Assembly (NCBI RefSeq): GCF_027942865.1
Contig: NC_134506.1
Span: 16,266,436-16,330,435 of the forward strand
Length of the DNA stretch: 64,000 bases
Source: Odontesthes bonariensis
Lineage: Eukaryota; Chordata; Actinopteri; Atheriniformes; Atherinopsidae
Direction of reading: 5' to 3'
The notes beneath the pieces are model-generated. The model ran no database searches, was not told the DNA's origin, and saw only the letters and a list, made by a program, of their open reading frames with translations. Both the position numbers and the translations under genes were made by a program. Position 1 is the first letter of the stretch. Every line of letters begins with the position of its first letter. Positions 1 through 64,000 of this stretch are shown here, in pieces.

Positions 1-880
1 TGCAGTATTTTTGAGCATACGTGGTACATTTCTTTTACACAGCCAGCTTCAGTAATTTTGTTTACCTGCATGTCTCTGGGTCTTTTTCCCTCTTGGTTTT
101 CCTCCTCCCCCCTTTTTATTTCCAAACACTGCTTTGAACATAGCTGATATGTTTCTTCGCTTTACTTCCTATGGGAGAAAAGTCAAATACAGATTAAAGG
201 CACATTACTTCAGCCAGTATTGCCAACATTGTTAGCTCCTCATTAGCCAGAGGGTGTATTTTAAGACCATAATAATTGTCTAGTCTACAATAAAAGCTTA
301 TTTACACTAATTAGAGGTAGGTATAAAACAGAGATGTCAAACACAAATGATGTCATCCTAAAATGAGAGCTTACCTATTCTTAAGTCTTCTTTGATGCCT
401 GCATGTTTTCACATAAATCCAAAGGAAGCTGGGGGGGGACACCATTTAAGCTCGCGGAGTCCAATTAAAAAAGTGTGATGCACCCCTCACAAAATGATGA
501 AAGGAGGCGGGCGCGCGCGTCATGCCCATGCGTGTTTGTCTCGTGCTCCATATTTGACGCACTCTTACTGTTTTTTCGGTTTTTTTTGTCTTCTAGTACT
601 TTTATGTTTCAACTTAAGGATATGTTTTTTTAAATAATTATTGAAAGATTCAATATTCACTAGATCAGCATTTCACAACTACTTCGTACCTGTGCATCTA
701 TGTGAGCATATGATGGGGCACTGTATTGGAAAACCATTCGTGACGTTATTCCTCAAAGTTATTTGAACGCATACCTTTAAAAATAGGTTAAAAAAAAACC
801 CTCAAACCTCATAAATAATCGTGAGGAAACAATTTGAGATTAACACATTTATATGCTCATTTATGAGTAATCTACCGTGA
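1..880. other. intergenic, no gene seen
   Basis: AT-rich DNA with no convincing exon, RNA gene or recognisable repeat on either strand. A short GC alternation lies near 509-518. The stretch is upstream of the RNA gene that starts near 985. Confidence 0.5.
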
Positions 881-893
881 CCACCAGAGGGCG
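881..893 (+). promoter_or_regulatory. CTCF-like motif
   Basis: The sequence CCACCAGAGGGCG fits the vertebrate CTCF core consensus (CCASYAGRKGGCR). It lies about 75 bp upstream of the TATA box of the RNA gene, a common place for such a site. Binding is inferred from the motif only. Confidence 0.5.
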
Positions 894-957
894 ACAGTGT
901 GTATTACAATTTCCTATTTGTCCTCAAGGGGGCGAAGACGAGCCACAACCGGCAGCC

Positions 958-964
958 TATAAAG
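958..964 (+). promoter_or_regulatory. TATA box and 5'TOP-like start of the RNA gene
   Basis: TATAAAG at 958-964 is followed 27 bp later by the pyrimidine tract CCTCCCTTTC at 985-994. A C-start in a pyrimidine run is typical of 5'TOP genes, meaning ribosomal proteins, translation factors and snoRNA hosts. Position and spacing are seen; use as a promoter is inferred. Confidence 0.55.
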
Positions 965-984
965 TCTGTAAGCTGACGCTACAT

Positions 985-2960
985 CCTCCCTTTCAAACAA
1001 CATTCACACGGAGGAAGTGGAGGCATTGAAGAGTCTTCTCAAGATTATTATCCAGCTATTAACCGTCTTAGCGGTTCACTTGTATCACTCGCCATGGTGT
1101 CATGTAAGTATGTCGCTTAGCTCAGTAAGTTCAAAAGAAACAAAAATAACAGTCAACATCTGCTTAGCTTTAAACACATCAGCCAGCGAGCACGTGTACA
1201 TTAGCTAGCTTCGCTTTCATACGACCATTAGACGCATTGGCTGTGACTAATGGTAACAGTGAGCCAAAAGAGAAATTGCAGAAAAAGCAAAGTGATGCAT
1301 AATATTTCATATATGGACCTGTCAGGAAGGGGAACACAGTCCAACAAAGCCAAAAAAAAGTAGGCATAATTTTGGCGTGGCTGATTTTTGCTAGCTAGCT
1401 GATGTAATGGTAACTTGACTTAAAGACATTAGCTTCTTCATCTTGCTGACTCAGAATCTGTTAGTGTACTGACTTGAAACCGCCTTAACAGATCGGGATT
1501 TATGCTGTTCGCTGGCAGCTGTGTGACCTAATCCACATTAACCTTTTAAAATTATTTTCGAAATCGGCTTACAAATGATAAATAAGCGTGTTCTTTCTTA
1601 GTAAAACCATCAAATACACTAGTGGTGACTTATTAGTTACGCGTTTAAAATATATTAGTTAATCCACAGATTGTGTTAATGTACCTGATGGCACGTTGAC
1701 TTTAATAGTGTTTGACATACAACTATTCTTAATAGAATTATTTTTGTACAGCCCGTACAATTCTGTTGGAACTCCAGCTATAGCTATGGAAAACCAGGTT
1801 TATAAGCATGTTAACAGATCGAAAATGACTTTTTGCTTTGTATGAATAGTACTACAAGATCTTTATATTTTAATCTTTGTTTCTTCAGCTGATCTGCTAT
1901 TTAGTGGCCACCAGTATGGATCAGCTGGAGGTTGATGGCCGCCTTGACCCGATGATGATGCTGTGACAGTTTTGCAGCATAGCAAACAAAGTCTGAGCCA
2001 TCTTGAAAGAAAGGAAAAAAGTACAGCTGCAAAGATGTAAGTGTAGAAATGAGCTCATATCTGTTTCTGCTGACCTTGGTCTGTTCACAAGCTGCATCTT
2101 TGACAGCCTGGGCTCTCTGTTGTGAGATGTCCTGGGTTTTAATTTTACAGATGCAATATTAAATGTCCCTGCGCTTTCTGCCCGCCTCTTTTCCCATGGC
2201 GTCACGGATTGAATATGGGAGGACAATTCCAAAATATGTTTGTAAATACGAAAGCCTGTACTTGTGCATACCTATTGAGAGCTTAAATGGATTGCTTTTT
2301 TTTTTTCTCCTCCATTTTCCAGTCTTGAAGTGTTACTCTTGGCCATGTTGGCTAACGGGATCTTCCAGTAGCTGTGACGCACTGTTGAGGAGTAATGGTT
2401 ACAGCTGATGGGTGCAGGTGAGATCTGGCATTCTGGTTTTTAGATATGAAAGACTTTGAATTGCATCCACTGATAGACCTGAAGCAGACTTCATTGGCTT
2501 CCGGGTTTGCACAGAGATGCTAAACTGAGCTTTCCTCACGCTTCCTGACTGCTACTTTATTTTTCTAGCAGCACAGATTGGATTGAGGAATACATTAAGG
2601 AAATTTCAAGAATCACTTTATGGGGTTTTATCGGACTTAAGTCCATTCTAAAACGTGTATTTTTAACAGATTCAAAAGTTAATTTTAAAGTACATGTAAA
2701 CGTCTTGTCATTGCTGTCTGGACGTGTCACCGAGAGGTGGATTAAGAGTTAGTTATTGTAGGATGAGTTGCATTTTGGTGGTGTGCTACAACTCTTTAAA
2801 TGTCTGATTCTCTTGCAGATAAGGACCGAGTTCTCCCTGGACGAGCATCAAGTGGAGCTTGGATCGGTGGAAAGAATTTTGATTTAGTTTGTCAAATCAA
2901 AATTCCACAAGTGTTTCGTCATGAATACCTGCAACGTGAAATAAAATATTCAGATCTGTA
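985..2960 (+). ncRNA. Spliced 5'TOP-type RNA gene, probable snoRNA host
   Basis: Proposed exons are 985-1103, 1889-2036, 2151-2241, 2323-2417 and 2819-about 2960. Intron 1 has donor GTAAGTATG and acceptor TTTCTTCAG. Intron 2 has GTAAGTG and TTTTACAG. Intron 4 has GTGAGAT and TCTTGCAG. The donor of exon 3 (GTAAATA) is weaker. AATAAA at 2940-2945 closes the last exon. No joined frame is long: the well-placed ATG at 1094 (context GCCATGG) gives only 18 codons across the first junction before a stop. The last intron holds an H/ACA snoRNA candidate. Gene style and position, tail-to-tail with gtf2f2, recall TPT1, which in human is a TOP gene and the host of SNORA31, but no TPT1 protein exons are visible. 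A snoRNA host is the best reading. An unrecognised short-peptide gene is the alternative. Exon ends are predicted, not proven. Confidence 0.5.
2460..2597 (+). ncRNA. H/ACA box snoRNA candidate (possibly SNORA31-like)
   Basis: Two hairpins with internal pockets can be drawn. Hairpin 1 has an outer stem of GCATC (2463-2467) with GATGC (2516-2520) and an inner stem of GAAGC (2481-2485) with GCTTC (2497-2501). Hairpin 2 has an outer stem of TTCCTCA (2532-2538) with TGAGGAA (2584-2590) and an inner stem of CTGCTA (2549-2554) with TAGCAG (2566-2571). ACA follows at 2592-2594, one base after the stem, giving a normal length of about 135 nt. The hinge at 2521-2531 has only a degenerate H box (AAACTGA rather than ANANNA), which is the weak point. 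It lies in the last intron of a TOP-type gene. Synteny suggests SNORA31, but I could not compare sequences. Confidence 0.55.
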
Positions 2961-4284
2961 AGCGTCTTTGAACTTAAGCTTGAACTCATTATGCAATGTT
3001 GAACCTAATAACTGCTGCTCGGTAAAGTGAATGATAACTAGGAACATTTCTTATACGATGTCCCACGTAGTCTAATGAGAAAGATGTCTAAAAGAAGCAG
3101 AAATTGCAACTGATGCCACGATTTAATAAGTGAGGCGTGTAAGGTAACTGGAAGTATGAACAGAACATTCAGGAAGTTGCTTACAGTGGGATCCTAAAGT
3201 AGGTTTGCAGTGCAATGAGGCCACATCACAAATGATAGTTTTAGACTAGATTGTTCAAATGGTTCTCTGAGGGGGTAACACAGTTTTTAAAGCACTTTTT
3301 TCTGGTTGGATTTGCATCATGCATGAAAGCCTAAGTGATGCAACTGCCAGATGGCAGTTGGTTGAGGAATCAGTTGTAATTTCAGCCATATGGTGGTTCA
3401 ACAACCCCCTAGCCTATTTTTTTTTATTAAAGCTTACATTTAAAATGGTTTATATAGATGTAGGTATATTTTATGTCAAGAGACTTCTGCTGCTTCATTT
3501 GTGTTGAGTGACTGGACATGAACATTAACGGTTCCCCTCGTGTCTGACGTAGGATTACAAAAACGGACCCAACAAATGGAAACCGATGAACTATAATTGC
3601 CTTCAGTTCCTGCCATGTGAACACAAAATGGGGGAGTATTTGTGATTGCACAATTGTTTTTGGCAGCCCAAATGTGACCAACACCTCAAGAATGGGTCAA
3701 GCTTCAGCATTTAGACATTTACAGTGAGGGGATCTCAGTTTGTATGGTGTAAGCCTGCTTACACTTCAGTTCAATTCAAATTGGGTTGGAGCAAACTACT
3801 TTTCATTAATGAAACATCTCCATCCATGATGTGAATGGTGTTTTCTTGGGTGAAGAAGACCCCCCACCCCCAAATCTGTGTGAGTGAAGGGTCTGAGAAT
3901 GATTTTCTGAACCGAATGAACACTGAGAAACTGAGCTGAACAGCATTTTCCAACACGCATCACGAAAAATCTGAGGGAAAACCTAACCAAAGAATGCGTG
4001 ATCCCTAAAGGGAATGACGCAGCTTTCTTCTGTAAAACGGGGGCCGATCGGTACCAAGGTGCACCGATTCTGCTCTGCTGAATTAAGAGTAGCTCTTAAC
4101 CCTCTTTGCAGCTTATCTGTACATCAGTTTACAAGTTAAAAAAAATAAAAAATGAAGCAGCTCAAACTGAAATAAAACCAGGTGAGCAATGGGGCCTTTT
4201 TACACCGGCTCTGCTGACACTACTGTGGAGGTATGATGTGTACAAAATAAAAATACAAAGAACAAAAAAAACACTAAAACAACT
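2961..4284. other. intergenic between the RNA gene and gtf2f2 3' end
   Basis: No gene recognised. The short frames here lack splice context or protein similarity. The two flanking genes converge on this stretch. Confidence 0.45.
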
Positions 4285-4290
4285 TTTATT
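4285..4290 (-). promoter_or_regulatory. poly(A) signal of gtf2f2
   Basis: TTTATT on the plus strand reads AATAAA on the minus strand, about 340 bp after the gtf2f2 stop codon. It is a fitting position for the 3' end of the message. Confidence 0.5.
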
Positions 4291-4626
4291 ACGCAAGTCA
4301 ATTCTATGTAAAACAGTCTAAAATTACACTGGAAAGAGGCTGACCCATTGAAGGCTGATGTCTAAATGGATTATTGCAAACGACAGAAGTGTAAAAAAAA
4401 AAAAAAATACAGGTCTCTCTGTCAATAAAAAGTTGACCATGTTACTCATGGTGCAGAAAATTGTTCGGTTGCATTTCAACTAGAAAACCATTGTCACATC
4501 CAGTCCTCTACACATGGAAACCCCTCGCTGCTTCATCATCTTGAAACCTGATGGAAGGGAATCAGGAGAGAACCCGGGCCTGATGAGCGAGGGCCCGTAT
4601 CAATGAAAACAAGGAGCCCATTGTGA

Positions 4627-7600
4627 CTATTCATCAGTCTTTTCCTCGGCTTGGTAGTGTCTGTACTCTGGTTTGAGCTCCCAGGTGTTCTTGTGCGTTC
4701 CCTTCACATTGTAGATGCCGATATCACGCAATATTTCCTTCAAGTAAATCTGAGAGAGGAAAAAAAAAGACTAAATATAAGGGGAAAAAACTAACACTCT
4801 TGGCCTGTGAGAATTAAAATCATAATTGTAAGTATCATTAATCGTCAAAAGTTCTCAAATAGGCAGCAGTAGAATTAAGGAACTAAAATAATTGTGTGAA
4901 CCCAAGTAACCCACATTTAAATGACTATGTAACAAGCAGGGCTCTGCCCCATAACAAATGTATAATTCATCCCCATGAATGCGTTTTTTTCTGGGCCAAA
5001 ATCATCTGGCATGAGCAGCATTATAACAAAGGCCCTCCTGCTGCTCTCTGGTCTTACCACGGGCTGTTTGGTGATGTCCACCAGGTCTTTGATGTTGTAG
5101 TACTGGTGCTTCTCAAAAGCAGAAAACAACATGTCCAGCACCTGCTGCTTGGTAGCTCTTGCTCTTTTGCCCTCCTCCTTCTTTTTCCGCTCGTACTCGC
5201 GCTGCAGCAAAGAGTAAACGGACGGAGCACAGTTATCACACATTAATCTGCAGCTTGCACATTAGTTGCCAAGCAGCTTCGGCTGCCATCTCTTATTACA
5301 ACTCACATTCAAACGTCACTAATCATTTTCTTAAGAATGCAAAAGTCTCGGTTAGCTTTACTTTTTCTTGTATAATTTGTAGCATGTAGGTACAAAAATG
5401 TACAAATCCCAGAGGCTTGAGAATGTTTCGCTAAATGCATCATTTATGTGCCTGAATAACACAAAACATGTACAGTCCTCTGTAGGACTTCTTACATTGT
5501 AATCGTGGTTGGCCACAGGTTTGTAATTGCTGGTGACAGGTTTCGACAACTGCTGCGACAGCCTGACTGGCTTGGAAGACTCTTCGATCTGTAATCTGTT
5601 CAACAGAGGATCACTTTACCAGCCACACGATGTCATCACACGGAAACATTAAAGGGACACTCAGCACAAAGACGCAGTGTATGAAAATTCAGCCATGTTG
5701 CCCACACAATCTATATTCATGTATGCAACTCGGTTCTTAACTTTATTAAATTGATCTAAATAATACTCACCTTTTCAGTTTCATGTAACTTTCACTAACA
5801 GCAGGTCTGCACTCTGCTCTCTGCACTACCATGCCCTCCAAGGCTATTTTATCTGGGAGAAAAGCAGAGTTCATTAAAGCTTGGATTAAAAAAAAACCTG
5901 AAAATAATCTGTGGATTGTGATGCATGTTCAACTCAGGGAGGAGGGATAAAAACAACGCTGTAAATGCAGTTGTATAAAGTGTCGAGAAAGGACTAAACT
6001 AAGCTTCCAACTTGATCACAGTAACATGTAAAAAAATGTCCTCGATTCATTTACAACCATTTTTTTTTTTTTTTTTTTTCCAAATCATGATTTCTTAATT
6101 TTCCAACTGTTACAATACAATAAAAACATTACCTGGCTGCTGGCTCAGACTGAAGGTCACGCCTTAAATGGTCGTTTTACTGGAAGTTATTCACGCGGGT
6201 CATCTGCACCGTGGCAGACTAATTCAGTCTATTCCCTTTGCTCTGGCTCTGTTTTCAAGCACAGCAATATTCTGACCGCTGACCTTATTCTAAATAAGAA
6301 AAGATTTTGGTGTTTACTTGAGTTTAAAATCGAATTCCCATTTACATCCCCTATGCCGACGCAATATTTCTTTATTATCCAAATTCCAGAAAACTTCTTG
6401 CTTTTCTAGGATTTTGTCCTTCACTCCAAAAGTGTCCCCCACCGGTAGCTGGAGGAGACCAGAGCATGTGCCGTAAAGTAGCCGTGTGTGCCACAAAAAG
6501 CAGTGAAAACTCCAGTATGAAATCATAGTGCGGTTGCGGTGTATAAATATCCACATAATGCAACTAAAGCCGGGTTACGGTAATCACAACATGGCAGAGT
6601 CTCGTTCACAGTAACTTAGTTAGGCTGATATTGCTGTGCGTGTAAACTGGTGAAAAAATAAATACTACATTACTTCGTAAACAATTTCACCTTAAACTTC
6701 ACAGCTTCTACAATTTTTCTACTCTCCCTCTTTGGGTCACGGTGTATTTGACACCATCCTGCTTCGCCTACTCTGACTGTTGGCCATGATGGCTAAGAAC
6801 CGGATGGCTCCACGAAAAATATCAAACACAGCAGCTCGAACAATCTAAACACCCGAGAGAAAAAGTACAAAAAGTTCATTAAAAGGTCACAGGTCAGAAG
6901 ACTTACATGGCTGCCAGCTGTAAGGACTGGGTAGATATAAACCAACATTTAGAAAGAGGCAAACATCAAGTGCCTTTGTCACAAATTCAACAACTGGCCC
7001 GACTTCCCAACCACCACCGAGAGCAGACAACTTGAAACCAAAGTCGCCACATGGACTAAACTCTGAGCAACAGTCTAACAGTGTGCAGAAGTTCTGCACA
7101 AAGAGCACAACAAAGAAGATAAAATCTGTTGTTACGTGTGAAAAAAACATCTAGTCCCGTCACCAACATGCTCACCTCCCTAAGGTCTACCTACGGCTCA
7201 TTATTATGATACCACAAATGCCATTTGTTGAGAAGAATGAGACACTCAGTCCAGTGAAGCAGTTTTGTCACTTTGTGGCAAAATGGAGGACTCACCTGGA
7301 CCTGCCCCCGCCCCTGAACCTGAGCTGCTGCCATCAGATCTTTCTTCTGACTGGCCTACAGGAAGGGAGGGAGGGATGGTAAACATGAAATAACAGGGGA
7401 TGGAAGACGGGGATGGAAGGAGGGGAGTCGAGCAGCAACATCAACACCCAGGTTTTAGTTAGTCCGACACAAAAACGTTAAATCACACAGCTTCTCGACA
7501 TGATCTCTGTCAATCAAACACACGGGCATAAGAGCAAAGCAAGCAAGACTTTGTGACGAGCGAGCACAGACACCGTGTCCCACCACTGATGCGCATCCAA

Positions 7601-7836
7601 GACAAGGCTGCACGAATGCTTGTTTTTACAGGCTCAAAAGAAAAAAGAAACAAAAAAAACCTTGATATGGTTCTAGTCCTTTCTGGAAATCAACTGAATT
7701 TTATATGTTGTGATGCTCATTTTATCAGCTGCCTTTCCGATAAGCCTCGGCTGAAAAATAAACATCATATTATGCTTAGCAATATTTCTATGGTTAAAAA
7801 CAGTGTCTGTGTACCGTTTCAGCCCTCAAACACACT

Positions 7837-7898
<62 letters not shown>

Positions 7899-10800
7899 TA
7901 TACATACAAGGGTCTCTCTAAATAAACACTGCAGCACAAGACCACCAGCACTCAAAGCAAAACAAAAAACATGACCTCATAATATTCAGAGGGCAGACAA
8001 GGCTGGTGAAATCCAAACTTAACCAAAGAAGCCCATGCAGAAATTAAATCAACTCCACACTCAGCAATGATTTGTGTTGTGCTACATTGTTCCCAAATGG
8101 TACGGTGTGACTGATCGCACAATCAATCAACTGTGGTGATTGGCATGAGACTGAAAAGGTCAACCCACAACAAATGACTGACAAATGCTCAAACAGTACA
8201 GCTGCAATTCCCATATGCAGAGACAGAGTAATCAGACTGGATTAGGACAATGATTTGACTGGTTTCCATTGTACAGTACGTTGCTTGTATGTACAGTGTT
8301 AAGACAACTTCACACCCAAGAAAAAGTCTCACAACAAGCGACGAGAGACGAGCAAGACAGGCAGGAAAAGACTGTGCATGAAGACAGCAAGCTGTACGAG
8401 TAGCAGAATGGACGCGTCCACCAACTCATCACACAGAACTTACCTCTGGACTCTAGTAAAAGCAAATATTTCACATGACAGAAAAAGTGCTCTGCGGACT
8501 CTAACAGGCGCCTCATGTTGTCAGGAACTCACCAGATGAGCTCTCTGTGAAGACCGCCAACATCTGACCTCCCACTGACTGCATGGTGAACGGATGGTCA
8601 CGAGGTGCTGACACCGTCTTATCTTCTATGCCTTCAATCACAGTCAGCTCTTCATTCAAAGTAAAAGACACCTGCAGACAGCACAGAGAGGCACATGTTC
8701 TCCTTTCAGGGCCACCGTCAATCACACCGTCATTATTCGGACTCTCATATCAGTGTACAACGTAGAGAACACATTTTGGACAGTTGTGTTAATTCTATGC
8801 ACAGAAGTTGTCACCTAACATAAATGAATTCAAATGAGCTTTTTTATATGGAAAAACACTCATTTTATGACCATTTTTCTGAGCTGGTTTGGATGTCGCT
8901 GGAATAAGATCAGTGGCTAATTCTGGCACTTCCCATCTGTTAGGATGCATAAACAAGCCCATGGGAAAATTGATGGGACAGACTGATAAAACGGGTGAGC
9001 TGAGAGCCCCGACGAGCACACTGGGAATGTAGCATTAGTTGTTTACCGAGACGCAGCTGCAGGAACGTATTCTGGACAGTAACGGTAAAGGACAGATTGC
9101 AGGGCTCGTTAACAACACAAAGAGTAATCCCCCTGACATGCCACTGAGCAGGAGCGACTCTGCACCCCGGATGGAATCTATTGGCTGCGAGTTTGTGTCC
9201 ACGTTATTTGCCGAGAGTTCAAACCATGTCACTTGCTGATGCCGTGTGTGACATCATCAGCTACGCTGTTGCTGAGTTACAAAGAACCCAAGCGGTTAGT
9301 GGCAATATCCGATTATTTAAACCACATATCTCTCTCTGCAACACTTCAACTGTCCAAAAGTTTGTCAACGTATATTTGTTTATATCTATTTTCATTTCAT
9401 TTTGTCATCTGTCCACAACAATAATTCATTCTGCAGTAATATATTTCCCCTTCAGGGATTAATTAAAGGTGGGGTATGAGATCTTGGAAAAACGGTTCCT
9501 GCAAGCTATATTTTTGAAAATACACAACCTTGCCTCTCCCTTCACCCCACCCCTCGAAACCACACCTTCAAAACACATGAACGAATCAAGAGTCTGTGAA
9601 CGCGCGGGGGGGGGGGACAATTGATTGGCATGTCAGAATCCAATAGAAGTAACTCTCATCATTACTTCTATTGGTCAGACATTTCCTCTTGCTACACCCT
9701 CTACAATGGACTAAAATATAAAAAAAAAAAATTCCAAACATTCTATTTTAGTGGGTGCAATGGGGTCATGAGGAGGTTTTCGGACAATATGATAAAAAAA
9801 ATGCTCCAGAAAACATCTCATAGCCCACCTTTAAGTATTAATGAACTGAACTGAACTGAACTGCGTGTGGCACATTTATTTGAGTATCAGCGGGCTTCCT
9901 TTGAGCATCACTCACCTCTGCTTTTCCTTGGTTTCCTTTCCTTTAAAACAAAAGCAAGAAGCAAAATATCACTCCAATGACTGGCAAGAAAAACTGTTCA
10001 TTTAAAACTATTTATTTGCGGTGGTACATTGACAAAACACACCCGTCCTTCCCTACTAGTTTCAACAACTGTACAGCAGTGCAAAAATGAAAGACTATCA
10101 TAATATCTACATTTTCCTATCTATAACATTGGAAAAAAAGTGGAACCTCACATTTCATGCAAGTATCTCCTTTCCAGTCTGTCACACTCTTCAAAGACAT
10201 TATGGTTACCTTGCAGGATATTTGTGACAGCGAACAGCAGTAATAGTTGCATAACACCCTGATATTTTCTGACATCGTAACTGTACAACGAACATCTCTG
10301 ATAGCTGCGAGCTGCAACCCCACATGATGTATACTGACCTACATCGCCTGATATAAACGCTAACATACAAGAGTTAAACCTAAGCTCCTTCTGTGCGGCC
10401 CCAGCTTAAACTCAGAAGACAGGTTTCTGACACATTTTATGGACGCTCATTTATTTCACATACTTGCAGATTCTGAGTTTCCCGACTTCTCCTCTGCCTG
10501 TCGCCTTTGCCCATTGTTGAGAGAGGTATTTTGGCACCTGCAAAAAAGAAGCATGTCGGTATTTTATGAAAGATTATTTATCTTTAAACAAAGGTCCCTG
10601 CGGTATCAACAAAAAGTGGTAACTATTCCATTTCATATTAATGAAAATTGGATGCCGTTGGGATACTTTCTCATCCAGTGACTGTAAGGACGCACTGCCT
10701 GTTTTTGGAGCCACAGATGTATTACTACTGCATCAAATCCACACCGCAGTTTGGATCTAAATGCCTACATTTGTGACCCCTTCAATTTTTATACTATATA

Positions 10801-11355
10801 TTAAACAGTAGTAACAAAATTTGAATGCCATGAAAACAGAAGCGTTAACGTGTTGGTCAAAGTATCCAGCTTTGGCAGTTTATTTGACACTATTCCAATC
10901 AGGAGGTTCTCATAATATTAGTGACAAAAATACAGAAATACATTTCGAGAGCTCAACAGACCCACCAAACACAGATACAGCAGTCAGCGACCCTATTGAA
11001 CTCCATAAATCCTTCAAGTTTGGCTGTTTTTTTTGTTGTTTTTTTTACCAACGTTAGAAGAGCTCTCAACTCAGTTGGCTTATTGGGATTTTTTTAGATG
11101 GGTACTTTCAACTTATTTGACCTATTTAGGCAACAGTTGGTGGTCTTAGCTGACGTTAGCTATACCGCACTGTTTCATGCGGCAGTCGTATAAATGCTAA
11201 GCTATGTTACAGTTAGCCTCGGTGTGTTTACATGAATAACTGAGCCTAAATCACACTTATCAACATGATTTAAGATGGTATACACGCACCTTAACAAGCC
11301 ACACTCCAGTGTTCTGCTTGGCACCAGTTAAGTCTACCTCTCCTTTTTCCGACAT
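4627..11355 (-). CDS. gtf2f2: General transcription factor IIF subunit 2 (RAP30)
   Basis: Beta subunit of TFIIF, which delivers RNA polymerase II to the promoter and helps it start and elongate in the nucleus. Coding exons in transcript order are 11290-11355, 10464-10537, 9916-9940, 8533-8671, (optional 7296-7355), 5771-5852, 5496-5595, 5058-5201 and 4627-4749. Phases join cleanly to 250 residues without the optional exon; human RAP30 has 249. The start reads MSEKGEVDLTGAKQNTG. The middle holds SVGGQMLAVFTESSS and KLKRLQIEESSKPVRL. The winged-helix DNA-binding C-terminus holds VLDMLFSAFEKHQYYN and KNTWELKPEYRHYQ. The 25-nt exon 3 has the least certain edges: it gives two residues more than human and a Cys (RICKKG) where human has Ala. 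Introns carry a CA repeat and a TTAA MITE. The downstream minus-strand neighbour gpalpp1 is also linked to GTF2F2 in human. Confidence 0.95.
7296..7355 (-). other. gtf2f2: 60-nt cassette-like exon of gtf2f2
   Basis: Exactly 60 nt lie between a strong acceptor (pyrimidine tract then CTGTAG) and a strong donor (CAG, then GTGAGTCC). Both edges have phase 1, as does the junction between the exons before (ending 8533) and after (starting 5852). Including it therefore adds 20 residues without shifting frame: an acidic and Ser/Gly-rich run with the core RSDGSSSGSGAGAG. It would sit between ESSS and DKIALEG, at the edge of the dimerisation domain. Human RAP30 as I know it has no residues there. This is either an alternative exon or a chance exon-like sequence. 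Confidence 0.6.
7839..7894. repeat. (CA)n microsatellite
   Basis: An uninterrupted CA dinucleotide run of about 28 units lies in a gtf2f2 intron. It is likely length-variable between individuals. Confidence 0.95.
9467..9830. mobile_element. TTAA-flanked MITE, copy 1
   Basis: A 364-bp element lies between TTAA at 9463-9466 and TTAA at 9831-9834. Its ends are inverted: AGGTGGGGTATGAGAT and, at the other end, ATCTCATAGCCCACCT. It has no ORF of its own. TTAA target duplication suggests mobilisation by a piggyBac- or Kolobok-type transposase. It lies in a gtf2f2 intron and is closely related to the copy at 54027-54563. Confidence 0.75.
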
Positions 11356-11689
11356 GTTTTAAAATGATGCTAATTTATCGATTCACCCGCCATACGGGAG
11401 CGTAGGAGAAATATGCAAGTACGGCACCTCATATGGTCCACACCAATGTTGACGTCCTTCTTCTTCTTTTGTTTTTAATGGCAGCTGGCATTCTTGTAGT
11501 TGCATTTGCCGCCATCTACTGGACTCTACCTCTTACTCTAAGCCTAAACCAGTCTTAACCAGGTACCTCATTATGACCCTCCTCTCTTCCCTAGCCTTCC
11601 CATGTTCTACCAAGTTCCTTAAGCTCCCCCCTCCCTTACCTATTCCTTCCCTCAACCCTCTCCTCTCCCTCTTATACATAGGACGTTCT

Positions 11690-12729
11690 AATAATACATG
11701 TTCTACTGTTTCTCTTCCCCCACAACTACACTGACCTGTTGCATGTGCCTATTATACTAAGAGTGCTATTTAACCCACTATGACCTATCCTAATTCTACT
11801 TATGATTACTTGTTCTGTCCTTGTTTGCCCATCACACCCTCCTTCCCCTACTGTACTCTGTAGATTGTATAAACGTCTCCCCTTTCCCTGACTCTTCCAA
11901 TACTGATTCCACTGTTTATTCATTTCTTTCCGTATTAAACTTTTGTCCTCTGTTTTAGATAACTTTACTTTCATGGAGACCTCTTCTTTCTTCACTGCTT
12001 CCTTAGCTAACTTATCTGCTAATTCATTCCCTCTGATTCCTACATGTGCCGGTACCCACATAAACACTACGACCCTCCCCTCTTCTATTAACCTAGATGT
12101 TTTTAACTGTATTTCATATAATATTTCTTGATGATTATCTGCTATCCTGTTTTTAATACTGAAGATCGATGAGAATGAATCACTGCATATAATTATCTTT
12201 TTTTCCCTCACACTCTCCACCCATTCTACTGCTAATAGTATTGCACATAGCTCCACTGCATATATACTTAAATGGTCCGACGTTCTTCTTGACACTGAGC
12301 TTTGGTGACTAGGGACAGCCACTGCTGCCCCTGTTGCCCCTACTTTCTGCTCTTTGGAGCCATCTGTATATATATGCACATCATCCTTGTATTTCTTATC
12401 TATATAACTATAAAATTCCTGCACCAAAACCACAGTTTTACTTATTTCCTTAATATTTTGCATTTCTAAATATACCTTGGCCTCCTGCAGCATCCACTTA
12501 GGTACCTTTGTCCACAGAACCGTCGGGCTCACCTCAAGATGATGTACGCTTAATTGTTCTGCTATTCCCCCACTGACCCATCCAAAACTTGTTTTATCCC
12601 CTTTCCCCTTTTCCCAGCACATTTCCAGAACTCTCTTTACTGGATGCTCCCTGCTGTGTCCCTTTAACTGCACCCAGTAATTCGCCATAAGCTGTTTCCT
12701 TCTAAGCCATAGTGGCATTTCCCCTGCTT
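11690..12729 (-). pseudogene. LINE ORF2 C-terminal part: RNase H and Cys/His tail
   Basis: An open frame of about 340 residues encodes a retrotransposon RNase H, which removes RNA from the DNA hybrid. The acidic residues are in place: YTDGSKEQ (Asp), YAVELCAI (Glu), ICSDSFSS (Asp), and VGIRGNELADKLAKE with the last Asp. The reading frame shifts near 11745. In the new frame a CSCGGRETVEHVLL motif appears, the usual Cys/His tail of this LINE group. Reverse transcriptase and endonuclease are not found upstream. The minus-strand 3' end follows at 11461 with GAA repeats. An RNase H domain in a LINE points to the I group; Nimb is the likely fish clade. Confidence 0.8.
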
Positions 12730-12846
12730 CAAGGCAAGGCAAGGCAAGGCAAGGCAAGGCAATTTTATTTATAGAGCACAATTCATACACAAGGCAATTC
12801 AAAGTGCTTCACAGCTACATAAAATCACAAGAAGGCAATAAAATCA

Positions 12847-12850
12847 TTAA

Positions 12851-12878
<28 letters not shown>
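12847..12878. repeat. (ATA)n microsatellite
   Basis: A run of about ten ATA/AAT units in the 3' untranslated part of the L2, followed by AT-rich low-complexity sequence to about 12950. Confidence 0.8.
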
Positions 12879-12881
<3 letters not shown>

Positions 12882-13239
12882 TTTTAAAAAAATTAAAAAA
12901 CCCATTAAAAATAATCGTTAATTAATTAATTAATTTAAAAGTGAAGAGTGCAGATAAAATACTTTCAGGTGTCATATGCACAGCTAAATAGAACTGTTTT
13001 CAGCCTGGATTTAAACATTGTCAGAGTTGAGGCCTGTCTCACATCTTCTGGAAGACTGTTCCAGATTTTAGGAGCATAAAACTGAAACGCAGCCTCACCT
13101 TGTTTAGTCCTGACTCTGGGCACCAGCAGGAGACCCCTCCCTGAGGTTCTCAGAGCCCGAGTTGGTTCATATGGCTTTAACATGTCAGAGATGTACTTTG
13201 GCACTTGACCATGAAGAGACTTATACACAAGCAGAGCTG

Positions 13240-15484
13240 TGTAGCGTTATTGGGCATTTATATATGCATCAAATATAAGGATTTATAAGACGTTCTCACT
13301 GTCTCAAATAAACCTTAAACCTCGAATTTAGGGCACCACCTTCCTATATTTTACTTGCTTTAAGTTACAGTCAGGGAGGAAAACTGTTAAAATCTTATGA
13401 TCCTGGTATGTTAAATTAATAATCAATTTAATAATTAATTAATAATCAATTAATAATCAGTCTCATATCTCGCTACTTTCGTGAAAGTTCTCGTTTGGTT
13501 GGACAGACATTACGTAAAGAAAGCATACGACACAATCTGTGATTATAACATATATATAGATATATGAGCTATTTATTAAAATGATATGACCAAAACATGA
13601 ACCTTTAAAACAAACAGGAGATGCATTGAATATGGGTGATTATATAAAACACTTAGTGAATGGAAAATAAAATATGGGAATGGAGCGATACTGGATTTAT
13701 TCAAATAGTTTGGGTTGGCTGACTATTTGACGCTAAATACTGACATTTCGGATTAATTTATCATTCTGTGAAAGCCTCGAGACATCCATCAAACCCACTT
13801 TAAGGTGAAAACGGGTCGGTCTTACTGTGCTGAAGTTCTGCTTAGTCAGCTCGGAACACGGCAGCGGCCACGCGGGGTCCGAGGGGATTTCTCTTCCGCT
13901 CTCTGGGCCTTCCTGGTTGTGGTGGCTGACTTTAGTGGACTTCTCAGTTGCTTCTTTTCACCGGGAAACGGGAACGATGGTGCCGAGGGCTGTGGTTCGA
14001 TGATCGAATCCTCCGAGTGTCAGAGTTGGTCCGTTGCTTCTCTTATGAAGTGAACTTAAGTTCACAGAAGATTAATAACAGGTTGCTTGGAGTTGGCTTT
14101 CTGGGTAGGAAAACTTCATTCTGTTCTTATCTTTGTTCGGGTCTTTCTTTCTCGTCTCTGGGGTCTCACTGGGTTCTGGAGGGCTTCCTCCGGCCGTCCT
14201 CTGCATCACTCATCCTCACGTCCTTCCACTCTCTCCTGAGATTATGGGAAAACTCCCAAAACTCTGGTGAGCTCTTCTTTTCTTCTCAAGCCATCTCCAA
14301 CTCTCTCTGAGCAACTGTTCTCTGCTCAAATCTCCTTCTTCTCTGTCCTCTTTCTTCTTTCTTCCTTTTTCTTTGTTCTTCTTGATCTTCTCTCGATCTT
14401 CTGAGTTTGGATTCGCGGTTCCGTGGTTTGATTCTCGGAGGCGGGGCTTACACTACTCTTTCAGCCAATGATATGCCTGAACTGTGGGGACGTCTGCCTG
14501 TGTGTCTTTGTGTAAGACGATCTTAGTCATCATTTTATGTGGGGATTTCTGGATGAGACAAAGAAATTCTATTTCTCCATTACTCTGTCTCATAGAACAT
14601 TTGTCTCGGTGATTCTGAAAACACTACATCTTGTTAAGATATGCAGATTAAAGATATAATATAGACTTGCAATATAAAGACATCAAAATAACACACAACG
14701 TAATTGATGATTATGACTTTCAAAATTCAGATGAATATCTATGAAATCGTGACATATGAATAGTGAACCACACAATGTTAATTTTCTGTGTTAACAATGG
14801 GGACACCAAACAAATACCAAATAGATACCGAAGGGAGATCGTTAAAAGTTAATAGTTGCATATATCTTGTCCATTTTACTGAGTCCTCTGGGATTTAAAT
14901 GTTCAACTAATCAACACTGCAGACCACTAGGGGGCAATGTGGTTCCATCAGGCAGGTTGGGCATTTTCAACCAAGAGCAGTTCTTTGTCAGTATTTAAGC
15001 CAGAATCGTACAAATTGTCTATATGCATCTTGTGATCAAGCTGGAAACCTGAAAGAAATTGTATACGGTTATCACACACATTTAATATAGTTTTAAGGTT
15101 CGACTAAAAGTGAGTCTTAGTGAAGTCTTCTCAGTTCGTGTGTAGCCGTCTGGTCTCTTTCTCTGGTGGGAAAGGGTGTTAAAGTGTCAACTTTGATTTA
15201 TGGTGAAGATAAGATAGTAAGTCTCCCACCTCTCCAACAGAAAGATTCTTTGTTCATTCGAGTTTTCCAATTTTTATGGCAAGTGCCTGTTGGAGTTCCC
15301 CTCCACGAAAACTTTCAAAAGGGTAGAAGGTTGTCATGAATTAGGCAGTTTCTGTCTCTTTTTCCTTTGTGGAAAGAAAATGGAGATCTGTTTTTTATCC
15401 ACATTCGTAAACATCCCCCACAGGAATGTTGGTTTTGTCAAAGTTTGAAAAACTCTTAATCCACATGGCACTGTGACTGCTACA
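13240..15484 (+). mobile_element. LTR-like element A, copy 1
   Basis: A 2245-bp element starts TGTAGCGTTATT and ends GACTGCTACA, so it has TG...CA ends inside a 6-bp inverted repeat. It is flanked by the 4-bp duplication GCTG at 13236-13239 and 15485-15488. It splits an L2 cleanly, which proves it moved as a unit. It has no long ORF. Two more copies lie in cyp27c1 intron 6. TG...CA ends with a 4-bp duplication suit a solo LTR of a retrotransposon, though 2.2 kb is long for one. The superfamily is not settled. Confidence 0.7.
14924..14936 (+). promoter_or_regulatory. CTCF-like motif in element A copy 1
   Basis: CCACTAGGGGGCA matches the CTCF core. The same motif is kept in the other two copies of this element. 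Binding is inferred. Confidence 0.45.
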
Positions 15485-16040
15485 GCTGTTTTAAAGTCTA
15501 TTCTCTGAGCGACAGGAAGCCAGTGCAGAGACCTGAGCACTGGACTAATATGGTCGTATTTCCTGGTTCTAGTGAGGACTCGAGCAGCAGCGTTCTGGAT
15601 GTACTGCAGCTGTCTTACAGCCCGTTTAGAGAGCCCAGTGAGCAGGCCGTTACAGTAGTTTAACCTGCTGGAGACAAATGCATGGATCAGTCTTTCCAAG
15701 TCTGGTTTAGACATTATTCCTTTGATTCTGGCAATGTTTTTTAGATGGTAAAAAGCTGCTGATGTTACAGATTTAATGTGGCTGTTAAAGGTCAGGTCTG
15801 AGTCCAATATTACCCCGAGATTTCTAACTTGATAGTTAGGTTTTAGAGAGAGAGTCTCAAGGTGACTGATAACACTTTCTCTTTGTTTCTGTTGGCCACA
15901 GACAATGATTTCAGTTTTGTCTGAGTTTAGCTGGAGGAAATTGTTTTGCATCCACACACTGATCTGTGAATGACACAAAGGCAGTACCACAGCCTATCTA
16001 TCTAACAGCCTTGCCACTTACTATTAAGCCCCATTGTACT

Positions 16041-17487
16041 GGCTTTTTGGCTGCAGTTCCACCAGAATTCCACTGGGCGCGTCGGTGGAGACCAGAATGA
16101 ATTGGGCCCAATAGAGCTAGATGCTACAAATGGTCAGTTTCACCTGTCTCCTCAAGAGCGCTCAGATTTGAATGTAGTTTCTGAGAGCTCAACATGGGTT
16201 TCAAGTCAAAAATCTACTGAACGAGTATATATATCGCTTTGATTTCTTACAGGTTGGCTTCTTGTTGTCCACAACGCGCTAGCATTGTGCTAATGACAGC
16301 TGGTCGACCGGCGAAAGAATGAATTACGACCAGAGGCACCGCTTGAGGCCGATTTCAGACCAGAGCGTGGCGTGGCGGCAGCGAAACGACGGCAGTCTTA
16401 CGCCGGTTATCAGGCGGTGTGTTCAACTTGGCTTTTCACACCGGACAGTCCGCGGCCGCGGTAGTTCTGCTCCAGCCCTGTCTGCATTCCCCATTCATTT
16501 CAACGGGACACCGCCGGCCACCGCCGGCCGCTGCCGTCCAAATTCCGTTCGAGTTCTATTTTCCAAAAGCAGCGCGCACGGAGGCGTCTCCGCGCCGCTA
16601 CCGCCCGACTACCGCCGCGTCGGTGTGCAAGGACAGATCTGTTTCCATGTATTTTCACCTCCGCCGGTGAAAATCGCTTCCGTTCCGCCACGCTTTGCCG
16701 CCCTGGTCTGAAATAGGCCTGACGGCTGGCTCCATACCAAGCGACAACAGAATTAAGATGTACTTTTTCCGCTTATATTACCACAGATTCTCTCTTACTA
16801 TAGCTCTTTCTTCTTCTTCTTCTTCTTCTTCTTCTTCTTCTTCTTCTTCTTCTTCTTCTTCTTCTTCTTCTGTTTATTGGCGGGTTACAGCATTTAGTGT
16901 GTATACCGCCACCTACTGTACAGGAGTGTGTAAAGGAACTGGCAAGACTATATCACTTTTTCATAATGAAGTGTAGATAAATAATAACTAAAGTAAGAAA
17001 ATAAATAACTAAAGCAAATAAACAGAATCAAATAAACAAACAAACCAAAACGTATATTAAATTATTTTAATTAAATCTGTTATCTTTAGGTAATGGATAA
17101 GAGCCTTAATTCTATTTCTCTGCATTCCTTGTTCCTCCAGTATGTTATGGTACAGCTCTTCCTTGAAAACGCTGCTGCCTTTGAAACCAACAACAAGCAG
17201 GAGTGTTGCCGTAAAGCGGCATCTCCGGTCGTAAACTATGTATGACGTCATATACACTTAAAATCCTTTTTTTAAGCAAATGAGTGGCTCTAAAATTCTA
17301 AAACTCAGCCATGGGTATTTTCTAAACATCCTCTTTCGAACACAACATTCGAATTACTAGAGAAAAAATTATATCTTGAGATAAGGGCACGCTAGGGCGT
17401 ATAGCTCCATAGGACTCCATTCATTCTGGTCTCCAAAAATTGAGCGCCCCACGTGGAAAGAGGGTGGAACTGCAACCAAAATCGCCT
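16041..17487. mobile_element. Region bounded by a diverged inverted repeat of about 85 bp
   Basis: 16041-16120 and 17399-17487 are inverted copies of one sequence. Shared cores include CTGCAGTTCCACC in the left arm (TTGCAGTTCCACC in the reverse of the right arm), GGAGACCAGAATGAAT, and a GGGCGC block. A GC-rich stretch (16319-16710) and a LINE 3' end lie between the arms. The arms may be the ends of one DNA transposon or two opposed copies of the same repeat. No transposase is visible. Confidence 0.5.
16805..17260 (-). mobile_element. Second LINE 3' end with a (GAA)n tail
   Basis: On the minus strand, a short frame ending HYLKITDLIKII is followed by a GTAGGTGGCGGTATAC motif, then AACCCGCCAATAAACAG and a (GAA)n tail of about 63 bp (16808-16870). 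The tail style matches the RNase H-bearing LINE at 11461-12729, so this is probably a 5'-truncated relative. Its left boundary is not certain. Confidence 0.5.
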
Positions 17488-17736
17488 CGTTGGAAACCGG
17501 AAATGCACCGTGAGTTGCTAATCGGTAGAATCTGTGGCAGTACTGTGTGTGCGTCTTCATTTAATAAGAGAAACGATCATCTGTCCATCATCGTATAAAG
17601 CCCGCCCTGGCAATCTGATTGCGTCGACTGATTCGATGTCGGGCATAATTATTTCCCAACTGAGCAGAGCCAGACCGAACTTCCCGACCAAAACTTTTAT
17701 GGGCGGGGCTAAATTCGGCTGGCACCCAGGCTACTT

Positions 17737-18648
17737 CTCCTCCCCCAATCTCTTTTCAATCTCTTGCACCGTATTTATCTTCACTTGTTCCTCTCTATTC
17801 TGTTGTTTACCACTGACACTCTCCTTCCCCACTCTCCTGATGGTTTCAGCATATCATATTTTTTCACTCACTTTTATCTGCTGCACTGTTACCTCTCTTT
17901 TCATAGCCTCACATCCCCAGTAAGCTGTAAGCTGCACTATGCTCTCCCCCACAGTTACAGCACTTTGGTTTCACACCTGTCCCACATTTCCCATATTCAT
18001 GATCCCCTCCACACCTTGCACACCTTCTTTTGCCTTTGCATCCGCTAGCAACATGTCCGTACTCCTGACAATTGAAACATCTCATTGGTTTTGGGACAAA
18101 CTCTCTCAACTATACTTTACAAACCCACAATAAAGTTCTTTCAGGATAATCTTCCCCTCAAACTCTACCACCACTGTCTCCGACTCTCTTTTCTCAGATC
18201 CTCTTGTCATTCTTTTAACATCTTTAACTGTAGTACTTCTCACTCTCAAGTTCCCCACTAAATCTTTCATGCTAATCCCAAGGGGAACCCCCGTTATTAC
18301 TCCTTTGCATCCCACATTTCTCTGCTCTCCCACCCTCACTGCTTTTGTAACCTTCATTTTTCCAACACTCACCATTTTCTGAGCCTTCCCTGCTTGCGTT
18401 TCTGTGTTACACCCAATTACCAAGTTTCCGTCCCCTAACACCTTAGCATACTTAACTTCTCCCACTTGTACTCTGATTATTTTTGTGATTTTTAGTGGAT
18501 CCATTTTCCGTACTCCCCCTTCACCCTCAAATCTCACCACTACATTAAGGGATCCCTTTTTCCCACTCCTCCCCTCATCTCCCTGCCCCTCACTCTCCGT
18601 GCCTTCCAAACTATCCTTATCTTCTTTCTTCCTCTTTTTCCCACTCAT
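17737..18648 (-). pseudogene. LINE ORF1 (nucleic-acid-binding, CCHC knuckles)
   Basis: Starts MSGKKRKKEDKDSLEG, a basic and acidic leader, then an RRM-like middle (18106-18648). The frame shifts near 18107 into a stretch with clustered Cys/His: MRCFNCQEYGHVASGC, then RRCARCGGDHEYGKC, then KCCNCGGEHSAAYS, typical retrotransposon zinc knuckles. Further downstream the frame shifts again and carries a stop, with a recognisable tail to about 17737. ORF1 proteins coat LINE RNA. It lies in the same orientation as the RNase H piece and near the right target-site duplication, so it is taken as the 5' half of the same LINE. Confidence 0.75.
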
Positions 18649-19310
18649 CCTTTACTCCTTCTCCCTCTTCCTACTTGCTCCCACTCACTCCCTCCTTTAT
18701 CAATCTCATCCTCCTCTCCACTCACTCCATACTGTTATAACTATCTTCGGCCCACTCTTTCCCCTCCATTTTACACCCCGACTTACAGAAAAAAGCGCTA
18801 GGATATCGCTACCGGACCTATACAGGCCGTCGGCCGATTTCCTCACCACCTACTCTCTGCAAGCTGTCCACCCACACTCTACCCTCCTATGATAATGATA
18901 ATTTATCTGATCTATTCCCTATTTATTCACTTGTTTCCTGAAGATAGCTTTCCTCCAAACAACTGTGTCATGTATCCATTTACACTTCGACCGGAAACCG
19001 ACTCTATCTATCGTTGACGTCCTTCGCTATGCCTGGCACCATATTAGGTGCAGGTAAAATAATAATTGTTAATAAAAAATATAAAGGTAAAAAGGAAAAG
19101 CCACACGGAGTCTCTGCTAGATCACATATTTTACAGCAATCTGCAAAAAATAAATTTACAATAAAAAAAATAAAAAAAAATCTAAATATTTCAGTCACAG
19201 TTTACAAATTATGCTTTAATACAAAGATTTGGGGGCTTTGTGGGTCCGAGGATCCGACCCAACGATTCGTCAAAAGCAGTAGGTTTAGGAAAAACAATTA
19301 TTCAAGAGTT

Positions 19311-19316
19311 TTTATT
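19311..19316 (-). promoter_or_regulatory. poly(A) signal of gpalpp1
   Basis: AATAAA on the minus strand, about 610 bp after the gpalpp1 stop codon. Confidence 0.45.
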
Positions 19317-19928
19317 CTCTCTGTAGAAATTCAAAAACAATTTTACAAAAACAAAACAAAACAAAAAAAAAAAAAAAGTCAGACCAATGTGACAGACTGG
19401 TCTTAAAATGTCTTACAATGTCAGACTTTTCCCCCACTGACAGCACACCACAATAAAAGAACAACCAAATACGACAGGATGAATATCAAGTAAACTACAT
19501 CTAATGGTTGATGTGCTGTTCCTGTTGTTATGTAGCCAAATCTAAAAAGACAGCCTGATATAGAGTATAACAATATATGAAAAAATATAGGATTTGTTTA
19601 AATATCTTTATATCTTTCCATATCATCAGCTCTAAAGCCGTATTTCCTGGGTTAAAAAGCATGCTCTGCTGGCTTGCTCTGTAAGAACTTGAATAAGTTT
19701 AAAATATTTACCACAGCATTGAATCCAGTCAGTGATACAAACTCCCATATATGGACATCTTACGTGTCTTTACTGTCCATTTGGTCCAGTCTAGTTTACC
19801 TTACAAAGAAAAGAAGTTTCTGTACACACATAGTCCATATTGTACAGACTCAGTATAAAAATTTTACCAGACAGCTTGCTACTGGAATTCTGCACGCCGA
19901 CAGATTTCTTTAACACTTTGACAAGGTG

Positions 19929-21600
19929 TTACAGGAACATTCGGTCCTTGCTGTGGGAGAAGCGCGTGTTCAGCTCCTGAGACTTCTTCAGCAGCCGCTC
20001 CTTCTGAGCGTCGTCAAAGCGATTCACCTGCAGGTCGGCGTCCCGATCAAAAGGCTTCCTCTCCACTGGTTTGTCTGCGGTTTCCTTGGCTTTTTCTTTC
20101 ATCTTCTTTGTGTGCAAAGTCATGAGGGACTCGGCGCGCTTAGATTCCTGAAAGCAGCAATGAGGGTACAGACACCTCAGTCCAGGCTTTAGTGGAAGCA
20201 CTTGTAAACAGGGTCATTTCGGAGCGACGAGGTAAAGCTACTTACATTATATTTAGATACTTTCTCCGCAATTTCCAATTCCTTCCGGGAAACTTGTGGG
20301 ACGTCATCTTTCTCCTCCTCACCCTTCTTCTTTCCTTCCAGACGTTCCTAAGGGGAAGGAGCAAACCTATGAGATCCAGAGATCTGAAATAGAAACAAGA
20401 AGCAGCCTAATGAGAATGATAAAATAAACTACCCTGGTCTTGCGCTCCCTGTCGGCTGGCGTGTCCGTCCAAATGGAGCGGTCCTTGTTTTCTGGACCGG
20501 ACTTCTTCTTGAAAGTCCGCGCCCCCAAGCCAATGTGCTGCAGTTCTGGTGGGAGCTCCGTCATCCATGTCTCTCTGGCCAGCACCTCAGGAGTGTCCTG
20601 TTGACAGAAAAATACACACCGAACAAATTCAGAGGAAGAAAACCTCAAAAGGTATGAAAGAGGAGTTCAAAGTTCAAACTACGTCGGGGGGGGGGATAAA
20701 CAGGTGGAATGAAACGAGGACTCACATCTGTCAGCTTCTCTTTCATCCTTTGTGCCCTGCGCTCAAACTCAAGTGCCACAGTGTCCTGAATAGGTCCTTT
20801 GGCAGGCATGGGTCCAATCACATCCTCACCCTCTTCCTCGCTGCTCGAAGGCTCGGCACGGTAGCCCGGGGGTAAGGCAGGCCCTGGGAGATCGTCTTCG
20901 TCCTCAGCAGCATCGTCTTCATCATCATCATCACAAGTTTCTCTGCAAAACCCTGGGGGCAAAGCCGGTCCGATCGCAGGCGGCCTGAGGGAATACTATG
21001 AAGTTACAGCTTCCACAAGTAAGCATTTACTCGCATTGTTATCCTGATCAATTTCCATTAGCTCAGTATAAAACTGCAGGGTGTACTTTGCTCACCTTTC
21101 TGGAGAACTCTGTTGTTTTTTAAATCCTGGAGGCAGAGCTGGCCCAAAGAAACCATCATCATCATCATCATCATCATCATCTTTGTTCCTGCTCAGAGAC
21201 ATGTGTTAGTGTTTCTTTGTGTGTGAAGACACCGGTGTACTGTTCGCATACAGTCCACATGTGCACCCACTCTGCAGGTCTATCTCTGGCTGTCCTGGCT
21301 CTTTTGACCGCCACCTCCGGCTCACCCTCACCCTCATCCGAGGAGCTCGACGGTTCCCCCCGTTTATAATCGGGAGGCAAAGCGGGTCCAGCGACTGTAG
21401 GGTTAGAAGAAAAACAGTTAACTCACAAACAAAGGCAGCCTGATCCAAATACGTCCGATTCATAATTTGATTGGTCTCGGATAGCATCTGCCAAATTCTA
21501 TGTTGTCTTCCTTACAGCCTGCTTCGTGATCTTCGTCTTCAGAGCTCTCCTCTCTAAACATCGGGGGCAAAGCAGGTCCAATAAGTTCATCAGACGACAT
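19929..21600 (-). CDS. gpalpp1: GPALPP motif-containing protein 1
   Basis: A conserved nuclear-type protein of unknown biochemical role, named for repeats of Gly-Pro-Ala-Leu-Pro-Pro. Exons in transcript order are 21516-21600, 21394 to an uncertain end, about 21110-21188, 20726-20984, 20433-20597, 20246-20347 and 19929-20147. GPALPP occurs five times: after MSSDELI, after VA, after GFF, after PPAI and after DDLP. Further landmarks are VIGPMPAKGP, ERRAQRMKEKLTD, RETWMTELPPELQH, DRSIWTDTPADRERK and the C-terminus LNTRFSHSKDRMFL. The domain of unknown function shared with human GPALPP1 covers the last three exons. The end of exon 2 is unclear: the only donor found that keeps the frame into exon 3 is a weak GTACAC about 21243, past the obvious homology. 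A pure GAT run encodes an Asp tract in exon 3. The gene is next to gtf2f2 in human as well. Confidence 0.93.
21154..21180 (-). repeat. Coding trinucleotide repeat (poly-Asp) in gpalpp1
   Basis: Nine pure GAT codons on the minus strand form an Asp tract directly before GFFGPALPP. Human GPALPP1 also has an Asp run here. The absence of GAC codons makes it prone to slippage. Confidence 0.9.
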
Positions 21601-23053
21601 CTTTGTTACAGATTCAGTCGTGTCTGTTCAGGTGAAAAAACTGCCTCATAAACTAAGGGACGCGTTTGACCTTTAACTCAGGAAGTAAACAGTAGAGTGT
21701 GGTAATATTCTATCAAGCTAACGAAAATTGGCGGGGGGGGGGGGAAACAAGCGGTGAGCTGCCAGAATAAAAGTGCGAGAAAAGAGTGAATTTGAATTCA
21801 TTCATATTTTTGATGCTTTGTACCTTTGCATGAAAATTAGGTAATCATTATTTAATCTCTAACATCCAACTCAAAAGCATTTTTCGACTTTGTAAATAGA
21901 AATACCTGTTGAAAATAAAAGAAAAATAAGTCATAAAATCTAAGTCAAAGTCGTTTTTTCTGTTAATTTCAGTGTATTTATCCAATTCTGTGGGCCAGTT
22001 GTTGCACTACATTTAATCCCAGTTCCTAAAGTGATTCACACATTCTGAACAATGATAAACTAAAGAATAATAGGGACGTGGTAATGGAAGGTGGGAGCAT
22101 CTGTGTTGGGTAGAGGAGTCACATTTACAGATTTATGCAGACATGTCTGAGGATTAAGACAGCAGCATTGTTTGATTAACAGTTAAAGGGGCGTGTTGAG
22201 TTTCTGAGTAAATGTCAGTATTGTCAGCAGAAATGAAAACATTATCATGGGAACTTTGATGATTGGAGAACGATAAAGCTCCACAGTCATTCAGCAACAG
22301 GCGTAACCACAACATGGGAAACCAAATCCAAGTTCCCACAGAGAGTTTGTGAATGTGATTGTGAGTGACCATGACAGAAAATCATCTCTGGAATGGTTCA
22401 CACACAGAGAATAAAAGCCAGACAATAAACACACATTTTTAAGACGAAGAATGAAAGTGACTAGTGCGATGAATAAATGAAGGGGACGTTGAGAGGAAGG
22501 GTTAAAACTTTTGCAAAGTTTGTCACAAAGAAAGTGGAAAAACGCTGTACCATACAGACTATGAGGATACCATTCAGTCACACACGGGTCACAAAAGAAA
22601 ATTACATCATGAAAACAAGTTGGGGAGACACAAACAATTCATTGTAGAAGAGGATCGAGTCATCTTCGACACTGTGGTCTTCGTAATGGCCCCAAGGTCT
22701 GAACCAGTGTCTGAATCAGAGCTGCTTTAATGTCAGGAACTTAGGGAAGTTGTTTTCATTCTTCACAGTTTGCACTCCAAAGGCCTAAACCTTAGTGACG
22801 ATGCAACAGCAACGTTTTCCTGCCAGTAAAACGTCATTGTGGCATTCTTAAATAGATTAAGCTGATTTTCCTGGAACCTGGTTTTATTTTGAAAGATGAT
22901 ACCGGAACTCGATTCTCCTCTTTATTTTTCCCGGTTGTTGCGAAATGTGTCACACCAATTAGTGCATCTTTTTGGCGTCTCAGGACAACGACTGACTTAT
23001 GGAGAGAAAAGAAAAAAAACTAACGTCCTATTTTAAGACATAAACGTTTGAAA
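21601..23053. other. Divergent intergenic region, gpalpp1 to ercc3
   Basis: The two genes start away from each other, 1453 bp apart. A run of about 12 G lies at 21733-21744. No exon or clear transposon was recognised. A shared promoter is possible but no specific element stands out. Confidence 0.4.
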
Positions 23054-36558
<13,505 letters not shown>

Positions 36559-37213
36559 CTCCACTGAACCCTGACACTTGAAAAACCTACTCTGTTGTAA
36601 CAGGGCAATAGGACATAGTTGAGGGGGGGAAAGCAACTACTGAGTTGCGGGTTCATAGTCCATCTCTTTTGGTGAATAGAACAACTTTTGAAGATAACCA
36701 GCAAATATGTCTGAAGGCTTTGGAAAGCCAGAAATGTTTATACGGAGAATGAGACTGGACGGCTGCTCGAACACGACGAAGAGGCCGTGTTACCTTTTAA
36801 TTAGCTAAAGATCAACTCAGCCTTTTGGCAGAGGGGAGGAAAAACATCTATTTAGAGTTAATTTGATTAAGAAAGTAATGGATGTATTTTGGTCACCAGA
36901 TTAACTGTTTGTAAATTTGGCTTAAAATGCCCATTGGTTTGGTTCCTGAAGAAAAGAAAAGATTTTGTTTTTAATGTTATGTCATGGAATCTCCTTTAAA
37001 ATGTTCCTTAATACATTTTGTAGAATAAGTTGCATTTGTTAAGTTCTTCTTGTTAACTTTTGAAGTATTGAAAAAATCTGGACAGTAAGAACATGGGTAA
37101 CTGCACAGGGCCAGAATGAATGTCGGTTGCCCAAAAGGAGACAGTGAATACCTTCAGTGTTATGTAACAAAGGTGAAATATAACAGGGCAACAATTTCAA
37201 TAAATAGGTTAAA

Positions 37214-37219
37214 AATAAA
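37214..37219 (+). promoter_or_regulatory. poly(A) signal of ercc3
   Basis: AATAAA about 655 bp after the ercc3 stop codon, within AT-rich 3' sequence. Confidence 0.5.
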
Positions 37220-37566
37220 GACAACACAAAGACTCTTGTTGCTGTTGGGAAATAGTCAAGACTGACCACACCTCATTTAAACTTATGGCCTTTTGGCCTG
37301 AGGAAGAATGTGCAGCACTATGCACAACAATTCAACATCCTTTGAGAATGTAAGAAGGGAAAATGCTTGCATAAAAGCCAGGAATAGGGGGTGGGGGTCC
37401 ACTTCCTCTCCGTGTTGATGGACAACAAGAAAATCGAGATCCTTGTGCAAGCCCCAAAAGTGGGGAGGGAGAAATAAGCACTGGGAACTCCACCCACTTT
37501 TTCGGGAAGCAATCAACTTTGAGCAGCGGCAACGGCCCAGGGTAGAGGCGTGTTCAAGGTAGTGAC

Positions 37567-37988
37567 GTGGTTGAACTGCCACTCAACCCATGGATTGTAC
37601 ACGGAAGCGCTTCATTCAATATCAACATGGAGCAGCGTCAAGCTTTTGACACTGCTGTAGATGCTGTAATGAAAGTGTTCGACGAGAGATTCTCGTTAAA
37701 AATCGAGCAAAGAACAGCCCTTGAATCATTTCTTGACAGGAAAGACGTTTTCGCCTTGCTCCCTACTGGCTTTGGTAAGAGTTTAATCTACCAGCCCCGC
37801 TGGTAGCTAAATCATACGTCAGAGGAAAGAGTGGTGTGATTGGCTTAAGCTTAGGCACAGCCTTTTCTGGCCACAACCAGTAGCAACCCGAGGGAGGCGG
37901 GTTGACCAGGCCATTTCGAATCGTATTCGTTATGGTCTTGGTCAGACCAGAATCTCGAAGAGATTTGAAAGTCTATGTTAATCAGGCT
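37567..37988 (+). pseudogene. RecQ-like helicase fragment at a transposon end
   Basis: A frame starting at the ATG at 37627 encodes RecQ-type helicase N-terminus: SLKIEQRTALESFL, then KDVFALLPTGFGKSLIYQ with an intact Walker A (TGFGKS). It meets a stop just after YQ, but one base of frame shift lets the homology run on as PLVAKSYVRGKSGVIG. The next 100 bp turn into a sequence whose end (CAGACCA, ATCTC, GAGATT, then AGGCTA at 37988) resembles the terminus of the element at 44920-45904. The simplest view is a deleted copy of a DNA transposon that encodes, or captured, a RecQ-like helicase. It is not a cellular RecQ gene, because all downstream motifs are absent. Confidence 0.6.
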
Positions 37989-38077
37989 AATAAGCACCTC
38001 TGCCCGGCCACCCTATGCAGCATGTTTCCCTGTGAATGGCCTCATCTGTGACCCGTGGGAGTAATCACCTAAATTAA

Positions 38078-38497
38078 AGCTGTAGTCGGCAGGTTTTCAA
38101 AATTGCGAGTCTAAAGTTGGAAAATTCGAACTGATACAACTTTCAGGTCCCTCCCCCAACCTCTAACAAGCTCCGAATCGCCCCCCAAACCCCTCCCCCT
38201 CTGTGGACGAGGTTGTGCACGTGAGTTCACACCAGTGTGAGCGCACACAAGCTGGGGCAGACTCACGCTCAGCTGCGTGTGCACAAGCTGTGATTGACAG
38301 GTAGGATTCCTCCACCCTAACTTGATTGGTTAAAAACAGCCGGGAGCGCTCGGTTTTTGCAAGCATGATTACAGGCTTCAGAGGGAGCTACAGATTTCGT
38401 TATTTTTCCTAAACAGCCTATTTAATATTCTACTTCCAGAATCCCATGACAGTTCAAGCTAATATATATGACTAAAAAAAAGTTGCCGACCGCAGCT
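38078..38497. mobile_element. TTAA-flanked MITE, copy 3
   Basis: A 420-bp element has TTAA at 38074-38077 and 38498-38501, and inverted ends AGCTGTAGTCGGCA and TGCCGACCGCAGCT. It has no ORF and lies between ercc3 and cyp27c1. Confidence 0.8.
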
Positions 38498-38501
38498 TTA
38501 A

Positions 38502-39455
38502 AGGTTTGGAAAAAAAAGTGAAGAGCATCGAGGGGGGTTGGAATGCACGTGTCTGTTAATTAACTACAGAGAGGATGGGCCATCTGTCTGCTGGTTTCTA
38601 TCCTGTGATGCATGGTATGGGAATCATGGAAGATAGCCTGCGCTAATGTTTTAGCTCTGTTGACAGTGGCAACAGGTTTGAGTCGTAAAACTCTTTACAT
38701 CCACAGCTTAAAGGGGTGGAGAAGATCGTCATCTTTAAGTTCAGCTTGAGTTCATGTATATACTTTGTGAGATGGATACTAATATTTTGCTTTAGCTGAG
38801 CTGCCAAACATACCACTCGTCTTTTGCTGGTGTTTAATTACACGTCAGGCGGGAGGAAAAATGTTAGACCTGCAAATCTCACGCCTTTGTGAGCTTCTGC
38901 AGTCCACCCGCACAGACTGTATACAGACTGTCAGTATTTCTTAAAATATAACTTTACAACATGAACTCTTACATACGCTCAATGGTTTGTGAACGCTCCT
39001 CGTACTTACATGAGCTGTGGGTGGGTTTTTCCCTCCTGCACTCTTTTCAACAAGTAAGTCGACCTCATTTGACGTTTGTCACCAAGTTTATTTCCTTCAG
39101 GGGGTGGACAGTGCGCGTGCACTTACGGTGCTTGGTTGATTGAAGTGATGTAACTGGGTTTTCGCACGTTGTACTGCGCCCACTTTTGCAATGAAAACAT
39201 GGACCAAACAGTTTTTGGGGAAACGCCCACACCCGAATAAAGCAGTCATCCCTCCCTTCCTTTCAAGCGAACATCCAATCCTCATCCACTGAGGTTGTAC
39301 AAGCCACTATTTAAAAAGGGTCTTCAATACAGGACTGTCTGCGTTTACACGTGCCAGTAAGATGCATTTGTAGATGTGATCGTTGCGCTTCCGGACTTTA
39401 CGGGACATTTAATTACATACCTTCCTTGCTCACGGAGACACCGAAAAGCATCCCA
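38502..39455. other. Upstream region of cyp27c1
   Basis: No upstream exon was found. A TATTTAAAAAG motif at 39309-39319 could serve as a TATA box about 140 bp before the start codon; this is tentative. An in-frame reading continues upstream of the ATG at 39456 but contains no other ATG. Confidence 0.35.
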
Positions 39456-42400
39456 ATGATGGCTATCGTGAACCATTTTACAAAAACATGCTGGAAGAAG
39501 TTTCAAGCTGACCGGTGGGATAACAAGCTGTTCTACGTTTTACGCGCCTTACACAAGTCAGCGGCCAGTGAGGCTTTGGAGATCCCCGCAACCGGAGAGG
39601 AGAGAGTTTCGGACAGAATGATCACACCGGCCGATGTCGGTGAGAAAATGAGAATCAAGACCCTGAAGGAGATGCCAGGGCCCAGCACCCTTTCCAACTT
39701 GATCCAGTTCTTTTTTAGAGACGGCTTTAGCAGAATCCACGAAATTCAGGTAACAGTTTGTCCCCCCTTTTTCCTGCAGCTGATGAATAAAACACTTTCG
39801 GTATTTCCGGTCTCACACTATTACAAAACCTATGAAAGGAAGCATAAAGTTGACCATGGGTCGAGCCCCTGATGCGCTTTTACGCAACAGTCTGTGCCAT
39901 TTTGCGTAAAGATGGCAAACCTGGCTCATTCTTAAAACACTTGGGCTCTTTGCCATTGTTGGGAACTCGAGGAGATTACCTCAAGTGCAACAAAGCGTGA
40001 TTAGCCACAGTGGGGCGTTTGAGGACACATGTCAAAGTGCCAATTTACAAGGCCTTGGTTGACCGTTAAGAAAATCATTCTTGCATGTATGCTTTACATT
40101 TAAAAAATAATTGTTTGCACTGAAAAGTCAACACGGGTATTATTCATCCTTGCACCTAGAACTTCATTTAAACATTTGGCAATTTTTGGCAACACTTTGG
40201 TGTTGAGTTTTGATTTCATCATAAAATTTCTGAATTTTACATTGATTTGATACTTGCTTAAATAAATCGGTCTTTGAAAAGTTCTCGCTGAAGATGAGAT
40301 CAAAAATAAATCTTCTTTCTGGATATAGGGATGTCTTTAAACAACATCACTCCGTGTGAAAAACACAGTGTTCTTTTTCAGGCTTTATTGCATTTGGGAA
40401 AATACATTTCCCCTATATAAAGTGACTTTTAGTGACAGCAATCGCATAAACTTTTTTTTGGGATGGCATTTGTCACTATTATTTTATAGATGGACCACAG
40501 GAAGATGTATGGAAAAATCTTCAAGTCTCGTTTTGGGCCCCAGCTGGTTGTGTCTATAGCCGATCGTGACCTTGTGGCTGAGGTGCTCCGGGCCGAAGGT
40601 GTGGCACCCCAGAGGGCTAACATGGAGTCCTGGAAAGAGTACAGAGATATGAGAGGTCATGCCACTGGTCTCATTTCAGCGTGAGTCCCTCTAACCCTTT
40701 AATCTTTAAATCCGGATAACCTGAAATAATACCTTGATTAGAGTAATTGGTATTATCACCTAGCGTCTGGGTTTGGATTTGGGCCACACAATGCTCCGTG
40801 TCAGAGCAAATTTAGTCCAAATTTTTGCCCAGATATACAACAATTAAAACAATTTAGCAGCTGTGTTTTAATATTTTTTAACATTATCAACTCAAACCTT
40901 CTTCATAAAACTAGTTTGTTTCCTCAATATATCTGTGAACGACAATACAGAAGACTGCCAAAAAGTTATTTTTGTCACTTGTTTTTCAGTGAAGGAGAGG
41001 ATTGGCTGAAGATGCGTAGTGTACTCAGACAACTTGTCATGCGTCCCCGTGATGTAGCTGTCTTCTCTGATGATGTCAACAAAGTAGTAGATGACTTGAT
41101 CGAAAGGGTCAATAGCCTGCGTGCCCAGCAGTCAGATGGAGCCACTGTGCTTAACGTGAATGACGTCTTCTTCAAATATGCTATGGAAGGTTAGTAAAGA
41201 TCTTTAGAGGTTTGTTCTGAAGGTGTTGTATTTGCATGAAGTCAAAGAGACCAGTGAGACAATCTGAGCAGAAGAGACAAAGAAAAGAGAGAAAACATGC
41301 CACGTTCTTCTCTCATTTCTCTCCAATTTAGAATGCCAAAGTGTCCATGGTGTGGAAGTTTACTAACAACTAATGTATAATATGTGAAGTCCGAGCATTT
41401 AATTAAAAAAATTTAACAAAAAGTGTAAATGTAAATAAATTACAAATGAGTGACGAGTAAGGAATCCTTACTTCAGCTTTCCACTTTCAATCCTTGTTCA
41501 TCTTTGTTCTCACAGGTGTGGCTGCTATTTTGTACGAGTGTAGACTAGGATGTTTGGAGAACAATATTCCTGAAGAAACCCAAGATTACATCTCTGCCCT
41601 GAACCTCATGTTCAGCTCCTTTAAAATGACCATGTATGCCGGAGCGATCCCTAAATGGCTCCGTCCCATCATTCCCAAACCCTGGGAGGAGTTCTGTTAT
41701 TCCTGGGATGGCCTCTTCAAATTCAGTAAGTGGTTTACAGCTTCTAATCCTTTTTCATTAAGTCCAGGCATTAATTATTTGCACTGTGATATATTTGTTA
41801 ACCCCAGTGAACTAGTACATAAAGTCCTCTCACATTGAAAGGGCATTACAACAATTGAATTATTTTTTTTTCAATAGGCAGATTGAAAAAAGAATACCAA
41901 GTTAAATGGTCTACACTTGCATTATCTAGCACCTTTTAACCTTATCTAGGCTCCACAAAGAGCTTTACAATGTATCTCATTCACTAATTCACACAAACGC
42001 TTGCAAGCCTCGCTTCTTATTGTACTATATATGCAGAGCTTTTTATTTAATTTTTTTCCCTTGAATCACATACCAGTGAGCATAGTGGGATAATAGTTGG
42101 TGTTCAAATTCATGTCAAGTCGTACTATACTTGTACAATTTGTGTCCTTTATAATTTTCCTGTTCTTTCTGAGTTACCTGACGGATTTTAAACAACATTG
42201 AAACCTTTGAAAGATAGATAATTTTGCATTATCCAAAAGTGCTGTTTTTTTTCCTTAAAAAATTCAACAAAAACAAACAAACCATAAAGTTTTAATCTGG
42301 CAAAGTACTTGCAGTACCCCCCCCCACCCCCACCCTTTTTTTTTTCTTTTTAAAGGAAAGGAATGTTGATTTGCATATAAATATCCACTGCTCTAACATG

Positions 42401-45400
42401 GGATTGTGGGAGTATGAGGTCCCTTTCTTGCATAACATGGGCTCTATTTTCTTTCTTTTTTTACTCCCCCTTCCCTCCCCTACTTCATTCTCAACTCTTC
42501 TTTTTTTTTTTTTTACCTTATCCTACCTCCTGTGTATCCGTCTAATTCCAGGCATCATTCACGTTGATAAGAGGTTCACAGAGATAAAGGCTGAGCTGCA
42601 ACGGGGAGAGGAGGTGAAGGGGGGGCTGCTCACACACATGCTCATTACGAAGGAGATGAGCCTGGAGGAAATCTACGCCAACGTAACAGAGATGCTCTTG
42701 GCCGGCGTTGACACGGTGTGTGTATGCGGACGTATTGCTGCAGAGAGGGAATTTGAAGTGCGGGGAGTTAGTCATTTTTGCTGTTTCCGGAGATGAATTG
42801 GAGGGCCTCACACGTGTGTGTTTGAGGTGCTGTTTACACATACCCAGGTATTTTGATAAACGAAGACCTTTCCCTTCGTTTGTGCCTTTCGTTTATACAC
42901 AAACGGAGTTTTTTCCTCTGAAAACAAAGCTAAAAAAAACTCCGGCTAAAGTGGAGATTTATTTATTTATTTTTTTAAAAACTCCGTTAAGCGTTTGTGT
43001 GTAAACTGGTTGAAAGAGACGAAAACGGATTTTTGGGAATGGAATGAGGAGTTCTCGTCCTAGTACAGAGCCCCGCCCCTATCCGCCATGTTGGCTGGAT
43101 GCTAGCGTGAAAACGCCATTCTCTCCGTCCGTTGTTTATCTGGCAAGCATGGAGGTACTAGCAGCATTTCTGTTGTTGAGAGCTATACTCGCTTGTGTGA
43201 TTTTGAAAATTACAGTCATACAATGTAATGAACAACAAAGACATTTTTCACGGCTTTAGCAGTTTTATAGTCCAGCGCAACGTGTAAAAGTAGCTCAGTC
43301 AGGCTTGGCGTAATTTAACAGCTCTTGATAGCGTATTTATGCGGATCAATGTAGACGTGTTTTTTTTTTTAAAAACGGGGCTGTGTGCACCTAGTTTTTT
43401 TTGCAAACGAAGGTTAGAAAATATGCGTTTATCAAAATACCCGGGTATGTGTAAACAGCACCTGAGTCAGTCAGTTTAGTTTCAGGGGTTGGGTTTCTGG
43501 CGCCACATCTGTGCCTGTGCAGCTGTGCCAGCGTCAGGTCAGAGCACTGAATTGGGAGGTTACACAGTATCCCACTGACAAACTTGTTCTCACTCTGATT
43601 AAGTTTCTTGTCATTTGTCTGTCAGATCTACACAGGGGGCCCTTTGTCCTCTTTTTTTCCACTATGCCAGACATCTGTGTTGTGTGTTCATATATTTCCA
43701 CTGTAGAACTTAATAAGAAACATAATTGTACTTGCTAGTAATTAAAGCTGTTGGTTTAATTAAGGTCGCAGGTTTGATGTCGGTGATGAACCACAGTTTT
43801 TGTGAATCTGTTGACTTTTATTTATTTTTTGCAAATGAAATCATATAGAAATCGTGGAGGGGGGGGGGGGGTACCAGAGTGTATGCATGTGCACATGTTC
43901 ATAGTTGCTGCCTAATTTTTTGGGGTTACTGTCAGATTAATGAGAATTAGGGGGGTAGAGTGTTTTGTGTTAAGCTTGGGCCCACAAGATAAAAGGGTGT
44001 GTGTGTTTTTGTTGAATTGGCCACATCCTGGTGGGGGATGAGCTTAGCTATGCCATTACCTGACCCTGTGGCGCAATTGCTTTTAGTCGGCACACACAAG
44101 AGCTGTCAGGACACGTTACCCACAGCCAGAGTTATAGCACAGTCAGGGCAAAGGTGAGATGATGGGAGGGAGTGGACAAGGGGCTGGTTGTGAGGAATGA
44201 GCTGGGAATTGACTTAGGATACGGCTACACGAAAACGAAACGAGGGTTTTTTTGAAAACGGGTACGAAAACGATTTCGACCCCACAGGGGGACTTCTCTG
44301 TCCACATGACAACGCGACGCTTGCTGAAAACGATGCAGTACACACGAAACACCTCTAGGTGCGCTGTAAGCCACCCCCACCGGTTACACCAGAACAATAG
44401 AAGAAGCAATGCGCATGCGTGTACGCCCCTACTTCTAACAGCGCGAAGCTCACGTTGTTCCTTCAACAACGCCGCTGTAGTTAGCAGTGTCTGCAGCAGT
44501 GCTGCTATCAATGTTGTGGGGTCCATGATGATCGCTGTCTGTCCTTGTTGTGTTGTCTTCTTCTTCCGGATTTTGAATAGAAGCCGCTTTTTTTCTGGTC
44601 ACTGACGTATGTGTATACGTCACTGGCGTTAGCCATGTGACTGTGCAGACGTAAACAAATCCGTTTTCGCTGTAACAATGGAAACGAAACGACACCGTTT
44701 TCAAATCTTCCCACTCTGGAACCCGTTCTCAAAAACTATCGTTTTGGGGTAGTGGGAACGCCGGCTCCGTGTGGCCCCGACAGCCAAACGATAAGAAAAA
44801 GTATCGTTTACAGTGAAAAACGTTTTCGTGTAGCCGTAGCCTTAATAGGACTGAAGGAAAAAACTAGCTGAGTGCATGATTGGTGTTTGGGAAATTAAGA
44901 GAAGAATGGAGGGGAAAGCTAGCCTGGCTGACGCGTCCACAATCTCGATGAGATGGTGGTCTGGGAACTAGGTGTGCATTTTCTCGTATTTGAGGCGTGG
45001 TTTACGAATGCCTAGAGCCGTTTATTGGGCACTACGAATGTCTATCAAATGACGTCAGGTATTTCCCATGCTGCTTTGCGCGCGATTCATAGCCAATTGT
45101 ATCACTTATACCAGATGACGACAGAAATTCGACGAGGAAGAAGAAAAAAATGGAAAATAAAAGTAAACTTGCGCTCTAAGCTACTTAAATTGACAACAAA
45201 GTAGGCCTATATGCTATATTCTACATGAATTTTTATGTTGTAGAGTTGTGAATTTATTTTAATAATGGAGAAATTGAGCAGCCTTGCTTTGTTGTCTACA
45301 GTAGTAGCTCAACCCTCATCTTACTTTGAAGCTCCCAGCTCCCAGAAGTGACGTCGACGTAGCTTTAGCAGCAGAAAAGCTATCAGGCTTGTGTTGATGA

Positions 45401-48400
45401 TAATAATAAACTCCTGGACTATGTACAAACTTCCAAATGCATCGTTTTGTGAGTACAGACCATATTTGTACTACTGTAGAAGTTTGGTGTCATGACATGT
45501 GATTTTAGTGTGGTAATTTTGGAGATACTGCCAGGGTCCGTTAGCGCTTGTACTAAGCTATTCGGGATAACTCAGTAACTCAGCTGATGTTCAGCCAAGA
45601 TCGGAAAAACTTCGGGTGGGCTACTTGGCTGGATGTCACGGTTCAAATGACCCTAGGGTGAATCTACTCCGAAACACTTTCTAAGGCTGCATTGAACGGT
45701 AACGTTGTGTCCGCTGTCATGTTGAATTAACACTCTACAAGCTTCGGTGTAGCGCATAGACGTCGCCATCGTCTTGCTGCCGCCGCCCCCCCCCGTTCTG
45801 TGATTGGTTCCCAAACTCTGGCAAAAATAAGGGCGGTGGTTTCCAGGCTGACTTTGCAGTGAGAATGAAATCGAGCGCAAAGCAGCATGGGAATTCCCAG
45901 GCTAGGGGAAAGCTCAAGCTTTTGGGAACTGGCCTTGGGTGAGCTTTGTCTTATGTTTCTCTTCTGAGTTCGAACAACTGTGCCAGCTGGGATTGATTAG
46001 AAGCAAGTAGTCTGGGAGTCTTTAGTGTTATACACACAAGGGTAGATGCTTCAGTTGATCATTAATCTACTTGAAGACGCTGACCTTGTGCTTACCTCTT
46101 CTATCATGTTTAATAAATGCGAAAACAGGGTTGGCCTTCTGATATCTGTACATGTCATAAAATGCACTGGTGGAAAAGTGAGTGGGCCGGATGGAAAGAT
46201 AGACAAGGATGTCAGCAAAAGAAGTAGATGTGGGAAGAGGAAGTGCATGGCAGACAGCATACTCCACCAACATGGGAGAGGATGTGAAACCCATTTTCAT
46301 ATAATTTGGTCATCTGCCCACCTCATTCAAATTGAAATGTCAGTGAAACGTAAGTCACGCAAATGGAGCTGGGAAAGATGAGGAGATGGAGAAGATCAAA
46401 TGGTGTCCAATGGCAAGGGAAAATCACTGGAAGTATTACGTGAGGCAGAAAAAATCTAATGATATACCCACTTGTAAGATTTGATATTCAGTTAGGTTAT
46501 TTTTTAGTTTTCTAATTAATTTGGCAGGCGCGCGCCTTAAGGCTCGTGTATACTTCGCAGCAGTGTGTCGCAGTGAGCTTGTCGCAGACACGACGCAGTT
46601 ATTTTTGATTAATGCCTTGAAGCGCTGTCTGCGCTATGTTAATCCCACGCCACAACGCAAGAGGGACAATCACAAACAAGCTAGGATTGTGGGTGTTACG
46701 GTTACGGAGGTCATTCAACAACAATGGCGACTGGACAAATGCGCACTTTGATTGAGATGCAGCTGATCGATCTAGAAATATTGCTACTACTGGAGCTGGC
46801 AGAGAGGCGAAAGAATCGTCACGGTTAGCACGGTTAGCGTCAGCCGGTTAGCAAACCGGAAATACGCATAGTGTAGAGCGGATGTAGAGTTGACCAATCA
46901 GAGGCCTCCTTTCTCTCCTCCCTGCGGCGATGTCTGCGGTGAGTTACAATTTTGAGGAGGTGCACCAGAGTGTCTGCGTTAACTGCGACACACACGCAGA
47001 CGACCTGGTTTCCGAGTATAAATCAGGCTTTACTGTAACGCAAATAGGTGTGACACAAGTGAGTGCAATTAAACAAAGTGCAAATGGATGACAAAGGTGT
47101 GATAAAGATCAAGGGGCTGAGAGTACAGCTGGTGGTGGGAAGATGAGTATCTATTCAGCATGTGGAATAGCCTCCTGTCCCTCAAAGCCCCTCTCTCGCA
47201 CAACACAATAGAACTTCTGATATAAGCTTAGTTGAGCCATCTGACTGCTGAGCCTTTGGAGAACCTCAAGAAAAAAGTCAACATTTCAATTAGATGTTCA
47301 ATAGAAGAGCTCATAAATGTCACTAAAACAATATACTTCCAGGAAAATGTATGCAATTTCTCATTTGAATACCTCACATTGTTGTTCTAGACATCTTTCA
47401 CTTTGTCTTGGGCAAGCTATCTGTTGGCACGACATCCTCACGTACAGCAGCAAATCTATACAGAAGTCACACAGACTCTGGGGCCTGGAGCAGTCGCCAC
47501 AGCTGATGACATCACTCATCTGCCTCTTATCAGAGGGCTTGTCAAAGAGACTCTCAGGTATGTTCCTCATATATTTTCATACTATCATAGCTTGTTTTCT
47601 TTAGCTTTCAGTAGCTCTCCTTTTTTTATTTTTTATTTTTATTCACTCAGAAACAACTCTACAGTAGCATGATACACTTTAAAAATGAGTCCTTTCCTGT
47701 GTAGCAGTCACAGTGCCGTGTGGATTAAGAGTTTTTCAAACTTTGACAAAACCAACATTCCTGTGGGGGATGTTTACGTATGTGGATAAAAAAACAGATC
47801 TCCATTTTCTTTCCACAAAGGAAAAAGAGACAGAAACTGCCTAATTTACAACAACCTTCGGCCCTTTGAAAGTTTTTCGTGGAGTGGAACTCCAACAGAC
47901 GCTTGCCATAAAATTGGGATAAACTAAAATGAACAAAGGATCTTTCTGTTGGAAAAGTGGGACACCGTACTATCTTATCTTCACCATAAATCGAAGTTGA
48001 CACACCCTTTCCCACCAGAGAACCGACCAGATGGCTACACATTAACTCAGAATACTTCACTAAGACTCACCTTTGATCGAATCTTAAACTATATTAAATG
48101 TGTTTGATAACCGTATTAGAGCCTGGCTCGGGCCGGATTTTTCTGTCCGAGCCCGGCCCTCAACCGACAGAAAAGTGCTCAAATCCGACCCGAGCCCGAG
48201 ATTAATTAAAATATTTGTATCCGAGCCCGCCGGAAGCCCGAGACCAGTGACCAACGCAAAGACGGCGCACCGTAATCAGTAAATACACATTGGTGACAGC
48301 GCACCATTATCCACCATAATCCATTATAAAACATAGGCTACACATCAATGGCGGTGCACCATAACAAATGCACAAGCACTCTTCGACCAGAATAAACACC

Positions 48401-51400
48401 CATTAAACTCAATACAGAGAGAGAAAAAAAGTTGACTAATAAAACAGAAACATTCTCATTTTCCACGACTTTCAGTTCTCCAGAAGCTATTTTTCTTTTA
48501 ATGTCCTCCATAGCGCTTCCAGCCAATTGAGCTCGGCTGCACTGATCGCACGTGTTTAATGTAAAGTTGTTCGAATGTTCGATATGCGTGCGTGCGCACC
48601 GAGCATGCACAGACCACAGATGCACACAGATGCATGCTGCATGGCATGAGGCACGAATAGCCTACCAACATTTTCATTTATGCATATTCAATTATTTATG
48701 TTTATCACAAAAACTGACGTTTGCAATGAACTGAAACCAGCTGTCCTCTGGCTGTTTATAATTTTCACGATGTCTGCTTGCTTTCGAGCCCGACCCGAGT
48801 CCGACAAGACATTCTAATTTTTTGTCCGAGTCCGGCCCGGCACGTCGGGTTCCGACCGGGCCCGTCGGGCTTCGGTCGGGTTGCCATACTCTAAACCGTA
48901 TACAAGTTCTTTCAGGTTTCCAGCTAGATCACAAGACGCATCTAGAGACAATTTGTACGATTCTGGCTTAAATATTGACTGAGAAATAATCTTGTTGGGA
49001 AAAGACAAACTCGCCGATGGAACAACATTGCCCCCTAGTGGTCTGTAGTGTTGAACATTTAAATCCCCACAGACCCAGTCAACCGGACAAGATATATGCA
49101 ACAATTTAACTTTTAACGATGTCCCTTCAGTATCTATTTGGTATTTGTTTGGTATCCCCATTGTTAACACAGAAAATCAACATTGTGTGGTTCACTATTC
49201 ATATGTCACGACTTCATAGATACTCATCTGAATTTTGAGACTAATCGTCTGTATCATGTTGTGTTATTTGATGTCTTTATATTGCAAGTCTGTTATATCT
49301 TTAACCTGCATATCTTAACAAGATGTAGTGTTTTCAGAATCACCGAGACAAATGTTCTATGAGACAGAGTAAAGCCTGATTTATACTCGGAAACCAGGTC
49401 GTCTCCCAGATAGCAAAACTCTTTTGGCCCGTATCCGGCCCACATACGGCATGGAATGATGGCACTTGGGCGGTCCGCTCACGTTTGCCAGAAGTGGGCC
49501 ACAACCAAGCCATCACAATGCCAGATGTCAGCCAAAATCAGCCCAAATGAACCAGCACTCAACCGGATGTGGGCCACTGTACAAAACTCTTTTGGCCCGT
49601 ATCCGGCCCACACCTGACATGTTCATCCGGCCCACATACAGCATAGAATGATGGCACTTGGGCGGTCCGCTCACGTTTGCCAGAAGTGGGCCACAACCAA
49701 GCCATCACAATGCCAGATGTCAGCCAAAATCAGCCCAAATGAACCAGCACTCAACCGGATGTGGGCCACTGTACAAAACTCTTTTGGCCCGTATCCGGCC
49801 CACACCTGACATGTTCATCCGGCCCACATACAGCATAGAATGATGGCACTTGGGCGGTCCGCTCACGTTTGCCAGAAGTGGGCCACAACCAAGCCATCAC
49901 AATGCCAGATGTCAGCCAAAATAAACCAGCACTCAACCGGATGTGGGCCACTGTACACTTTAATTCTGGCCAGAACTGGTTTACACACTATAACCTTGAC
50001 TAACCTGCACACTTGGGGAGTCACAACCATAATAAAATGGTATGTCAAATATGAAAACACAGAATGGTCTCAATTTGTGGCTACATGCCATTATGGTAAC
50101 CCCAGATACCGTTTGAATGGTGGCATGCAGTGGGACTCATCTTGGGGTCCAAGATGAGGAAACTGAAGAAATGACCAAACACGAGAAGTGGGTGTGATTT
50201 TTATTTTATTTTAAAACATAATGGCAAAAAAAAAAAGGAAAAAGAGTTGGCGACCTACAAAAATCCAAATCCGTCTTCCGTCCCTTTAAGAAATACACAA
50301 AAGAACAAATTTAGTATATTCAGTATATGGTGGCAGTGAAGTGCAAAACACAGAACCTCATCAGGATAAACAAAAAAGGCTGAGTGAAATGATATAAAGT
50401 TATTATAATATTGTGTTGATGCCTTACAAAACTTCAAAACCTAGTCTGTTTTTAATTACAATTAATCTGAAGCTAAACCCAATATCTGCTTGCTCAACCT
50501 CATTCTGTTCAGACAATGAAAGTTGGGTAACAGGCAATGTGAACTGGAGTAAAGCGGCTTCAAACACTCAGACAAACTTCACATTTAACCTTAACATTTA
50601 AGTTACAGTAATAACTCATGTTTATGTTAAAGGTGATTTTTTTGCTTTTGATATTTTGGAAGATATTGAAATTAAACTCAGGAGCTGCATACACCCCGCA
50701 CACATGATGGCAGCTTCATCTTGATTTCTGCTGTTGACCAGCATCACATATTGCAAAATAGGTATCGTAGCCGACTTACGTGCGTGCTGTGAGGAACGCC
50801 TTCTCTCCTCCCACCATCCCGGTCTCCGGCTAGATGAAGCCACCTTTTTATGTAGGCCTCCACCTCCTGGTCAGTGGCAGTTAGTTGGTTGTTTCTGACC
50901 GTTCCTAAAAATTGAGAAAACAGTAAAGTTTTTGATAGATTACACACAATGGTGAGAAATGCATGGCATGCTATATCCTGCCCATAGCTGGGCAGCAATG
51001 ATGAATGTAGTTTGAAAACAGTTTAGCCATGCCCATGACCAGCCTATTACTAAAATTGGAGGAAAAGTGCCCTTCACCTGATGAACTGATTGATTAATCA
51101 ACAATCAATGCCATTATATTGCAACAGAATAGAATATTGTCTGCTACCACACTGATGCATAATCATCCACATATTGATAAAGCGATTATGATTAATTTCA
51201 GCACCCCTAGCAACTACTCAGAATCATGAAAGAAAAGGAAAACCCTAACCCAGTCATAAAACGCATCACAAGGAAATATAACACAATTAACACTTACCAG
51301 TAATGACATCTTTTATTTGGAGGCTGTGGAAAGCCGTTTTTCCATTTACGCCCCGCCAGTTGAGCTGCTTGGCCAGCAGTATCTCATGATTCTCCAGACC

Positions 51401-53754
51401 GCATCTTTAATGTGAACCCCACCGATGACACTCAAAGTAGTAATCTCAGGGGGAAAAAAAGAGAAAAAAAAGGCAGTATTAGTACCACAGTTTTAGAGAA
51501 AATGTTTAGACTAAATAATCAATTTCAGTAAGTGAAATCAGTGTACTGTGGTTTCTTTATTTTTCACCCGAGGTGTCCCAACTGAGCTTCATTTTTGCTG
51601 TGCAAGAGGAGTTTTGTTACCCACAGATGTACAAACCATACACCCCTTACTTTAGAACAGTCCTCAACATCTCTGTACAGTTACAGTTCAATCGGATTGT
51701 TTTTTGATAAGGTTTCGATATTGCTTAATCATAACCGAACAGAAAAAAAGTTCCCGTACACGTGCATCAATAACATAGCATGCTAAGCTAACACAACGAA
51801 AGTCCTCGGTCGCAAAAACAAAAGAAAGCAAACCCTCCAGTCCCAGCGGTCTGGGAACAACTTCAGACTCATACTAATGAACATAGAACAAGCAGTGTTT
51901 CTTTTTGAAAAATGGCATCAACCTCATTCGTCGTGGCTGTATTTTGGTCGCAGCATCAAGCTTACAGCACTATGGTCGTTTTGAAAAGTAATTACATTTC
52001 AACTATAGCCAATTTCAGCTAACCCTATCTGAAGAGGTACAATGCCACTTGTAGACACAGCAGGTTTGTATAGTTTAAGAGAAACAAAGCTAACACATCT
52101 CACACATAAAATTAAATAAGCTGAGCCGAACTTACCTTCAACTTTTCTGTGGATCCCAGTAGGCTGAATGCGGCCAGTTTCTTCTGCAAGGTAGCTGGGT
52201 CACGATGAAGTGCTGCCTCAGCCAATCAGAGTGGCGTTGACCGATTCAAATGTTAACGGTTGTGTTCCAAACGCCCCCGCAAATTTGGAACAAATCACAC
52301 CAAGGGGGCGTGGTAGTGAAAAAAAAACAACAGTCTAACTTCTCTTTAGGTAAAACTTGCAGTTTTTTTTGTGAAATAAGAGTGGGTTTGCCCAGCTCAC
52401 AGTAAACCCACTTTTACCCATAGTTTCAACAAAGGTGGGCAAGTTTATATGTGGGCCACTTTAGGCTCAAATCCGGATTACTCTTTTCTTATTTGCCATA
52501 TTTCGGCCAAAACTGGCCATGTTTCAACAAAGGTGGGCCAAGTGTGTTTCTTTATATGTGGGCCACTTCAGGCTCACATCCGGATTACTTGATGCTCACT
52601 TGCCGTATTTCGGCCAAAACTGGCCCAAATATGTTTCAACAAAGGTGGGCCAAGTATGTTTCTTCATTTGTGGGCCACTTTAGGCTCACACCCGGATTAG
52701 TCGTTGCTAACTTGCCATATATCAGCCAAAGCTGGGCCGTATCCGTTTTGTAATATTTGGCCCAAATGTAGCATTTACTACATGGGCCACTTTAGGCTCA
52801 CATCTGTTTTGTCCGGGCCAGAAGAATGCCTACAGTGCCGGATCGTTGCCTCAAGTGGCCCACATCCGCATGCTATCTGGGCTGCGTGTGTGTCGCAGTT
52901 AACGCAGACATGCCCCCCCCCCTACGCAGACACTACGCAGACACTCTGGTGCACCTCCTCAAAATTGTAACTCACCGCAGATAGTGCCGCAGACATCGCC
53001 GCAGGGAGGAGAGAAAGGAGGCCTCTGATTGGTCAACTCTACATCCGCTCTACACTATGCGTATTTCCGGTTTGCTAACCGGCTGACGCTAACCGTGACG
53101 ATTCTTTCCCTCTCTGCCAGCTCCAGTAGTAGCAATATTTCTTCTATTTTTAGATCGATCAGCTGCATCTCAACAGTGTTGCCAATTTAGCGACTTTGTC
53201 ACTAGATTTAGCGACTTTTGGCCATTTCTGGCGACAAAAAAAAAAATCTAGCGACTTCCGGGCTCAATCTGGCTGAATCTAGCGACAATTTAACTTGTTT
53301 TGTGAGTGACAAATCAGTTGCTCCGCGACACCATACAAGCCGAGACAGAAGCACTGCAGGACGGCGGCAAGCCGGCATACCGTCATTTCCTGTCAAAACG
53401 GCAGTTTCAAGCTAGCTACAACGAGGGTAGGTTCACTTCCTGTTTTCAAAACAAAAGCACATTTTTATTGTAATGGCTTTCCCTATGATAAAAGGCAACG
53501 GGTATTTTATTTTGTCAAAATAACCGGAAGTGCGTTGCTCACTGCGGCTAGCTTTAGTAGCACCGAATTTGTTGGAACAAAATTGTAAATAGCCGGTATT
53601 TTGGCAGGTTTTTAACACGTTGGGGATCTAAACGACTACTTTCTCGCCTGAAAAGTTTCAAATGTTGCTAAAGTTTACAGAGTTTAGAGCTGAAATCAGC
53701 CTCAGGCCGGCTGACTTCTAGCGACTTTTCAGAGAGCCAATAGCGACTTCTTGT

Positions 53755-53794
<40 letters not shown>

Positions 53795-56700
53795 GCAACA
53801 CTGCATCTCAATCAAAGTGCGCATTCGTCCAGTCGCCATTGTTGTTGAATGACCTCCGTAACCGTAACACCCACAATCCTAGCTTGTTCGTGATTGTCCC
53901 CCTTGCGTTGTGGCGTGGGATTAACATAGCGCAGACAACGCTTCAAGGCATAAATCAAAAATAACTGCGTCGTGTCTGCGACAAGCTCACTGCGACACAC
54001 TGCTGTGAAGTATACACGAGCCTTAAAGGTAGGGTAGGAGATCCTGGATTTTGAGTCCAGCGAAGCTGCATTTTGAAAATACACAGGTAAAAAGTCTCAA
54101 CCCTTTTCTTCACTTTCCCCCCCGAAGGCACGCCTCTAGAGTACATGAACGCACACGAGCACAAAGGTGCACGAGCGCTGTTCTGACAGCAAGCATCGAT
54201 CGTTGCCGTATTTAGTATATGCTAACTATACGTTTATTAATGCTAGGTGCTAGCCAAGCTGGCTCTAGTTTAGCTTCCTGCCAAGCTTCGTTCACGGAGC
54301 AGGGTACGCGCACAGGGGGAAGGAGGGGGAGGGGGAGGGAGGAGCAGATTGCAGTTTGATAGACGGCATCAGAATCCAATCATTGTGAACGGTCCGTTCA
54401 CAATGATTGGATACTGTTTTTCCTAGATTGTACGTTCTAGAGGCCACTAAAACTTTTCATATTTGTGTCAAAACTTTTAATTAATTGGTTGCAATGGGGG
54501 TGTGAAGAGTATTTCAAGCAATATGTAAAAAAATGTTCCAGAAAAAGATCCCCTACCCCGCCTTTAATGGAGAAATAAGAGTTTCTTTGTCTCATCCAGA
54601 AATCCCCATATAAATGCTGATCGCCTTACAGACACCCAGGCAGACATTCACCACAGTTCAGGCATATCATTGGCTGAAAGAGTAGTGTAAGCTTACGTCA
54701 TGCCCCGCCTCCGAGAGTCAAACCACGGAACCCGCGAAACCAGACTCAGATTTGAGCAGAGCAGAGAACAGGACGCAGATCACAGTTGCTCAGAGAGATT
54801 TGGAGATGACTTGAGAAGAAAAGAAGAGCTCACCAGAGTTTGGGAGTTTCCCATAATCTCAGGAGAGAGCGGAAAGACGAGAGGATGAGCGATGCAGAGG
54901 ACGATCGGAGGAAGCCCTCCAGAACCCAGTGAGACCCCGGAGACGAGAAAGAAAGACCCGAACAAAGATAAGAACAGAATGAAGTTTTCCTACCAAGAAG
55001 CCAACTCAAGCAACCTTTTATTAATCTTCTGTGAACTTAAGTTCACTTCATCACAGAAGCAACGGACCAACTCTGACGCTCGGACGAGTTTAATCATGCA
55101 CAGTGAAGTCTTTGGCACCAGCGTTCCCCGTTTCCCGGTGAAGATAAGCGACCATCCTGCTGAGAAGTCCGCTAGAGTCAGCCACCACAACAAGGAAGGC
55201 CCAGAGAGCGGAACCGAGAGAAATCCCCTCGGACCCCGCGTGGCCCCCACTTGCCTTGTTCCGAGCTGACTCCACAGAACTTCAGTACCGTAAGACCGAC
55301 CCGTTTTCCACCTTAAAGTGGGTTTGATGGATGTCTCGAGGCTTTCACAGAATGATAAAATAATCCAAAATGTCAGTATTTAGCGTCAAATAGTCAGCCA
55401 ACCCAAACTATTTGAATACATCCAGTATCTCTCCATTCCCCATATTTTATTTTCCATTCACTAAGTGTTTTATATAATCACCCATATTCAATGCATCTAC
55501 TGTTTGTTTAAGGTTCATGTCCTCGGTCATATCATTTTAATAAATAGTTCATGTAGCGTTATTGGGCATTTATATATGCATCAAATATAAGGATTTATAA
55601 GACGTTCTCACTGTCTCAAATAAACCTTAAACCTCGAATTTAGGGCACCACCTTCCTTTATTTTAACTTGTTTTAAGTTGCAGTCAGGGAGGAAAACTGT
55701 TAAAATCTTACGATCCTGGTATGTTAAATTAATAATCAATTTAATAATCAATTAATAATCAGTCTCATATCTCGCTACTTTCGTGAAAGTTCTCGTTTGG
55801 TTGGACAGACATTACGTAAAGAAAGCATACGACACAATCTGTGATTATAACATATATATAGATATATGAACTGTTTATTACAATGATATGATCTTAGACA
55901 TGAACCTTTAAACAAACAGGAGATGCATTGAATATGGGTGATTATATAAAACACTTAGTGAATGGAAAATAAAATATGGGGAATGGAGAGATACTGGATG
56001 TATTCAAATAGTTCAGGTTGGCTGACTATTTGACGCTAAATACTGACATTTCGGATTAATTTATCATTCTGTGAAAGCCTCGAGACATCCATCAAACCCA
56101 CTTTAAGGTGAAAACGGGTCGGTCTTACTGTGCTGAAGTTCTGCTTAGTCAGCTCGGAACACGGCAGCGGCCACGGGGGTCCGAGGGGATTTCTCTTCCG
56201 CTCTCTGGGCCTTCCTGGTTGTGGTGGCTGACTTTAACGGACTTCTCAGTTGCTTCTTTTCACCGGGAAACGGGAACGATGGTGCCGAGGGCTGTGGTTA
56301 GATGATCAAATCCTCCGAGTGTCAGAGTTGGTCCGTTGCTTCTGTGATGAAGTGAACTTAAGTTCACAGAAGATTAATAAAAGGTTGCTTGAGTTGGCTT
56401 TCTTGGTAGGAAAACTTCATTCTGTTCTTATCTTTGTTCGGGTCTTTCTTTCTCGTCTCCGGGGTCTCACTGGGTTCTGGAGGGCTTCCTCCGGCCGTCC
56501 TCTGCATCACTCATCCTCTAGTCTTTCCGCTCTCTCCTGAGATTATGGGAAACTCCCAAACTCTGGTGAGCTCTTCTTTTCTTCTCAAGTCATCTCCAAA
56601 TCTCTCTGAGCAACTGTGATCTGCGTCCTGTTCTCTGCTCTGCTCTTTGTCTGCTCAAATCTCCTTCTTCTCTGTCCTCTTTCTTCTTTCTTCTGATCTC

Positions 56701-59700
56701 TGTTCTTCTTGATCTTCTCAAGTCATCTCCAACTCTCTCTTCTCTTCCTTCTTCTTTCTTTTTCTTTGTTCTTCTGAGTTTGGATTCGCGGGTTCCGTGG
56801 TTTGACTCTCGGAGGTGGGGCATGACATAAGCTTACACTACTCTTTCAGCCAATGATATGCCTGAACTATGGTGAATGTCTGCCTGGGTGTCTGTGTAAG
56901 ATGATCTGTTTTTATATGGGGATTTCTGGATGAGACAAAGAAACTCTTATTTCTCCATTACTCTGTCTCATAGAACATTTGTCTCGGTGATTCTGAAAAC
57001 ACCACATCTTGTAAAGATATGCAGGTTAAAGATATAACATAGACTTGCAATATAAAGGCATCAAATAACACACAACATAATAGAGACGATTTTGAGTTTC
57101 AAAATTCAGATGGATATCTATGAAATCGTGACATATGAATAGTGAACCACACAATGGGGATACCAAACAAATACCAAATAGATACCGAAGGGACATCGTT
57201 AAAAGTTAAATTGTTGCATATATCTTGTCCATTTTACTGAGTCCTCGGGGATTAAAATGTTCAACTAATCAACACTGCAGACCACTAGGGGGCAATGTGG
57301 TTCCATCAGGCAGGTTGGGCATTTTCCACCAAGATCAGTTCTTTGTCAATATTTAAGCCAGAATCGTACAAATTGTCTCTATATGCATCTTGTGATCAAG
57401 CTGGAAACCTGAAAGAAATTGTATACGGTTATCAAACACATTTAATATAGTTTTAAGGTTCGACTAAAAGTGAGTCTTAGTGAAGTCTTCTCAGTTCGTG
57501 TGTAGCCATCTGGTCGGTTCTCTGGTGGGAAAGGGTGTTAAAGTGTCAACTTCGATTTATGGTGAAGATAAGATATTGAGGTCTCCCTCTTTTCCAACAG
57601 AAAGATCCTTTGTACATTTTAGTTTTCCAATTTTATGGCAAGTGTCTGTTGCTTATTTTTCACTCCCAAAAGCTCTTAAAGCTATAATTTCCAATGAGGA
57701 AACGGAAAATGCGAAGCTGATGACATGTCCTTCTACAAATCCCGTAGTTTTAAAATGGCGGAGCAACATGGAGACATTCATTGGAGTGTAACACTCTTAT
57801 GTACATTCGTATGCTGAATATAAAGAATATAAGAACACTGCACTTTTGTGATGGAGGTAATTAATAACGATTGAGGTAATACTTGTGAATGATAAGACTC
57901 AAATTTGTTAATAGACAACGTGAAATATTACACATTATGGCTTTAAGGTTGTTGTAAATTAGGCAGTTTTCTGTTCTCTGGATCTGGTTTTTATCCACAT
58001 ACGTAAACATTCCCCCCATAGGAATGTTGGGGTATCTTCAGAGACTGAAGGCCTCTTAATCCACACGGCACTGTGACTGCTACATTCATGTATCTATATC
58101 TATATCTATCTATACATGGTTGAGGATTTTCACGTGAAAATCTTTAATCTATCTGTCATTCTGTGTTTTTCCCTGGTTCTCTTTGAGAAAAGTCCTTTAA
58201 AGAAGCTTAGCATACTGTATAGTGCTGTTGAATAACAGTCTTTGTGTGTCCCACCCTGGGAGCAGACTTTTTCCAGTTCTCCCAGGCAACGGACGGATTA
58301 CCCAGGATGACTTGGTTGTTGGTGGATACTTCATCCCCAAAGGGGTAAGATGAATTGAGACACTTCTGGAGTGTGCATTTTTTTTTTTTTTTTTTTTAAA
58401 GCCTCAGCCAAAAACGCTAAAACCAGATGTAACACGATGCTGCAATACTCACACATCTCTGTTTGTCTCTTGAGTATGAATGAATGTACCCAGCTGTTTA
58501 CATTGCCCAACTTGAGTGTTTTTGTTTTTTTTCTTTCTTTTTTCTCATTTGTTAGACTCAGTTGGCCCTGTGTCACTACTCCACATCTTTAGATGAAGAG
58601 AACTTTGCAGATGCTTCAGACTTCCGACCAGATCGCTGGGTACGAAAAGATTCCACAGATCGTGTTGACAACTTTGGCTCGATTCCCTTTGGCTACGGCA
58701 TTAGGAGCTGCATTGGCAAGAGAATTGCAGAGTTGGAAATGCATCTCGCTCTCACAAGGGTAGGTGACTAATCCACGCTTTGCAAGAAATCTCATTAAGT
58801 ATAAAATCTACTTTGGAATGTATATGAAAAAAAAAAAAGATTTTAAAAGAATATTAATGAGTTGATTGATTAAACAAGTCATATGAATATGTTCAGCACC
58901 ATTACTACTTTTAGCCATGTTCCATAATGCTGCCTGTACGTTTTCATAGCTTCAGAAAATTGAAAATAAAGAACAAGTTGACATCAAAATCATCAAAAGT
59001 TTTCATAGTGTAAGGTGGGACTCCAAACAGTTTCAGGGGAGGCACAGTGGATGAAGGAGAGGACATTTTACATTCGTCATTAAAAATAGAACTTGAATAT
59101 TATATTAATAAGTAACTACGCACGAAACATCTGTGTATTTAGCGCAGTCTGGATATTTCAAACAACAATATGTGGTCACATGGGACAACACAATATTATC
59201 ATGAGCCTATTGGCATCCAGTAATTTAGCACAAGCGTGAAGATGGTGGGACTGTCTGAATTATTTTTTCTTTATCTGAGGGGAAGCTTACTATCTCAGAC
59301 TTTGAAAACCTGGCACCATACAATCCACTTATATTGCCTTTTCTCAGGTTTATGAGTCAACGTTCTGATGCCTTAACATTAAACAAATGTTAGTTACAGT
59401 TGCAAGATTTTGCAAATATTCACAACAGCTTGAATATAAGTGACTTTCAGTATTCCTCAGCCCCTCCTTAACTTCCTCAGAACCCTTCCGGGGTTTCTCA
59501 CAATCTCTTTATATTCTCAAGTTGGTTAGCCTCAATGATCGATCAAAGCAGCAGCATTTTACTTTAGGCCACACACATGTTCTTATTGAAATTGTGCATC
59601 TTTGTTATGATTTTGCTCCTTGTGCAGCTTATACAGAGGTTCCACATCTGCACGTCTCCTCTCACTGCTGATGTCAAGGCCAAAACCCACGGGCTGCTCT

Positions 59701-59747
59701 GCCCTGCTCTCCCCATCCACCTGCAGTTCATCGACAGGGAAAACTAG
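39456..59747 (+). CDS. cyp27c1: Cytochrome P450 27C1, retinol 3,4-desaturase
   Basis: A mitochondrial P450. In zebrafish and frog the enzyme turns vitamin A1 (all-trans retinol) into A2 (3,4-didehydroretinol), shifting visual pigments to red. Nine exons: 39456-39749, 40490-40680, 40990-41189, 41516-41725, 42552-42715, 47391-47557, 58266-58344, 58556-58759, 59628-59747. Phases join to 542 residues. The first in-frame ATG gives a basic, hydroxylated leader suited to mitochondrial import. A proline-rich turn follows (EMPGPSTLSN). The I-helix is LLAGVDT+TSFTLSW across exons 5/6. The ExxR motif KETLR spans exons 6/7. The heme loop is PFGYGIRSCIGKR in exon 8 with its Cys ligand. All key P450 residues are present. 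Introns 5 and 6 (4.7 and 10.7 kb) are packed with transposons. ERCC3 is the neighbour in human too. Confidence 0.95.
42826..43462. mobile_element. 637-bp MITE with long inverted ends
   Basis: Ends GGTGCTGTTTACACATACCC and its near-perfect inverse (the inverted match runs at least 35 bp, to TTTTGATAAACG). The flanking TGA at 42823-42825 and 43463-43465 looks like a 3-bp duplication. It has no ORF of its own and lies in cyp27c1 intron 5. Confidence 0.8.
44217..44841. mobile_element. 625-bp MITE, TTA target duplication
   Basis: Ends GGATACGGCTACACGAAAACG inverted against CGTTTTCGTGTAGCCGTAGCC, between TTA at 44214-44216 and 44842-44844. The inside keeps an unusual AAAACG/CGTTTT sub-repeat motif near both ends. 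A TTA duplication suits PIF/Harbinger. It lies in cyp27c1 intron 5. Confidence 0.8.
44920..45904. mobile_element. 985-bp element with a 9-bp duplication
   Basis: GGGGAAAGC occurs at 44911-44919 and 45905-45913. Between them the element starts TAGCCTGG and ends CCAGGCTA, an 8-bp perfect terminal inverted repeat. A 9-bp duplication is seen with MuDR- and Merlin-type elements. One end resembles the end of the RecQ-like fragment near 37988. It has no transposase ORF. Confidence 0.7.
46540..47029 (+). mobile_element. PIF/Harbinger-like MITE, complete copy
   Basis: A 490-bp element is flanked by TTA at 46537-46539 and 47030-47032. Ends are AGGCTCGTGTATACTTCG and CGAGTATAAATCAGGCT, an imperfect inverted repeat. 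It serves as the reference for the heavily interrupted copy at 49373-54023, which lies in the opposite orientation. It lies in cyp27c1 intron 5. Confidence 0.8.
48117..48893. mobile_element. hAT-type MITE, 777 bp
   Basis: The 8-bp sequence AACCGTAT occurs at 48109-48116 and 48894-48901, the length typical of hAT. The element starts TAGAGCCTGGCT and ends GCCATACTCTA (TAGAG inverted). Its ends are GC-rich with a run of GCCCG-like sub-repeats. It splits element A copy 3, where copies 1 and 2 are continuous. Confidence 0.8.
49029..49041 (-). promoter_or_regulatory. CTCF-like motif in element A copy 3
   Basis: TGCCCCCTAGTGG is the reverse complement of the motif in copies 1 and 2. It points opposite to the one in copy 2. 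Confidence 0.45.
49413..49958. repeat. 192-bp tandem repeat, about 2.8 copies
   Basis: Units such as 49583 onward and 49775 onward are nearly identical over 192 bp. They are rich in TGGGCC and GGCCCA words, for example AACTCTTTTGGCCCGTATCC. The identical 61-codon frames at 49466 and 49658 simply reflect the repeat. Confidence 0.95.
50780..52210 (-). pseudogene. DUF4806-like protein, remnant exons inside the transposon
   Basis: Three minus-strand exons with good splice sites can be read. The first ends at 52136 before GTAAGT and encodes KKLAAFSLLGSTEKLK. The second, about 51298-51442, ends before GTAAGTG and encodes IGGVHIKDAVWRIM, then after a one-base shift AKQLNWRGVNGKTAFHSLQ. The third is 50780-50904, between TTTTTAG and GTAAGTC, and encodes QEVEAYIKRWLHLAGDRDGG. 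The pattern of a Gly-Gly turn, a hydrophobic helix, NWxGxxxKxAF and then a short basic tail is what I know as the C-terminal DUF4806 domain of many fish proteins. Function unknown. The frame shift says this copy is dead. Confidence 0.5.
52420..52800. repeat. Tandem repeat of about 105 bp at the right end of the element
   Basis: GTTTCAACAAAGGTGGGC recurs at about 52424, 52530 and 52634. Each is followed by TGTGGGCCACTT and a CCGGATTA motif. Diverged partial units continue to 52800. It is a different sequence from the 192-bp repeat of the left end, though both are rich in GGGCC. Confidence 0.9.
53174..53803. mobile_element. hAT-type MITE, 630 bp
   Basis: The 8-bp CATCTCAA occurs at 53166-53173 and 53804-53811. 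Ends CAGTGTTGCCAA and TTGGCAACACTG are perfect 12-bp inverted repeats, a classic hAT form. Multiple TTTAGCGACTT-like short repeats lie inside the left half, and a poly-T of about 34 nt lies just before the right end. It splits the Harbinger-like copy. Confidence 0.85.
54027..54563. mobile_element. TTAA-flanked MITE, copy 4
   Basis: Has TTAA at 54023-54026 and 54564-54567, with ends AGGTAGGGTAGGAGATC and GATCCCCTACCCCGCCT inverted. The left TTAA is made of the last base of the Harbinger-like element plus its TAA duplication, so the MITE arrived later and exactly at that junction. It is closely related to the copy at 9467-9830. Confidence 0.8.
57282..57294 (+). promoter_or_regulatory. CTCF-like motif in element A copy 2
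   Basis: CCACTAGGGGGCA, identical to the motif in copy 1. Together with the reversed motif at 49029-49041 it forms a divergent pair inside cyp27c1 intron 6. Confidence 0.45.
57680..57942. mobile_element. TTAA-flanked MITE, copy 5
   Basis: A 263-bp insertion in element A copy 2 has TTAA at 57676-57679 and 57943-57946. Its ends AGCTATAATTT and ACATTATGGCT are imperfect inverts. Copy 1 lacks it, which defines the edges. Confidence 0.65.
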
Positions 59748-60300
59748 ACCCATGCTCTTCTTCACAAGATTTACTATCAATGTATATTCAGGTGCTGATT
59801 CATTATTGAAGGCACTGAAAAACACTACTTTTAGATAACTTTTCAGTTTTATTCTAAATGCTGAGCTTAGACTGAGGTTTTAGTCAGGCAAAAGAAAAAA
59901 AAGTGTCTTGATAGGATACACAAATATGTGTAAATGGTGTAAGCTGCAAACACTGTGTTGAATGTGTATTATTTTAACTTAACCACTGCAGCTTTTTTTT
60001 TTTGTACTGTTCCTTCTATCTATCCTTATCTATCCTAGCAAGTGGAAAAATGAACTAGACTCTATTTTACTGTATCCTCTTGTATCTGTGTGCATACATG
60101 TGTATGACAATGTATGCACACATTTTCTTCTGAGTTTTGAGAAAGCAATACATTGAAATGTGCAAAGAGAAAAAGACAGATTGTTCGAAGGATCACATCG
60201 GCTGACATGAAGTTAAATGGAAACACTACAAATTTCTGTATTCATCTATTCTTTTGTCTTCACTTTTTGTTTTTATGTAGTTCCAGTGAAACTGGTGAAC

Positions 60301-60306
60301 AATAAA
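60301..60306 (+). promoter_or_regulatory. poly(A) signal of cyp27c1
   Basis: AATAAA about 550 bp after the cyp27c1 stop, followed by a GT-rich stretch (TTGTGTGTTGTCC), as expected downstream of a cleavage site. Confidence 0.6.
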
Positions 60307-60329
60307 GTTATCTTATTAGTTTAATTGTG

Positions 60330-61233
60330 TGTTGTCCTTCCTGAAGATCTTTAAGTCGACAGTACATTCAGTATATGGCAGTTTATGTATGACTGGCTGT
60401 CAATATCCCACTCCTTAGACAGGCTGCCAAGGTGGCACCTTCTGGAGTATCAAATGTTTGCTCCTCTTTCCTCTGGTTTGCTTGAAGGCCCATTACACTT
60501 CCAGAGGATTCAAGTGAAACTGTGGGTTGTGAGCTCACCTGCTAGATGACATTGCTCAGTTAAGGGGTCTTAATCTTTAACCAAAGCAGCTGACATAAGT
60601 ACTAAAATTGCAGAACTACAGAGGAAAGTGAGGACCAGTTAAGCCAAGGCAACACTTGTTTACTTTTGGTGGACAGATAATGGAGTAGGCCTAGCTGCCA
60701 TGGGCCCGAAGAGCCATAAAGTAAGAAAGCTCCTAGTTTGATGTAAGATCTACATGCGTTCCAGAGAGATGCAAAACAACTAACATACATATTACCCTAA
60801 AAGTTTGACACCTAAAATAGCAGAGAAAAACAAAAGAAAAAGGGTTAAAAAGGGGTTAAAAAAAAAAACATGTTGGCTAACCAAACGACCTCAAGTTAAT
60901 GTAAAAATGACCTCAAAGTGATGCATAAAATGACTAAGAAACACAAATGGAAACTTACAGCATCCACAAATCAGATCTACATGGCCTGTGGTTGTTTTTC
61001 CTCTCTGAGATGAAATGGATGTAAATTCTCAATGATGCTCTGACGTTTCCAATAAATCAAGACTCAAATGACTAAATATATTTGGCATCCAAACATTATT
61101 TCAATCGATTTTTCATTTTGACTGCTTGTGATGAAAAAACACAGGCGCTGAAACAAACCATATAAAATGTCATGTACAATAAATAGCAAGACAATTTGAA
61201 ATGATCGGCAATATATTGACACACTGCTTCCTG
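60330..61233. other. Intergenic, cyp27c1 to L2
   Basis: No exon, RNA gene or repeat end recognised. AT-rich sequence with short poly-A runs. Confidence 0.4.
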
Positions 61234-61429
61234 CTTCTGAAGAGTGCAGACGTGTCTCTGCTTCCTCCTGCTGCTTATCGCTTTATTTGCTTTTAAATCA
61301 TTTTACTTCTTTCCACAAGTTTTGGATATAATTTTATTCTTTTTCTTTTAAGAGAACCAAGACTTTTTAAAATCATTTTTATTCTTTTTTCGTCTTATCC
61401 GATGAGCCAGCGACTACAATCCTTTCAAC

Positions 61430-62862
61430 ATGCCCTGTGAAAGCTGTCGGATATATCAACAAGAAATTTGGGCGCTACAAGTAAGGATTTTTGCCATTGA
61501 AACTGAAATGGGACTTCATGAAACGCTCCCAATGGAATCCAGTGGTAAGAAGTCCACATTTACTTCCAAAGGAAAGGGTGAAAAAACTGCTACCTCCAAC
61601 TTAAAGCTAAATGATACTGTGTCTTTTCCAAGACTCTGTAAAGGCACGTATGATGGACTTGGTGCAAAGCCGAAGAGTCGTCAAACTGTTGGTATCAACA
61701 GAGAATATGTAACATCACCCGGAATAAAGTTAACAAACATATTTTTACCACTGTCAGAGCCAAATGTGACTGAGTGTAACAGACAGAGAGACGGTACAAA
61801 GAAGCAGATGGACAGAGAAACTGTGCCGAGTGTCAAGGTCAAAGATACTCTTGTGCTTGGAGACGGAGCCATATCTAATATAAACATAAACAGAATGGTT
61901 ACATGCAGCTAAGTGCCACTGTCTCTGACATCACAAGATTACTACCAGAGGTACTGGCAAAACACCAAGGGGTGAAACAGCTGATTGTGCACGTGGGTGC
62001 AGTGGACATCAGAGAGAATCAGTCTGAAATCTTAAAAAAAGACTTTGAGAAACTGTTTGAGAGTCTTGATAAAGTGACAATACCAACATTCATAAGTGGA
62101 CCTCTCCCAAACATCGACAGCAGGATCAACAAATTCAGCCGGCTGCTTCAGTTGAACACATGGCTGTCCAAAGTCTGTGAGTCCAGAGGACCTGATTTCA
62201 TCGAGAACTTTAATCTTTTCTGGCAAAGAGATGATCTCTTTCAAAGAAAAGGCCCACACCTGAACAGAGGTGGAGTGACACGACTGACGGATAATCTTCT
62301 CCACGCTCTGAGGCATCAGAAGGGACCAGGGCCAGGACCAGGACCAGGTCCTGTGCTGCCGCAGAGAGAGAAGACGAGCCAGAGAAGAGCTCCTGCCTCG
62401 CCACCCAAGGACCCAGCAAAGGATTCAGCCACAGCAGCCACAGCAGCACCTCCAGCATCCCGAACACAGGATTCAGCAGCTCCACCATCGCCTTCACCAC
62501 GGGCCTCACCACAGGCCTGGGACCCACCTGCTGCATCTACACCCTCCAGAGATGTTTCACCATCGTTCTCTTCTCCACCGTCACCCAGGAGATTTCCTGA
62601 TCACCTTGAAAGCTTGGTGAAATCGGGGATTAAAATGGTTCCTCTCACGCCAAACATGGCAAGATCAAGAATTCTATCCTCAAAGAAGCATCGAGCCCCT
62701 CTCCCTCCCCAGCCTACTCCATCGACCAAAGCCCCCCAGCTTGGCCCCCACCACCGGTGCCCACAGCTGTCATTTCCAACAGCGTCAATGCTGTTGTCTA
62801 GGACACTAAGGGCCTCTGTGTTGGTAAACACCATCTCAACCAGAGGTCCAGGGATGGAGTGA
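61430..62862 (+). pseudogene. LINE ORF1 with degenerate SGNH esterase domain
   Basis: Two overlapping frames (61430-61912 and 61903-62862) form one broken ORF1. The N-terminus MPCESCRIYQQEI has a CxxC motif. The middle is an SGNH-hydrolase fold as found in CR1/L2 ORF1. Its catalytic blocks are altered: LGDGAIS where the active enzyme has GDS, VGAVDIRE where GxND is expected, and KGPHLNRGG where Asp-x-x-His is expected. The serine, asparagine and aspartate are thus all missing. The C-terminus is Pro/Ser/Ala-rich with a GPGPGP repeat. A one-base shift between the frames breaks the domain just after the first block. Confidence 0.75.
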
Positions 62863-64000
62863 AGAGAGGGACAATCAGATTGTCCAATCAGAGAAATCTT
62901 ATCCATATCCCTTGCAAGAACACAGCATCCAGTTCAACTATAACTAATCTCAAACACGCAGTACTCAATGTCAGATCTTTAAGTAACAAATCATTCTTAA
63001 TTAATAGTTTTATTTCCTCTCACAATCTTGATTTTATGTCTTTTAACTGAGACGTGGCTCGACAAAAACACAGCAAATGCAGTCCTGATTGAGTCTAGTC
63101 CACCTCACTTCAATTTTGTGTCTGAAACATGAGAAAACCAGAGGGGTGGGGGTGTTTGTGCCATGTTCACGGACAATATACCCACCCACAAGTTGTCATT
63201 TGGGTTTTTTTCATCATTTGAGTATGTGTCATTCAAAATGGAGATAAAACAATCTTCCATACTTTATATCACCATTTATAAACCACCACAGAATTGTTTT
63301 ATTGATGATTTTACTGAACTACTTTCAATTGTGTGCACTGCTTTTGACTGTTTAGTCATAACAGGGGACTTGAATGTGCATGTGGACGTAGCGCATAACA
63401 AGGAAGCTAAAGAGCTCACTGCTGTCCTTGAAATGTTTGGTCTAACTCAGCATGTTACTGAGCCCACCCACAACAGAGGGCACACTCTAGATGTGCTCAT
63501 TTCAAGGGGTGTTGTTATTTCAAACGTGAATGTCGTTGATGTTGCTTTATCTGATCATTTCTGTGTTTTCTTCGACCTATCTGTTATACCCAAACCAGCA
63601 GCTGGGTCTGCAGTTGTTCGGGGAAGACTCATAAATGACAGAACAGGGACACAGTTTATGGAAATGATTAGGTTTGAGAACACCCTGTGTTCTGATGTTG
63701 ATGATCTGTTGAACTCTTACACATCAAGTCTCTTACATGTTTTGGATACCATTGCTCCTGTCAAGGTTAGAATGGTTAAAAGTAGGCAAAGGGCGCCATG
63801 GAGGAAAGAAGAGTCGGTCAGGGCACAGAAAAGGGAGTGCCGGAGAGCCGAACGGAAATGGCGCAAGTCAAAGCTCCAGGTTCATTATGAGACTTACAAA
63901 GAAAAGCTATGTGTGTTCAACCAGACTTTGCGTAGAACAAGGGAGAGTTATTTTTCTGAAATCATCAAAAACTGCAGTAACAACTCTCGTGTCCTGTTTG
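62859..64000 (+). pseudogene. LINE ORF2 endonuclease region, cut by window end
   Basis: Begins with LKHAVLNVRSLSNKSF, the typical start of an APE-like endonuclease in L2/CR1 ORF2. Stops and shifts follow (for example after DFMSFN near 63048). Later blocks remain readable: ITGDLNVHVDVAHN, TEPTHNRGHTLDVLIS and DVALSDHFCVFFDLS, which hold the Asp, Asn and His active-site motifs. The linker toward the reverse transcriptase runs to the window edge. Not functional. Confidence 0.75.

Follow-up and report, generated by a model that had tools for sequence, protein, structure and literature searches.

Organization of the element at the locus

The window analysed here, a 64,000-nucleotide stretch of DNA from the fish Odontesthes bonariensis, contains at positions 49405 to 52881 a real element with 11-bp inverted ends and a CT dinucleotide duplicated on each side. 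The left terminal inverted repeat (CCCAGATAGCA; 49405..49415, plus strand) marks the 3' side of the gene within and the right one (52871..52881, minus strand) its 5' side. The target-site duplication comprises a left copy of CT at 49403..49404 and a right copy at 52882..52883, both read from the flank letters and in keeping with the 2-bp rule described below. Within the window alone, this pair of termini is weak evidence, since 20 of 100 shuffles gave at least 2 matches at ≤1 mismatch. Across the 945-Mb genome, exact CCCAGATAGCA is found 723 times (383 forward and 340 reverse) versus 34 times (16 and 18) for its reversed pattern as a control, and we therefore regard the terminal repeats as genuine. 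Among the retrieved papers that contain CCCAGATAGCA, none is about transposons.

The copies fetched for comparison comprise 20 further end pairs and three complete copies (L060, L063, and L064). From the duplication test we excluded five copies of a group called family C below, whose outer flanks are identical to those of L023 (some in opposite orientation), and L059, whose right end was not found, also lies outside it. A 2-bp duplication is matched in 16 of 19 independent insertions, with duplicated letters that vary, and a 3-bp match at the flanks in 0 of 19. Permutation of the flanks (20,000 runs) gave a mean of 2.4 and a maximum of 9 matches, computed on a scoring of 15/19 in which the flank of L060 was mis-set. 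The inverted-repeat element with a 2-bp duplication proposed in a preliminary description of this DNA is thus borne out by the genome counts and the insertion flanks alike.

Each end is followed inward by a subterminal tandem array. The left array (49433..49957) has a 192-bp unit (2.8 copies, 96% match) as described earlier, while the right one (52447..52735; 2.7 copies, 85% match) has a unit of 107/112 bp where 105 bp had been given, and its GTGGGCC copies run from 52451 to about 52864. The arrays had also been called unrelated, which we do not find: counted on either strand, GTGGGCCA occurs six times in the left array, six times in the right array, never in the interior, and once in the remaining window, and when each array was shuffled 1000 times, the count never exceeded 3 (left) or 2 (right). 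L010, a copy with shorter arrays, shows the same distribution with 2, 2, and 0 motifs. Left and right are different arrays around a common short motif, as in the subterminal regions of CACTA elements.

The interior carries exons of a DUF4806 gene on the minus strand, namely the last DUF4806 exon recognised, with a GTAAGT donor (50780..50904), and a frameshifted DUF4806 core exon (51298..51444). Both match a rebuilt DUF4806 query at 81-100%, a query whose last exon was itself derived from family copies. A putative 5' leader exon (52136 to about 52210, minus strand) ends at another GTAAGT donor that is conserved in 4/4 aligned copies. The earlier claim of DUF4806-like exons with good splice sites holds for the exons, for their GTAAGT donors, and for the second acceptor (ATTTTTAG), but not for the first acceptor, that of the core exon, which is poor (CTGAG). 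The core-exon frameshift and the splice donors are common to all four aligned copies, the window copy included; the frameshift is not family-wide, as 8 core-exon matches are stop-free, some of them in complete copies of 2.8-3.6 kb. An internal-deletion joint lies at 51664..51666 according to blastn coordinates against the longer relatives L060 and L068 and, because of this deletion and the frameshift, the window copy cannot make a DUF4806 protein.

A young family with a series of internal deletions

The window element is one member of a family (family A) with copies throughout the genome. Its extended left end (CCCAGATAGCAAAACTCTTTTGGCC) is present at 90 genome places at ≤3 mismatches (62 of them exact) and its extended right end (CCCAGATAGCATGCGGATGT) at 90 places at ≤2 mismatches, and when window-type ends that face each other at up to 15 kb are paired, 49 pairs result, of which 37 measure 2.8-3.6 kb. 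The last DUF4806 exon is found inside 42 of these 49 pairs, in identical orientation in 42/42; of the seven pairs that lack it, five are short (0.6-2.3 kb) and two, on C28 and C21, are longer. All 51 exon matches counted are tied to family ends, 42 lying inside both and the other 9 no more than 9 kb from one; this count is a lower bound, with 150 of 284 candidates scored and a 45%-identical match (C6:37139233) omitted. The idea that these exons are private to the window copy is therefore rejected. Pairwise substitutions among four aligned copies amount to 1.1-3.0%, so the family is young, and it is dispersed in this fish genome. The window element itself is a non-autonomous, internally deleted, and recently mobile copy of a DNA transposon and ordinary in that respect.

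Several relatives retain what the window copy has lost. L060 (on C24) has both ends, CT/CT flanks, and pieces that match at 70-87% identity, and it holds about 2.6 kb extra at the window's deletion joint, including upstream DUF4806 exons. Joined by eye, its exons match PF16064 (E = 5.3e-7; 30.3 bits vs a cut-off of 25), so the lack of a DUF4806 match that would have spoken against the preliminary description was not observed, although the window exons alone gave no match to Pfam DUF4806 at E ≤ 1. A search of the fish's own genome with the PF16064 profile gave 0 matches, as did its controls; the division of the domain between two exons probably accounts for this. L068 (on C16) has about 4.2 kb extra at the deletion joint, which comprise a 661-aa ORF encoding a transposase and, directly downstream on the same strand, DUF4806 exons, the first coding one at L068:5125-5334. 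The flanking parts of this locus match the window's right part at 95% and, after the DUF4806 exons, the window element at 92-93%; both ends and the last DUF4806 exon were absent from L068 when searched for. The start of the transposase is kept in three both-ended copies, L060, L063, and C28:11268795-11272542. Of these, L060 is without most of the 661-aa ORF, the C28 copy is without the last DUF4806 exon, and L063 has no DUF4806 match at E ≤ 1e-3. A copy that combines both ends with both genes did not turn up. Since L060, L068, L063, and the C28 copy retain different parts, the window form represents one outcome of several internal deletions.

The L068 transposase carries the residues D176 and D252, a CxxC motif at 271-274, HxxxH at 470-474, and E494, the DDE pattern reported for the CMC clade with CxxC and Hx3-4H between the second D and the E (PMC12730594). 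This CACTA/CMC motif set is complete in L068 only; two frames at another locus, L069, have the earlier motifs, and the final glutamate was not seen in them. A further relative, 41% identical, occupies a 694-aa open frame within C18:7904700-7913700. The L068 protein has no match to Transposase_21 (PF02992) at E ≤ 1, and its own profile match is a weak one to DUF4218 (E = 0.0016, below the cut-off). Its relatives overlap Transposase_21 at 2 of 12 loci (C1:3838114-3839154 and C24:23350742-23351386), with no overlap with transposase matches at the remaining 10, and no Transposase_21 locus was seen near family-A ends among the ends listed. NCBIfam and PDB sequence searches gave nothing useful, and on viral contigs 0 of 32 pattern matches were confirmed.

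Pairing of transposase and DUF4806 genes and alternative explanations

The copy on C17 (L059) contains matches to THAP, HTH_Tnp_4, and a viral alkaline exonuclease, with YqaJ below the cut-off, which would fit an ISL2EU (PHIS) element moved by this THAP/HTH transposase together with the exonuclease; an added nuclease had also been considered earlier as part of a full copy. However, L060 is colinear across the insertion point in L059 and represents an empty site, and the unit recurs in L067 with both boundaries identical and in L066 with one boundary in common, in neither case with a DUF4806 match. We therefore interpret the THAP/exonuclease unit as a nested ISL2EU to which the exonuclease gene belongs and reject it as the motor of the element. 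ISL2EU elements are described with AT duplications and GG ends (PMC4482050), whereas the window family has CCC ends and varied 2-bp duplications, and we give this reading almost no credence. The same applies to a spread of copies by segmental duplication or some other process with the ends as a common accident. Family C on C2:32-36 Mb, with its identical outer flanks, does resemble a segmental duplication, but family-A copies sit on many contigs, and those fetched differ in their flanks, most with matched 2-bp duplications.

A more serious contender, though still an unlikely one, is the capture of a host DUF4806 fragment by a CACTA element that then amplified it, in which case DUF4806 would have no role in transposition. 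CACTA elements are reported to capture host fragments frequently (PMC8195511), the gene is truncated and frameshifted in the four aligned window-type copies, no intact copy carrying the two genes between both ends was detected, and L063, which has ends and the start of the transposase, yielded no DUF4806 match. Against this stands the adjoining position of transposase and DUF4806 gene on one strand in L068, as well as two observations beyond family A. Family B has the same 11-bp ends as family A while its remaining DNA is different, and it retains a different DUF4806 exon, VITDSVRKNPVARASTEHDVCKHAIRWFNLAADR, which corresponds to the DUF4806 last exon; CGGATCCG is present at both of its ends. 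Eight of 9 family-B copies matched this exon at E ≤ 0.5 and 7 of 9 scored above the best of 200 shuffles, which were drawn from four loci and flatter the scores of L014 and L020, both longer than the shuffled sequences. The exceptions are L019 (no match) and L016 (below the best shuffle), and a tenth copy, L011, has no DUF4806 match at E ≤ 1e-3. Its copies being related, family B is one observation. The other comes from L069, where a DUF4806-like exon (33% identical, E = 1.2e-4; 32.7 bits vs 27.3 for the best of 100 shuffles) lies downstream of a second transposase in the same orientation, and this transposase is 43% identical to that of L068. Host-gene capture, which the preliminary description had offered as one of two options, is disfavoured by the family-B exon and by this pairing in L069.

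Family C was tried as a further independent DUF4806 case and set aside, as its score of 20.4 bits is within the shuffle range, and an end motif comparable to those of families A and B was not seen in it. Transposases were absent at E ≤ 1e-4 from the seven family-B and family-C copies tested, and a further search gave chance-level matches only.

A probable two-gene transposon and its relation to known systems

The option that we consider likely is that the element is a fish CACTA-type transposon of the animal TRC kind with transposase and DUF4806 genes, the latter acting like TnpA of plants. Its two-gene layout is supported, and the alternative raised earlier, which assigns DUF4806 proteins to this transposon lineage, is supported by the exon in 42 of 49 copies, the Pfam match of L060, and the adjoining transposase in L068. 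A TnpA-like role of the DUF4806 protein would follow by analogy with plant elements. With the missing segment added, the full form would measure about 7.7 kb and read, from the right end inward and on one strand, as leader exon, 661-aa DDE transposase, and a multi-exon DUF4806 gene that ends near the left array. The transposase would cut at the CCC..GGG ends, while the DUF4806 protein may bind the motif repeated in both arrays (here GTGGGCCA) and pair the ends, doing the job of TnpA in plant CACTA elements. Deleted copies like that in the window would then move in trans via proteins made elsewhere.

A broader version of this proposal, to which we give somewhat less than an even chance, is that an animal CACTA transposase has in DUF4806 a dedicated partner for binding its ends, that each subfamily's own arrays are read by its own DUF4806, and that the large and patchy DUF4806 sets of some animals are mostly genes of this transposon, some perhaps domesticated. 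DUF4806 (PF16064, IPR032071) is classified as a BEN-domain subtype with BEN-type DNA binding, and the same source treats its members as genes of zebrafish chromosome 4 (PMC11075544). In the genome of an ambrosia beetle it is listed among the highly enriched domains (PMC13270666), and its row in a domain table of a Hydra viridissima paper reads 69, 54, 6, 0, 1, 0, 0, with columns not assigned here (PMC7642931). A link between DUF4806 and transposons was not found in the DUF4806 literature searched, a scope outside which Repbase and most subscription journals fall. The element ties DUF4806 to an animal CACTA lineage and gives this domain of unknown function a candidate job, the binding of transposon end repeats. 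Carriage by transposons may account for the patchy expansions of DUF4806 in some animals, and DUF4806 genes in the host counts of gene catalogues may be transposon genes.

Among known systems, ISL2EU/PHIS is represented by one unit nested in one copy, and it differs from the window element in ends, duplication, and proteins. Plant elements end in CACTA and those here in CCCAG, without a CACTA/CAC core in the terminal repeat, so this is not a plant-type CACTA element. Plant CACTA elements also have 3-bp target-site duplications compared to the 2 bp seen here. The likeness of TnpA to DUF4806 is not one drawn from sequence. What is shared with plant CACTA/En-Spm (TnpD and TnpA) is a transposase with a second protein, a majority of deleted non-autonomous copies, and many short subterminal motifs at both ends and in both orientations, comparable to the 6/6/0 distribution of GTGGGCCA; TnpA is described as binding such subterminal repeats (PMC8195511).

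The closest parallel is TRC, the animal branch of CACTA/EnSpm. Its elements are described as having CCC at the start of their ends (CCCAGTCAAC for Aedes and CCCTAGTAGCA for Tribolium), duplications of 2 bp, a region of tandem repeats, and alternative splicing (DeMarco et al. 2006, PMC1636069). SmTRC1 has a large transposase ORF and a second ORF in tandem within one transcript, and similar zebrafish proteins were reported in the same study (PMC1636069). The window family resembles TRC in its CCC ends, 2-bp duplications, tandem repeats, and combination of a transposase with a second gene. According to the survey of 2006, ends were characterised in three invertebrates only, and the non-transposase proteins were not detectably conserved (PMC1636069). 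Our analysis supplies ends for a fish TRC/CACTA branch beyond the reach of that survey, together with its arrays and a deletion series, and the second gene here is one for a DUF4806 protein.

Deletion junction of a longer copy

In L060, a longer copy with both ends and upstream DUF4806 exons, a deletion (positions 3012 to 5191 of L068, a locus with a 661-aa transposase ORF followed by DUF4806 exons) fuses the transposase start in frame with the DUF4806 gene, and its joint sits at a short similarity, GCTTC/GCCTC. This copy could encode a transposase-DUF4806 fusion protein.

Units nested in family copies

The ISL2EU transposon nested in the copy at L059 extends from L059:6163 to position 3266 of locus L062 (C17:9705062-9711765), and further units of this kind are found at L065, L066, and L067. 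The DDE core is absent from the ISL2EU transposase frames in L059, L066, and L067; the frame at L065 (contig C6) is 353 aa long and retains DDE_Tnp_4. A further nested element is probably present in the family-B copy L016 (L016:2400-4502), where open frames of 429 aa and 219 aa gave no Pfam match at E ≤ 0.1.

Family C, a miniature, and an end near a transposase fragment

Six family-C elements on contig C2 (L023-L028; 32.4-36.3 Mb) are near-identical and have their outer flanks in common, so they apparently represent a single insertion copied by segmental duplication. Five of the six contain a short DUF4806-like ORF with KWLRYAPDRAGG, scoring at chance level. The 11-bp ends of the window element also bound a 194-bp miniature (L018:275-468), which is flanked by an AC/AC duplication and is an inverted repeat over almost its entire length. 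Elsewhere on C2, a CCCAGATAGCA end (C2:29996279) lies approximately 280 bp from a transposase fragment (C2:29996568-29997263; 44% identical), a proximity hinting at further subfamilies with ends of this type.
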